Position numbers and translations under genes: made by a program. The notes below the pieces were generated by a model that was given only the letters and a program-made list of their open reading frames with translations, made no database searches and was not told the origin of the DNA. Below are positions 1-64,000 of a stretch of 64,000 nucleotides of DNA, one piece after another. Source of the DNA: Psococerastis gibbosa (Eukaryota; Arthropoda; Insecta; Psocodea; Psocidae); the NCBI GenBank assembly GCA_963971405.1, contig OZ020488.1, positions 44,250,888-44,314,887 on the forward strand. The letters run 5' to 3'. How positions within the stretch are numbered: the first letter of the stretch is position 1; every line of letters starts with the position of its first letter.

Positions 1-210
1 TTGTAATTATTTTTAAGAAAAGTAAAAGATTGAAAAAAACGAAAACACGTTTTAGTATTTTTTTTATGAAACACTTCCCTAATTGGTAGAACGTTTTTTA
101 TATAAAAAATAAATAAACAACGATAAATTTCTAATAATAAATAGGTAAACGCCCAATGCTTGGCTTATATACCAGACTTATAATGGATAAAAAATGGCGG
201 ATGACAATAC
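1..210. mobile_element. MITE-like repeat A, right part
   Basis: About 200 bp match 20404-20656, sharing a body with GTAAAAGATT and AACACGTTTTAGTATTTTTT. The right end at 191-210 (AAAATGGCGGATGACAATAC) is the reverse complement of the left end of the other copy, so the family has inverted ends of about 20 bp. The left end lies outside the window. No coding potential is visible. Superfamily not assigned. Confidence 0.6.
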
Positions 211-666
211 CTGTCTAATATAGAGCCCTAATATACAGTATACATACATAAATATTTCTGTTAAATAATACAATCAAGTAAACAGCAAGTGATTGAAAAG
301 AAAGTATAAAGTAAAATCGTCAAAATCAGGTACTTCTGTCATTGTGCCTCAGTGACCCTACAAGGTCTACCCATTTCCTCGTGTTGTAGGTGTGTGTTTA
401 AATTTCCCCCACACCTCAGGCTAACGTAAATATTACTGTTAGGTACTAGTTATGGAGCCAATGACCGAACCCGACCGGAACTAGACCAAATCTTGATAAC
501 TTAAGGATTAAATTATATAAAAATATAGAATATACCTGTAGTGTATATATGCGCAATCAACAGACGCTGTTCACACCAAAAGCTCTTACAATTCACAGAA
601 CTCTATCAGCATATTTTCGTTAAGTTAATAGTAATTCAGGGGTGGGCCAAAGTCATTCCTATTTTT
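211..666. other. No gene seen
   Basis: AT-rich. A stretch at about 236-335 (AAAGTATAAAGTAAAATCGT) recurs at 31333-31440, so part of this is a dispersed repeat. Nothing else is recognisable. Confidence 0.5.
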
Positions 667-1581
667 GCTTTCCAATTTATACGTAGTATAAGGAAAGCTT
701 TGTGATGGTCGAAATTTTTGATTACGAGATTTCAACGGAATTACACGTTTTGAGGTCCCAGGAACCCAAAAAAAGTGGTTTTTACGAAATGTCAGTCTGT
801 CGCTCTGTCTGTCTGTATGTATGTCTGTCTGTATGTATGTCTGTCTGTCTGTCTGTGCGTCGATTTCAAGGCAAATTACTACTCGGTCGATTTTAATGAA
901 AATTGGCATGTAGGTTCACAAAAATCATACCTCGGGATCATTTTTTTAATTTGGGGCTCACTCAATTTGGGGGGGGGGGGGGGTTTATTCTCAAAAAACT
1001 CCAAAAAAACTTATAAAAAAATTATTTCACAAAAACGGCTCCAACGATTTCTTTTAAATTCACATACAGTATATTGTAGTAGTAATTAATGTTGATAAAA
1101 TGCGGGGGGTCGCTTGCCCCTTGATAGCTTGCTTCTGGGGGTAAAAAAATAAAAATAACTAAATTTTAATGAAAAATGACTAAAAAATAATTTTTCTGCG
1201 AAACGTTTCTATCGATGATTTATACTTTCAGGTATGTTTTAGGTGTTCAATTGGATAACAAAAACGGGCAGGTTGCATTCCCAAACAAATATTTGCTTCT
1301 GTGCAAAAAATTATTTTTTGAGAAATAATGGAAAATTCACGCTCCAATACATTACGAGACATGTGCCATTGTTAATACTGTTACAATGTATTGGTCTGTT
1401 CGTTCCAGAATATGCAATTGAGTTTTAAAGGGCTTTTAATATATATTGAGGTGAACCCCCCCCCCCCTTGAGGGATCTGAAATTTAACCATAGGGAAATT
1501 ATTTCCTATGAAATTACGCATGTCAATATCTACTAATTTATAAATTGGAAAGCATGTCCGAGTAAACTCGGACCGGTTCTT
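667..1581. mobile_element. 0.9 kb element with internal (TCTG)n, copy 1
   Basis: Homologous over its whole length to 50341-51231. The left end is a small palindrome, GCTTTCC to GGAAAGC at 667-698. An inverted copy of GCTTTCCAATTTATA lies at 1539-1553, 28 bp inside the right edge, and the right edge carries a hairpin (CCGAG/CTCGG). A TCTG/TATG microsatellite at about 799-860 is placed identically in both copies, so it belongs to the element. ORFs across it are low-complexity (TDRQ repeats) and not genes. A non-autonomous transposon is the simplest reading; class uncertain. Confidence 0.6.
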
Positions 1582-1931
1582 TAAATTTGTTGTGGTCTCT
1601 TCCCACGTGATTCTCACACCACAAATGTCCCGATCTCTTGCAGCCTCTTCACTCTGTACCTGAATACACCTTAAGCACCTAGAATTGCCTCGCATTTTAC
1701 CTCCGTGACACTGCCCCATGAAGACGTTGTATGTACTCTCTCAGACTCGAGTATTTTCAAAAGTAAACTCTTTCAGGACCGTCCTGGCCTCTCCATTGAT
1801 GGAAAGTATAAGACTTAGACTAAAAGCCTAAACTCAATGTTTCCGGTTTCTGATGTTATTTATGGGCACATCCCATAACACATAACACCTAGGACTAATT
1901 GACTTCGATGGCCAGGTAGTAACGTGTTCGA
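1582..1931. other. No gene seen
   Basis: An ORF of about 110 codons on the minus strand includes a CLRC motif but resembles nothing I can name and has no gene context. Confidence 0.4.
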
Positions 1932-2153
1932 CAAATAAATAAATAGATAAATATTGACTCTTTTTTCTATTACTAAGCCAACGTAGCGGAGTTAGGGCTT
2001 GTAAGCCCTCTCTTACTCTCAACTAGGAAAGCCCGGGACTGCCTGCTTTACATGCCCTCCGAAGCATGACCAGAAATTGCAGCAAGCGTGGGACTCGAAC
2101 CAAAAACCAATCGGGTGAAAGTCGGAGTCTGTACCACTACTCAACATGTCCTG
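1932..2153 (-). mobile_element. tRNA-derived SINE family 1, copy a
   Basis: On the minus strand the head has a pol III A-box-like GAGTAGTGGTACAGACTC and a good B box, GGTTCGAGTCCC, then a family body (CTTCGGAGGGCATGTAAAGC, CCCGGGCTTTCCTAGTTGA) and an AT-rich tail of ATTT repeats at 1932-1955. The spacing of head and body marks it as a tRNA-derived SINE rather than a tRNA gene. Related copies: 3921-4060, 4508-4645, 30743-30943, and a head fragment at 60030-60072. Confidence 0.75.
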
Positions 2154-2167
2154 ATGCGTGTTTTTAC

Positions 2168-2275
2168 AGGTCATGCGATTGGAGACGTATCGTAACTCAA
2201 CACGGGTACTAACCTACAGAGGGGATTGAAAAGGTCAATCGAATACATTTATTATATTGTTTGTATGCGATTAAC
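2168..2275 (+). mobile_element. SINE-like repeat family 2, copy a
   Basis: Contains GGAGACGTATCGTAACTCAA, then GGGTACTAACCTACAGAGG and an AT-rich end with TTGTTTGTATGCGATTAA. Copies: 12300-12435 (-), 37255-37345 (-), 41302-41440 (-), 51331-51475 (+). Size and dispersion suit a SINE; the pol III boxes are not convincing here. Confidence 0.55.
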
Positions 2276-2368
2276 ATTTTTTTAATTAAAAACTCCCCGC
2301 CCCACTTAATTTTAAAATTTGTTAACATAAGTCCGTATGTTAAGAGTGTACAGCACGTACGAATGTGG

Positions 2369-2709
2369 CAGCCCGAAATTTAATACTTTTAATTTTTTAA
2401 TTTTTAATTATCTAAGCATGTTATTAAATATTTGGCTCATCAAAGTTGTAGAAGACTACTTCATGCATCATACAATAAGGTACCTATTTTTAGTTTTCCA
2501 AATTGTAGTTTTTTTATAAGATCGATTATACGTGAAAAGTTATTGTTTATAAAATATTTGCATGTCTATAAAATAAACTACAATTTCAAAAATTAAAAAT
2601 TTGTTATTGTATGATGCATGAAGTAGTCTTCTACAACTTTGATGAGCCAAATTTTTAATAATATGCTCAGTTAATTTAAAAAAAATAAAAAGTATTAAAT
2701 TTCGGGCTG
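2369..2709. repeat. Fold-back element F1, copy a
   Basis: Long imperfect inverted repeat. CAGCCCGAAATTTAATACTT at the left matches, inverted, AAGTATTAAATTTCGGGCTG at the right, and the arms continue through GTAGAAGACTACTTCATGCA. The stem is about 150 bp with a short AT-rich spacer. Diverged copy at 18196-18436 and an arm fragment near 28285-28330. Probably a palindromic MITE; no protein. Confidence 0.7.
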
Positions 2710-2774
2710 TCAATTTCTTACGGGCTGTTATTCAATAGCAAAAAACGAACTATTAATGGAATTAATGTAGGCTA

Positions 2775-3170
2775 TGGGTACACAGGAAACTGATAAGGAA
2801 CTGAAGAGACTTGAACCGTTTGAAATGTGTTGTTACAGAAGAATACTACGGATCAGCTGGAGGGATCACGTGACGAATAAAGGAGTGCTAGAGCCTAGAA
2901 GCTATTGAAGAAGAGAGACGGCTGGTGCCCCATTTAAAAAACGTAGAAGAGCGAAATGGGTAGGGCATTTATTAAGACATTAAAATCTGGTACACACCAT
3001 CATTGAGGGCTAAGTGGAAGGAACCAACAGAAGAGGCCGAAGAAGGAATTAATGGATCAACTGATGGAGAGCGCAGGAGCTCGAACGTATCAAGAGCAGA
3101 AGAGAAAGGCTGGAGGATGATATGCAGGGAGTTGCTGTCAACCAATCGTTGAAATTGTGACCTCAGAAGA
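2775..3170 (+). pseudogene. LINE family A RT C-terminal remnant
   Basis: Conceptual translation, with stops and frame changes, gives blocks such as LKRLEPFEMCCYRRILRISW and RAKWVGHLLRH, typical of the region after the reverse transcriptase domain in many animal non-LTR retrotransposons. It is 5'-truncated and not functional. The better copy of the family is at 55765-56267; other fragments are at 33410-33665 and 59540-59665. Confidence 0.7.
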
Positions 3171-3920
3171 AATACACACAGATATTTTTGTCCAGTCCGT
3201 ACCTGAATTGACGCTGTAACAATTCCAGGTCAATTGTATGGAGTATGCAGGGATTTGGCACATTGTTTATCCAGGCTGCCACTTGAGTTTGGACGAATTA
3301 TACAGGCTTTATTTTACTAAACGGTCGTGTGAGACGCTTAATGATGCCTTCAACTGGTTCAATGAGCAACTCTAGCTTGTGGTTTCTGGTTGTTGTTGTA
3401 GTTTTTTGTCAATCATTGGCATACCAACGTTTGTATGGAGAAGTAGCAAGGTTTTTATGTAGATGCAGTGCCGTATTAACCCATGGGCACAGGCCCACGG
3501 TCCCCACAAAAATGCCTAAAATTCTGGCCCTACAAGTTTTTTGTTTTTTCTTATAAAAATAGAAATAAATTAAAACTTGTAAACAATTTCCAGCAAATTT
3601 TTGAAATTGGCGGGAAATTAAACGTGTTTTTTTTGTTGTTGCTGAAATGTTGGTAGACAGAGTTTGCACCCACAGCCCCCACATATACGCTATATCAGTG
3701 GCGGCTCGTGGTGTATCAAAATGGTGGGGCAACGAATTGTAAACTAGTAATAGCCTATAACTTATACCACTACTTGAATATCAAATAGATTCTTCAGCAT
3801 TTCGATGTGGCAAACAAGTCTTATCACTCGCTGTTTACATTTTTGTAATATTTGTTTACATTGGGAGTTTGAATGCCTGGCCGTTGGGCAGAACTGTGCT
3901 ATATATAGCACTAGTATATA
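3171..3920. other. No gene seen
   Basis: Short unrelated ORFs only. The stretch 3466-3540 (GGCCCACGGTCCCCAC) resembles one near 56769-56812, so it is probably old repeat. At 3697 CAGTGGCGGCTCGTGG looks like a hAT-type terminus, but I found no partner. Confidence 0.4.
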
Positions 3921-4060
3921 CACTTGCTACCGTTTCTGGCCATGCTTCGGAGGGCATGTAAAGCAGGTGGTCCCGGGCTTTCCTATAGTTGAGTGTAAGA
4001 GATAGCCCTAACTCCGCTAGGTTGGCTTAGTAACAGAACAAAATGTCAATATTTATATGG
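3921..4060 (+). mobile_element. SINE family 1, copy b (body and tail)
   Basis: Shares CATGCTTCGGAGGGCATGTA, CCCGGGCTTTCCTA and CTCCGCTAGGTTGGCTTAGT with copy a. The tRNA-like head is missing or unrecognisable, so it is 5'-truncated. Confidence 0.65.
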
Positions 4061-4507
4061 TAAGTAGGGTCATGCTGTAAATATGTACCTAGGTAGAGCT
4101 TCTTTCACCACGTTAAGCTGACTATCTGTGCCTATATATTACTGTCTTGTGTCTACTTTATATTGTACTAACAGGCAGCCTTATGTTTCAATATACTATA
4201 GGACTATATGTATGTTCACCACAGAATGTACCTATACTAGCTGTTTTATTGGTATAAAAAGAAGGAGTCGGTTGTACATAGGTACAGTAGGTTCTCACCT
4301 GTGTCACACCACATTATCCAGGCTTAATTGATCAGGCTGGAACTAATGTTCAGGTTCAACAACGCCCATTCATTCCCTCCAGCGTTATACCGAACACCCT
4401 CATCCTCCAGCCAAGTAGTCTATATTATTGTACTATAGCGAAATTCAGGAATTACATCGTATTAGAGGCCCATTAACGTATTATTGCGTGTGGTAATACA
4501 TATCTTT
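4061..4507. other. No gene seen
   Basis: AT-rich unique-looking sequence with short ORFs; no motif recognised. Confidence 0.4.
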
Positions 4508-4645
4508 TAAATAATAAATAAATAATTACTTTTTGTTGTTATATTACTAAGCCAAGGGCTATGAAGCCCTCTCTTACACTCAACTAAGAAGATCCGGGAC
4601 CGCCTGCTTTGCATGCCATCCGATGTATGGCCTGGAATAGTGCTG
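4508..4645 (-). mobile_element. SINE family 1, copy c
   Basis: On the minus strand it carries a diverged family body (ACTAAGCCAAGGGCT on plus; CGGGACCGCCTGCTTTGCAT). A tRNA-like string, TGTTGGTAGAGAACTAGACT, follows at about 4641 in the opposite sense and may be a separate insertion. Confidence 0.55.
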
Positions 4646-4931
4646 TTGGTAGAGAACTAGACTGTAAAATGGGAGGGCTGAGTTGAAGATTTGACACATA
4701 AAAAACCTTTCTACCTAGACTGGGTGCACTCAAACCCTTCTTCTTCAAGGTTTTTTTTTTTGCAAAAAATGATACTAAATTAAAAATTATTGCATTAATA
4801 CATGGTCATTTTGACTTTTCAATAATCGACATTAAGGTCGTCCAATTCCCTTCTTTGCAATGAAAGAAATAGTTGGAAAACGAAATCAAAGAATACACTG
4901 TAATTACACTAATAGTACTCTGTGTGTGTGA

Positions 4932-5170
4932 CCTCCTGTACTTGGTTAAGTCAAGCTTTTGCCTGTTTCATTGCCTCTGTGGTAAGCTTGTCCATTATGA
5001 GTTGTAGTCGGTGTAGGTTGACATCGAGAACGTATACCAGTTTGCTAATGGCTAAAAATTCATACGGAAACAATACAAATATGTCCATGGTGTTGTTGGC
5101 ATTAGACAAGGGACCTATGGGTCACTATTAGTAGGCCTGGGTCCATAAAAAGTCCTTTAAAAAAATCATC
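4932..5170 (-). repeat. Dispersed repeat R1, copy a
   Basis: A repeat of about 240 bp with copies at 8585-8725, 34742-34940, 39540-39790 and 43660-43955. Shared blocks include GTAGGTTGACATCGAGAACG and AAATTCATACGGAAACAATA. Read on the minus strand it encodes LVYVLDVNLHRLQLIMDKL, and this reading frame recurs in three other copies. No protein family recognised. Strand is given as that of the shared frame. Confidence 0.6.
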
Positions 5171-6056
5171 AATCAATCAGTGTGTGACCAATGTAAAGTC
5201 TACCTAGAATGCATTGAGACAGACCGACAGACCGAAGCAGTGAACTTACGAACAGAGATATACTGTATAATGAGAAATCCATGAAGTTCAACGTATACGC
5301 CTACAGCTAACCGATTTCCAGACAAATGAAATCAAAGAATGCCAGGTTAAATAGTAGTGTGTGATATATGACACAGGTCTTGTTGGAAAGCAGGTATTGT
5401 GTTCCGAAGAGCTGGAGGGACTCCTGCACCTGAGCTGCATGTACGTACCTTAAGGCACCGATGATCGATAGTTGGACGGTACGCAAACCTGACCTTGCCA
5501 TCCTGGTATAAACAGCCAACCTATCACCCACACTACGGGCTATTCATTGTACCTGTACAATCAGGGTCGGTAGCTGTGGTTATTGGAACAACCTTTCGTT
5601 TCCGGTCTTTCAGATAATCGTACCATCGTGAGCAGAAGCATCATAGCCACTTGACTCGTATCCAAACTTGGTGAAGTGAAGCCTGTAAAGCCGGATGCAC
5701 ACAGGACTGCTTGCCGGTTGATCATATGTTTTCCACAGAAGAAGACGTCAGGTGGAAAACCGGAAAAGTGCTCTTTTGGTAGAAATTGAGATAATGGTGG
5801 CATTCTGTCCAGTTTTTAAAGTAGTTGAAAATGACCTAACAAAACTGGAGAAAAACAAGTAAGCTTCTTTACAATTGGCATGGGAAAAAAAACTGTGTAC
5901 AGGTGAAAGATACGGCTACTTTAAACATTAAAAATCTTTCGAATAGCTTTCCGGTTTTTCCTCTGACGCCTTCATATGTTGACGACATGCTTCAAATAAC
6001 TCTGAGAAAAATGTTGGTGTTCTATATAAGAGAGATGTGCTGCGCATATCTTGAAG
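5171..6056. other. No gene recognised
   Basis: The minus strand at 5561-5836 has an open frame of about 90 codons with mixed, protein-like composition (e.g. PKEHFSGFPPDVFFCGKHM). I recognise no family, promoter or splice context; a chance ORF is as likely as a host exon. Confidence 0.3.
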
Positions 6057-6365
6057 AGAGAGTGCTCCTAATGCTGAGGTCCTGAGGCGATATAGTAGCC
6101 GAGTTGCTGCTGATGGTTAAGAAACGGAAACTAAGATACTTCGGCCATGTGATGGGGAACGAAAAGTATTGACATCTTCATGTAATAATTCATGGAAGAT
6201 AGAAGGACTGAGTGCTCCAGGCAGAAGGAGAACATCCTCGTTGAAAACCTGAGGCAGTTGTTTGGCAAGAGCACGATTTCCTTTATCAGAGCAGCAGCCT
6301 CCAAGTTCCGAATTGCCATTATCCTTGATAGAAAGGACATTAAAAGAAGAAGAAGAAAAGAAGAA
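6057..6365 (+). pseudogene. LINE family B RT C-terminal end with (AAG)n tail
   Basis: The translation contains VKKRKLRYFGHVMGNEKY, then APGRRRTSSLKNLRQLFGKS and SFIRAAASKFRIAII, a characteristic C-terminal tail of an insect non-LTR retrotransposon reverse transcriptase, with frame breaks. It ends in a GAAGAAGAAG tail. It is 5'-truncated, as expected for incomplete target-primed reverse transcription. Copies: 11803-12040, 12657-12707, 19955-20012, 30010-30330, 33702-33900, 54527-54577, 54813-55065. Confidence 0.8.
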
Positions 6366-6400
6366 AAGGAGCGATGCCTAGATGGGACATTAACTTCCCG

Positions 6401-6405
<5 letters not shown>

Positions 6406-6452
<47 letters not shown>
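6406..6452. repeat. Poly-T tract
   Basis: Forty-seven uninterrupted T, i.e. poly-A on the other strand, following the AG-rich tail of the LINE B copy. Its length is probably imprecise in any assembly. Confidence 0.9.
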
Positions 6453-6454
<2 letters not shown>

Positions 6455-7203
6455 GGGGCTGCCTGGCACGTCTCTTAAGACCAGACATTGGAAAAGCGTG
6501 GCAGGAAGACATTTTTGCCGGGTTTGAATGTCCCACCAAAAGAATTCTAGCAAACACAACTTACAACTGAAATTAGAACTTGTTCATTCCCGACCTAAAC
6601 TTCCCGTGGTACCATACCTAGCGAATCTCTGATTCGGTCCTGATATGCGATATGGTCATGTGAGCCCTTTGCAAACTGCCGCCATACAGCTCCATATGAC
6701 GTGCGGCTGCGGGGACAAGGTATAGGAGGTACTTAACGTCCGCTGGCAGATACAATCTGGCTGTAAATAAATTGTTCTCTTATGCACGTCACGATGCGTT
6801 CCCCAGCCTTGCATTGCTCAATGTCTTCATGATGTGGCATGAACCAATGTGCTCGCCTATCTCTGATCCCGGGTTGTGCGCCCTTTTCGATCACTACGAT
6901 GACGATGGTGCTGGGTTAAGTATTTTTCCGTGGGTCTCAGATTGTTCATGTCAAATCGTCGCGGTTTTTATCTAAATATCTAGAGAGTGCAGAGCTGAGG
7001 CGTGAGTTGGATATGTAGAGATATGTCGGTTTGCGATCGGGCCCGGATTGGGATCTGTTGTGTGGAATAAGAATGTCAGACACTGTTGCACCATTTTTTT
7101 TTCACTTCTTCATCTTCTTCTGCTTCTTTTTCTCCTTCTTAATTCTTCCTCGGTGCTACAGCTCGGGATGGACAGTCATCCCTATCTGTCAAGCCACTTT
7201 TCA
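6453..7203. other. No gene seen
   Basis: Relatively GC-balanced sequence with only short ORFs; T-rich (CTTCTT)n run at 7105-7142. No family recognised. Confidence 0.4.
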
Positions 7204-7680
7204 CCTCGTATCTCCAAATAGGCTGCATATACAAGTGGTGAGACCGTGTATGACCTACGGAGCGGAGTGCTGGCCATTGCGGAAGGACGAAGAGCAACTG
7301 CTGCATGTGGCTGAGATGCGAATGTTGCGTTACTGTCTGGGTTACAAATTGGCAGACAGGAGGAGAAACGAGAACATCCGGGTAGAGATGCAAGTAGCAC
7401 CGATCACCGGCAAAGTCAAGGAACGAAGACTGGCGTGGTGGGGCCATACGCTAAAAAGAAAAGATGGACACCTGCTACAGCGTGTGAGGGACTACACGGT
7501 GGAGGGCCCAAGACCTATAGGACGACCGAGGATGTCCCTTGAAACGAAAGTGAGGGAGGACCTCAGGACCCTCGGTCTCTCGCCGGATGAAACGCAAAAC
7601 CGAAACCCCTGGAAGATAAAGATCCGTGCCGCCGACCCCGTGGGAGGGATAAGGCGCCGATAAAGTAAAGTAAGTATCTC
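7204..7680 (+). pseudogene. LINE family C RT C-terminal fragment, open frame
   Basis: Stop-free C-terminus of about 150 residues from a non-LTR retrotransposon polyprotein: RPCMTYGAECWPL, then HVAEMRMLRYCLGY, APITGKVKERRLAWWGHTLK, GPRPIGRPRM and a terminal RAADP. This order is typical of the region after the RT domain in RTE/BovB-like and related LINEs. The RT catalytic core and endonuclease are absent. The stop at about 7661 is followed at once by an AAAGTAAAGTAAGTA tail, so the 3' end looks intact. The open frame suggests a fairly recent copy. Confidence 0.82.
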
Positions 7681-8584
7681 CATCTGTTCTATGGCCTTCT
7701 ATGCTACCCATTATACGAAGATTGGAGCTCGGTGTTGTTATTGTCTTACAGTTACATACGCCTGACAATTCTGGTCAGATGAGAACATGACGTACTTGCT
7801 TGTTCTGACGGTTCATTTAACGTTTATTTTTTAGAGCTGCACGATCGGTATTTCCTGTGGCAATCGACTGTACAAAAAACGTGCAGTGGGGGTACTCCAA
7901 TTTGCTGTTAATCACTCCAGAAAATAATTATCTATACCTAGTAAAATTTAAGCAGTGAAAGTAATATGGGCTTTTGGTCCCATCACTTCACATAGGCCAA
8001 ACCTATTAAGGTTTAGGCTCAAAAGTTGTAATATGTGCAATAAGGTATGCGGCGTACAGGCAATTTGCATGGCCTACGTGAGGGAGGACCTTTAGACACG
8101 GCTGAGCCATCACATGTCATTGATATCGGCATTTTCACAAAACTCGGTGTCAAAGGTTCATCCAAAAACATTCAGGTGCGGATTGGCACTGAGTTCCTCG
8201 GAGTATGTGACATGAGCGAAACCTACAAGTATAGTCTGTATAGTCTATAGCCTACGTTATAATATTTTGTTTAATATATATTTGTTCATTGATGCTGAAT
8301 AGAAGAAGGCTACCCCACTGTGTATCGTACCTGAAAGACTTAGAGTAAGGTCTCATCTTTAGTCCAAAAGAGAATGCATTGAATTGCAGTCGCTGACTCA
8401 GTTGTTATAATTTTTTGAATGAGTAGAAGAAAATTCCAAGCCTAATCATAATTCCCGCACTACAATTTGACTAATACCACCGTCATTTGTCGGCTAACTG
8501 ACTGCGTTATACATTACATAGGTACTTAGTACATAAAACTACTTTTACGCTTCATCAATTTAAAGCTGTTAATTTCCAATTGAC
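7681..8584. other. No gene seen
   Basis: AT-rich; a 67-codon ORF at 8047-8250 has no recognisable features. Confidence 0.4.
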
Positions 8585-8725
8585 TTGTACTTGCTTTCGC
8601 TTGTTTCATTGTGTCAATGGTAAGCTTGTCTCAGTTTGTCCATTATTGCTCGTAGCCGGTGTAAGTTGACATCGAGAACGTATACCAGATTTTCCAATGG
8701 CCATAAATTCATACGGAAACATATG
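8585..8725 (-). repeat. Dispersed repeat R1, copy b
   Basis: Matches 4932-5170 and 39540-39790 up to GGAAACATATG, then stops at a short ATTC repeat (8729-8748). The minus-strand frame LVYVLDVNLHRLRAIMDKL is kept. Confidence 0.6.
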
Positions 8726-9294
8726 TTCATTCATTCATTCATTCAACAGTGATGCTCCAGAGTTCATTCCAGTGGATAACTTTTTTCAGATGAAGGCGGG
8801 AAAACAATTCTATTTTTATCTATCGACACTCGACGTAAAATATCGAACCATACTGCATACAGAAGGTGCCAGTCCGCCACTGACTTTGAGTTCGTGAGGG
8901 CATCAAGCCATACGACGTGGTGTACTGACAAATCAGCGGAACCAAACAATAATTCGAGTGCGATGGAGGACTGTCTTTAAATGTCTTCTTAGTTAGAGCA
9001 CTCCACTCATGTAATCAATTCTTAAGAATTCCGTAACTATGGACATGGGATTCCGAGTCGATTCCAGAATCGAGTAAATCCTTTCCATTACCGAGTATTC
9101 GGATTTCAAGCTGTATCGAGTCTTTTTTATTGATATCGATTGATAGGAGAACCCAGTGTGTATTTCACGGTTAATGGCTTGAACTTTCAATAGGCTACTT
9201 GAAAATTTTTGAAGACCTATTTTAATGCATCTGTACTAGATTCATTTTATGCCTCTTAAAATTATTATGACTCTTCATTGAGTTTTTAATTGAG
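8726..9294. other. No gene seen
   Basis: ORFs below 70 codons on both strands; no family or repeat recognised. Confidence 0.35.
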
Positions 9295-9500
9295 TTGCTC
9301 CACCTTCTGCCCTTCGGGCCCTGTTCCCAACCCCAGGACAGCCCTGCACAGGAAGGACTGTGTTTTCGCTTATCCCGGCCCAAACTCGGTCCCCTATCTG
9401 TTCAATCATCATTACGCGTTTCCATCTTCACCACAAGGAGGATTAGGGATTTTCGTGCCTTCGCTTCGTAATGCGTTACTCAGAAGCGCAGCTACTTTGA
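9295..9500 (+). repeat. Dispersed repeat R4, copy a
   Basis: About 200 bp similar to the reverse complement of 53095-53330: shared GTTCCCAACCCCAGGACA, GACTGTGTTTT, AACTCGGTC and CATCTTCACCAC. Higher GC than the surroundings. Class unknown. Confidence 0.55.
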
Positions 9501-9712
9501 AGACCGCGGGGCGACAACGTAGATCTAAAAACTAGAAAACTCACAGCAGATTTACGATTTTTTTGGCTTGTGTTAGCAGCGAGCCAAACAGGGACCAGGT
9601 ATAAATATGAGTTGACAGCAGGGACCAAAATACCTCCCTTCCACCCCCTCCCATCCCTTCCCAAACAGTAGCTACTAAGCCCTGGGATAAAATCTTAGAA
9701 GTCTACGTATTG

Positions 9713-9850
9713 CCACTGATGTCTGATGAAGCAGTAGAACTCGGGAAGATGGGCCGTGGTGGATCTCAAAGCGAACTTCCAAATGTTTCGTCAAAATCTT
9801 CGGTCAACTTCTTCAGTGGCACTGCGTATACTTCTAATATTGTATCTTGG
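9713..9850 (+). repeat. Dispersed repeat R3, copy a
   Basis: Shared string GATGAAGCAGTAGAA, then GGGCCGTGGT and TTTCGTCAA, then TTCAGTGGCACTGCGTA. Copies at 40310-40445 (+), 54105-54190 (-) and part at 41935-42010. Class not recognised; possibly part of a larger retroelement. Confidence 0.5.
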
Positions 9851-9911
9851 AAATGGAGTCAAATTATCATTGTTGCCTCTTTGTGAAGGTTAATGGCAAT
9901 GGTGTAATACT

Positions 9912-10023
9912 ATTTAACAAAGGGTTAGTAGGACTTACATTGCCTGTTGTGTTGTGTGGTCATGGGCCTCTAATGACTATTAACACAACAAGCAATGTAA
10001 GTCTAACTAACCCTTTGTTAAAT
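9912..10023. mobile_element. Palindromic MITE R2, copy a
   Basis: A 112 bp inverted repeat: ATTTAACAAAGGGTTAGT at the left and ACTAACCCTTTGTTAAAT at the right, stems of about 43 bp with few mismatches and a loop of about 25 bp. Right-arm relatives at 40690-40790 and 49425-49520. A short fold-back of this size, repeated in the window, is most simply a MITE. Confidence 0.7.
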
Positions 10024-11049
10024 ATCATTGCTGCCTGTTGGAGGTGCCTGCTGGTTATTTTACTGCTGAAAACAATGCATAGGTATCCTACAAAAACATC
10101 AAATCAAAACCCAAATACAATAGCTTATCCCCAATTAATAAAAAAAAAATCTTATTTTAAACCCATCACTAATTAGAGACTAATAAATATTTATACAAAC
10201 TCAACCGGGGAAAAACTTAACTATTATAATTATTCCCACCACTGCTTTAGCGACAAAGAAAAAAAACTCTTTTTCAAACCTGAGCGATCCCTCTAGGATA
10301 ATCCAAGAGGTTTTTAATTGAGGCTTATGAATAATATGTAAGAAGAAGCCACAGACGTCTTAGACATTGAAAGACAGCCCGCAAAGGAAAAAGAGAAGCA
10401 TGCATAAAGATTTTTCTCTCATGATGGCGATCACTTATTTAGAGCGACTGCGACATTGATTTTTTGCGGTGCGATGGGGGCTAAAACAAGGGGCTGCTAA
10501 TGGGGGAGGGGGTGGTTAGGGGTCCAAGAGGGGGGGGGGGAGAGAAGCGGGGATCTTAATTTCACATTTTAATGAAAACTTTTCTTCTTCAAGATATTGA
10601 AAATTTATTTGGAAATTCATGTTTTGTTGGATAGAGATTTTTATTCATTAAGAGGTGCTGCCGCGTTATGGGGAAATGATGAACTTTTATATGGGTTTGG
10701 GTTTTTTCTGGGTTCTAATTCATAGAATGAAGGCAGGATTAGAATGGTTAGGAGTTCTGGTAGATGGTTTTTTGGCCCCCCTCGAAAATTTGAATATACA
10801 GTAAATGTAAATATATACATTTAACGAATTCTGAATTTTACAAACCCATAATTCCGTCTCACTCCCTCAATGTCCTTCCATATTGTCCGTGACACCAGAA
10901 TTGACTCCATTAGACCCAATAGGGGGGGAGGGTCCGGTGGTCTCTCGTAGGGGACTTTTTTTCTAAATCCATTTTGAATTATTGCAATTTTTTAACTTAT
11001 AACTAAGGAATATTATCAACAAAACAGTTGGGATTATATTTTTCCATTT
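10024..11049. other. No gene seen
   Basis: A-rich in the first third, then G-rich runs near 10505-10540 and 10921-10935. No coding or RNA gene supported. Confidence 0.45.
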
Positions 11050-11275
11050 TATTTTGGGTAACAGGGGGGTCTGGGGGTCTCCCCACTGGGAAAATGTTTG
11101 AAAATTTTGTCTGAATAGAATACAGCAAGGTTTTACTAATTTTTGTACACCAATATTTTGTTTTATTCTATTTTGGGAAACAGCTGGGGGTCTGGGGGTC
11201 CCTCCCCTGGGAAAATGTTTGAAAATTTAGTCTGAATAGAATATAGCCGGGTGTTACTAGTTTTTGTGCACTATT
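11050..11275. repeat. Tandem duplication, about 119 bp x 2
   Basis: Two adjacent units, each with TTTTGGG, GGGGGTCTGGGGGTC, GGGAAAATGTTTGAAAATTT and TGAATAGAATA in the same order; starts near 11051 and 11171. About 85-90% alike by eye. Confidence 0.8.
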
Positions 11276-11802
11276 GTATTTTTATTTTTTATTTACTTAT
11301 TTCTATTGTCATCGCGTGGGGCTACAAGCCAGAATTACATATCTTACTGGGTCAAACGGGCAATGTACAAAATAAATAAAAATAATAATAATCCATTCCA
11401 CTTTCTGAATAAAATAATTTGCCTACTGAAATCTCCAAGTAACTATAAATTAAGAAAATTCATTCGTAAACAGCGTCCGTGATTGATATCAATACCCAAA
11501 AGTCCCTAGGCTTCCAAAATATTTAATTTTCATAAAACAAACGAATTAGTAAGATAATACCGATCTGTTACTAAGCTAATTGATCAGCAAAATTATAAAC
11601 ATAAATAATATTATAAGAAAAAGAGACTATGGTAATTATAGATAATCCATCAAAAGATTGAAAATTTGTGGGGTAGGGCGGGGGATGAAGGATGGTTCTG
11701 GAAACTTATCTCGGCCAAAGCTTGGCCCATAAAACAAAACACTGAACAAAATAGACGTTGTAAGCTGAACTACTTTTTAAAAGGAAGCTGACTGTAGAAC
11801 AC
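11276..11802. other. No gene seen
   Basis: AT-rich spacer; a 72-codon ORF at 11264-11482 is low-complexity at both ends. Confidence 0.4.
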
Positions 11803-12040
11803 CCCTTCTTCTATTAATGCCTCCTCTAACGAAGATTGGCGATCATCATGGCAATTCGGACCTTGGAGACGGCTGCTCTGAAAAGGTAAGTCGTGCACTT
11901 GCCAAACCACTCAGGTTTTTCAACTAGCATGTTCTTCTTCTGCCGGGAGCCCTCTGTCTTTTTATCTTCCCTTGGATCATTACATGCAGAAGGCGATACT
12001 TTTCGTTCCTTATCACAGAGCCACGCCTGGATCAACCCAA
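11803..12040 (-). pseudogene. LINE family B 3' end
   Basis: Minus strand reads SRQKKNMLVEKPEWFGKC, then LFRAAVSKVRIAMMIANL, then GGAGGCATTAATAGAAGAAG. The same conserved LINE C-terminus and (AAG)-type tail as at 6057, 5'-truncated and frame-broken. Confidence 0.78.
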
Positions 12041-12299
12041 AAAATGTTTTTTTTTTAGTACATAAGTTGTATGGAAATTTTTTGTGTCCAATTTTGATCT
12101 ATCCAAGTTGTAGGGGACTTGCCCCGGGAGTTGTTTTGATGATGAGGGTTGTATCTAGTTTAATGCCTAAGGCATCAATAAATGTAGAGACCTCATTCAT
12201 GTACCAAGTCATTGGCTTGTGGAACCACAGAGCTCCATATCTGTAATCTTGACTATCAGCTTGCAGTCCTTATATTGTAGTATTTTTTTTTAAAAGATT

Positions 12300-12435
12300 A
12301 TTTGTATTCAAATAATTCAATGAATGTATCCGAATAACCTCTTCAACCGCCTCTGTAGGTAATACCTGTGTTGAGTTACGACAGGTATGGACAGGCATGG
12401 TGTGTAGAGACTCGTACAAGTACAAGCAAGCTACT
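12300..12435 (-). mobile_element. SINE-like repeat family 2, copy b
   Basis: Matches 41302-41440 in the same orientation: GAATGTATCCGAATAACCTC, then CGCCTCTGTAG, TGTTGAGTTACGACA and GTGTAGAGACTCGTACAAGT. Internal changes make it one of the more diverged copies. Confidence 0.6.
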
Positions 12436-12479
12436 GCTATGCCATGGTATACCCTAATTATGACACTGACTTTAAACTA

Positions 12480-12610
12480 GTTCAGGTTGAAGAGGCTACC
12501 TCCTCGTTATAACCGAAAGAAGAAGATTTAGAAAAATCTGGACTTGGCGGGATTCGAAGCCACGATTTATGCCTTGCCGGGGCATCGTCTTAACAACTCT
12601 CAATTACAGA
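12480..12610 (-). mobile_element. tRNA-derived SINE family 3, copy a
   Basis: On the minus strand GTTAAGACGATGCCCC and GGCTTCGAATCCCGCC form a tRNA-like A-box region and a strong B box, followed by the family body TCTAAATCTTCTTCTTTCGG and ATAACGAGGAGGTAGCC. A related copy is at 37911-38110. The body after the tRNA-like head argues against a functional tRNA gene. Confidence 0.6.
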
Positions 12611-12656
12611 GTTTGCTAAATCCTCGACTTACATCATGCTCTTCGACAAGATTCGT

Positions 12657-12707
12657 ATTTGATGATGATCGAAAATCTTCGATTGAAGAGGCATTAAAAG
12701 AAGAAGA
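12657..12707 (+). mobile_element. LINE family B tail only
   Basis: About 50 bp: GATGATGATCGAAAATCTTCGATTGAAGAGGCATTAAAAGAAGAAGAAG, split here as the LINE B 3' terminus plus (AAG)n. Extreme 5' truncation, or the tail of a SINE using the same LINE. Confidence 0.65.
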
Positions 12708-12724
12708 AGTCCGAGATAGCTAAT

Positions 12725-13165
12725 GAGTATAGTTCCATGGTAAATAATTGTCATAGGGTTAAATCTCGGGTTCCTCGACTTTCCTCATCACAAAGCCAAC
12801 GGCCTTACCATGTTGATTCCATGAGAGCAGAACATGTTTCCAAGTTTCAAACTGCGGCAAACTTGGTAGTGTGCACAGCTATGGCAGGGAACATGGTGGG
12901 ACATGATAACGCGCTGAGACTATACCAGTCAGTCTACGTACGTGTCGAGTCCTGGTCTCCTCCGATTTAATCGTGTGACTTTACCATGTACCTCAAGTGG
13001 TTCGGATAGGAGGTCCATCCTGTCTGTCAACTCCGCTTTCCCCCGAGGTGAAGGAGTCTACCCTTAGGGTATCTCAAGTTAACAAACAGACTCACTCCCC
13101 CAGCCTGGCTGACAGGGTTGCGTTGCTGAAAGTAGGCGTTGGAAACAACAACGATAACATATCAC
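12725..13165. repeat. Dispersed repeat R5, copy a
   Basis: About 440 bp similar to 25255-25850: TTGGTAGTGTGCACAG, ATGGTGGGACATG, GACTTTACCATGTA, AAGTGGTTCGGA, GGTCCA and a final GCTGAAAGTAGGCGTTGGAA. This copy lacks the insertion found in the other one. Class unknown. Confidence 0.6.
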
Positions 13166-14228
13166 AAAGCACTGAATTGATCGACGATTGCGTGGTCTAG
13201 AACGGGCAGATCATTATAATACCACACAGTAATAATGGCAGGGTGATTCACAGGCAAATATCTGTGATCTGCTTACTCGTAACGAAGAAGATTATGAAAC
13301 CGAAGGGAAAATGAAGAATGAAGTAAAACAAATGAAGGGCAGGGGGTTAGAAACTCAAAATTTGCCGGGGCGACTCTCGGTCGAAGCTTGATATAGTTTC
13401 CCCGGGTTGTTGTATGTATTGTCCGTTCTAAGAGCAAATTAAGACCCTTTGAACACGTCTCGGGCCGCCATCTTGTCCACTTACGTACATTCTGGACCCT
13501 CTTGTTCTCAAAACTTGAGGAAATTTCCTTGCTGGACTCTAAGAAAATGACGACATTTACCTATCTTGTCCACTGTCGTTCATGCATAATATTTTACAAC
13601 TGCCCAAGCCGGGTCCAGCTACGGTAAGTATTGTAAGAAGATGATGATGCTTTTGAATTCGGCAATGAGTCGGGTAAGTTTTGAATATCTTGGGTGAAAT
13701 TATTGTTTGAAATTCGATTAAATGCCCGCTTATAGCTTAAGAAAAGTTGGGAAGAGCTTTCGAGTTACTTTTGGTTTGAAGTTAACAAAACTTGTTCATA
13801 TGATTTTGATGGTGGCCGTTGCTGTTCCCAATTTGTGACTTTATAATTTCGTAGGTGAACAGCCTATTTCAGTTTCCTATTCAGTTTCCTACATCTTTAA
13901 GTTTCTGTTAGATTTCTCGCTGTGATGTTATACTAATTAACATCTTCTCATGTTAATAGGAAACTAACTGGAGATTTTGGCAGCCTCAGGATATCACGTC
14001 TTTTAGTTGATATTTTGTAATTAAGTGAATATGGAATGTAGATATTTTCCAGTCCTAGATGACTGGATCACCACAAAATAAGAGTATTTTTTTTTATTAT
14101 TGAATTTGCTACGTACTCGTATTAAATAATTTCACAATTGAATTGAAATAGAAAATATAAAAAAACAACATAACCTATTATTATTTCATGCAATGTAGCC
14201 TACCAGTACTGGTAAAATGGTAATAAGC
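13166..14228. other. No gene seen
   Basis: No ORF above 60 codons and no repeat family I could match inside the window. Confidence 0.4.
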
Positions 14229-14376
14229 GGACTGTCTCATTTAGTATTGACTTATACGAATAATAACATGGGATTAAAAAAGTAAACAAGATAATTTTAG
14301 AATGGAAAACAAATAATTCAAAGTTGTTTTGGGTACATTTTTAACCCCCTGATTAAGTTAATACTAAAGTAGTAGG
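14229..14376. mobile_element. Palindromic MITE M1, copy a
   Basis: About 148 bp with symmetrical halves: TTTAGTATTGACTTAT at the left, AAGTTAATACTAAA at the right, and an interior GGGATTAAAAAAGTAAAC facing GTACATTTTTAACCCCCT. Same family as 25662-25771, 27328-27433 and 27450-27596, though the outermost bases have diverged. Confidence 0.6.
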
Positions 14377-14679
14377 TCAAATAAATGGCAAACTGCCACT
14401 GGTTATCTAAATAAAGTAAGTATGCCTATACCTAACTTATGGCAGAGTCTACCAGGAACAGACAGACGGATTTACTAAATACCTGTAAATATCTGTTATA
14501 TATGGTCTATTTGACCATATAAGAGGCGAAACCACACACCCTACCAAACTTATTAGGGGACAAGCATGGGCCGGTCACGGCAACGTTAAGCTTTCTAAGC
14601 AAGACCGGAGTCATGCCCCACCTGTAGACCGTAGACAAAACCATTCTAAAACACCCATGACTTCCGCACACACACACAC

Positions 14680-14716
14680 ACACCGACCGGCGCAAATACT
14701 CGAAAGAGTCCCGCGC

Positions 14717-14750
<34 letters not shown>
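14680..14750. repeat. (CA)n and poly-A
   Basis: ACACACACACACACACAC at about 14668-14684, then a pure A run of about 32 bases near 14719-14751. ORFs across it are spurious. Confidence 0.85.
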
Positions 14751-14756
<6 letters not shown>

Positions 14757-14790
14757 CTGGACTCAATAAAAGAACTGAATGATTAATATA

Positions 14791-14984
14791 TACAATGTAA
14801 TACACTATAAATAGACTTACCCTAATTACATCTCTCTCTCCCACACATCTAAATCGTCGGAAGTCGTCTGGGAATTGTCTCGGAATAACCCTCTAAGTCA
14901 CCGTTACAAGTATTTTATCACTTCAGGGAGCTTCATCAATAGTCTAAAAGATATGTAACTAGCGCTCTGATTGGCTAATAATGA
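14791..14984 (-). repeat. 190 bp inverted repeat, left arm
   Basis: Inverted relative to 17138-17328: AATAGACTTACCCTAATTAC, CTTCAGGGAGC and CTCTGATTGGCTAATAA all recur, reverse-complemented and in reverse order. The arms are about 85% alike by eye and lie 2.15 kb apart. Either long terminal repeats of one 2.5 kb element or two opposite insertions of a dispersed repeat. Confidence 0.65.
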
Positions 14985-15591
14985 CGCACAATTGATGACA
15001 GCATGCTATATAGTTACACACGTGTATTACCTTCAGACCTAGCTGTCCAGGGTGAATCATTATTATGCAATTGAGGACAATAATTGTCAGCACAACATAT
15101 GTAAGAAATAGAAAAACACCTATATTTTTCATTTCCAATGGAATCATCTTTAACATCGGGAAGAAAAAAAACTCCTTTTCCATGATTAACACAAAATTAT
15201 GGAAGAAACCCGGGGACTGAGGTACGGACTAAATGAGAAATACATAAGACGAGAGGACGGAGGCGAAGGCGGGGGGCGGGGGCAGAGAGAAAAGAAAAAT
15301 TTGCATTTCTTCAATCTAAAACCCTCAAGCAAATGGAAAATAATTTGCAAAATGTATGATGAACGTCAGCCGTTGAAGGGGTTTCGCTTCGCTCGCTCAC
15401 TGCTGTTGACTCGGGTCCGACCACACTGCTCCGGTATTTTCGTTTATGATTTGCTAAATACATTTTACCCGTCTAATTAATTAAGGAGTAAACAGCAATG
15501 TTTGGAAAGGTCTTCCATATTTCTATTACAATTTGTCTTAGTTCTGTTAGAAGGTATTAAATTGAATACAATAGGTAGATATACTTCTTGT

Positions 15592-15740
15592 TCTTCTGGC
15601 TGTACAGCCCTTGATGAGCTATGACCTGCTCGACAACACTCCTCCAGTCATCTCGGTTTTGTACGACGCTATACCATCTATGGACTCCCAACTCAAGAAG
15701 GTCAGTTTCTAACTCATCCTTCTAGCGTTTTGGAATAGTA
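15592..15740 (-). pseudogene. LINE family F C-terminal fragment
   Basis: Minus-strand translation contains KDELETDLLELGVHRWY, then QNRDDWRSVVEQVIAHQGLY, with one in-frame stop upstream of KDEL. This closely follows the extreme C-terminus of many animal non-LTR retrotransposons (LG..W...A.DR..WR..VE). Flanks give no tail or further domain. Confidence 0.65.
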
Positions 15741-16019
15741 GATATACTTTACTGTCGAAAAAAGGGAATCTCCAAATTTTTGGAAAACAGCATGGCATGA
15801 GAACTAGGTAATCAATTAATTTCTCGTTTCACATTGGCTACAACGGCAAAATCGCTTTTTAAAAATGTTGTACTGACAATTGTTCTCAATTGCATAACAA
15901 TGATTCAAAAAATCAATGTACAAATTCAGGTGAATAAGAAATATAATTGACAAGGAAGGAATCAGACACGTGTACTATGCAATAGCGCAGACAATTCTAC
16001 AGTACGGTAACCTATAGCA

Positions 16020-16491
16020 GCTGATAGCCACTTAAGGGCTATAATAGTAGCTCTTAGAGCAGTGCTAAAAGTTGGTATGGGAAACCATCGCCTTCACCCA
16101 TCTGAAACTCTATTTAATGACCTACAAGTATCTACATTTGAAACTACCTACATTACACAGCTCTTACTATGTAGATACACACACTACACTCCTGAAGACT
16201 TCATACAACACTCACAAGGAACCAGATTGGATGAAAAGAGCTGCCTCAGAACCCCAGCTTTTAGAACTACCTTATTTCAGCATTCACACTCTATTCTGTC
16301 AGTAATAGCTTACAATTTGCTCCCTCTATCAGTTAAAACATCTTTAAATTTAACTATTTACAAAATTAAAATTAAAAACAACTCAGCCAATACCCTGAAA
16401 TCTACCTACAAAAACATTCTTTTATTTATAGTAACAGCCACTCAGAAATCAGAATGTTAGTATGTTTCGTTCGAAAGTTACTGCAACTTAA

Positions 16492-16548
<57 letters not shown>

Positions 16549-16930
16549 ACAAAATAGGGAAAATAAAAAAAAATTTAAAAAAATACTTAATTTTAAATAC
16601 AGACTATTAGCCATTTCATTATACATATAATTTTACATCAATATATAATAATATATAATAGTATAAATAATAAATATATATAAATACATCCTTCAGAGTT
16701 CAGAAGGATCTCACTCATTGCAGAAAGCTAGAGTGAGTACTATACAATGGTTTATTATTATTAATTATTATTAATTATATTTATATCTTGCAGAGCCACT
16801 GCACTATGATCGCTCGATAAGCGGAAGCTTGAGCGTGATAATGCTGATTAATAACAAATTGTTGTTCTCAATATATGCACCTTGTCCGGGGTTACCGGTC
16901 AAGGAAAAAAAAGTGAAGTGAAGTGAAAAG
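16020..16930 (+). pseudogene. LINE family H (CR1/Jockey-like) 3' end
   Basis: A diverged RT C-terminus: KVGMGNHRLHPSETLFNDLQ, later AYNLLPLSVKTSLNLTIYKI, in the order seen in CR1/L2/Jockey-like elements. It is followed by an (ATT)n run at 16493-16544, CGATAAGCGGAAGCTTGAG, and a 3'-terminal hairpin at 16880-16904, then A8 and a GTGAAGTGAAGTG tail. The same 3' arrangement occurs at 44845-45056 and inverted at 59740-59950. 5'-truncated, coding part with stops. Confidence 0.68.
16880..16904 (+). other. LINE H 3'-terminal stem-loop, copy a
   Basis: CCTTGTCCGG-GGTTA-CCGGTCAAGG: a 10 bp stem with one mismatch (T:T) and a 5-base loop, directly before the A tail. In LINEs a 3' stem-loop can be the recognition element for the encoded reverse transcriptase. 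Homologous stems at 45007-45032 and 59746-59770. Confidence 0.7.
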
Positions 16931-17137
16931 TGATTATTACCGGCTGGGAAAATAAAAAAATAAAAAAATAAAATTATTCGCTTATTTGTCTTCTTATAAC
17001 CCAGTTTTTAGTTTTAGTTATAGTTTCAGCTATTAGCTATAGATAATAGCCAAAATGGGGCCCAGCACAGGCTCGTTGTAAAGGGTCCCCTCCTACCCCT
17101 AAAATCATTGTAGAACTTTTTTGAAGGAAATAAATTT

Positions 17138-17328
17138 ATTATTAGCCAATCAGAGCGCTAATTACATGTCTTTCAAACTACTGATGGGTAGGCTCCCTGA
17201 AGTGATAAAAGACTTGTAACGGCGACTTAGCGGGCAATTCCCAGATGACTCGAGACTATTGAGATGTAAGGGAGAGAGAGCGCTGCGCCATGTAATTAGG
17301 GTAAGTCTATTTATAGTGTATTACATTT
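17138..17328 (+). repeat. 190 bp inverted repeat, right arm
   Basis: Partner of 14791-14984. Sequence between the arms includes the LINE F and LINE H remnants, so if this was one element, other elements were nested in it. Confidence 0.65.
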
Positions 17329-18195
17329 TGAATTAAATTATGTCTACCTATACTGTATTTATGTATTAGTCATAAGTTCATTTATTTCGTCCAGTAGACC
17401 ATAACAAACAGCATTTCACACTTTTCACTATTTTCAGGTGTGCTGAGTTGGTGATGTTTGGCAAACTGCTATCATGAGCGCGCTGGACTGGTTGCCAAGG
17501 GACCGCTTTAGACAATTTGCCACTGTTCGCTTCATATAAAGTCTGTGTGCTGAGGGCACAGTGCAATGGGTTCCTCTTAGAATGAGCCTAAACCTTTCAA
17601 AAATAATATTATTGGCACAGAAAAAGGGGCGAAACCTTGAAAAGCCGAAAAGAATATGTATTGAAGGAAATTGAAAGATGATAAGTTGCTTATAAATTGG
17701 TGAAAGTGAATTTTTTTATTGCATATTGTGTAAATTCGAAATTTTTTTGGAGAAAGGTTGGAGAACTGGGGGATGAAATTGCAAGATTTACTGTAAATAG
17801 CGTGGTTGAGTTAAGGGGAGTTTTAGTTTCCTTTTGGCTTTTCCAGTTTATCGCATTGAGCATTGACACACACGCTGATTTACTGTTGTTAAAATGAAAT
17901 GTTCTTTATTTTTTTTAAGACGGGGGGACGGGGGTAGGCTGAAAAGGTTTGGGGTTCACAGAACTATAGTATTTTTTATGGGGTCCGCGGCAAATGAAAG
18001 TTTGTTCCAGGCCATGCAATCGTCCCATCAATCAATGTTAGAGCTTGGGGATAGGGAAAGTCAAGGCAACCGAAATTTAACCCTAAGACATTTATTTACC
18101 ATGGAAATTAATCATAATATCTATCTCGGTACCTATACTAATTCATAAATAGGAAAGCATTTAATTAACTAAGTTATTAAAATAGTGATTTATTA
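17329..18195. other. No gene seen
   Basis: Three ORFs of 60-85 codons overlap in different frames without recognisable motifs. No repeat partner found in the window. Confidence 0.35.
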
Positions 18196-18436
18196 AAGTT
18201 ATAGTAGACTACTTCAAGCATCATATATATTATTTTATACTATTTTCCATTTTAGGTTTTGTAGTTTTGTCATGGCATTTATTATACGTGAAATTGTAGC
18301 CTTCATCATTTTTACCAAATACTCTATTATATATGATGCTTAAAATAGTCATTTTCAACTTCAATGAGCCAAACCAAATCTTGCTTTGTAAATTTAAAAA
18401 AAATTAAAAGTCTTTAAAAATTTTCGGGTAGGCTAC
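18196..18436. repeat. Fold-back element F1, copy b
   Basis: Keeps the family core GACTACTTCAAGCATCATAT and the inverted arm ATATGATGCTTAAAATAGTC, then ATGAGCCAAA and TTCGGGTAGG at the right. More diverged than 2369-2709. Confidence 0.6.
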
Positions 18437-18542
18437 CTATCGTATTTCCTTCAGGAGGCACACTTATAAAGCGAAAAAGCCAAAAGTCCGAATGAAAGAG
18501 GATGCTGGTGGAAAAAGTGACTGCAAATTTGCCTGGTGCGTT

Positions 18543-18932
18543 AGGCGCGGTTTCTACCGACCTGCAAGTGCAACATACACTTACGGTGACGTGGTAGCAG
18601 ATATCATTAATAAAAGCGATGTTTCTACTGACCTCTCATTGCAGAATGCAAATGACATTGACGGAAATTTTTGTTTTACTCTATGCCATAGTTAAAATTG
18701 ATCAACGATCATAGAGTAAAATCACAAACAAACAAACTAAAATTAAAAAATGGCGTCATGGGATATGTTAAGTACAAACATTTTAATACATTACTATAAA
18801 AAGAAAAATTTAAATTTCCGTCAATGTCATTTGCATTCTGCAATGAGAAGTCGGTGGAATTCCGCCTTTATTAATGATATCTGCTACCACGTCCCCGTAT
18901 GTGTACCTTGCAGGTCGGTGGAAACCGCGCCT
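18543..18932. mobile_element. Fold-back element F2, copy a, with loop ORF
   Basis: A 390 bp inverted repeat with arms of about 125 bp: AGGCGCGGTTTCTACCGACC at the left, GGTCGGTGGAAACCGCGCCT at the right, only a few mismatches. The 140 bp loop carries ATG GCG TCA TGG at 18750, opening a frame (MASWDMLSTNILIHYYKKKN) that runs through the right arm to about 18959. The second copy at 36856-37239 has the same loop, but its outer arms differ. Probably non-autonomous; the ORF may be a captured or relict fragment. Confidence 0.72.
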
Positions 18933-19789
18933 TATACTACAGTAGTAGCATACAATTAGCAAATAATACAAATAATTGAAATAAGTAAACAAACACAAAT
19001 AAATACAAATTATTTCTCTATGTACAACTCTGGACGTGTAAGCTACCCTCCACAAACAATAACCCCTAACACCCCCCTCCCCTCGCAACAACCTGCCAAG
19101 AATCGGTCAAAATCATGAATAAGAAACTTGTGCCATTTCCATAACTGCGTAAAACCCCAAACGTCCATTTTCCCCCATCGCGAAAACCCGTACCCCCATC
19201 AGAATCTGTCTTCGTCACAACTCTTTCCCTTTGCCCCCTCCCCCCCCATCTTCGTAAGTCAACTGGGAGCAGGCGAGGGGAGCTGCGGTAGTGGGGGCAG
19301 GGGGGTCCGCACCAATTAATACATCTCAGGAGATGAACCCCCCGCTCCCCCCGTCTTTACCCTTCGCTATTGCTTGCCCATCTTACTTCTTGCTCGGGTT
19401 CCTAAGGTGCTGGTCATATCGACTCAATCGATAGCGTTCTTGCATGTGCTTATGAAGGGTTCGCTTCCCCCCCCCCCCACCCTCTTTCCTTCCTTCGAAA
19501 ACCCTTTAGGCCTTTTCTTCGTTGAGACGGTCAGCAGTAGAGTTCTATTTAGGAGGGAACGGACATTTCGAAAGTATAAATAACAGCAGCCTACTAGGTA
19601 CAATCTAGAGTATGTGGTCTATAATAATTATCAATCCAATTTTCAGATTTTTTTTTATTATGATTTTTTTTATTAATTCCTGCTAACTATTAAATTTTGT
19701 TTTGGTTAAGTTATTTAGAAATAATCAGGTCTACTAATTTTATAATATTATTTTGTCCAAAGGGTTAGTTGTAAGCATGGGCCTGGCGG
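18933..19789. other. No gene seen
   Basis: C-rich runs (19070-19085, 19230-19245, 19470-19480) and short ORFs; nothing recognised. Confidence 0.4.
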
Positions 19790-19945
19790 CCCAAAGCTCG
19801 CCGGAAAAATGTAAACAAATTAAGTAAATTTTCTTTCTTCTTTCTTTCTTTAATAATTATAATAATAAAATCTTTATTGAAAAAAAAATTGTGTATATAC
19901 AGCAAGTTTAGGGCCTGTGGCACTCTCTTACACCCAACTGTACAT
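19790..19945 (-). mobile_element. LINE 3' UTR related to family H
   Basis: Minus strand reads GTACAGTTGGGTGTAAGAGA, then TTTTTCAATAAAGATTTTAT and (ATT)n, like 59836-59950. AATAAA is a plausible poly-A signal. Here the terminal hairpin is a different GC-rich sequence (GGGCCGCCAGGCCC), so it is a sister family. Confidence 0.5.
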
Positions 19946-19954
19946 AAGTCTTTA

Positions 19955-20012
19955 AGTGTCTCTTCTATCGAAGAATGGTGATCATCATGGCAATTTGTAC
20001 CTTGGAGACTGC
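19955..20012 (-). mobile_element. LINE family B tail only
   Basis: TCTTCTATCGAAGAATGG and GATCATCATGGCAATTTG match the last 55 bp of the LINE B copies. It abuts the preceding LINE tail, a nested or tandem insertion. Confidence 0.65.
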
Positions 20013-20403
20013 ACGGAATATTGAGTGAGTGAACTGTATTTAGAGAAGAATATAGGGTGGACTACGTGCACCACTTACCGTCCCTGGATGTTGGACTGTA
20101 GAGGAAGAGGCCTCTCGAAGACTCCGATGATGATCCGAGGGTGTGAAGGCCGTGAAGTAAGGGGCACCAAGGCACGGACGATTAGTTAGTTAATAGATAA
20201 AGTAACTTTTAAGATTTAAGAGGATTAGAAAATTAGTGAAGTGATGCACACGGAAGGTAATTACAGACTGACTCAGGCCAACTCAGGCTACTTGAGGCAG
20301 GACAAAACTTGGGTTTTTGTCTAGCAGCTACTATGAAAATTATAATAAACAACTCAAATAATTTAAAAATACTAATAACAAGACTAAGGAACTATATGCC
20401 CGT
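20013..20403. other. No gene seen
   Basis: Short unmatched sequence; no ORF above 60 codons. Confidence 0.4.
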
Positions 20404-20656
20404 GTATTGTCATCCGCCATTTTGAATCATATAGGATGGTAAGTATTGTAAGAAAGTAAAAGATTAATAAGAACGAAAACACGTTTTAGTATTTTTTTAT
20501 TAAGCACTTCCCTAATTGGTAGAACGTTTTTTTAACAATAATAGTTAATAAACAATATATTATAATAAATTCTAAAAATAAATAAGTAAACACCAAAACA
20601 TCCAATGCTTTGCTTATACACCAGACTTTAAAATGGATTTAAAATGGCGGATCATC
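20404..20656. mobile_element. MITE-like repeat A, copy b
   Basis: Left terminus GTATTGTCATCCGCCATTTT, right terminus AAAATGGCGGATCATCG, body homologous to 1-210. About 253 bp, no coding capacity. A CAT/CAA trinucleotide run follows at 20653-20703. Confidence 0.65.
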
Positions 20657-21374
20657 GTCATCATCAACAAAATCATCAACAACAACATCAGCATCATCAT
20701 CAGGAGTCAGTTCGATTTAATCAAGTATAGGAACGAGTCAAGTAAGCCCTATGGCTTCAAAACAAAAACAAAATCGTCCAATTTGCGGTAAGAATGGGTG
20801 TAATTAGCAGTAAGATCATGTGATTATTCGACGTTTGAAAACAGTGGATACCCTGGCGCGGGAACTATTTTACAAGTGTCCGTTCTCACCTCTACAGAAC
20901 TCTAGCCGGCAGTAGCAGGAGGAAAGTTAGCGCGGACTTTGCAAACAGCATGATACATGACTTCAATTAGCCTCTCAAAAAGTTGTTGGCCAAGTCAAAG
21001 AGAAGGAAACCCATTGGTTGCTTGGTTTGGGGAGGGGGGAGGGTCAAAGAGGGGGGGGGGGCGAATCAATTTACGTGTAATTTTCGCAAGATCCCTGTCA
21101 AAGATGGTGTGTTGGTCAGCTTTTATGCGTTGATGGTTTATTGATTGTGATGTTAAATGTTGAAATAGTGAATTTGCATGGTTTTGAATTTTGCATAGTT
21201 ACAACGCTGTGTAGCTGTAGGACTTTTATTGTCACTTTCTATATATGCTGTCCAAAGGGCACTTTGATTGGTTCAAATAGATGCGGCACCAGAAATTGAA
21301 AGAAAAAGTGGTGTCGAAAAGCCTCGCGAAACAATCGAAACAGCTTCGGTCAATTTCCACCCCTCCTATATATA
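20657..21374. other. No gene seen
   Basis: Begins with the trinucleotide run; a G-rich patch lies at 21035-21061. No feature supported. Confidence 0.4.
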
Positions 21375-21800
21375 GAACTCTCGCTACATCATAGCATCAA
21401 TTAAGAAGTATAGTAAGTTAAGACTAAACCAAATAAATTATAACTTAATGGATGACAATATAATAAAGAGGAGCGGCCAAGAAGCAATATCAGTAAATCA
21501 CGGAACACATGTATGAAGACGACGAAACTGCAAGGCATGCTATGTATGATTGGTCAAAAGAAGGCATGCCAATTTAACAAAACTGGATGAAGACGTGCTA
21601 GGTGGTACTAGAAATTAAAAAAAAAATATCCTTGATGAGGGCAGTCAATGTGTCATCTCTTATATACAATACATGTATATAGAACACTGCTTTAGAAGCT
21701 ACAAGAGCTATAAAACAGCTACATCAACTATAAAGTACAGTAAGTAAAAGCCAAACGAGAATAAATTAACTTAATGAAAGACAATGCGAGGAAGGGGTCC
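21375..21800. repeat. Diverged direct duplication, about 310 bp period
   Basis: CATCAATTAAGAAGTATAGTAAGT near 21392 (written here as two blocks, CATCAATTAAG and AGTATAGTAAGT) recurs as CATCAACTATAA and AGTACAGTAAGT near 21722, both followed by AAATTA..ACTTAATG. Identity is partial. Confidence 0.5.
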
Positions 21801-22214
21801 GACGAAGAAACAATTCCAAAACTTCAGTGAATCTGGGAAACACACATCAGCCAATGTCCAAGCAGGCAACCACCCCCCCCCCCCTCCCAAGGAGCAATAG
21901 AATTTCTAGTATGAGCAACAAAGGGGATTCAGACTATACAGGGTGTCCCGCGAGCGCTATGTAATCCGTTAAGGGTGTGGCGCCATGGCCACTATGCCAC
22001 GTCTTGTGTAGAATTAAATTAATTGTCTTCTGCTACTTTTCCGGTGAATAAGCGAATACACGTGTTTAGTAATAAATTAGTGCTATAAGGGGATCATATA
22101 CGTAGAGCTATTGCTGCCTTAAGTGAACCAGCTAGCTACAGGGTGTGGGGCTGATAATTGTGATTTAATCTTTTTATCCCCAAACCGTGCGTGATAGATT
22201 AAAACTACCAAAAG

Positions 22215-22375
22215 GAAGGAGATGGCGATCACCTATTTAGGTGCACTGAGCTGCATTGAAGTAGGTAACCGAACTACGACACAGGGGGGATTGACTGAAC
22301 TCTACTATGCGGCACGGCGTCAAAGGGCCTACCAGCCAAGGACGGGCGTTGGCTGACGAAGAAGAAGAAGTTAAA
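22215..22375 (+). mobile_element. LINE family I 3' tail
   Basis: GGATTGACTGAACTCTACTA, then GCACGGCGTCAAAGGGCCTA, CAAGGACGGGCGTTGG and a GAAGAAGAAG tail. A related piece at 35131-35200 has GGCACGGCGTCAGATAGC and CAAGGACGGTCGTTGG. Only the last few codons of an RT C-terminus would be included. Confidence 0.45.
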
Positions 22376-22424
22376 ACTGGAAAACTCTATTAACATATCA
22401 GGGATGGTGTTTGGATGGCCAAAA

Positions 22425-22565
22425 TTCGACGCTATAGTGAAACAGAGTAAGATCGGTTGTGACGTAATTTGCGTAAAAGGATCGTTAAAAAAACTGGGCG
22501 TGGGAAGTATTCACTACGGATAAAAGCTGCTGCAATTGTAATAGGTAGCAATTTCAAATAGGCCT
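22425..22565. repeat. Dispersed repeat R6, copy a
   Basis: AGAGTAAGATCGGTTGTGAC, AAAAGGATCGTTAA, ACTGGGCGTGGGAAG and CAATTGTAATAGGTAGC are shared with 46868-46975. Class unknown. Confidence 0.6.
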
Positions 22566-23216
22566 ATGTGACTTTTTTAAATATTTTAATTTTTTTAAAT
22601 ATTTTAATTTTTTTAAATCATGGTTTTATTGTCAACAAATGATGAACCTAACTCAAATTTTAACTATGTGTCTACGTATTGTACTTCTAATAGTTCTAAT
22701 TGTAACGCAATTTCTTGTGTGTATATTAAGGAATTAAGGAATGACCTAGATCTCCCGTATCATTTATGTATTGAAAATAAAGGTTTATTATTATCGTATT
22801 ATTAAAATTAATAATAATAATTCGTTGTGTGGCCAACAACTCAATAAGTAAAGCTTGCTTTTACATGGAATTTCTCACAGGCCAAGTCTTCTTAGCGATC
22901 CTAAATAATAAGTAAATTATGCCAAGTTCAATCTTACCTGGTCCCACAATAAACTTAACTTACTTGACTTAAGTTGGCGCTGTCAGCCCTGGGGGACTTT
23001 TGGCCGCATTCTCAACACCACGCCAACGGATCCTATCCTTCGCCAGACCGCGCCATTTATCGGCCCGAAGGCCCGAAGGCACATCCCACAGGCAGATCCC
23101 ACAATAAAAGCTTTCCGAATCTTCTAATAATCAAGACTTTTCACTTGATTTAATGCACGTATGGAATCTTCCGATGTTCTACTCAAGTAATTGCTCAAAA
23201 CGCGGGACACCCTGTA

Positions 23217-23796
23217 CTGAGCAGCATTATTACAAATTTTCCCATCGATTTGAAAGGCATGTTATGTTTAACTCAAACCAATTCAACTCCGACTGTGCTG
23301 CGATCTGCGGCCACTGCGGTAAGCTTCAACTTGTACAGCTCAAGCTTTGACTTGTCTTTCACACATGATTTATTTGAACTGCTGCTCTACAACTTGCCCC
23401 CAAGATTTTGATTACTTCTCCCGCCCAGAAACTTTGGCCTTTGGCTACTAACTTTGAAATCCGCGAAAGCTTTGCTCTCTGCCCCAGAACCTTGAGCTAG
23501 CCACAGCTCTGCTATGTTTCACTGTTTTTGAATGGACAGTTAGGATTGTTGAGTGGTTTTTGGGGCTGAAGCCTGCTGTTGCTTTTGAGTAAGCTATTTT
23601 ACCGATTGACATTGAATTGATTGCTATTGGCCAATAACGGGGGGTCTCGATTTGTCAAATTCTGTATCTCTCTTTTAGTTTCGCAGCATTTAATTCTACG
23701 CATTTCTTTGATCCTTTACAACTTTCTACTAGTTGTTTGCAGCTTGAAATTTCCTTCAAAATCCCCTTTCATTTCAAATAATTTTGTGCCGCTTTC
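23217..23796. other. No gene seen
   Basis: ORFs of about 65 codons without motifs; no repeat partner seen. Confidence 0.35.
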
Positions 23797-24566
23797 GATT
23801 TCGCAATAAAGGCGAACAACTTTACTAAAGGATAGTCTTCTATTAGGGATGACGATGAGACGGCCAGAAAGGATTGGTTGGAACATTCATCCAGAAAATT
23901 GTACTAACTGACTCTTCTTCTTCGTCTTCTTCTTCTTCCTGAGACAAAGAGAGCTAGAACGTTTTTCGATTTCGCTATAAAGGCGAACAACTTTACTGAA
24001 GGATAGCCTTCTATTATGGATGATGATGAGGCGGCCAGAAAGGATAGGTTGAACATTCACCCAGAAAATTGTCCTTAATGACTCTTCTTCTTCTTTGTTT
24101 CTTCCTTCTCTTGTTGCTGTTGCTGTTGTGTTAACGTTTTTGTTGTTGTTCTTCTTCTTCTTCTTCCTGAGGCAAAGAGAGCTAGAACGTTTTTCAATTT
24201 CGCTATAAAGGCGAACAACTTTACTGAAGGATAGTCTTCTATTAGAACTATGACAAATGGACGACCAGAAAGGATTGCTGGTTCATCTAGAAAATTGTAC
24301 TTACAGACTCTTCTTCTTCTTTTTTGTCTTCTTCCATTTCTTGTTGCTGTTGCTGTTGTGATGACGTCTTTGTTGGTGTTGTTGTTGTTCTTCTGCTTCT
24401 TCTTGAGGCAAAGAGGGCTAGAACGTTTTTCGATTTCGTTATAAAGGCGAACAACTTTACTAAAGGATAGTCTTCTATTAGAGCTATGACAACTGGACGA
24501 CCAGAAAGGATTGCTGGTTGAAACATTTATCCAGAAAATTGTACTAACTGTCTCTTCATCTTCGTC
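23797..24566. repeat. Tandem repeat with embedded CTT/TTG runs, 4 units
   Basis: Four units begin near GGCGAACAAC at 23811, 23982, 24210 and 24446 (spacing 171, 228, 236). Each has TTTACT-AAGGATAG-CTTCTATTA, GCC-or-GACCAGAAAGGAT and CCAGAAAATTGT, followed by a variable CTTCTT/TTGTTG stretch that explains the changing period. A 180-codon minus-strand ORF is a by-product of units without in-frame stops; its lysine/glutamine runs come from the microsatellites. Confidence 0.82.
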
Positions 24567-25254
24567 TTGTTGTTGTTCAGTCAGAGGACAGGTAGAAGAT
24601 ATAATCCTTTTGGCCACGGCTCAAGGCTAATTGGAATTTTGTGACCATTTACCATTGTACGCCATCCGCGCTTTCCAATCATGGTGAATGTACTTTTACC
24701 ATTAGATTTGGCCAGGAGAATAAATTATCTCCACTCATAGTCAAGTTCGCTTGCAACTGGATTATAACATTGCCATTTAAATTAAATGATGGATGACTGA
24801 ATTAATAAATTAGTTAATAAATTTAATTAAATGATAGATTCAAGCCTATACAGAGAGGCTAAACAGTATATTTTGTTTCTAATGATCCATCACCCCCATT
24901 CCTAAAGCTTGCCTAAATACAAAAGAAAATCAGACTTGGAAATGAAGCTGATTTGATAAATAAGTAAGTAACAAAACATAAATTTCCAAAAACTTTCATT
25001 ATAAAAATGTTATAAAGTTTTAGGGAATCTTGAATTAAAATCGCAATTAAGAAAGGCATCACGAAAACTCCCCTCTCGGCCCCCCTTCCCTCGCCAATCC
25101 GCAGAGTCAGTCCGAAGATTTTATAACGAAATCTGAACGAATTTAGACCTCAACGTAACCAACAAATCAGACACGTTTCGACGAGATTCGGGGGCGTTTC
25201 ATCGCAGTTGCTTTTCAAGTTTTTTAACGCAGAACTGCTACGTTAGGAAAGTTA
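24567..25254. other. No gene seen
   Basis: AT-rich; no ORF above 60 codons and no repeat identified. Confidence 0.4.
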
Positions 25255-25850
25255 TTGCTGTAGGTAGTTGGCACTTGGTAGTGTGCACAGTGTTGGCAGG
25301 GGAATATGGTGGGACATGCTAACACTCTGAGACTACCAGTCAGTCTAAGTGTGTGTCGAGTTCAGATCATTAATTGTGTGACTTTACTATATGTTTCCCA
25401 AGTGGTTCGGAATGCATTATAATCAGAAGGTCCACTCGGACAGTCAACTCCTCTCAGGTGAAGACGGTGAAGTGGTCTGTTCTTAAGGTTGCTTACTCCC
25501 TCCTCCCGTCAGGCTCATGGACGGAAACAGGGGGACAGGAGTTTAGTTGCCCCCTCCGAAATGTAGCAAATCTGTTGTAAGTTAATTTATTACGCACCAA
25601 TATAATTGATACTACATTTGTTTGTTCTATTCTGTTCAATTACAATCAGTGGGCCTAAGATGGCGATTGTTTTTAATCCTAACCTGGGATTAAACATGTA
25701 AAAAAGATAAATTTATAATGGAAAGTGCTATTTACATTTTTAACCCCAGGAATAAGTTAACACCAATCGCCCACAGGAGCTGGGGAGGGTTGCTTAAAGC
25801 AGAATTACTGAAAGCAGGCGCTGGAAAATAAACAAACAACAAACAAAAAT
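25255..25850. repeat. Dispersed repeat R5, copy b, interrupted
   Basis: Homologous to 12725-13165 on both sides of an insertion of roughly 250 bp (about 25530-25785). The tail GCTGAAAGTAGG-like block resumes at 25808. The insertion includes MITE M1 copy b. Confidence 0.6.
25662..25771. mobile_element. Palindromic MITE M1, copy b
   Basis: GGCGATTG to CAATCGCC ends; inner AACCTGGGATTAAACATGTA faces TACATTTTTAACCCCAGG. 110 bp, almost fully self-complementary. Confidence 0.7.
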
Positions 25851-26831
25851 ATAATTTCAATATGTTACACAAGAATTGCACCAACACAAACTCGAGTTGG
25901 AAGCTAAACATGACAAATAAAAAAATATGTCATGCTCGACTGCTTTTTATACAATACAAATAAAACCGAGCAGACATGTCAGAATAAGACAAAAGAACAC
26001 TTCACATAATGAATGACTTGAAATTGAAATTAATGCGAAGAAAATCCAGCAGACTCTGAAAGGCGGGAGGGGGTGAGACAAGAAACCAGAAAAAGAAAAT
26101 GGAGGGTTTGAGGGAAGAAAACCAAAATTGAAGAATGTGGCAGACGAGAATCGGTAGATTTTTTTCTCTTTAAACGTGGCAGAACAATACGAGCACCCAG
26201 ATCAATATAAGATGGGGATTCTCATTCTGGTGAGTGTACGTATACTGACAAGTTTGGCGATAAGAAGTAAAAGAGAAAAGGAAAGAAAGATGTAGCAAAA
26301 GAAAGAAAATGGGAAAGAATGAATAAAGATTTCGGAGGAAGTTGTCTTAAGAGTGGAAATGAGTGAGGGGGGGAGAGTCAAAAGTGAAAGCCAAGTTCAA
26401 TAAAATTACGGGTCCCTTCATTACAAGCTGAGTCAGCGATTCCATGGCATATACGGGGACAAAATTTTCCCCGGGCGGGCTCACCTCTGTTGGGCTTCTA
26501 ATCAAATTTTACAAACCTTGATGGACATTCTTTGACTTTTTTTGTTCGTTTTTAAGAAATTGGAATAATTTAATTGTAGGTTTTGTTTTCTGCCAATTTT
26601 GTGTACGTCTTTGTTCTTGTTTCGGAAATTTCGTTTTGTTTTTCTGTTTTATGATGTTATATGGCAGCCACGTATTGCAGGGTAATGTTGGGCTTGTGTA
26701 CAGTTTTTTGAAAGAGGTACGGGGAATCTAATTCATGGTATTGAAAAGTTTTCAACAAGAAAGAATGAGGGTGTATTGTATAGCGTATACCAAAGGCAGT
26801 GCTGGGTTTGGCCTTGTGGAGGCCCCTGGGC
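25851..26831. other. No gene seen
   Basis: Purine-rich middle (26040-26390). No ORF above 60 codons, no repeat recognised. Confidence 0.4.
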
Positions 26832-27273
26832 CAAGCACGTAGCCAGGGAGGGGGCTTTGGGGGCTGAAGCCCCCCACGAAATGTAAAAATTGTAATTAGT
26901 GAAATTAGTTCTTTGGATATATTATTATGGAGCTGATTTATTAATAAAAGTAATTTTTACATTCAATATTCTGTGTTTGGATGAGATCACACTTTTTATC
27001 CTTGCATTGTTCAGTTTGATGTTTCACCTGCTGTAATTTTTTTATCCATCTAAAAACACTAAAACTATGTGTTTTTGCATGTAAATTCTTAAAAATTTCC
27101 GGGGGGAGGGTGGAACCGCCATTAGTTAGCCCCCCCCCCCCAAATGCATGGTCTGGGCCCTTTCTCGGGCAGAAAGGTCTTGCACCCTTACACGCCGTTT
27201 TACTGGGGGTATTCCATTCTCCCCCCCCCCCTGGTAGTTAGCCCCCCGAAATGAAATCCTGGCTGCGTGCTTG
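26832..27273. mobile_element. hAT-like MITE, CAAG family, 442 bp
   Basis: Termini CAAGCACGTAGCCAGG and CCTGGCTGCGTGCTTG (one mismatch). The 8 bp flanks are CCCTGGGC and CTCTGGGC (7 of 8 match), the 8 bp target duplication of hAT elements. Inside are poly-G/C runs next to both ends (GCCCCCCACGAAATG, GCCCCCCGAAATG). Relatives: 55162-55339 and 58502-58660. A 43 bp segment (27146-27190) also recurs just outside the right end, so it probably contains a secondary duplication. Confidence 0.72.
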
Positions 27274-27327
27274 CTCTGGGCCCTTTCTCGGGCAGAAAGG
27301 TCTTGCACCCTTACTTACACGAATATT

Positions 27328-27433
27328 CCACTATGATAACACAAGATAATTTTTATAATGGAAAGTGCTATTCAAAATTGTTTTGTTTATATTTTTAAAC
27401 CCGAGAATAAGTTAATACTAATCGCCATAGTAG
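27328..27433. mobile_element. Palindromic MITE M1, copy c
   Basis: Right half clear: GTTAATACTAATCGCCATAGTAG. The left half is shortened. It shares TTTATAATGGAAAGTGCTAT with copy b. Written motifs are split at 20 bases: GTTAATACTAATCGCC, then ATAGTAG. Confidence 0.62.
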
Positions 27434-27449
27434 GACTGCAGCAGTGGGT

Positions 27450-27596
27450 CTACTATGCCGTTTGGTATTAACATACTCCTGGGGTTACAAACGTAAACAA
27501 ACCAACTTTGAATAGCACTTTCCATTGTAAAATTATATTGTTTACATTTTTAATACCATGGTATTATATTAACCCCGGGTATTAAAATCGCCATGA
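27450..27596. mobile_element. Palindromic MITE M1, copy d
   Basis: CTACTATGCCG, then TATTAACATACTCCTGGGG, facing CCCCGGGTATTAAAATCGCC. It lies 16 bp after copy c in head-to-head symmetry; CATAGTAG and CTACTATG face each other across the gap. Confidence 0.65.
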
Positions 27597-30009
27597 TCGA
27601 GCCGCAGGTGTATTTTGGACTTTATTTTATTTTTTTTTGAAAAATTCGGCCTTCTCCCTCAAAAGGCGCCCCTGTGCCTAAGGCAGCAGGGGTTGGAACA
27701 TTTTCAACTGGGTAAATGAACATTGCATGAACATAATTTATTAAAAAATGGCTCTTATCCAGCAAGGGAATATAATATTCAAAGTCATAATAAAAGCACA
27801 CACAGATATGGTAATTATGTAAGAGTCAGTCATGCAACGCTTTCCTACTGTTAATTATAGCTTAGCTGCTTACATGAATTCCTTACTGTCCCTCATCATA
27901 CAAATTGTTATCTTTTTGACTCCATAATCAAGGGCGGATTTTACCTCCAATTCAGGGGCGGGGGGCAGACAGGCAGCGGGCAGGTTCAGTGGATTATTAA
28001 AAAACTTTATTATTTTTCATTCCCACTGTAAATCCATTGCTATCTAGTGTCAGTTCATTTTATTATTTTATTTAGGGGGGGGGGGGGTTCTGACCTTGTC
28101 CATAATGTACATTTTCGGCAGGACTTGCTAACCACACTAATTTCTCTCCATGGCAGGTCTTTCCTAAAATAACATAGTAGTTTTTGTTTTTCCTCCCATA
28201 TTCCGATTGATTCTATCTCATAGTGTCAAGCCATTTCATTTCGGGGGAAGGGAGGATGGCTACGGCCTTGTCCCTTATACCTAGGTAAGTTGTAGAAAAT
28301 TACTTCATGCATCATATAATAGGAAATATTAAATTTTTGGTGCCTTAGGTCTTTCATAAAAACCATTGGGGACTAAAATTACGGGTAAAATGGTTCATTT
28401 GTATATTTATATGAAATGCAGCGGATCTTACTTCTATATTAATTTTTTTACTCTCGAATTAAATACTTCATTATGCATTCGGCCAAGATAATGCCTATTT
28501 ATTTATTATTTTTTATTATTATGGAGGTTCAGGTCTGTCAGAAAATAAACCTACAGTATAATAAATAATAAAATATAGGCGCAATTATAAAATTCACTCC
28601 CATGAAAAAACCTTCACTAACAATATGAAAAACGGGGAAATCCTATATAAGTTTTTTCCAGTAATGGAGTGTCAGTTAGAGAGAAATTATACAATTAAGC
28701 AAATTCTCCTACGCGAACATACAGTACCTATTACAGATTCCGACAGATTTTGACTGACTTAATACTCATACAAAATGTATCGGGACCGTAATACAACTGG
28801 TCCATCAGCGAGCAAGCATCGCGTCAATTATTCAGGAAAGGTTTCTCACTACAAAGGACGTCGGAATACAAAGGTAACAGGGGAGGGGGGGAGGTGCAGT
28901 GTGGTGCAGAACCTCCCTTTTATCTGGTTATCAATTACAAGATTACCACATTTCAATTTGGACTCCTCCGTAAACACACTTTTGTGCAACTAAAGATGTT
29001 CCAATTAGTTATGTTCGATCATTTTAAAATAAATAAAAGAGAAAAATAAATAGCTACTATATTTTTTAGCTTATGGTACAAAGAAGAGTTACATACTATT
29101 CCAGAAAAATTAGGGTTTAACGAGTTTAACCTAGTCCGGGTCTACAGATTTTCCCAGGTCAAATGTCAGAAAATCTGTTTTTTATGGATTTATAGCAAAA
29201 ATCTCGTTTTATGCTATTTGTAGTTATTGTAAATATTGTAGAGAATTATATTCTCATGACTCCTGTATATGTACATCTGTTTCTATAGGTGTATGTACGA
29301 TATGTAGTACATATATACATATGGCACTTGTAACACCTTGTTTATTCGAAAACTTGCATAAGCGGAACACCGAGTTTATTATTATTATTGTGAAGCGCTA
29401 ACTCTATTCCATTTCTTTAGCACGTTACTGTTCCCAAATCACTCTATTTCAATTAATATCTTTGAAACAAACTGTATAGCCCCATTAAGATTTGTAAACG
29501 TGGGGGGGGGGCTGAAATAAGTTTTGTTCCCTGGTCATCAAACGCAGCTGGGGGGGGGGGGCAGGGGGCAATCAGCTGTTCCGCCTTCTTTGATAAGCAC
29601 TCAATTAAAGTTTAACTGTTAATTAGTTTCTATGTATAACCACCGTGTTGTAGTAGTTGCGTGTATAAGGGAAACTTTAATCGAAATAAAATATACTTGC
29701 TTAGAATGTTAACGGAGATAATCTTAATCGCTAATGATATACCGTACTGAGAAACTACTAGCCCGAACTACTAAATTATATTTCTCCCCATACTGTGCAT
29801 AGATTTTCTACCCCTTATTTCACTTTCTTCAACAACTTTTTGAACGGCTACGACCTTACGACCTCCACTTGCACTGAGTCTACCCGGGTTAAAATCCAAC
29901 GTATTAGGCATTATAAACAGATTGGTACCTTAAAGCCTCTATGTTCCTGTGTTTTTATTTGGAACTGCATACTGCATAACTAAATACTGCATTATTTTAT
30001 TCTTCTGCT
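27597..30009. other. No gene seen
   Basis: Contains an F1 arm fragment at 28285-28330 (CTTCATGCATCATATAATAG) and several poly-G tracts (28075-28087, 29504-29512, 29551-29561). A fragment at 28240-28280 resembles the right end of the CAAG MITE family. ORFs up to 72 codons lack motifs. Confidence 0.4.
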
Positions 30010-30330
30010 TTGAATGCCTCTTCTATCAAATCATCAGATCATCATATGGCAATTTGGACCTTGGAGATTGTTGCTCTGAAAAGTCGTTCTCATGCCGAAC
30101 CACAGGCTCAGGATTTCAACCTCTTCTGCCGGGAGCCCTCAGCAGTCCTTCCGTCTTCCCTTAGAATATAACATGCAGAAGGTGATACTTTTTGTTCCTT
30201 ATCACATGGCCAAAGTAAGTTAGATTCCGTTTCTTAACCATCAGCAGCAACTTGGCTTCTGAAATCATTCAACTAAGCATTAGGGGCACGATCTCTCCAG
30301 GATGACTGTGCATAAACTGTACTTAAAATT
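30010..30330 (-). pseudogene. LINE family B C-terminal remnant
   Basis: Minus strand reads VKKRNLTYFGHVIRNKKYHL, then RAPGRRG, then a degraded RAAVSK region and the GATCATCATATGGCAATTTG tail. Several stops and frame shifts. Confidence 0.75.
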
Positions 30331-30742
30331 TAAATTGTAAGCGTTATCGTTGTGGACATATTATTTCCTACATCGGTTGATGGCACTAATAATATTTATT
30401 TTTATTTACCTTACCCCGCGGCGCTGCTGCCCATAAAACTGTTCCATAACATCACTTAGATTCAACCAAATTAAAAACGCACTGTTTGGTGCGGTTCTTA
30501 TAAAAAGGGAGGAAATAAGAAGCAATTACTCGTAATCATGCTACAATAACGACCATGGGGGTCTCACATCGTATAAATCTATTGCGCTGTCCGAAGCGTT
30601 TACCACTAGCGAAATTTATTGAGGCTAATGAAAACATTAACTTATATCAAACTATGGTGGTCTAACTGTGGGAACCAAATGCCCAGGGGCTGTACTGCGA
30701 TATATATAGGGTGTCCCGCGAACGTTATGTAATCCTTTAAGA

Positions 30743-30943
30743 GGACATGTCAGAGTAGACTCCAACACTCCCCCGAAAGGTTGTTGGTTCGAGTCCTACA
30801 CTAGCTACATTTTTTGGCCATGCTTCGGAGGGCATGTAAAACAGGCGGTCCCGGGCTTTCCTAGTTGATTCTAAGAGAGAGTTTTATAGCCGAAACTCCG
30901 CTAGGTAGGCTTAGTAATAAAACAAAAGGTCAATTTATTTACT
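30743..30943 (+). mobile_element. SINE family 1, copy d (nearly complete)
   Basis: tRNA-like head with B box GGTTCGAGTCCTAC, then TGCTTCGGAGGGCATGTAAA, CCCGGGCTTTCCTAGTTGA, CTCCGCTAGGTAGGCTTAGT and an ATTT tail. It sits just right of a solitary mariner-like end (30712: AGGGTGTCCCGCG). Confidence 0.75.
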
Positions 30944-31453
30944 TAAGAGAACATACAATAGTATCTAGATTTAGGTCACTCCTAGTTTTACGCTATTTTT
31001 TTCGAGCTACTATTGAGAGAATATGGATCGCAAATTTTGGCGACCCCTGAACCACCCCAAAATTAGTAATTTTCTAATTAAGGCAAGGCAAGTTATTAAT
31101 AGGAAGCTGGCTGTAAACATTTTCTACCCCTGGATCACCCCAAAATAGGTAGATTTATATTTTTTCATTAAGTTATTAAGATTTAAGATTTTACTATCTT
31201 ATAAATTTACTTATATAGGGGGGGGGGGGTCATGACCCCCTGAATCCGCTTGTGTCCGATTGTGCTCATGGAAGAGAATCCTCTACCCAGTTAGGCACAT
31301 AGGTATAGTTAGGCACAAGATTCCTAAATGGCATAAGTACGTGTATAACGGATACAATACAATACAATATACATATTGTATATTTCCGTTAAATTATACA
31401 ATACAATATAAGAAAGTATAAAATAAAATCGTCAAAATCAGGTATTACGAACT
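30944..31453. other. No gene seen
   Basis: 31333-31440 repeats part of 236-335. A G11 run at 31218-31228 precedes GTCATGACCCCCTG. Nothing coding. Confidence 0.4.
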
Positions 31454-31985
31454 GAGATGTTATTAATTTTAACGAATATTAAAAGGAATTGGTGGGTCCT
31501 TTACTGAAGAGAAGATGCGAATGAGACACCCTGTATACTGCATATCCATCAATGCAGTTAGGTACGAGTTCCGTCATCCGTGCCACGGCATACGTAACTC
31601 TTGTGGATTTAGATGGTATTAATTTTTACGAATATTGTGAGGAATAGGTGGGTCCTTTACTGAAGAGAAGATGTGAATGAGACACCCTGTATACTGCATA
31701 TACAATGCAGTTAGGTACGAGTTCCGTCATCTGTGCCACGGTATACGTAACCCTTGTGGATTTAGATGGTATTAATTTGTACGAATATTATGAGGAATAG
31801 GTGGGTCCTTTACTGAAGAGAAGATGTGAATAAGACACCCTGTATACTGCATATATACAGTACAGTTAGGCACGAGATCCGTGCCACGGCATACGTAACC
31901 CTTGTGGATTGAGATGTTATTAATTTTAACGAATATGATGTGGAATTGGTGGATCGTGAATCAAAGGCAAATGTTAATGAGGCGG
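31454..31985. repeat. Tandem repeat, about 150 bp x 3.4
   Basis: Unit anchor GATGTTATT/GATGGTATT at 31456, 31612, 31765 and 31913 (spacing 156, 153, 148). Each unit has GGTGGGTCCTTTACTGAAGA, GACACCCTGTATACTGCATA, AGTTAGG-ACGAG and TGCCACGGCATACGTAAC. The fourth unit is partial. Confidence 0.88.
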
Positions 31986-32257
31986 CCGGGCATGAGAGAG
32001 CATGACCACACTGCCGTAGCGCCAATTTCGAATAAATCATTGAATTGGCTCTCATGTTTATGGAGGCCGTCTTATTTGGGCTTTGCTATAGTTTAGGAGT
32101 GAATTCAGTGAGCCACAATATGAGTTCAAAGAGCCGAAGGTTCGTTTCCCAAGGGGGTGGGTATTTTTTCATGAAGTCCGGCCCAACTTGTGGGCTTTTT
32201 TTTTCAATCCTGCCGCGGAATAAGTGAATATATACACAATAATTGTAGAAATATGCA

Positions 32258-32350
32258 TAACCGTGGTCAAGAGAATTGGATTTACCCAAGAATTCAGAGT
32301 AGAATACAAGAGCAATGAGTCAACGGTCTAGAAACCATCAGTCTTTATCA
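32258..32350 (+). mobile_element. SINE family 5, body fragment
   Basis: GGATTTACCCAAGAATTCAG, AGAATACAAGAGCAATGAGT and CATCAGTCTTTATCA match the body of 40462-40610. The tRNA-like head is eroded. Confidence 0.55.
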
Positions 32351-33409
32351 TAAAAATACAAAATATTAATAATATCCCCGCTTCCAATCTTTCCGAGAAG
32401 ACAATTCTAAAATGTCTTTTGGTCAATGCCCTAAAAGATCAAATAAGGTGCCAACACATATTAACTTGTCCAAGAGGCTCTCAGGTCTCAAAATATTAGC
32501 CCCTCTTCAAAAAATAAACACCCAATTCTTTACGGCCCTACTACCTACTCCCCTCACTAGAAAAACTGCTTATCAATAGGCCAATCATCTGGTAGAAAAA
32601 TTCACAACCGCCAAACTTATATCTACCCACCACCCCTTATTAAATATTTACCGACACTACAATCAATTGCCCCGTACCTTAACATCAAAATAAGGTGGTA
32701 TAAACATTGTTACGAACTCCCAGGCCGTTCTCATGTACTCTGATGGCTCACTTCATGAAATCGAGCTGCCCAAAAATATCTCTGCCTGCCCCATTGAAAC
32801 CTATAGCCGACGATGGCAAAACTTCGGCGCCTGACGGCCCATACGTGTAACTGATGTATGTTTTTCGAAGCGGTAAAACTGTGAAATTACCCTAATCGCG
32901 CATGCGCGGTATGTAATCAGATCAATCAGGACTACATAAACCAATGTTTAATTTCGTTGTTCATGCCGGACGTCTCCCACTTAATTGCCTGCCGGGGTAT
33001 CGGCACGACTTTTTGCCTTATCGGGGGAATGTGTGTTCACGTATAGTGATGGGTGGCTGAGATTCACATGGGACGTCATAGTTTGCTGCAATGCAGATGC
33101 CCACGAAAAGGAAACTATGTGCTGGCACGTCTAGGCCTGGAAGATCTGGTGGAAGATCTTCATAATTGACCATTGCACTATTCATCTCGTTTATTAAATT
33201 AATTACTGGCAATTATAATATCCCGCAACGTTCCACCAATAGCTAGGGTAGTCAACCGACCTGGCAGTGGTGTAGGGGTGGGCATTGCTGGGGGCTCCCT
33301 AAAATAATAAAATAATTTATAAATCTACGTAACTAAAAGAAATAAGTCTATTACATTTCAATTAAATTTGTTGCCCATGTTGACTAAAATTATTACACTA
33401 TTGACTATC
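32351..33409. other. No gene recognised
   Basis: A short frame at 32733-32834 reads MYSDGSLHEIELPKNISACP but stops after 34 codons and I cannot assign it. Otherwise featureless. Confidence 0.35.
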
Positions 33410-33665
33410 ACTCATGAAAAAGATGCAAGAATGAGACAAGGCAGAGCGCACCAAAGGACTTGTGGGGGTTGGAGGGGGCAGCAGAAGTTATTAATGCCAC
33501 TGCGACCTGGGCGCCCGAGAAAAGAGTATCTACAGCAAGTTATGGAGGATGTAGGGGCCAATACATTGGTGGAGCTGAAAAGGGCGTGCCAGGATCGAGG
33601 GGAGTGGAGGCATCGATGCCATATGTTGCTGCCAACCAGCCAGCCGGCTGTAACTTGAAGATGAA
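33410..33665 (+). pseudogene. LINE family A C-terminal fragment
   Basis: Reads RPGRPRKEYLQQVMEDVGAN, then LVELKRACQDRGEWRHRC, the end of the same RT C-terminus seen at 55765-56267 (which has GRPRKAYAENLKKD and LELKRTAQDREEWRRKW). Upstream conservation is lost in another frame. Confidence 0.72.
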
Positions 33666-33701
33666 GGATAGTTACTATCCCTTGGTAAATTGGAAAACTC
33701 C

Positions 33702-33900
33702 TTAAATGCCACTCCTATCGATCATTGGCGATCTTCATGGTAATTCGGGCCTTGGAGACTGCTGATCTGAAAAGGGAAACATTTGCCGCAGGTTTTTCAA
33801 CCAGGAAGTTCTTCTTCTGCCAGGAGCCCTCTGACACTCTATCTCTCCTTGAATTATTCCATGCAGAAGGTGATGCTTTTCGTTCCTCATCACAGTCAGC
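33702..33900 (-). pseudogene. LINE family B 3' end
   Basis: GATCATTGGCGATCTTCATG, GGCCTTGGAGACTGCTGATC and TTCTTCTGCCAGGAGCCCTC follow the family (minus-strand product). About 200 bp, stops present. Confidence 0.7.
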
Positions 33901-34741
33901 GGTATGTTATTAATTATAAATTAGTAAATAAGTCATTGATAATCATGATATAATTTCAATGGTAGGCTACTTTATATATTCAGAGATAAAAGATAAAAAA
34001 TTCCGAGTATTTCTGAAAAAAAAAAATATGTGAACCTAGAATTACAAAACTTTGGGTGGCACATCAACGTATTATAATAAAATATGTAATACAACAATAT
34101 AATGAAATATAATAATAAATTCAAACAAAAAAAAATGCAAACATGTTAAATGTATTTACTTAGGCTACTGTTTCTTTCTGAAGTAAAGCAGTTTCTACCT
34201 GAATTTCCCGACTTTATGACAGAATAGTGCGTATCTCTTTAATACAATCAGAATCAGTGTTCCAGCAAAAAATTGCCAAGCCAAATAAATTTCCTGAAAC
34301 AAACCAATATAAAAATTGTAGGGGTAGCTCGGCACGCTCCAGTAAGAGGGGAAAGGGTGTTGAAAAAGTCGAGACACCCTGCCCAACCCCTCGGGGGGTG
34401 GAAGAATGACCTTGAAAGGTAACAACAGAAAGAAGTGCCGCTCCAGTTAGGGGTGGGTGACGTCATGCCGGTCATCAGCTGGGCAGGCTACGTCACATTT
34501 TTCCCTCCCCCTTAAATCTCGACTTTCCACTTTATCCCCCTTGACTTTTACAACTTTTTCTGGTTTCCCCAGTGGATTTACGGGTGTAAGCACTTGCTAC
34601 GTTTCTTTCTAGCCGTTGCTATTTTGTATTTGCTTCTAAGGGGTTTATTTGCTGATTTATATGGTCTATACTCTTGTTTTTCGTATTTGGCATTGGTCAA
34701 CGACTCACAGTTGAATCGTTCCCATACTTTGTTTATGTCGA
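33901..34741. other. No gene seen
   Basis: AT-rich, then a CT-rich part at 34495-34560. No repeat or gene recognised. Confidence 0.4.
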
Positions 34742-34940
34742 ACTAACGCATGTATCAATGACAATGGTAAACATGTCGGAACATTGACACTTGTAGACAG
34801 TGTGGGCTGACATCGAGAAGTGAACTAGTTTGCCAATGGCTAGAAATTCATTCGGAAACAATACCAATAATTTCTAAAAAGCGATGGGGTCGATGGCAGG
34901 GCAAGACCCAATGGGCTGTACTTCGAAGAGGCCTACCTAC
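34742..34940 (-). repeat. Dispersed repeat R1, copy c
   Basis: TGACATCGAGAAGTGAACTA and AAATTCATTCGGAAACAATA match the family. Small indels destroy the shared minus-strand frame in this copy. Confidence 0.55.
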
Positions 34941-34964
34941 GTCCATAATAAGCCCATCAGAAAG

Positions 34965-35130
34965 AATAAGAGGTGGTGACGCGATGCGGGTTTGAGTCCC
35001 GCACTTCCTATATTTTCCCTATTCCAATTTTTGGATGTAAGGTCAACTTCACTTTGACCCGAGAGCCTGCTGACACCCCCATTGCCATGATGATCGCCAA
35101 TCTTCAACAGAAGAGGCATTTAAAGAAGAA
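34965..35130 (+). mobile_element. tRNA-headed SINE with LINE B tail
   Basis: The head has GCGGGTTTGAGTCCCGC, a T-arm-like hairpin containing a B box (GGTTTGAGTCCC). The 3' end, GCCATGATGATCGCCAATCT, then AGAAGAGGCATTTAAAGAAG, matches the 3' terminus of LINE family B including the AAG tail. This is the layout of SINEs mobilised by a partner LINE through a shared tail. Confidence 0.65.
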
Positions 35131-35484
35131 GATATACTGGGAGGCACGGCGTCAGATAGCTGAGCAGTCAAGGACGGTCGTTGGTTGCATTGAGAAGTAA
35201 GTAAGCTTCTCTGTATATGAATTCAGCTGAAAACTATAGATATTTTCTCTCATTGCTAGGTACAGCCAGAGGCTTCCCCTGGCATGTACACCTGAGAGTG
35301 ACACGAGCAGGCACACTATAGTACCTGAAGACAATGAGGTATCACACCGGAGGATCGGTTCTTACAAATTGGTTCGTGACATGTAGAGCCTTGTAGTTTG
35401 CGGCCGGCCATGGTATCTCTCGTGTTGTCCATGTGTCCGGACCTTTCATGTCCGTGCTATGCCCACCAGGTGTGATACAATAAA
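35131..35484. other. No gene; LINE I-like fragment at its start
   Basis: 35131-35200 resembles 22315-22370 (GGCACGGCGTCAGATAGC; CAAGGACGGTCGTTGG), then a TAAG tail. The rest is unmatched. Confidence 0.4.
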
Positions 35485-35965
35485 ACTGAATATCTGATTC
35501 ACGTGCTGACGTGTCATTTTTATATTGCGCTGGGGAATACACATAAAAGTCCCCTTATTAACTTTGTAAAACTTACTGTCACTCATTGTGAATAAAAAAA
35601 ACTTTAAACTAGTTTAAACTAGTTTAAACTAGTTTAAAGTTTTTTTTCACAATGGCTGCGTTGGGGAAATTAATTAAGAGGAAACCATAGCAGTCGATTT
35701 TGGCCAGCCCTGAATGTAACACTAAAATCTATTAGTTTACTTTCTTTCAAATTCAATTCAATGCGCCCTGCAGTGTTCAGTTTTTTTCTTGATCCTCTAT
35801 GGTCGGCTGCAATGATCTAAGAATATATCTGAATACCAGATTGACGTGCTGACGTGTTATTTTCATGCAGCGCTGGTGAAATGAATTAAGAGGAAACTGC
35901 CCGTTGATTTTGACCAGCCCTGGATTTAACCCTAAAATCTGTTAGTTTACATTTTTTATTTCAAT
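35485..35965. repeat. Tandem duplicated unit, one copy interrupted
   Basis: Unit 1 (35485-35775) and unit 2 (35825-35965) share GTGCTGACGTGT, TTAAGAGGAAAC, GATTTTG-CCAGCCCTG-AT and CTAAAATCT-TTAGTTTAC. Unit 1 has about 130 bp more than unit 2, inserted at GCGCTGG (next entry). Confidence 0.65.
35537..35667. mobile_element. Palindromic insertion with direct-repeat flanks
   Basis: Inside it, 35584-35653 is an almost perfect palindrome built of AAACTAGTTT steps, with arms CATTGTGA and TCACAATG. The insertion is flanked by TGCGCTGGGGAA and TGCGTTGGGGAA, one copy of which corresponds to AGCGCTGGTGAA in uninterrupted unit 2, so it looks like a target duplication of 8-9 bp or more. Confidence 0.6.
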
Positions 35966-36033
35966 TCAATTCATGTTTGAACACATTTAAGAGAAAATCG
36001 GAGTTTCTTTTGAATGATTAAATTTCGAAATTA

Positions 36034-36215
36034 CAATGATCTCTCTCTCTATCTCTCCCTTTCTCTCTCTACCCCTCTCTCTATCTCTCTCTTTCTCTCT
36101 CTATCCCTCTCTCTCTCTCCATCTCTCTATCTATCTATCCCTCTGTCTCTCTCTCCATCTCTCTATCTATCTATCCCTCTGTCTCTCTCTCTTTCTCTCT
36201 TCTCTCACTTATCTC
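36034..36215. repeat. (TC)n / (TCTA)n microsatellite
   Basis: About 180 bp of CTCTCT interrupted by TATC and CCCT in a loosely repeated higher-order pattern. Serine/leucine-rich ORFs here are artefacts. Confidence 0.9.
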
Positions 36216-36855
36216 TTATTAAGCATGTGACTGCACCATTACTACGCCGGGCGGCAGCTCGCCCCTTCTATCCTATTCTATCTATTTTCTATCTATTCCT
36301 TAAAATTATCTTAATGCGTAATTTCAACAACAAAACCATTTAAAACACTCCACATAAAATAATAACCGGTGACAAACATTTTTGACGCTTCACTGAAAAG
36401 TCATAAATAGTGGTCAAGAAGTGAATTATATATCGTAATATTCCTTAAAATTACTTTAATGCGTAATTTCAACAACAAAACGATTTAAAACACTCCAAAT
36501 AAAATAATAAAATTAACAAAAAAGTATTACTTAAGTTTTTCACAACTAATGAAAGTTTACCAAAATATGTCACGAAGCAAATAATCGATTAATTCAACAC
36601 TCGAAAGGGGATTCCATCTGCTGCCACGAAAAATTGAGCGCGAGAAATTTTTTTGAAATTTGAATTTTTTTTTCGCGGTCACGGATATGTGACAGATGCA
36701 AAAATTAGATAAAAACCATCCATGCGGAGTACAAATCATGCTAAAATTTCAGCTCGATCGGTGCAGAACTTTTTGAGTTTTTGAAGCGTACACAAACGGA
36801 ATGAACATTTTTATATATATAGACAAAAAGTTAATCAAATCAATCGCCTCACTAA
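36216..36855. other. No gene seen
   Basis: A 60 bp segment, TTACTTTAATGCGTAATTTC and its continuation ACAACAAAACGATTTAAAAC, occurs twice (36300-36345 and 36443-36495), a local duplication. Confidence 0.45.
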
Positions 36856-37239
36856 GGTGCCCATTCCATTGACCGGCTAGGGCTATTTCCAAAAACGGTG
36901 ACGTGTAGTAGACATTCAAGACTTAGGTGGCGTTTCCACCGACCTCGCATTGCAGAATTGACGGAAATGTTTATTTTCCTCTGTGCCATAGTTCAAATTG
37001 ATCAATAATCATACAGTAAAATCACAAACAAACAAACTAAAATTAAAAAATGGCGTCATGGGATATGTTTAGTACAAACATTTTAATAGATTTCTATAAA
37101 AAGAAAAATTGTAATTTCCGTCAATGTCATTTGCATTCTGCAATGCGAGATCGGTGGAAACGCAACCTAAGCCTTGAATGTCTGCTACCACGTCACTGTT
37201 TTTGGAAATAGCCCTAACCGGTCAATGGAATGGGCGCCT
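36856..37239. mobile_element. Fold-back element F2, copy b, with loop ORF
   Basis: Arms GGTGCCCATTCCATTGACCG and CGGTCAATGGAATGGGCGCC enclose inner arms with CACCGACCTCGCATTGCAG. The loop is about 93% identical to 18543-18932 and keeps the ATG at 37050; the frame (MASWDMFSTNILIDFYKKKN) runs 53 codons to 37211. The outer 70 bp of the arms are unrelated or strongly diverged between copies, while each copy's own two arms match. Confidence 0.72.
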
Positions 37240-37254
37240 ATGTAACCTAATTGT

Positions 37255-37344
37255 TCCATACTTGTGTCAAGCTACGACACGTCTCCGATCGCAAGTTGTG
37301 CATGTAGAGACTCGCATAAGTACAAGCACCGCTACAACCCTAGA

Positions 37345-37345
<1 letters not shown>
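37255..37345 (-). mobile_element. SINE-like repeat family 2, copy c
   Basis: CTACGACACGTCTCCGATCG and TAGAGACTCGCATAAGTACA match 41302-41440. The 3' body is missing here. Confidence 0.55.

Positions 37346-37348
<3 letters not shown>

Positions 37349-37402
<54 letters not shown>
37349..37402. repeat. (TC)n microsatellite
   Basis: Pure CT dinucleotides over about 54 bp. Confidence 0.9.
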
Positions 37403-37406
<4 letters not shown>

Positions 37407-37910
37407 CTCTGCCAGCCCTCAGGTATATAAGCCTGCAATTGTCTGTCGCGGCATGGTGTTTTATTATTACCTTGACTCGATGACATTTTACATTTTGATA
37501 AATTCACATAACAAAACTTATATATTCTGTCATATTGTGGGCTACGTGGTTCAATGTGTAGTGAACAGTATTAATTATATTACAAGGCTAGTACTGAATA
37601 ATATGAGTGTCTCACTCTAGTCATGAACTGTTAATAAGAGAAAAACTAGTCTCATTTTCACATCATTAATTTTGCCCACCTAAAGTATAAATGCATTCAT
37701 ACACTTGATCAATAGGTCAGGTCGTGTATTAACATTAATTCTAGTCATACGGTAAATTAATATTGCATTGCGAGAAGTTCTATATTATAAAGCAAGGTTA
37801 TTCTTATAAATAGCCTAGTAGAGCGCGCGTGAATGGTTAAAGCATAAAGAAATTTAGTGAAAACAAGCTGAAGGGAGAAAACCTTTAGAAAATCTAATTT
37901 AAGAAGATGT
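37403..37910. other. No gene seen
   Basis: AT-rich unmatched sequence. Confidence 0.4.
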
Positions 37911-38110
37911 CTGAAATTAGAGGATTCAGAAAAAACTGGACTTGGTGGAATTCGGAGGCAGTGTACTTGTCGGGCTTGTGGTTAAAACGACGCCCCAGGC
38001 GTAGATCGTGAGTTTCAATCCCTTGAAGTTCAGTTTTTTCTGAATCTTCTAATTTCGGTTACCTATTACTTCGAGGTTACCTCTTCTACCTATGTTAGCG
38101 TAATATCAGT
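37911..38110 (+). mobile_element. SINE family 3, copy b, with inverted 5' extension
   Basis: tRNA-like part GTGGTTAAAACGACGCCCCA and AGTTTCAATCCC (B box), then TTTTTTCTGAATCTTCTAAT and TTCGAGGTTACCTC as in 12480-12610. The 45 bp before the head (CTGAAATTAGAGGATTCAGA) are the reverse complement of the body start at 38022-38060, giving a fold-back arrangement. Confidence 0.58.
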
Positions 38111-39344
38111 GTTATATACCATATAATAGTAACACTGCAATATATTGCGAGGATGTACATTTCTAATTAGATAGAGGTGAATAAGTGACAGAATGAAACC
38201 CGTGACTTTACGAAGGCCCAGTTCATAATCCACAACACTACGGCTTTCACCAGCAACTTAATAACCGCCTTACACAGTTACCAAATCCCATCAGACCAGC
38301 AAGTATGACATGTCAGACAGGTTACTAGCTATTTTAATCATGTACACGATCATTGAGGCCATCGAACGTACGTAGAAGTAGATTGCAAGCACAATGTTGT
38401 CAGATTGGTCGGTCTGCAGGTCTGGTCTGCAAGCCAAGCACCGATAAGAATGAATGAATGAATAATTATAATAAAACACACAAAACAATGCAATACAATA
38501 AGAAGCGCACTGTGTTTCAAAAAAACTAGCCCACCATTCTCCTATACATAACTAACAGCTAACTCAAAACCCAAGGGTAAGTTATTCCGTGCTAAGCCTT
38601 TGCAGTTACCGCCGACAGGTGCATTTAAATCAGTTAACAAGGAACTGTTCCCATTACTTTGTTTACGTCTGCTAGGCATAAACATTGCATGTGCATGCGC
38701 AATGCAAACCTGTCCTATTATTGTAAAGACTACGCTAATTTGCCCGGCCCATTCCCATGTCCATAAGGTTTGATTGCCCATGACACCATCTTGTTATTGC
38801 TTACTTCTTCTCTGCCATTTCCGTTTTAGCCAATCCATATTCTATCAATTCCGTAATGAAACATAGAAATTAGCTCGATCACGACTGAATGATTTTTTCA
38901 TATCACATTGGGCGGATACAGGCCATAGATTTCCGTTCTGTTTTTTTTTTCGCAGTGATCGGTAGAGACATTTTAAAGAGTTGGTGGTTGCGCTCTGTGG
39001 TTGTTGAGATGCTTTAGTTGGGAGATCTGTCACAATGTTGAAATTAATAAAGCGACTGACTCATTTGAAAAACATTATTAAAAAATTTAAATCTAGTAAC
39101 CTAGTTACTTCTGTGATTGGAAACGACGGTTATGTTTCTTTTTAATATCAATTAATTGTATAATTTAAGCTATTACACTTATTAATAGTGTTAAGAGTTA
39201 AGTAAATCAATAAACAGTTGGTTTGGTACATAACATAAAATGGCCCCGCTTTTGACTTTTACAAGTCCTTGCGACTTAAAGTACAATAATATTTGTGATT
39301 GTTATTACAATATGAAATTTTAATGTCAAATTTCTTTTTATTCT
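38111..39344. other. No gene seen
   Basis: On the minus strand near 38255-38170 GTTGTGGATTATGAACTGGG and GGGTTTCATTCTG resemble pol III A and B boxes; possibly an old SINE head. The rest is unmatched. Confidence 0.35.
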
Positions 39345-39515
39345 TCCTCTTCCCTCTCCCCGGTCGGTCGCCAACGTCTTGAGCTCGGCCATTATTCTTC
39401 CTCTTGCTCCAGCAAGTTGTTTGCCTCTTTCTTCGGTCTCGGCTCGGTCTGCGAATGTGTGCACCTTGTGGCCTTGCTTCCACCAACCTCCAGGTGGAAC
39501 TATTCTCTACTACTC
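39345..39515 (-). pseudogene. LINE family G C-terminal fragment
   Basis: Frames on the minus strand give RDRRKRQTTCW and ARGRIMAELKTLATDRGEGR, matching LTRARGKTMAG at 49064-49375. It corresponds to the last RT codons (RGK..TEA..LA.DR) with frameshifts. Confidence 0.55.
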
Positions 39516-39539
39516 AGCTGGTTTTAACACTTCTTGCCT

Positions 39540-39790
39540 ACATAACTCGTATTTGTACTTGGTTAAGTCATATAACAGGTATGGGAGCCTGTTATACTGC
39601 GCCAATGGTAAGCTTGCCACAGCTTGTCCATTATCGCTTGTAGCCGGTGTAGGTTGACATCGAAGACGTACACCAGTTGCCAATGACCCAAAATTCTTAC
39701 GGAAACAATATAAATAATGTACGAAATCCATTGGGTCATTGGCATTGGACATGGGACCAATGGAAGTAGGCCTAGGCTCATAGAAACGAT
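39540..39790 (-). repeat. Dispersed repeat R1, copy d
   Basis: Best-preserved copy. Minus-strand frames carry SNANDPMDFVHYLYCFRKNF and LVYVFDVNLHRLQAIMDKL. Plus-strand shared blocks: GTACTTGGTTAAGTCA, CAATGGTAAGCTTG and GTAGGCCTAGG. Confidence 0.62.
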
Positions 39791-40027
39791 CTTTAGAACA
39801 TTATTATCATTATTATCATTAAACTGCAGCTGATTTATTGAAATAAGATATGACATTTTGTGTATCTAGAGGTATGTTTTTGCAAAAAAAATGGGAACTA
39901 GGTCTACTACCGAAAACTCCCTCAATTCTCTCCAAAATAATTTTTAACCACTGTCCAATCTCTAACTCAGAGTCCTCGACACAGAATCCCTTTGATACAG
40001 CGCATTGAAGCGCGTCACTTGACAGTC

Positions 40028-40259
40028 ACCCAAGTGTCCCTCTGGCTGAAGACACCTGCCAGAGGAGCGTGCACGAGTACGTCAGGTAGAGGGACATGAG
40101 AGTTTTCCAGGAAGTCTGGGAAATGCGGGAAAACGAACGTTTCCATACTGCAACTGTCTTAGCACTGTCATGATGGGTGGTGCACGTTCTTCTAGGAGTC
40201 TCACGACAGAGGTGTCTTGAAGAAGTGCAGAGAATTTGGCGGAAAGTGTCACTTGGGTG
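40028..40259. repeat. Imperfect inverted repeat, 232 bp
   Basis: CACCCAAGTG (40028) faces CACTTGGGTG (40250); GAAGACACCT faces AGGTGTCTTG; GCGTGCAC faces GTGCACGT. Arms about 50-80 bp with an indel. A 68-codon minus-strand frame overlaps it but is not recognised. Confidence 0.5.
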
Positions 40260-40309
40260 TGGGTATAATGTACACGGCTACTATACAAGGCATTGGAAAA
40301 TGCATCAGC

Positions 40310-40445
40310 ATTTAATGAAGCAGTAGAATCCGGGATGAAAGTGTGTTTCGAAACGTTTCGTCAACATCTGCAGGTTACATCTTCAGTGGAACTGCGTAGA
40401 CCGCAGAAGTTGCTGATGAGCCTCTGGGATAAAATCTTAGGAGTC
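40310..40445 (+). repeat. Dispersed repeat R3, copy b
   Basis: AATGAAGCAGTAGAATCCGG, AAACGTTTCGTCAACATCTG and TTCAGTGGAACTGCGTAGAC; also shares GGGATAAAATCTTAG with 9680-9700, in a different relative position. Confidence 0.5.
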
Positions 40446-40461
40446 TGCGCTGTTAGTCTAC

Positions 40462-40610
40462 CGTGAGAGTAGTTAGAGAGCATGCTTTTCAATCGGGTCA
40501 ACGGTGGTTTGAATCCTCAAAGGGATCGGATTTACTTAATAATTCAGAGAAGAATACAAGAGCAATGAATCAATCGTCCAGATCCATTAGTCCTTATCAG
40601 GACTAAGCCA
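40462..40610 (+). mobile_element. tRNA-derived SINE family 5, copy a
   Basis: TAGTTAGAGAGCATGC and GGTGGTTTGAATCCTC are A- and B-box-like at tRNA spacing, followed by GGATTTACTTAATAATTCAG and AGAATACAAGAGCAATGAAT, shared with 32258-32350. Confidence 0.62.
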
Positions 40611-40689
40611 TCTGTTCTTCTCAAGACTTTGCCTGATGATGGGAGTAGCACCTACTCCCGAAACGTCGCGTCAACCCCTTCCTCTCACA

Positions 40690-40790
40690 ATGGGCTCCAC
40701 CCTAATTGTTCGATGACTGTGCAGTCTTTGCCTCTAATGACTATTATCACAACAGGCAATGTAAGTCCAAATGACCTTTTTTTTAAATAA
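40690..40790. repeat. R2-related repeat, copy b
   Basis: CTAATGACTATTATCACAAC and AGGCAATGTAAGTCC match the right half of 9912-10023; upstream GGGCTCCACCCTAATTGTTC matches 49425-49450. Confidence 0.55.
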
Positions 40791-41301
40791 TACCAAGTAT
40801 ATCTGAAAAAAATCAATGAGCTCTTTGGCGAAGGGCTTTAAAAATAGACACTGTCCATAGAACCTATTCAAAAAATTAATTATCAATATTAACAGAGTAT
40901 ATTTTGTTTTGTTTGATGTTTTGTGCGTTAAAAATTAATTTATTAAAGGTCGGGCATGTTGCGGACCACAACATTCCAAATTGAGCAGTGGTCATGAGAG
41001 AGTATCCTCTACCTGTACTCAGTCCTAGACCCTTATTGGGCTGTCGTACCACGGCATTTTCGTTTTATTTAAATAAAATTTTGGATGTGTATTTTTGGCG
41101 GATTTCTGGGGTTGTATGGAAGAAGCAGATACCCCATACGTGTAGTTAAGTGCACGCAGGTCCTTCTAACCCGCGCAAAACCGTTAAATCCCCCATACCC
41201 CCAAAATAGTGTGAGCATACGAGGCACGAAGCGTAAAGCGCCCACAGGAGAAAAGACGCGCCTTGTTCTTGAAGTAATTTTTTTTAGGGTTAATCACCAA
41301 C
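40791..41301. other. No gene seen
   Basis: AT-rich in the first half; a 75-codon ORF at 41085-41312 is not recognised. Confidence 0.35.
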
Positions 41302-41440
41302 AAACAATTTAATGAATGTATTCAATTGACCGTCTTCAGTCGCCTCTGTAGATTAGTGCCCATGTTGAGTTACGACACGTCTCCGATCGTATGGCGTGTA
41401 GAGACTCGCACAAGCACAACCACGCTACCACCTGGCCATC
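41302..41440 (-). mobile_element. SINE-like repeat family 2, copy d
   Basis: AATGAATGTATTCAATTGAC, CGCCTCTGTAGATTAG, TTGAGTTACGACACGTCTCC and GTGTAGAGACTCGCACAAGC. Good agreement with 51331-51475 in opposite orientation. Confidence 0.65.
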
Positions 41441-43058
41441 AAAGCTTGGGTAGACGGAAAACGAAACATAAAAATCGAGTTCAATAAGGATAAATGTCCA
41501 AGGGCAATGAACGCTGATAAGGGGGTTAAATCCACCCTCTTTCACGGGCAGCCTTCCGTTGAGGGTTAAATAAATCGATGTCAACACTTTTTTTACCCCA
41601 ATGAAAGGGTCAAGCTGGCCTACTGACCATTTTCCGTGAAATTTTAATTTATATTCCACCTAGTTTCGTCTAGAACTGTAACCCTAAAGGCCGTTCTCAC
41701 CACGCTTAGAAAGGTTTCGTTGGGTCCGCTAAGCATTGGAAGTAGGGATTGCATAACTGAATTCAGAATTCTTCTTTTGTCTATTGTTGCATGGTGGCAC
41801 CCCCATGTTCCAGTGTATTGCTGTGCGCTACTATTCCTAACGAAAACATTTCTAAATGTGGTGTGCGGCCGGGCTTTATTGGTTTTAATATCGTATCTTA
41901 TCATTAAGCATAATAACAATAGAGGTTTAAACAGGAGAATCCGGGCTGTTGGGCCGTGGTCGATCAACAGCTGCGGTCGACAACTTCAGTGGCGCTGTGC
42001 AGATCTCAAAGGTTGCACCTCGGTGGCAACTGGCAAGTGCGCCTGCTACGGATCCACTGAGGTACAACCTCATACATAAAGACATAACGGGAATATGACA
42101 GAGAAAAGTACAAAATAAACCACCCCTGTCTCCTACGAATTACTATAAAATTATAAAATAATAATCTCTCCAACGACATTTGAACCCAGGCCGCCCCGTG
42201 TCAAATTACAATGAATGCAATGTGACTCGAGGAGACGCATACTGCTGCTCCCACATGCAAAACAAAAAGACACTGTAGAAAGATATAGGAGAAGAAGGGG
42301 GGGGGGAGGGGGTTAACCAGTTTTTCCCGAGAAATATACAGAAGAAAGCCCCCTACACCCCCCCCCCCCCCTCACTCTCTGGCCCCCCTGCCGACTAATT
42401 CGCGCTCATCTAGGCTCTCCATCGATTTTCCTCAACTTCGTAATCAAAGTTAAAAATGTAAAATCCATCCCTACTTTTCTTCTTTGGGTTTCATTATTAG
42501 TTTTTCATCTCTCTTTTCTTTAAGACGGCGTTGGTTTCTCTCATGTATTAATCCATACACACCCCTCTATCTCGGTCTCACTCGCACAGCCTGAGCCGAG
42601 CCCGTGTTAGAAGACGGATGTCTCACTTCTCATTGGGATATAAGAAATTTAAGTATTTTTACATTCACCCCCCTCTCTCTCTCAGTAAAAATAAATTATA
42701 ATGAAGAACGTTTCTCGTGAATAATTTGTGATGATGGAGAAATTTTCAGACGGTTTCTGTTCCTTTCGGACTTATCTTGTTGCTGTGTAGGAGTTTGATT
42801 TGCTTTTATTTGGTTTGTTTTCTGCTTTAAGTATTGTATTTTATTACTTATGCTGTTTAATACAATGAGAAAATGGGAGTCTTGATAGATTTTTATCTTG
42901 TTACTAGGCTATGTTGAGAAAGCGTTAAAACTTTTTTGAAATCACGAAAAGTTTTGCTAATTTGGAAGCCACTTTTTTCTATACTGTACATTTGGAGGAG
43001 TCATACAGTGAAGTATATGGGCCTAGGTGATTGGGGACATAAAGTGAACAAAAACGTT
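41441..43058. other. No gene seen; two repeat fragments
   Basis: 41935-42010 has part of R3 (GGGCCGTGGTCG, TTCAGTGGCGCTGTG). 42120-42235 on the minus strand has GGCCTGGGTTCAAATG, B-box-like, perhaps a SINE head. G and C runs at 42298-42310 and 42360-42371. ORFs of 107-119 codons at 41336-42079 overlap on both strands without recognisable domains. Confidence 0.38.
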
Positions 43059-43637
43059 GAGGCGGGTATTCTACTATATCATTTTTGCAAAATCTGATCA
43101 AATTTTTGCGTTTTACTCTATTATGCCTTCATTTTAATATTTATATATATCACAGAAAAAAAACTTTTTGCGTCTTTGCGATAAAAAAATATGTAAATAA
43201 TAACAAATCAAACTAATATGGCGCCATTTTGAACAAAGGCTATCACAAAACGTTTTCTCTTATTAGCATAATTAGCGGTGTTTTGCAACTTATGTGTTAT
43301 AGTTGTTTTAGAATATTGTCATAAAATGATTACTCATGTAAGTACAATTCGCAATTACGAGATACAGTATGTAGCCCCATAAAAACCAAATAATTTTAAA
43401 TTTAAATTTTAAATTTTAAAATTTTCATGAAAGAAGGATGATAATGGAATGGGTGAAAATTTCAATCATCATTAAAATAAGAAATATGCAAAGAAAATTG
43501 TTCAGATAAAAAACAAAGACAAATAATTTTAAATTCGGTGCGACAAAAAGTTGTCATCAAAAATTCAATCGGCATTAAAATAAGGAATAAGAAAATTGAT
43601 CATATTTTTCAAAAATGATATATTGGAATACCCGCCT
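43059..43637. mobile_element. Inverted-repeat element F4, 0.58 kb
   Basis: Left end GAGGCGGGTATTCTACTATA and right end TATATTGGAATACCCGCCTT pair over about 48 bp, continuing through TCATTTTTGCAAAATCTGAT. The interior has a 70 bp direct repeat containing CAATC-CATTAAAATAAG (43464 and 43567). No ORF. The flanks do not show a clear target duplication, so the superfamily is open. Confidence 0.65.
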
Positions 43638-43659
43638 TACATAGGGAGCATATTAGATT

Positions 43660-43955
43660 CTGCCGTAAGTGCACTAGCGTACGTTACGTATCTGTTTTTG
43701 GCTTGTCATGCTTCCACCTGTCCCACTTTGCCAATGGTAAGCTTATTATCACGGCAGCTTGTCCATTATCACTTTTAGCCGGTGTAGGTTGACATTGAGG
43801 ACGTAAACCAGTCGAGTTGGCCAATGGCCCAAAATTTTTACGGAAATAATATAAATAATGTCCGAAATCCATGGGGTCGTTGGCATTGGACAAGGGATCA
43901 ATGGGTAGTCCCTATTAGTAGGTCTAGATTCACAAAAAGTCCTTTGCAACCACAA
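43660..43955 (-). repeat. Dispersed repeat R1, copy e
   Basis: Close to copy d. The minus strand has PCPMPTTPWISDIIYI, KILGHW and LVYVLNVNLHRLKVIMDKL; copy d has PCPMPMTQWISYIIYI, RILGHW and LVYVFDVNLHRLQAIMDKL. Confidence 0.62.
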
Positions 43956-44844
43956 AATGATATATTTTTATGGTACATTTGTAGGAATGCCATATTCCAA
44001 GAATTAGATGCGGCTGCCTTCAACATTAAAATTACTGCCCTACAGCACTAAGAAGGGGAAAGAGGGAGTTCTTCCGCGTATTTCTCCGGAAAACTGTTCC
44101 AAACCAGCCCTTTTCGCTCCCTTCCACCCTCCCCCCCCCCCCCCCTAAACGGCGTCTTTACACATGTGGGAGCAGCAACATGTGTTTCATCGCATGTCTA
44201 ACCCCTTGAATACTGTTAGCTGAATTGTTCTAGACTTTCTTTTTTTTGGAGGGGGGGGGGTGGTTTTGTTGTTCTAATATTACTTTGATTTTGACTGTCT
44301 CAAGTGGGCTAAATTTTCCATGCATACAAGTTTGTCTGTTTTTTTTTTCTTCTCCGAAAACTTTTTAACATTTTTCCGTTAAAGCAGTCATGCGAGCTTT
44401 CGGTTGCGGTAATTGGATGGTTCGGTTTATTTAAGTGGTTTTGCATGTATTATTATTATTAGCGTGCCGCTAAGTATTGCCAAATAACAGTACGAAATAA
44501 GTTGTGTAGTTTTGGGTGATTTTTCCAAATCTGGGTGTATTTTTCTACCTATGTTATTTGAAGAGGAGTTTATCGAATTGGTCTATATACATCTTACATC
44601 TTTTATACGGCAGACATTATTAAGCTGGTGGATAAAAGTTGGCCTTTTAATGAGGTTTAAGGTTACAATTTGAAATGAAAACTACGATTGAATATCGTAG
44701 ACTACGGTTTTAGTTGGTGGGGAAACTATGAATGTATTATATGGACTACATGAGCTTACGCTCATCGCCGTCAACGTTGTACTGTTGGAAATTGTTTTCT
44801 GAAATGTATTTGAATTTGTATTTTTTAAATGATTTGCGGTCAAT
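43956..44844. other. No gene seen
   Basis: C16-like run near 44130-44146 and G10 near 44251-44260; nothing coding recognised. Confidence 0.4.
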
Positions 44845-44849
44845 ACACA

Positions 44850-44882
<33 letters not shown>

Positions 44883-45056
44883 AATAAATAAATAAAAATG
44901 ATTAAGCCTTGTTTAGCAGCACTGTATGAGTCTTTTTTCCCAAATAAGCGCTAGCTTGGGGATGCGGGATGGTATTATTATGTATTGTATTTTTGTAATA
45001 TATGCTCCTTGTCCAGGGAATACTGGACAAGGAAAAGAAAGAAAAAAAAGATTGAG
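44845..45056 (+). mobile_element. LINE family H 3' UTR, copy b
   Basis: (ATT)n at 44853-44880, AATAAGCGCTAGCTTGGGG, TTTGTAATATATGCTCCTTG, then a perfect 10 bp stem-loop at 45007-45032 and an A-rich tail. No coding part remains. Confidence 0.7.
45007..45032 (+). other. LINE H 3'-terminal stem-loop, copy b
   Basis: CCTTGTCCAG-GGAATA-CTGGACAAGG, fully paired. Relative to copy a the pair G:C at stem position 9 is A:T here, a compensatory double change. Confidence 0.75.
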
Positions 45057-45111
45057 GTTAATAAATAGCCGTATTGACCCTTAGGCTGTTGACTCGCCAA
45101 TACCTAGGTCC

Positions 45112-45391
45112 CTTACGAGGAGAGTGAGCGTTGCTGATTTCAGGACCTCCACCGGCCATGACTACCTCCCTTCCTACCTGCATCGCATCGGGGTGCTTGT
45201 TCCGGACATCTGCCCCCTGTGTAACGAAGGCGAGATGAATGCAGAACATCTACCTGAACGCCCAGCCCAGGTAGATGACGGGGAAGACCAAACTGACGAC
45301 ATCGTCCAGGAAGGACAGCAAGGAGATACTGGTCAGCACGTCACTGAATGGCTAACCTGCCGAGGTGGTAGCTAGTTATAAGTAAGTAAGT
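45112..45391 (+). pseudogene. LINE family D (R1/Jockey-like) C-terminal end
   Basis: Frame reads RVSVADFRTSTGHDYL, then YLHRIGVLVPDICPLCNEGE and MNAEHL, the GHdyL/CPLC/EH(L) block typical of the C-terminus of Jockey/R1/I-type LINEs. A frameshift follows; in the next frame YWSARH and MANLPR continue the expected end. A TAAGTAAGTAAG tail lies at 45379-45391. It directly follows the LINE H tail. Confidence 0.72.
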
Positions 45392-45555
45392 AGGCTAATA
45401 AATGCCGAAACCATTCCCCCTATTACACAATAGAATATTGGAGTGAACCAATAAATATGTGCCTAATAAAAATTGGGGAGTGTAATATCTAAATTCAGAT
45501 TCAAATACTTCAACATAGACATTCAAAGTATATTTCTTCGATCGAATAAATATTA

Positions 45556-46864
45556 GGGGTCTTCACAGTGTTCGTGTTATCGAGTTATACCTAGTTAAGT
45601 GTGTTATATCAAGCTAAGTTAACACACCGATAACCAGCTAACCATCGTGCTATCCTAAACCCACTTCCAAGTTGGTTAACGTGTTATTTACCTTGTTATA
45701 GCTCAGGTTTGACCGCCGCCATATTTGTTTTTGTCGATTGATTTGAAACACGCGTTTAAACTTTTGTAGTATTTAAATTAATTTGTATAATCTATTATCA
45801 CAAGCAATTACCGTAAATAATAAAATTATAATAACCAAAATGAACAAAAAATATAAACAAATGTGCCACTAGAATAGAGTTCTGCCACTTTCTTTAAACC
45901 CGTGCCACGAACGTCTGACTACTACGACGTTGTTTACTCTGTCGATATAGCACATGGAGCTAATAAAACTATGGAGCCACCATGTCGTATTTCGGCTGTG
46001 CTGGAGGACTGAAGCCACGACCACGCCCCCTCATAGGTGCATTTTGGCGGGAAATTCAAATTTAATAGTTTTATTATATGTTTTCTTTATAGTTTTCTTT
46101 GTTGTTTCATATATAATTATATTTATTATTTACATTTATTATATATATTGTTTAAAATTTAAATTAAAAGTACTGAAAGATCTGCATTAATTTTTTTTAT
46201 TTTTATCTAAAAGTAGGGAAAACTTTGCTAAAAATATTGTTTAAAATGTAAATTAAAAGTACTGCAAGTTCTGCATAAAAATATTGCTGGTTAGCTGGCA
46301 TGATTTTCCGTTCTAAATAATCTTTAAATAATCAAATAAAAAATAAAATGTTAACATGGTATCAAATGGCAAAAGGCTCAATCTGGTCCTATACTACGGA
46401 AATAGCTGAAGTCAAGCGGCTTCAACCCGAATGTTTACGATGAGTCTATAGTTTTACTATGTCTATGTCCTAAACCCACTTCCAAGTTGGTTAACGTGTT
46501 ATTTACCTTGTTATAGCTCAGGTTTGACCACCGCCATATTTGTTTTTGTCGATTGATTTGAAACACGCGTTTAAAATTTTGTAGTATTTAAATTTATTTG
46601 TATAATCTATTATCACAAGCAATTACCGTAAATACTTAAAATTATAATAACCAAAATGAACAAAAAATATAAACAAATGTGGCACTAGAATAGAGTTCTG
46701 CCACTTTCTTTAAACCCGTGCCACGAATGTCTGACTACTACCACGTTGTTTACTCTGTCGATATAGCATGATAACTCACTCCCGAGGTCCACTCATGATT
46801 ATGTGTTAACTTGAATAGGACATCTAACTCGATAACTCGATAACACGAACACTGTGAAGACCCC
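45556..46864. mobile_element. DNA transposon T1, 1.31 kb, 33 bp perfect TIRs
   Basis: Both ends read inward as GGGGTCTTCACAGTGTTCGT followed by GTTATCGAGTTAT, 33 bp identical, and both are flanked by TA (45554-45555, 46865-46866), consistent with TA target duplication. Inside, a 300 bp segment is present twice in direct orientation (45653-45952 and 46469-46768, roughly 97% identical by eye) around a 516 bp middle. No transposase; ORFs below 80 codons. Non-autonomous, and young by its perfect termini. Confidence 0.78.
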
Positions 46865-46867
46865 TAG

Positions 46868-46975
46868 AGTAAGATCGGTTGTGACGTAAAAGGATCGTTA
46901 AGGAAACTGGGCGTGGGAAGCATTCACTACGGATAATAGCTGCTTCAATTGTAATAGGTAGCCATTTCAAATATG
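46868..46975. repeat. Dispersed repeat R6, copy b
   Basis: AGAGTAAGATCGGTTGTGAC, AAAGGATCGTTAAGGAAACT and CAATTGTAATAGGTAGCC; starts next to T1's right end. A 9 bp segment of copy a (ATTTGCGTA) is missing here. Confidence 0.6.
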
Positions 46976-47103
46976 TGCTGACTGAGACCCCTATTGGATC
47001 GAATAAATTAAAATATTAAAGTGCGCAAGTAGGGCCAATAATCTAAACTGAAAATAAAACATGTATAGGGTATATCAGTAGGCCTAATAGACCCTCTGTT
47101 AAT

Positions 47104-47295
47104 CAGGGACGGTTTCAGAAAAAGTTTTCGGGGGGGGGGGGGGTGACCTGAAAAATAACGCGTTTCCCTTAGTTGAGTAACAATTTCTCTTCATTTCCTT
47201 CAAAAGTCCATTCTATCTAGTATAAAGCTATTTTTCTCGGGTGGGGGGGGGGGGGTGACTGCCCCCACCGCCCCCCCCCCAAGGATCCGTCCCTG
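47104..47295. mobile_element. hAT-like MITE, 192 bp, perfect 8 bp TSD
   Basis: Termini CAGGGACGGTTTC and GGATCCGTCCCTG; CAGGG-type ends are typical of hAT. Flanks 47096-47103 and 47296-47303 are both CTGTTAAT. The interior has long G runs and TTCATTTCCTTCAAAAGTCC. No coding capacity. Confidence 0.85.
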
Positions 47296-47303
47296 CTGTT
47301 AAT

Positions 47304-47677
47304 GATGGGCACCTTCCACACAATAGTGGTCGTAGACCAAAAACTGCGCTTTGGGACTGTAGAATCATGGGCGGATGTAACTTCTCTTCATGGTAGGAGG
47401 AATTGACAAGATGAAGTGTTTATTCATGTTTATTATTTATAGTAAGGGATCATCCATAAATTGCGTAACGCAAAACGCGGTGAATTTACCCCCCATGTAA
47501 CTAATTATTTAAGTTACTTACACCTGCTCAATTTTGGACAAGCCATTGAAAGCGTGTCTCCGTGGACACGCGAAGTAATGTAGGCATATACTTGGCATTC
47601 GTGTGTATAGCATATGGGGGAAACCAGAGCGGGAACAAAAATACGGGCTTCTATTTAATTCCTTTTGTCCCTAGTTT
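47304..47677. other. No gene seen
   Basis: Contains CATAAATTGCGTAACGCAAA near 47456, which resembles a fragment of another dispersed element, but no second copy is visible here. Confidence 0.35.
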
Positions 47678-47974
47678 ATGACTGAGGACACATGTCGCTT
47701 CTGCAAGGAAGCCACTGAGACTGCGGAGCACGTACTATGCGACTGCCCGCCCATCTCCTACCGACGCCAAGTAGCCACCGACTCTCGGTTCCTAGATCCA
47801 GTGGAAGTGTGCAAACTAGCACCAAGAAGTGTGGTCAAGTTCATAAGGAACACCATCACAGATTGGGACTAACAAGATCGGGAAATCGCAATAGATCTTA
47901 AGGTCAAAGCGATTCGCAAGGCCCACCAGGGTCAAACGACCTAACTTTAATCTAATCTAATCTAATCTAATCTA
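47678..47974 (+). pseudogene. LINE family E (R1/Jockey-like) CCHC end and (TCTAA)n tail
   Basis: Sixty-four codons: TEDTCRFCKEATETAEHVLC, then DCPPISYRRQ, FLDPVEVCKLAPRSVVKFIR. CX2CX8HX2-4C is the zinc-knuckle-like motif near the C-terminus of R1/Jockey-type reverse transcriptases. After the stop a short 3' UTR (GCCCACCAGGGTCAAACGAC) ends in AATCTAATCTAATCTAATCT at 47949-47974. 5'-truncated. Confidence 0.78.
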
Positions 47975-49063
47975 GTTTATGATTTTTCATACACGTATAC
48001 GACATAGCCCATACTTTCCGTAAAAACGCAAATTGTATTAAACGGTGCCTTCCCACCTTGTCTGTGCCTGATGAGCATGATATTGGTTTTCCGAGAACCG
48101 GTCCTTGTTAGTGCGGCCACCGCCTACTCCGACTTTTTATACTTTCCCGGGAAAAGTCGACTGATGGACTTTTGTTTACAAGTATCACGTACACAACTGA
48201 CGAAAAAAAGTTTATTATTCAAGCCGGAGATAGCAATAGGTTTTCCCATAGTGTACGCAAACGGCTGTCAAAGTATTTTGGACTGGTACTAGAGGCTCTT
48301 CAGTACCAGTCGTATTTGAAAAACTTAGGTTAAATTTTCAATTTTTTATGACAATCCAAAATACAAATACCTTTTTTCATCAGCACCGGCTGCAAAGACG
48401 AATTAAAAATTTTACTCGAAAAGGCATACCTTAGTTGAGGGAATGACGCGAACGTATACGCGCGTCATTGTTCCTTTATGTCTTTCCATTATCATTTCTT
48501 TCTTAAGTCTTAAACTTTAAATTCCATCCCCTAAGACAATGCGAGCCTCCCCTACTGCACACCCCTCATCATTAGTGTGCATCTGATTAGATACGGGGTG
48601 GGGGAAGTAAATGGCCTTTCTCTCATTAACTCAGCTAAAAGTTCACGACTTTTTTTCTCGAAAAAAGAAGCAACCCTCCCCATGTGAGGAAGAGTAATTC
48701 TATTTAAAACAGTCTCCCTGCTGTGTGACTGATTTTGTTCCTTTTCGTTTCATTGGTAGTGGATTTTCTGAAAGGGAATAATTAAAAATGGTGCCCCTTC
48801 CCCAACAATGCAAAGGTACCTACAGCAAATTATAGAAATGCATATTAACAAAATCATGATTTTTGCAAGGAGGAAATGCTTTTTTTTGTCCCGTTTCTTC
48901 TGCTTCTTTTTCTCCCTCAGTACCGCGTGCGCAGCGGGGGGGGGGAGAAAGAAGAAAGAAAATTGTCTTTATTTTCCATGTGGGCGAATTTTGGGCCTTT
49001 CGGCTGACTCTTACAATTGGGGGTAGCCCCGGACCCATTTCCTGGACTCACCCCGGTCGGACG
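47975..49063. other. No gene seen
   Basis: ORFs of about 70 codons without motifs. 48863-48980 is CT-rich and similar in flavour to 7105-7140. Confidence 0.38.
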
Positions 49064-49375
49064 CTAACGCCTCGAGCCGGCCATTGTTTTCCCTCTTGCT
49101 CGGGTGAGTTGTTCAATCCTTTCCTCGAGGGTTGTCCTCGGTCTGCCAATGGGTCTTCTTCCTTTGGGCCATGCTTCCGCCAATATCCGGGTGGTCCTGT
49201 TCACGTCCATCCTTTGGACGTGGCCGAACCATTGCAGCTGCTTGTTCTCCATTTTTCTCTCTATGAAATCCACTTACAGGTCTTGTCTGAAGCGGTCATT
49301 TCGGATTTCGTCCCACCTAGTTTGACCAGCAATCCTTCTTAGGCTCTTCATCTGAGTCGTCATCGTTTCATCCTG
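49064..49375 (-). pseudogene. LINE family G RT C-terminal fragment
   Basis: Minus strand: TQMKSLRRIAGQTRWDEIRN, one stop, then FIERKMENKQLQWFGHVQRM, RRPIGRPRTTLEERIEQLTR and ARGKTMAG. The R.L.WFGHV.RM...GRRP.GRPR order is diagnostic of the region after the RT domain in RTE-like and related LINEs. Confidence 0.78.
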
Positions 49376-49424
49376 TTTCTGGTAGATCGGAAGGAAACCG
49401 GCTTAGCATGAGTACTCACCCTGT

Positions 49425-49520
49425 CACTGGGCTCCTCTAATTGTTCAATGACTATGAGGCCCACGCCTTTAATGACTATTAACACATCAGGCAAGTCCAA
49501 CTAACCTTTTGTTAATTAAG
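49425..49520. repeat. R2-related repeat, copy c
   Basis: CTAATTGTTCAATGACTATG and TTTAATGACTATTAACACAT, CTAACCTTTTGTTAA match 40690-40790 and the right half of 9912-10023. Confidence 0.55.
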
Positions 49521-50340
49521 AGTACTCTCCCCCATTGACTCACTATTCCCATATACTGCTTAGCTCTGCAGCCGCCCACTCTTAATACAATTCCTCATTG
49601 TTAAAAGACTCGGGGAAGTGGCAACGCGTTACCTGTGACGGTTCACTTAAATAGAGCCCCCAGAAAAGAGCTGAAACGCGCCTGAGGGAGTTTTCAATTC
49701 AAAACGACTTCCCCATACAAGAAGATGAGCCCCAGTAAAATAATACACGTAAGATAAAATTAAATCTAAAAACATGCTATATGGGGGGGATTTAAAGCAA
49801 AATTTAAACAGCAAACTCCTCATTTTTCATTAAAATTTCTCCCTCAATATGGCAACCGACTACACACATATAACTTGGCTGACGGGTTTTCTTAAGAGAA
49901 ACATTTCACCGCGTTTCATTTTAATGTGAAGAAATTATTCAGCGGATCATTTTAGACTGTCAGTTTTCATAAGTAAATGTATAAGTTTTCAAGTCATTTA
50001 AACTTTATTTTAGCGTCTCTGGGAAAACAAAGAACATTTACAACATGAGGGGTGGTACGTGAACACTCATCAATCAGGGGTAGCATGTCGTCAGCACGCT
50101 TTTATATGCTGCCATGTCCGTTTTGGATGGTATGGGGGGGGGGGGGGGGGGGGGTTGAGTTCTTCAAGGAACATTGGGTTTATGTTTATGGAGAAATCGT
50201 ACTATTTGTAACATAGTGGCAGTAGGTGATTGGCACTGGCACTACTGAGTAAGTAGAAAACCGAACGATCACTCAAAAACATCATGAGCTTTGGACTCGA
50301 CCGTCCCTTACGGGTATTTCATTTTTAATTTATTATTATT
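49521..50340. other. No gene seen
   Basis: A G22 run lies at 50132-50153. No repeat or ORF of note. Confidence 0.4.
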
Positions 50341-50492
50341 GCTTTCCAATTTATACGTAGTATAAGGAAAGCTTTGTGACGGTCGAAATTTTCGATTCCG
50401 AGATTTCAACGGATTTACACGTTTTGAGGTCCCAGGAACCAAAAAAAGTGGTTTTTACGAAATGTCTGTCTGCCTGTCGTTCGGTCTGTCGT

Positions 50493-50537
<45 letters not shown>

Positions 50538-51231
50538 GCGTCGATTTTCGGGCAAACTACTTGGTCGATCTTGATGAAATGTAGGTTCAAAAAAATCATA
50601 CCTCGGAACAATTTTTTTTATTAGGGGCTAACTTAATTTGGGGGGGTTTTATTCTCAAAAAAACTCCAAAAAAACGTCTAAAAAAATTATTTCTCAAAAA
50701 CGGATCCAACGATTTCTTTTAAATTCACATATATTGTAGTCGTTATTAATATTAACGAAATGCGTGGGGTCGCTTGCCCCATGATAGGTTGCTTCTGGGG
50801 GTAAAAAAATAAAAATAACTAAATTTTAATGGAAAATGACTAAAAAATAATTTTTCTGTGAAACCTTCTACCTTCAGGCATGTTTTAGGTGTTAAATTGA
50901 GTAACGAAACCGGACAGGTTGCTTTTCCAGAAAAGTATTTGGTTTTGTAAAAAAAAATGTTTTTTTTTTTTTTTTTAAATGATCGAAAATTCACGCTCAA
51001 ATGCATTGCGTGCCCTGCCAGTATTGCTGTGTGGTAATGTGTTGGTCTGACCTATCTAGAATTTACCTCACAGCCAGTGACGTCAGGTGGACAACCCCCC
51101 CCCCCCCCCCCCCCCCGAGATATTGGAAATTTAACCATAGGAAAATTATTTACCATGAAATTACTCATTTTCTCTATCTACTAATTTTGATAAATGGGAA
51201 AACATGTTCGAGTAAACTCGGACCGGTTCTT
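50341..51231. mobile_element. 0.9 kb (TCTG)n element, copy 2
   Basis: Aligned end to end with 667-1581: GCTTTCCAATTTATACGTAG at the left, CGAGTAAACTCGGACCGGTT at the right, (TCTG)n at about 50490-50537, poly-G/C and poly-T runs at homologous places. Probably 85% identical. Confidence 0.65.
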
Positions 51232-51330
51232 ATTAATTAAATTAATTAAATAATTAATAATAAAATTGATATTAATATTTTATTATTATTAATTAACTCC
51301 TTCATCAAGGTGTCAAGGGACTTCAATAGC

Positions 51331-51475
51331 GAGGTGGTAGCCTGCTTGTACTTGTGCGAGTATCAACACACCTTGCGGTCGGAGACGTGTCGTTACTCAA
51401 CACGGGTACTAACCTATAGAGGCGACTGAAGAGGTCAATCGGATACATTCATTAAATTGTTTGTATGCGATTAAT
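51331..51475 (+). mobile_element. SINE-like repeat family 2, copy e (longest)
   Basis: GAGGTGGTAGCCTGCTTGTA could be a degenerate A box; then GTCGGAGACGTGTCGTTACT, CAACACGGGTACTAACCTAT, AGAGGCGACTGAAGAGGTCA and TTGTTTGTATGCGATTAATC. Confidence 0.62.
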
Positions 51476-52433
51476 CTTTTATGATCAAACAAACAAAAAA
51501 AGACTTAATTTATACATAGCACAACCTCTACCGTTCGCATTTTGCTTGAGCATGCGTTTACCTACGAAACGCCAAGCCATCGTATTAGAACTTGCTATGA
51601 TACAAATTAGGGGGCCTCCTGATTATAGTGGATTCCAAACTACTTTCAGTTTCCTATTAGAAGGTTTGATCTAGCGAGAAATAATATCCCCTATATAGCG
51701 TCACCTCTCCAAACGAATTAATTGTTTAAGCGGCAAGGAAAGCATAACAGAGCAAAACTCCTTAGCAGACTTTATGCGAAAGGTTTCTTGGCGTCTTCAC
51801 ATAATTAAATTTATTAAGTACCAGGCAATTGAGTGTAGGGGTTGACGGCGTAAGAGGGTAAGTCGGGGGGGGATGTGGCCAAACCGCTTGGCACTCGATA
51901 TGCGGGGGCACGTTTGCCCTCCCCCCCTCCATATTTCCCACACATGAGCCCCAAATATAAGAAAACTACCCTTTACCTACTACTAATACCCGTCTAACCA
52001 CAGTCTTACGGAAAAGCTCTAATAACAACTGCATCAGGTTCGCTGCTCTAATCTTGACTGAGAAATTTATGAGGTTGCTTCGGTTTCTTTTTTTTCTTAA
52101 AGTCGGGAAATAAGTTTGCTCTTTTTTCGCACTCCCCCTGTGTTCCAAAACTTCTCAAAATTCGATAACATATCTTAGGAGGGAAATTTAATTTTCTCCG
52201 GGGACATTTTCCGAGTTGGGGTAAATTAGAAAAAGTTAATGTGATCGTGCAGTTTTTCCATTATGTACAGTATGTAGGGGAGCTGATGAATAATTTATTG
52301 CTCTGTTTTAGTTTAGATTCAGATAATTGTATGAACTAAATTTTTCTTTGTATTCCGGCAGCATATCAATTTTTTTTTGTCTATTATTGTGAAAGAGCCC
52401 ATTGGATGGGGTACCCAATCAGCCATGACCACA
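51476..52433. other. No gene seen
   Basis: ORFs up to 69 codons without motifs; no repeat partner. Confidence 0.38.
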
Positions 52434-52819
52434 ATTAACAAACAAAAACAAAAACTTTGAGTTCATCGGACTTGTTACAACTACTATAACTACAATAGAA
52501 TTAGCGAAACCCAAATAATCGTTAAAAAATTACCTTTGTCCAAGAATGGTATAAAGCCCTTTCGGCAAGAATCTACGGAGGGATACCCACATTTGCATCT
52601 TCTCCTCGAGGTGAGCATGTCTCAAATCGCAGATAAGTGTAACTGGGGTTTCCCTCTGTGCAGTTCTTGCCGAAAGCGCTCAGGGTTTGATACTAACACC
52701 AGTGGGTTTCATAGGCAAAGTTGATTTTTTAACAATTATTTGGGTTTTACGAATTCTAGTTATAGTAGTTATAACAAGTTTGGCTAAAACACTAAGTTTT
52801 TGTTTTTGTTTGTTTATTA
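52434..52819. mobile_element. Fold-back element F3, 386 bp
   Basis: Left ATTAACAAACAAAAACAAAA faces right TTTTGTTTTTGTTTGTTTAT; ACTACTATAACTACAATAGA faces TCTAGTTATAGTAGT; CCCAAATAATCGTTAAAAAA faces TTTTTTAACAATTATTTGGG; TTTCGGCAAGAA faces TTCTTGCCGAAA. Arms of about 150 bp around an 80 bp loop. Single copy in the window. Confidence 0.72.
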
Positions 52820-53094
52820 AAATGAAATACCACGAAGTGACGAGTAATTTAATTTTTTGCTTTTTGACCATTGGTTCGGTCTGTCCAAGATTACCGGTAG
52901 TTTGCAACTAAAGAAGAAGGTTACTATTAAAATCATAAGCAAAGTCAGGAATAGTTACGTTGGTAGAGAACTTGACTATATAACGGAACTCGACACACGT
53001 AAAAAGAACAAATTTTCCCCCTAATGGCTTCATCGGTAGGGTTCATGCCCACAATCATCGAAATAGCGTTCAAAATAGCAGAGCTTCTGAGTAA

Positions 53095-53330
53095 TGCCTT
53101 ATGGTCTGAGAGGCGAAGACGCGTAAATCCCTAATCCCTGTACCTCCTCGTGGTGAAGATGAGAGCGCGTAGTGGCGACTGAACAGATAGGTGACCGAGT
53201 TTGTGTCGGGAAAAGCAAAAAACACAGTCTTTTCTGTTTAGGGCATTCATTTGTCCTGGGGTTGGGAAACTGGCCCCGAAGGCGGAGGAAGTCAATGCGG
53301 AGTCTTCGGTATAAGGATGCAGAGGGCAAC
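53095..53330 (-). repeat. Dispersed repeat R4, copy b
   Basis: Reverse complement of the 9295-9500 family. 53320-53345 continues with GGGCAACGGGAAACCACTGC, which the other copy lacks. Confidence 0.55.
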
Positions 53331-54104
53331 GGGAAACCACTGCATTACTATTCCCTTGTATTGTCATCATATCGTAACTACAATCGCCATGATAATTACC
53401 CATCTTTGGCATTTCAATGAAGAAAAAGCCCAAAACAGAGCAAAAGAAACCTCTATCCGTCCCCAGGTTTAAATCATTAATTGGTTTCCACGCCATGATG
53501 TTTTTTTCAATCAATACCCACCCACCAAAACTTCCATTTTGTCCCGCAGCTCCCGTAACTTGCAACTAAGATTGACACTTTAAAGCCTCGTAATCCAAAT
53601 AAGCCATGAAACTGCCACATAATTGGCCCATCTCCGTAGTCAGTGATCTCTAATTTTCCCACAAAATTACCAATAAGTTCTGGCTATAGTCAATGATGTC
53701 CTGAAGAGGGACGCGACGTGGTCCGAATGAATGGCTCATGAGACAATGGACCTCTTTAGCGTTAGAAAATGCTTGCGGCCAACCAATCGGATCGTTCGAC
53801 CATCTATACCCAGCCAATCAAAATCTCTGGATGTGACGTTTTTCTCTATGGATTTCTATGCGAAAGAGGTTCATTCACACATCAATAGCAAATTAGAGTG
53901 TGGCCAATCAGATGGGATCATTACGCGGAAGGAAATCACCGGCCTGTAAGTGGTTTCTCACTCTGTCACCAGATCGCTGCACCGTTCTGCTTGAGCTGAC
54001 GGCTGAGTCATGGGAGCCAGGTGATTCTTATACACTTCGCCGAAGTTTAAGTAGCCTATGAAAAAATGGGAATGAAGAAATAGCTGTTGTAATACATACC
54101 ATAC
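53331..54104. other. No gene seen
   Basis: A 144-codon minus-strand ORF (53131-53565) runs through R4 and has no recognisable domain. The rest is unmatched. Confidence 0.35.
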
Positions 54105-54190
54105 AGCCCAGAGATGTTGACGAAACGTTTGGAAGTATGCTGTCAGAACGACCACGGCCTATCATCCCTGATTCTACTGCATCATCAAAG
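54105..54190 (-). repeat. Dispersed repeat R3, copy c
   Basis: Minus strand: GATGATGCAGTAGAATCAGG, GATAGGCCGTGGTCGTTCTG and CCAAACGTTTCGTCAACATC. Confidence 0.52.
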
Positions 54191-54209
54191 ACGTACAGTT
54201 AGGATACAG

Positions 54210-54322
54210 CAGGGCCGGTTTTACCAGGCGCGGGGCCTGTGGTGGTTCCATGGTGCGGGGCCCCCAGAAAGCGCGGGGCCTGTGTTTTTTGTCAGACTCG
54301 CCACATGGTAAAACCGGCTACG
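54210..54322. mobile_element. hAT-like MITE, 113 bp, perfect 8 bp TSD
   Basis: Left CAGGGCCGGTTTTACCA, right TGGTAAAACCGGCTACG. Flanks 54202-54209 and 54323-54330 are both GGATACAG. The interior repeats GCGGGGCCTGTG twice. Confidence 0.82.
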
Positions 54323-54350
54323 GGATACAGTGGTCAAAAACAGACAAGGC

Positions 54351-54530
54351 AGTAAAATACAAGTGACTGAGATGAAGTTAATCAGAACAGTCTATTAGAG
54401 GACATGGAAAGATATAGGAATGTATGTGAAGTGACGAGAAGAGACAATTGGGGTGGTAGAAACATAGGTGGAGAAGAAGCGAGAAGAAGGCATCAGTAGT
54501 TCAGACACATAAAAAGAATGGATCTTATTC
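54351..54530 (+). pseudogene. Degraded LINE C-terminal remnant (tentative)
   Basis: Scattered blocks, LQVTEMKLIRTVY and, out of frame, HKKNGSYSF-like remains, suggest the EMK.LR...RHI.RM stretch that precedes LINE C-termini. Many stops; weak. Confidence 0.35.
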
Positions 54531-54577
54531 TTTTAATGCCTCTTCTATCGAAGATTGGCGATCATCATGGCAATTTG
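54527..54577 (-). mobile_element. LINE family B tail only
   Basis: CTTTTAATGCCTCTTCTATC and GAAGATTGGCGATCATCATG match the terminal 50 bp of LINE B. Confidence 0.68.
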
Positions 54578-54812
54578 GACGTCTGAAAATTACAAGTTAC
54601 AAGTTACAAAATGAGCTTTTTCAATTGGCACTCGAGCATGTTGCTGACCAAAACATCCCATCGAGTGTATTGGTCAAGCGAGAGGTTCCTTTACCAATTC
54701 TCAGGGCTAGCCCCTCATCATTGGGTTGTTGTGCCCCGTTGTTTTTATTGGTTAATCTTATACTCCCTCAGAACACATGGTCAGCCAGGCCCACTTTATA
54801 TTCTACTTTATA

Positions 54813-55065
54813 AGCCTCGTCTGGCAATCATCATGGCAATTCGGACCTTGGAGACAGCTGCTCTGAAAAGGGAAATCGTGCTCTTGCCAAACCACTGCCT
54901 CAGGTTTTTCAAGCAGTATGTTCTTCTTCTGCCGGGACTCTTCAGTCCTTCCTTTCCTCGGATTATAACATGCAGAAGGTGATATTTTTCATTTCTCACA
55001 ACATGGCCCAAGTATGTTAGTTTCCGTTTCTTAACCGTCAGCAGTAACACGGCTTCTGTATGCCT
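54813..55065 (-). pseudogene. LINE family B C-terminal end
   Basis: Minus strand: AVLLLTVKKRKLTYLGHVVR, NEKYHLLHVIIRGKEGLKSP, GRRRTYCLKNLRQWFGKSTI, SLFRAAVSKVRIAMMI: the cleanest copy of this family, open for about 85 codons. It is preceded (minus strand) by a tRNA-like segment. Confidence 0.8.
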
Positions 55066-55071
55066 GACCAA

Positions 55072-55155
55072 AGCCAGGCCAGGTGGATCAATTTTATCGA
55101 ACTTCGACCTTCCATTTCTCAGTCTAGTGCCCTATCAGCTGGACCACTAAGTAGT
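55072..55155 (-). mobile_element. tRNA-like SINE head
   Basis: Minus strand TTAGTGGTCCAGCTGATAGG, GCACTAGACTGAGAAATGG and GGTCGAAGTTCGATAAAATT have tRNA-like A- and B-box spacing. It lies immediately 5' of the LINE B end, so either a SINE/LINE chimera or adjacent insertions. Not a functional tRNA: the acceptor and T stems do not pair well. Confidence 0.5.
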
Positions 55156-55161
55156 CCAGAC

Positions 55162-55339
55162 CAAGGTCGTAGCCAATGGGGGGTTCATTGGGGTTCAACC
55201 CCCCCCCCCCCCCCGAAATGAAATGGCTTGACACTAAATAGAATCGGATTTTGAGAGGAAAAATAAAGACTACTATGTCATATCCAATGAAATTTCTGAA
55301 ACCCCCCCCCCCCCAAACAAAATCCTGGCTACGGCCTTG
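55162..55339. mobile_element. hAT-like MITE, CAAG family, 178 bp, perfect 8 bp TSD
   Basis: Left CAAGGTCGTAGCCA, right TGGCTACGGCCTTG. Flanks 55154-55161 and 55340-55347 are both GTCCAGAC. Poly-C runs adjoin both ends, as in 26832-27273; GAAATGAAATGGCTTGACAC is also found near 28220 in the other orientation. Confidence 0.84.
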
Positions 55340-55347
55340 GTCCAGAC

Positions 55348-55764
55348 CCACAATTTCATCCAAAATGATTTGAACTCCTTCCTCAAGATAACCACACCAA
55401 TCATTTTATTTTATTATTTTAAATCAAATTCAATCATTGTGGCCAATCTGTGCTAGAAACAGGTACATTGATAAGTAATGTCTTAAAATATTTCAAAGAT
55501 TGGATACTTCATGAGATTTTCAATTTTTTCACTTATGTAAATAAATGAAATAAATAATTAATTGCGTTTAATACGTCAACAACAGAATAAACGGATCCAG
55601 CAACGAAGACATTTACATATACAACATAGCAATTTACAACATAAAAATATTTAAGATTTAAATTAAAAGTAATTAAGCGTTAAGCAATCGTCAATTCATA
55701 AAGCCCCGTAAACAAATTTTAAAAAGAGGTATAGTCTGGAAAGGGGGTCTAGTTCACCGTATTC
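55348..55764. other. No gene seen
   Basis: AT-rich unmatched spacer. Confidence 0.4.
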
Positions 55765-56267
55765 GTTAATATGGCTTTTCCCCTTCTTCTTCTGTAGTTG
55801 CAATCTAGCGATTGGTTTGCAGCAAATCTTTCCACTTCCTTCTCCACTCCTCCCTGTCTTGGGCCGTTCTCTTGAGTTCCAAGTAGGTTCCGCATCTCAT
55901 ATCTTTCTTGAGGTTTTCTGCGTACGCCTTCCTTGGTCGCCCTCTTGCATTGGTGCCTTCGATTGTGCCTTCTATTATGGTGCTTAAGAGTCCTTCCTGT
56001 CTGATCAGGTGACCCATCCATTTTGCTCTTCTCACCGAAATGGAGGCAATTAGGTATCTTTTATCATTTATCCTTTGAAGTACCTCTTCATTCGTTATGC
56101 GGTCTCTCCAAGATATTTTCATCATTCCCCTATAGCTCCACATTTCGAAAGCCTCCAGCTTCTTTTTGCTTCTTTCGTGTATGCACCATGTCTCACAGCC
56201 ATAAGGCAGTATCCTCCATACTAGTGATTTAAGCAGTCTTTTCCCCTTCAGTTTGTCTCATATGAGT
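55765..56267 (-). pseudogene. LINE family A RT C-terminus, best-preserved copy
   Basis: About 155 codons open on the minus strand. In order: VWRILPYGCETW, ERSKKKLEAFEMWSYRGMMK, ISWRDRITNEEVLQRINDKR, SVRRAKWMGHLIRQ, TNARGRPRKAYAENLKKDM, LELKRTAQDREEWRRKWKDL, stop, then a GAAGAAGAAG-like tail. This is the standard module after the RT palm and thumb in several LINE clades; RT catalytic motifs and endonuclease lie upstream and are missing, with a stop at about 56268. It was transcribed and inserted as a 5'-truncated copy. Confidence 0.85.
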
Positions 56268-58501
56268 AAATCAGAAAAATCCAATATTCTTTTTTTGGAC
56301 AAAATCAGATCTCACAGGAAATATTAATCCCCCAGACTACCGAACTAGAATATATACAGTATCCGCTAAGGAACTAAGCAACAAAGAAAAATATGTAAAC
56401 ATATGAGTTCATAAATACATACTGTATATAGGATATAGTAGCATAGCGACTCAAGTGCCTTCTTTTTATCAGATATGTTTTAAAGAGAAGTAAGAGACTT
56501 CAGAAAGCCAAATGAATCCGACGAGCAAAGTGACAGATGAGATATTATATGTGTGGCTCACTCGGAATCCCCGGCTGCCCCCCCCCCCCCAATCAATGGG
56601 GGAGCCTCCATTTCCGACCCCCGACCCCCTGGAAGTGTCTTAAGACACGATTTACAGACTCTTTTCATCATTTTCTTTCAGCCATTTCAAAATTTTCTCC
56701 ATTGCCTGCATGCTGCTCCTCTTATTCTATTATCGTACATATTTATTTCATTTTCATGGGCAAATAAACTGAATTGAAAACCAGGGGCTGAGGCCTACGG
56801 TTCCCACGAAAATAATTATATTATATTTTTAAGTAGATAATTAAAGTGACTCCGATCATACCCTGTATAAATTGTAAAACAAAGTATTTATTTTCAGATT
56901 CTGCGAGATTCCAAGTTTCCAAAAATTCTTTTACACTCTAATAATCGTCGTTAACGATTCATCAGAACCCCCCAAGTATTCCCTTTTAAATTTTGCAAAT
57001 TAAGCAATAATCCCGTGGTCTTCGAAATTATTCGACCAAATTTTAAAGCCCTCGGATAACTTTTATTAATGTCGTATACCTACAGTACACGTAAAATACC
57101 TACGGTAAGCGAAAATTAGAAAATCATAGGGAAAACCCTGAAAAAGTAAAGTGAGTACAAAATTGATTTTAACTTGATGAAGAAAATTGTGTTTTTCTTT
57201 CACAGTCTAAAAGTATTCATGTTAAAATAATCGAAAGAGCGATTCATGTTTACCTTGGAACCCATAATGGGCATTTCTTTATTAAGACGCAGCTTCTTGA
57301 AATCTGAGAATTTCTAAATTTCTTTGAAATTTCATTTTGGAATCTTTTTAAATAAGGGGGTGGCGGGGGGAGGGGTAGGAAGTAGGGGTAGAAATATGCG
57401 GCGTAATTACAAAAACTACATTCCCCAGGAGAAAAGGCACCGAGTCTGTACCTAATTAGTTTTTACTCTTGACGTACCTTGTATCATTTTTGGGGGAAAT
57501 TATGCCTTAATTTAGTGTGAACTGGTTTTCCATCAATGACTACTTACAACACTTCCTTCTGGCTGTCTCTAAAGGAAGCTTCAGGATTTTTCGTCAGTGG
57601 GGGGTGACATTAGGCTTTCAGGCCAAAGTGAAGTTGACTTGTTATCACTCCACTACCTATCGTCTCTACTTTGGGCCTTCCATGGACGAATACGGAGGGA
57701 ACAGCAAATAATTCCCCCCCCCCCCCAAAAAAAAAAAAATTTAGTAAATCTGTTGTATGATAATTTATGTCGGTCGAAATTAATCGATATATTGTTTCTA
57801 TCGTGTATAAAGCCTTTGTGAGTATTTTTGGTTGCGTGTGAATTGTACTGTCCCATTGTAAGTGTCATCGATGTTGACCTGTTCTGTTGATGGCTCATAC
57901 AAAGGCTAGTATATGTACTATGTAGTATTATGTATGTTTGTTCTGAAAACACCTTGCTACTCACTCACTTTGAACCATCTGTTCCAGGATAGAACATAAA
58001 AGATTATGGAAACAGTTCAAGTTGCTTTAGACCATCCCCCTATATTAAAAATTATTGTGAGACGATATCAGGGTATTGGGTCCGATTTCTCAGTTGAACC
58101 GACCCCCTCGAACACATATATAATAATTCAAATATTCCCATTTAATCTTGGAATTCCTTGCATTAAGGGCTACATTAATCTTGCAAATTGCGGGCCCCCT
58201 CCCCGTCATATATAAGAACACACCCCTGCCTCCCCCACCCCTCCCTTAGCGTCAAACTCTTGTCCAGACATTCTGTTGCGTAATATTAATTTATTGATTT
58301 GGAATTGTGTCCTGTTGTTTACACGTCAGAATTACTCGTTGCGTTTAGAGTGATTTTATGTTTCTATTTTTAATCTTTCTGGTAATGTACTAGGTATATA
58401 TCTTCTAAAGCATTTAAGGAACAGTTTTCATAATATTTTGTTGACAAGGAATGGCTGTGGGTATTTGACGAAATTAATTAATTTTTCACGTTCCACGGTC
58501 A
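56268..58501. other. No gene seen
   Basis: 57590-57640 (CAGGCCAAAGTGAAGTTGAC) resembles the reverse complement of 35035-35080 in SINE 4, so an old fragment. Poly-C at 56579-56590 and 57714-57726. ORFs up to 103 codons lack domains. Confidence 0.38.
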
Positions 58502-58660
58502 CAAGGCCGTACCCAGGAGGGGGGGGGGTACAAGGGGTTCTGACCCCCTCCGAAATAAAAGGGCTCTACACTGGATAGAATGGACATTCAATAATAAAAT
58601 GCGCTTTAAAAAATTGTTAATATTTGTGGACCCCCCAACCAAAACCTGGACACGGCCTTG
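58502..58660. mobile_element. hAT-like MITE, CAAG family, 159 bp
   Basis: Left CAAGGCCGTACCCAGGAGG, right CCTGGACACGGCCTTG. Flanks CACGGTCA and CACTGCCA agree at 6 of 8 positions, an aged duplication. Poly-G/C next to each end. Confidence 0.72.
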
Positions 58661-58794
58661 CACTGCCACAAATATGAAAGAGCATGATCAAATGAACCAT
58701 TTCATTCCATAAGACAATGCATAATTTAAAAAAAAAATAAAGTAATTGGTTCACTGTGTAATTAGTTTTATTCTTTAACTGTAATTTTTTAAAC

Positions 58795-59000
58795 TTTAAC
58801 ATTTTTTTCTATTTTAATTTTAATTTAATTGTAATTTAGGAGTAATTTTAGAATTCATTAATATTAGGATTAGACTTGATTTTAAGATTAGATTGAGGGG
58901 CCCATCATGGGAATGCCCAAAGGTGCCCCTCTGAACTACAAAAACTAACAAATTGTGCATCAAAAGAGTAAAAAATATATTTGAATTTGAATTTATAAAA
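58795..59000 (+). mobile_element. Probable LINE 3' UTR (family J) with hairpin
   Basis: GAGGGGCCCATCATGGG and GCCCAAAGGTGCCCCTC form a GC-rich stem in AT-rich sequence, and the segment ends in TATTTGAATTTGAATTTA and an A run, a short-repeat tail as in LINEs. No coding part. Confidence 0.45.
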
Positions 59001-59539
59001 AAAAATCAAGCTTCAGATTGAAACTATCTATCCCCTACTATCCCCTCCACTCACCACTACATGGGCAGGAAGTCCTCTTTAGAGCAAATGTTGACAAACT
59101 AAGCAGATAAGCACATCCATCCGAGGAAATCATAAGGGTTGTTTACGGAAACTTGGTCGAGCAGTGTGAGCGCGCGCTAGGGACCGACAGATATCAGCTC
59201 TAAATGTATTATGACTTCCACTAGAACAACATTCGCAAGTCCCAAAGTCGGACAATCTATTGATTAAAATGCTGCTAAGCTCTTAAAACAAATGAAGCAC
59301 TCACGGGAACTGTTAGAAGATGGGGCTGAGACTGTATGGGTGTGACTGACAGTCGGGTTTTCTAAGGTTTCAAGGTAGAATAATTTTACCCTGTTAAGGA
59401 TGTGTTATTCTGTGACATTTGCTTAGAAGATTATGGAGGAGTTGGGGTGTGATAAGGGGGGGGGGGGGGTTTCGGACGTTATGTTTGAGTTAATTGAAAT
59501 TATGAGGCTGAAATAAGGTTTAGATCGTGGGTTGGAACC
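59001..59539. other. No gene seen
   Basis: G13 run at 59457-59469; nothing else. Confidence 0.4.
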
Positions 59540-59665
59540 CCGCCGAGCTTCTATGTTCTCCTTCAGTTGATCGATGATCCTTCTTCGGCCGTCCTCATCT
59601 ATTGGTTCCTTCCACTGTGCCCTAAGTGATGGTGTGTGCCAGATACACTGTGCACTGTGCACTGT
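59540..59665 (-). pseudogene. LINE family A fragment
   Basis: Minus strand GGCACACACCATCACTTAGG, GTGGAAGGAACCAATAGATG and ATCGATCAACTGAAGGAGAA match 2990-3090 of the degraded LINE A copy. Confidence 0.6.
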
Positions 59666-59739
59666 ACATTACCAAAAATAAGCTATCTTCCTATAATTTT
59701 TTTTTAACAATTAGTCTAACTGAGTCACTTCACCTCTCT

Positions 59740-59950
59740 TTTTTTCCTTGCCCAGTAACCCCGGACAAGGTGCAACATATTTAAAAAAAAAAATACCACA
59801 TGTAACTATCACACTTCTCACTTCCGCTTACCGAGAATTTAATAATAAGAATAATAATACAGTCTTTATTGAAAAAAATGTAGATGTACAGCGAGATAGT
59901 GCGAGATACAACCTATGGCCCTCTTTTACACCTAACTGTACATATCAACG
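59740..59950 (-). mobile_element. LINE family H 3' UTR, copy c
   Basis: Minus strand, 5' to 3': TACAGTTAGGTGTAAAAGAG, GGCCATAGGTTG, TTTTTTTCAATAAAGACTGT, (ATT)n, CTCGGTAAGCGGAAG, TATGTTGCACC, then the terminal hairpin and A7, GAGAGGTGAAGTG. This copy joins the AATAAA block (also at 19790-19945) to the hairpin end, so both belong to one 3' UTR. Confidence 0.7.
59746..59770 (-). other. LINE H 3'-terminal stem-loop, copy c
   Basis: CCTTGTCCGG-GGTTA-CTGGGCAAGG: ten pairs, two of them G-U in RNA. Pairing is kept although the 3' strand differs from copies a and b at stem positions. Confidence 0.7.
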
Positions 59951-60029
59951 ATAGTTTAATTGAAATATTTGTAAATAATAAACTATCGTACATTCATACC
60001 GAAAATAAGTCATGCCTTGTATGACATTT

Positions 60030-60072
60030 AGAGTAGTGGTACAGACTCTGACTTTCACCGGAAAGGTTAGTA
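60030..60072 (+). mobile_element. SINE family 1 head fragment
   Basis: GAGTAGTGGTACAGACTCTG and ACTTTCACCGGAAAGGTTAG match the tRNA-like head of 1932-2153 (minus strand). No body follows. Confidence 0.55.
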
Positions 60073-60372
60073 GAGTAGAAAGGGGGTTTCTGGCGCTTAT
60101 CCCACCCCCCGTCGTGCTATCCCATCTATCCCCCGCGGGTGGTCTATCTATTTTTGTGTGTTACCCCTCGTGGGTGGTCTGAGGTTCTGGCGCTTACCCC
60201 CCCCCGTCGAGCTACCCCATCTACCCCACCCCCCGTCATGCTACCCCTCGTGGGTGGTCTGAGGTTCTGGCGCTTATCCCCCCCCCCCATCGAGACCCGT
60301 GGGTGGTCTTTCTATGGCACTATGATTGTTTTTTTTTTGTATAATTACTAATTTGTGAGACACAGAGTTATA

Positions 60373-60417
<45 letters not shown>

Positions 60418-60666
60418 GGTGTTAATTGAATTAAAACGGGACTTACCCCACCCCCCCGTCGAGCTATCCCATCTACCCATCATGCTACCCCTCGTGGGTG
60501 GTCTGAGGTTCTGGCGCTTACCCCACCCCCCGTCGAGCTACCCCTCGTGGGTGGTCTGAGGTTCTGGCGCTTATCCCCCCCGTCGTGACCCGTGGGTGGT
60601 CTTTCTATGGCACCATGATCGTTTTTTTTTTTTTTTATAATTACTAATTTGTGAGATAGAGTTATA

Positions 60667-60697
<31 letters not shown>

Positions 60698-60790
60698 TTT
60701 TTATGGTGTAATTGAATTAAAACATTTCTTTCTTCTTCTTCTTTCTTCTTCGTGGGTGGTCTTTCTATGGCACTATGATTGTTTTTTTTT
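60073..60790. repeat. Composite tandem repeat, GTGGGTGGTC array
   Basis: CTCGTGGGTGGTCTGAGGTT, CTGGCGCTTA, CCCC runs and GTCGAGCTACCCCATCTACC alternate at least five times. Two larger units of about 300 bp (around 60235-60425 and 60540-60725) share GTGGGTGGTCTTTCTATGGC, GTATAATTACTAATTTGTGA, poly-T and TAATTGAATTAAAAC. Poly-T at about 60373-60414 and (TA)n at 60664-60690. Confidence 0.82.
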
Positions 60791-60800
60791 TATAACCCAG

Positions 60801-61125
60801 GTAAACATAAGCTAAATATAGGCCTAGACACCCGTAGTATTTAAAAACCTTAAAATAAATTAATATAAATTTTTTTTTTATCAGCTATATTTACATCGAT
60901 GAACACGCTTGAGCTAATGCATAATGTTTAGTACACTACATTGAGTAAACATAAGCTAAATATAGACGCCCATAGTATTTAAAGACCGTAAAATAAATTA
61001 ATATAAGTTTTTTCTTAATTATTTATTATCAGCTAAATTTACATCGATGACCACGCTTGAGCTAATGCATAATGTTAAGTACACTACAATAAGTAAACAT
61101 AAGCTAAATATAGACACCCATAGTA
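60801..61125. repeat. About 146 bp tandem array, left copy
   Basis: GTAAACATAAGCTAAATATA starts units at 60801, 60945 and 61093 (spacing 144, 148). Each unit includes ACCCATAGTATTTAAA, AAAATAAATTAATATAA, TTTACATCGATGA-CACGCTT and GAGCTAATGCATAATGTT. The same array is present in reverse orientation at 63786-64000. Confidence 0.85.
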
Positions 61126-61489
61126 TGGCACTGGCTATGGCACACTTATTCTCCGAAATATGCTATGAACTCAATGGAATAACTGTTGATCATGTGCGAA
61201 ACCCTGTGCGAATGATTTCTTCAAGTGAAAAACCACGGTTTGCTATTATTGGCTTCCAAGCAGCACGAGCAGATGATATTTGAAAGACGCTACTGCCTTC
61301 GATCAATGTGCTGTACGACAAATGCAACTATTCCTCGGCTCAGAATGCTATCCATACCATCCGCTACAGGCGAACTTCAACAAAAAGGTTGTTGCTGTAT
61401 TGTATGAACATTTTCTCAATTTCCGGAAACAATACTACATGCAGGATGAAGCATCCCCGAACGTTTCCCGGGTCATTATCGCATTATAG
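61107..61489 (+). pseudogene. Broken double-jelly-roll major capsid protein fragment, Polinton/adintovirus-like
   Basis: Two frames carry one degraded protein. The first (ATG 61125 or upstream to the stop at 61281) has YELNGITVDHVRNP and SSEKPRFAIIGFQAARADD. After a frame change near 61280 the second runs to the stop at 61487-61489 with DATAFDQCAVRQMQLFLGSE, CYPYHPLQANFN and LYEHFLNFRKQYY. These blocks match my recollection of insect-genome proteins annotated with a double-jelly-roll domain, the major capsid protein of Polinton/Maverick elements and adintoviruses. From memory of the family, the N-terminal block and the PRF-IIGFQ block are normally far apart, so an internal deletion is likely besides the frameshift; the C-terminus is also missing. 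Not functional. It lies at the inner edge of an inverted tandem array. Alternative: an unrelated mobile-element protein. Confidence 0.55.
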
Positions 61490-61742
61490 ATATGTCTTAG
61501 GTTTAAAAGTTTGTTTTAAGTGATTGTATGTAAAGACATTGATTTCTTTTAAAATATGTGTATTATAAAATTTGTATATCATAAAATGGTTTACATTCGT
61601 TTAGCTCATGGTCATTATTGTATTATAGATAAGTCTTAGGCTTAAAAGCTTGTTTTAAGTGATTGTATGAAAAGACATTGATTTCTTTTAAAATATGTGT
61701 ATTATAAAATTTGTATATCATAAAATGGTTTACATTCATTTA
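61481..61742. repeat. 129 bp direct duplication
   Basis: GGTCATTAT(C/T)G-CATTATAGATA, then TTGTTTTAAGTGATTGTATG and AATATGTGTATTATAAAATT, begin at 61481 and 61610; only about 8 differences. The first unit contains the stop of the capsid fragment. Confidence 0.85.
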
Positions 61743-61935
61743 CAATAGTTGATGTACAATACCAGTTAAAGGTACATATTCATATAAGCAGTCGCTGATG
61801 AGTAGACAGTCCCTTTATTTGCCATGCAGACAACCCTTTATATATTGGAGTGCATAAGGTCGGTGGCCATTTCAGTCCCCCTCGCATTAAGATTATGACA
61901 CATCGCTATTAATTCAGGTACGCCGATATAATAAG

Positions 61936-63664
61936 TGCACTCAGCATCTTAAAAGAAATGTATTAATCCCACAATAGGTGTTCAATATACCCACCAGCCG
62001 TGTTTATAAAAATGAATTTTCAATAATCCCAACTAAGTCTCAGTTTCTCACAATAGGTGTGCAATATACCAGGCAGTCGTGTTTTCTATGTTAGATTTAG
62101 TTACATTGGGCTAGGACAGGTTAAGTTATAATATTAGGCTAGGTTAAATTTTTATATCAAGTTAGGGATAGGTTACATTGGATTAGGATAGGCCAGATTA
62201 GGTTACATTGGGTTAGGTTAGCTGTTTACCTAGATTAAATTCATCATTTTTTTAACAAAAATATTTTTATATCAAATAAATATGATGTTAAGTTAGGTTA
62301 CATTGAATTAGGATAGGTTAGATTAGGTTACATTGGATTAGGATAGGCCAGATTACGTTACATTGGGTTAGGTTAGCTGTTTACCTAGATTAAATTCATC
62401 ATTTTTTTAACAAAAATATTTTTATATCAAATAAATATGATGTTAAGTTAGGTTACATTGAATTAGGATAGGTTAGATTAGGTTACATTGGGTGCAATAT
62501 ACCAGGCAGTCGTGTTTTCTATGTTAGATTTAGTTACATTGGGCTAGGACAGGTTAAGTTATAATATTAGGCTAGGTTAAATTTTTATATCAAGTTAGGG
62601 TAGGTTACTTTGGATTAGGATAGGCCAGATTAGGTTACATTGGGTTAGGTTAGCTGTTTACCTAGATTAAATTCATCATTTTTTTTTTTAACAAAAATAT
62701 TTTTTATATCAAATAAATATAATGTTAAGTTAGGTTACATTGAATTAGGATAGGTTAGATTAGGTTACATTGGATTAGGATAGGCCAGATTAGGTTACAT
62801 TGGATTAGGTTAGCTGTTTACCTAGATTACATTCATCATTTTTGTTAAAAAAAAAAATGATGAATTTAATCTAGGTAAACAGCTAACCTAACCCAATGTA
62901 ACCTAATCTGGCCTATCCTAATCCAAAGTAACCTACCCTAACTTGATATAAAAATTTAACCTAGCCTAATATTATAACTTAACCTGTCCTAGCCCAATGT
63001 AACTAAATCTAACATAGAAAACACGACTGCCTGGTATATTGCACCCAATGTAACCTAATCTAACCTATCCTAATTCAATGTAACCTAACTTAACATCATA
63101 TTTATTTGATATAAAAATATTTTTGTTAAAAAAATGATGAATTTAATCTAGGTAAACAGCTAACCTAACCCAATGTAACGTAATCTGGCCTATCCTAATC
63201 CAATGTAACCTAATCTAACCTATTATTAATGGCTTGTTTGTGGCTAACTCAACCTATCCTTACCCAATGTAACCTAATCTAACCTATCCTAATTCAATGT
63301 AACCTAACTTAACATCATATTTATTTGATATAAAAATATTTTTGTTAAAAAAAATGATGAATTTAATCTAGGTAAACAGCTAACCTAACCCAATGTAACC
63401 TAATCTGGCCTATCCTAATCCAATGTAACCTACCCTAACTTGATATAAAAATTTAACCTAGCCTAATATTATAACTTAACCTGTCCTAGCCCAATGTAAC
63501 TAAATCTAACATAGAAAACACGACTGCCTGGTATATTGCACACCCATTGTGAGAAACTGAGACTTAGTTGGGATTATTGAAAATTCATTTTTATAAACAT
63601 GGCTGGTGGGTATATTGAACACCTATTGTGGGATTAATACATTTCTTTTAAGATACTGAGTGCA
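61936..63664. repeat. 1.73 kb near-palindrome
   Basis: Left outer edge TGCACTCAGCATCTTAAAAG faces right CTTTTAAGATACTGAGTGCA. CTCAGTTTCTCACAATAGGT faces ATTGTGAGAAACTGAG; the turning point is near 62846 (CATCATTTTTGTTAAAAAAA). Arms of about 910 and 815 bp differ by inserted or deleted subrepeats. The inner part consists of AGGTTACATTGGGTTAGGTT-type words and the block GCTGTTTACCTAGATTAAAT repeated several times per arm. TTAGG words are frequent but not in tandem register, so it is not a plain insect telomere repeat. Confidence 0.88.
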
Positions 63665-63785
63665 ACGCCGAGTCCCACCCTTACCGTCTATCATTCGTGG
63701 GTAGTCCACTGTTTCAAATTAGGTAATTAATATGTGCATTATTCAATGGCGCTCACCCTCACTGGTCTATCTATCCCTGTCTCCC

Positions 63786-64000
63786 ATTAGCTCAAGCGTG
63801 TTCGTCGATGTAAATGTAGCTGATAAAAAATTAATAAGAAAAAACTTATATTAATTTATTTTAAGATTTTTAAATACTATGGGTGTCTATATTTAGCTTA
63901 TGTTTACTCAATGTAGTGTACTAAACATTATGCATTAGCTCAAGCGTGTTCATCGATGTAAATGTAGCTGATAAAAAAAATTAATAAGAAAAAACTTATA
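63786..64000. repeat. About 146 bp tandem array, right inverted copy, cut by window end
   Basis: ATTAGCTCAAGCGTGTTCGT, ACATTTACATCGA on the minus strand, and TTTAGCTTATGTTTACTCAA are the reverse complement of 60801-61125. Units start at 63786 and 63934. It continues past base 64000. Confidence 0.85.

What the first reader, a model, noticed from the sequence alone, without database searches (positions are those of the whole stretch)
61107..61489. Polinton/adintovirus-type capsid relic between inverted arrays
Seen: a protein-like stretch in two frames (ELNGITVDHVRNP; EKPRFAIIGFQAAR; ECYPYHPLQANF), truncated and frameshifted, placed just inside a tandem array that recurs inverted 2.7 kb away. 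Known: Polintons/Mavericks and adintoviruses encode a double-jelly-roll major capsid protein and have terminal inverted repeats. Inferred: an eroded endogenous viral element whose ends have become satellite-like. No polymerase or integrase remnant is visible in the window.
Basis: partly seen in the sequence, partly recalled or inferred. Interest (0 to 1): 0.88.

Follow-up and report, generated by a model that had tools for sequence, protein, structure and literature searches.

The report
Mass-copied palindromic fragments of Polinton virus
The broken capsid gene is real and comes from a Polinton (a virus-like jumping DNA), but it did not simply rot in place: the same break is found in over a hundred other spots of this genome, often in mirror-image pairs inside elements that seem to ride on intact, recently active Polintons.

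Summary
Confirmed: window 61128-61471 encodes pieces of a double-jelly-roll major capsid protein (PF21738, E 9.5e-13 and 1.7e-4). They lie in a 5,167-bp element from window 60069 to 1,235 bases past the window, with Polinton-type ends; the inverted arrays are its terminal repeats. The host genome (409 Mb, unnamed) has at least 126 capsid matches, in the loci read from two young lineages. Lineage A is about 14.18 kb when full-length, with 6-bp target duplications in 10 of 10 near-full copies checked, and encodes polymerase, rve integrase, ATPase, PLA2-like protein, penton and capsid. Against decay in place, the capsid deletion junction recurs at 136 places; of 100 listed, 58 form 29 close pairs, all inverted, and 42 are unpaired. 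Two such elements carry window-type ends and perfect 6-bp duplications. In four elements the arms show 0 substitutions over an outer 1,500 bp, while 51 comparisons between elements give 1-133. Best reading: a non-autonomous, snap-back-type Polinton derivative mobilised in trans; the window copy is a further deleted one. The palindrome mechanism is inferred; gene conversion is the main rival. New variant of a known kind.

The parts
60069..60760 (+). left terminal inverted repeat, outer part: terminus AGTAGAGTAGAAAGGGGGTTTCTGG and C-rich minisatellite
   Evidence: mirrored at L037:648-1235 (92%); window-type terminus at 335 places of the genome with up to 1 mismatch, control 0
60801..61126 (+). 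148-bp tandem units of the left terminal repeat
61128..61205 (+). capsid fragment, residues 85-110 of the 409-aa capsid
   Evidence: (E 1.4e-9); in 11 of 11 other loci the shared sequence on the inner side begins at 61134; the window's join there occurs at 1 place
61203..61280 (+). capsid fragment, residues 253-278; internal deletion before it, stop after it
   Evidence: deletion junction at 136 places
61283..61471 (+). capsid fragment, residues 280-342, other frame
   Evidence: 82.5% identity; E 9.5e-13
61471..61742 (+). 139-bp sequence in two copies, related to the 3' flank of the capsid gene
   Evidence: 79-85% to L001:1223-1520
61746..61808 (-). capsid C-terminal residues 388-408, inverted
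   Evidence: E 2.7e-8, 21 of 21 identical
61936..63664 (.). inner minisatellite palindrome, main arms 94-100% complementary
   Evidence: pairs I1, I2, I3
63785..64000 (-). 148-bp units of the right terminal repeat, continuing past the window to L037:1235 (window-equivalent 65235)
   Evidence: pair I4, (C13:44316122)

Best explanation
The window holds a 5.17-kb non-autonomous Polinton, a deletion product of a family of large palindromic Polinton derivatives. Shown: in the arm pieces read, only pieces of the polymerase-side half of a Polinton (PolB and capsid fragments) were found, in mirror image around a spacer; two of these elements carry the terminus also found on a full lineage-B copy at both ends, with 6-bp target duplications. 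Shown over the stretches compared: arms inside one element match while elements differ. Inferred: a displaced single strand folded back during protein-primed replication and was copied into a hairpin, so both ends became the same terminus and each replication round re-copies one arm from the other; enzymes of intact lineages replicate and integrate it in trans. Inferred: the window copy later lost about 4 kb of its left arm and the inner right arm, perhaps by recombination between two elements, which would explain its missing target duplication.
For: Capsid identity: and for a homologue (P0001) the fold (PBCV-1, Sputnik, mavirus capsids). Intact relatives: 126 scored of 486 candidates, all over the cut-off; two of them have a stop inside; gene set; 20 of 46 listed end pairs of type A lie 14.0-14.45 kb apart; 6-bp duplications in 10 of 10 near-full copies. 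Capsid between lineages A and B: dN/dS 0.145. Broken piece amplified: 40 scored of 308 candidates, 39 besides the window; junction 136 places, control 0; 29 of 29 pairs closer than 6 kb are inverted. Arms: over the outer 1,500 bp, which was not chosen on identity, 0 substitutions in 4 of 4 elements against 1-133 (median 9) in 51 between-element comparisons, none of them zero; private columns 12 in both arms, 0 in one. In one element a further 2,600 bp: 0 mismatches, 1 gap. Arm pieces hold PolB and capsid fragments, nothing from the integrase side (L035:1-5200) in 3 of 3 pieces. Termini and duplications: C20:18115730-18128835 and C20:2302815-2316632. Control: lineage-A terminal repeats differ by 12-25 bases in about 900-950 within 4 of 4 copies; three elements with window-type ends show 1-5 within and 0-5 between.
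Against: Arm identity could also come from gene conversion after insertion: arms lie about 1-5 kb apart, intact terminal repeats about 12 kb, so the control is not matched for distance. Of the three elements in the window-type control only one is known to be lineage B; one (contig C21) lies beyond the listed junctions and could itself be palindromic, and its ends differ by 2 substitutions. A first, wider arm comparison ran past the arm ends: 20 private columns in both arms and 225 in one (220 of these in L074/L075), and 4 substitutions in L072/L073, 9 in L077/L078, 0 in L079/L080; the limit of 780 bp used was set inside the shortest exact run, so identity of that inner part is partly by choice. 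10 of the 12 private columns belong to one element. 2 indel events separate the arms of L077/L078. 42 of 100 listed junctions are unpaired. 4 of 10 window-type end pairs lack a target duplication, and so does the window copy. Trans-mobilisation is not observed. Integrase intactness in lineage B was not tested (search unanswered).
Confidence: 0.64

Rival explanations
1. The palindrome arose once, spread as an ordinary non-autonomous Polinton, and its arms are kept identical by gene conversion in the chromosome.
For: Paired junctions are close (median 2,738 bp), which favours conversion; arms match within elements.
Against: Terminal repeats of lineage-A copies are not homogenised, though they lie farther apart. 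Copies look young, leaving little time (inference).
Confidence: 0.27
2. A single eroded endogenous virus whose ends became satellite-like.
For: Truncation and frameshift are real; the window's own join at 61134 occurs once.
Against: The same broken piece at 39 further scored places, junction at 136 places.
Confidence: 0.03
3. An unrelated fold-back transposon captured a capsid fragment.
For: Minisatellite-rich inverted repeats resemble fold-back elements (recalled).
Against: Termini are those of a full lineage-B copy, with 6-bp duplications, and PolB fragments are present too.
Confidence: 0.03
4. The palindromes are assembly artefacts of fold-back reads.
For: Long-read libraries can make false inverted duplications (recalled).
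Against: 29 pairs among 100 listed junctions have one orientation at different loci with different spacings; two checked ones have perfect target duplications.
Confidence: 0.03

Closest known systems
Polinton / Maverick
   Same: PolB, rve integrase, A32/FtsK-type ATPase, weak adenain-like protease, DJR capsid, penton-like minor capsid, terminal inverted repeats, 6-bp target duplications
   Different: full lineage-A copies are about 14.18 kb, slightly under the 15-20 kb given in PMC4028283 (passage); the window element is non-autonomous and its relatives are palindromic
Adintovirus
   Same: PolB plus rve integrase plus hexon- and penton-type proteins in an animal genome
   Different: no OTU-like domain and no chromodomain found by Pfam at E up to 1
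AAV snapback defective genomes (PMC8235507, abstract and outline seen)
   Same: inverted duplication of one end of a linear virus genome carrying gene pieces
   Different: those are packaged parvovirus genomes; these are integrated, multi-copy, and derive from an element with its own PolB
MITEs and fold-back elements (recalled)
   Same: non-autonomous, inverted repeats, amplified
   Different: 13-kb size in the two measured copies, Polinton termini, viral gene pieces in the arms

Membership tests
Polinton/Maverick (intact relatives in this genome) | double-jelly-roll major capsid | tested here: met
   PF21738 E 2e-92; predicted fold of homologue P0001
Polinton/Maverick (intact relatives in this genome) | type B DNA polymerase | tested here: met
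   by homology: 405 relatives of the 956-aa piece, 4 of the 120 listed with PF03175 precomputed; motif TDTDS in the other piece. Pfam gave no PF03175 hit on the two pieces themselves
Polinton/Maverick (intact relatives in this genome) | rve integrase | tested here: met
   PF00665 E 6.9e-10, 39.5 bits over cut-off 32.6
Polinton/Maverick (intact relatives in this genome) | FtsK/A32 packaging ATPase | tested here: met
   PF04665 E 8.5e-9, 35.7 bits over cut-off 22.8
Polinton/Maverick (intact relatives in this genome) | cysteine protease | tested here: inconclusive
   PF00770 E 0.04, below cut-off, on a frame cut by the end of the locus
Polinton/Maverick (intact relatives in this genome) | penton-type minor capsid | tested here: met
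   homologue P0241 (48% identical) is predicted to fold like mavirus penton, Foldseek E 3.1e-11
Polinton/Maverick (intact relatives in this genome) | terminal inverted repeats and 6-bp target duplication | tested here: met
   repeats of about 920 bp; 10 of 10 near-full copies
Polinton/Maverick (window element) | Polinton termini | tested here: met
   both ends
Polinton/Maverick (window element) | 6-bp target duplication | tested here: not met
   AAGGTT against CCCTTA
Adintovirus (strict) | PolB with N-terminal OTU-like domain | tested here: not met
   Pfam lists no OTU family at E up to 1; structure not tested
Snap-back derivative | both arms from one end of the parent, identical within an element | tested here: inconclusive
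   supporting; but arms were read only in part (outer about 1.2 kb of C20:18115730 unread except the last 40 bp), and small differences appear near the spacer
Snap-back derivative | free hairpin replication intermediate | not testable with these tools
   needs extrachromosomal DNA

The most novel reading that the evidence does not exclude
The palindromic copies act as natural hairpin-RNA loci: a transcript through an arm and its mirror would fold into long double-stranded RNA carrying polymerase and capsid sequence, feeding small RNAs that hold the intact Polintons down. They would be both a replication satellite and a silencer of the virus that moves them. In one inner arm piece (L075) 596 of 2,293 21-mers match the central 3.9 kb of lineage B exactly and 194 of 2,293 match lineage A; in the outer piece L082 54 and 17 of 2,580 do. 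No transcription or small-RNA evidence was available.
Probability: 0.15. Interest if true: 0.87.

Novelty: new variant of a known kind. Interest (0 to 1): 0.61.

Why it matters
Polintons are thought to be integrated viruses, but how animal ones replicate is hardly observed (recalled). A family of young palindromic derivatives, with arms alike within a copy and different between copies, may be a footprint of the replication route and makes it testable from genome data. It also gives a candidate Polinton satellite, comparable to defective genomes of adeno-associated virus, and a possible RNA-silencing source against Polintons. The listings of ten paper searches showed me no title or abstract start on non-autonomous or palindromic Polintons; only the last asked for such phrases directly and returned 0 papers. 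Bodies were seen only as passages of a few papers. Most subscription papers are not in the library and Repbase was not searched.

Tried and rejected
PHROGs with the two frames and the solved-structure sequences with the second frame gave nothing significant. A viral-contig scan gave no relative. The strict adintovirus label was rejected for want of an OTU-like domain. An early guess that some palindromes span 9.5 kb was dropped for C13:10536183, whose partner lies 2.6 kb away. A first arm alignment reaching into the spacer was replaced; its result is told under evidence against. A search for integrase copies in the host genome did not complete. The host species was not identified. Kapitonov and Jurka 2006 and Starrett 2021 were not held.

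Full report
What is there. The two frames at window 61002-61486 were searched apart. Both hit the Pfam double-jelly-roll family PF21738, the second well over its cut-off, the first below it. Against a 409-aa capsid of the same genome the window shows residues 85-110, 253-278, 280-342 and, inverted, 388-408; of nine lineage-A frames compared, no other gives a match better than E 0.37.

The element. Window 60069 begins AGTAGAGTAGAAAGGGGG, the end of intact Polintons of this genome. The mirror end lies at L037:1235, 1,235 bases past the window (C13:44310956 to 44316122). The element is thus 5,167 bp and the arrays are its terminal repeats. Its flanking 6-mers differ, AAGGTT and CCCTTA.

The intact relatives. 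The host assembly has 409,210,807 bases in 68 contigs. PF21738 gave 486 candidates, of which 126 were scored and all 126 passed the cut-off; 40 share the top score and two have a stop inside. Of 41 loci read, 40 have the 409-aa frame. Among them are two lineages, A and B, about 7.2% apart in the capsid gene, with dN/dS 0.145 (55.5 synonymous and 32.5 non-synonymous changes), so the protein was under selection while they diverged. Within A the capsid gene differs by 0.10% on average (435 pairs of 30 loci), within B by 0.29% (36 pairs; 9 of 11 loci used, L063 being broken and L068 double). 30 of 30 A loci are at least 99.5% identical to L001 over their aligned 3.1-3.9 kb. A-type ends occur at 116 places, control 0. 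Of 100 listed, 46 pairs form; 20 of these are 14.0-14.45 kb long, the other 26 range from 5.8 to 19.0 kb, so many copies are deleted or interrupted. Ten near-full ones were checked and 10 of 10 have perfect 6-bp target duplications. Genes: polymerase (homologues), capsid, penton (fold of homologue P0241), PLA2-like, ATPase, integrase, and a doubtful protease. These are Polintons that spread recently.

The broken piece is amplified. A search with window 61127-61489 gave 308 candidates; of the 40 scored, 39 besides the window match 356 bases, printed as 100% (34 with the full score, 5 slightly lower). The internal deletion junction is found at 136 places with up to 1 mismatch, control 0. The first 100 were listed, all without mismatch: 29 adjacent pairs closer than 6 kb, all 29 inverted and facing each other; the other 42 places, the window among them, are unpaired at that distance. 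So the damage came before the spread.

Palindromic elements. In C20:18115730-18128835 (13,106 bp) the relic lies 5,270 and 5,273 bp from the two ends. Both ends bear the window-type terminus and the flanks repeat GTAGTT. C20:2302815-2316632 has its junctions at matching distances and repeats TACGGA; its arms were not read. Of ten window-type end pairs checked, 6 have a perfect duplication. The same terminus bounds C2:34419564-34433849, which holds a lineage-B capsid. In the arm pieces read, polymerase and capsid fragments were found and nothing from the integrase side of lineage A; the capsid block is turned round relative to the polymerase. Outside the relic the window copy departs from 11 of 11 other loci at 61134, and that join occurs once, so the window copy is a further deletion.

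Arms. Four elements had both arms in hand. Over the outer 1,500 bp they show 0 substitutions (2 indel events in one), against 1-133 (median 9, mean 29.7) in 51 comparisons between elements. Columns private to one element: 12 in both arms (10 of them in one element), 0 in one arm only. The 356-bp relic itself does not vary and says nothing. With the inner 780 bp added the result is alike, but that limit was set inside the shortest exact run; farther in, toward the spacer, one search shows 4 substitutions in L072/L073, 9 in L077/L078, 0 in L079/L080, and no alignable arm in L074/L075. One element was extended outward by 2,600 bp: 0 mismatches, 1 gap. As controls, the terminal repeats of 4 lineage-A copies differ inside a copy by 12-25 bases, while ends of different copies differ by 1-33; three elements with window-type ends show 1-5 inside and 0-5 between, but only one of the three is known to be lineage B and one could be palindromic.

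How it works. Termini and duplications indicate that the palindromes insert as units by a Polinton-type integrase (two elements). That the enzymes come from intact lineages is inferred. One strand folding back during protein-primed strand-displacement replication would give mirror copies of one end, with arms re-copied from each other; this is the step I think most likely, at about even odds against all else, with gene conversion next. An analogous configuration is described for AAV defective genomes (PMC8235507, abstract).

Function, bold reading. Exact 21-mers shared with the intact lineages (596 of 2,293 with B, 194 of 2,293 with A in the inner arm; 54 and 17 of 2,580 in the outer) would let hairpin transcripts silence them. 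Untested.

Naming. By the definition quoted in PMC11071296 (passages) this is not a strict adintovirus. Polinton/Maverick fits (PMC4028283, passage).

Noticed in passing
L031:4492-4707; window 1936-2151, 30758-30945, 3919-4056, 4506-4632: A repeat of about 216 bp inside the lineage-A terminal repeat is also scattered in the window at 79-89% identity, like a MITE that landed in a viral terminal repeat.
   Followed up: no
window 662-1601 and 50336-51231: A repeat of about 900 bp with TGTC microsatellite, 78-83% similar to DNA flanking one Polinton copy.
   Followed up: no
window 55805-56257 (-) and 7019-7663 (+): Open frames that look like non-LTR retrotransposon endings (label recalled, frames).
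   Followed up: no
G000 C19:24992615-24995221 (L068): Two capsid genes in tandem on one strand.
   Followed up: no
L035:1-747 (-): A PLA2-like domain beside the structural genes of lineage A (E 8.7e-14).
   Followed up: partly
L031:5131-7998 (+): The polymerase frame carries weak C2H2 zinc-finger and endonuclease VII matches; some spider and mollusc relatives list the same domains.
   Followed up: partly
G000, A-type end pairs: 26 of 46 listed pairs of lineage-A ends are shorter or longer than the full element, 5.8-19.0 kb, so deletion derivatives of A are common too.
   Followed up: no
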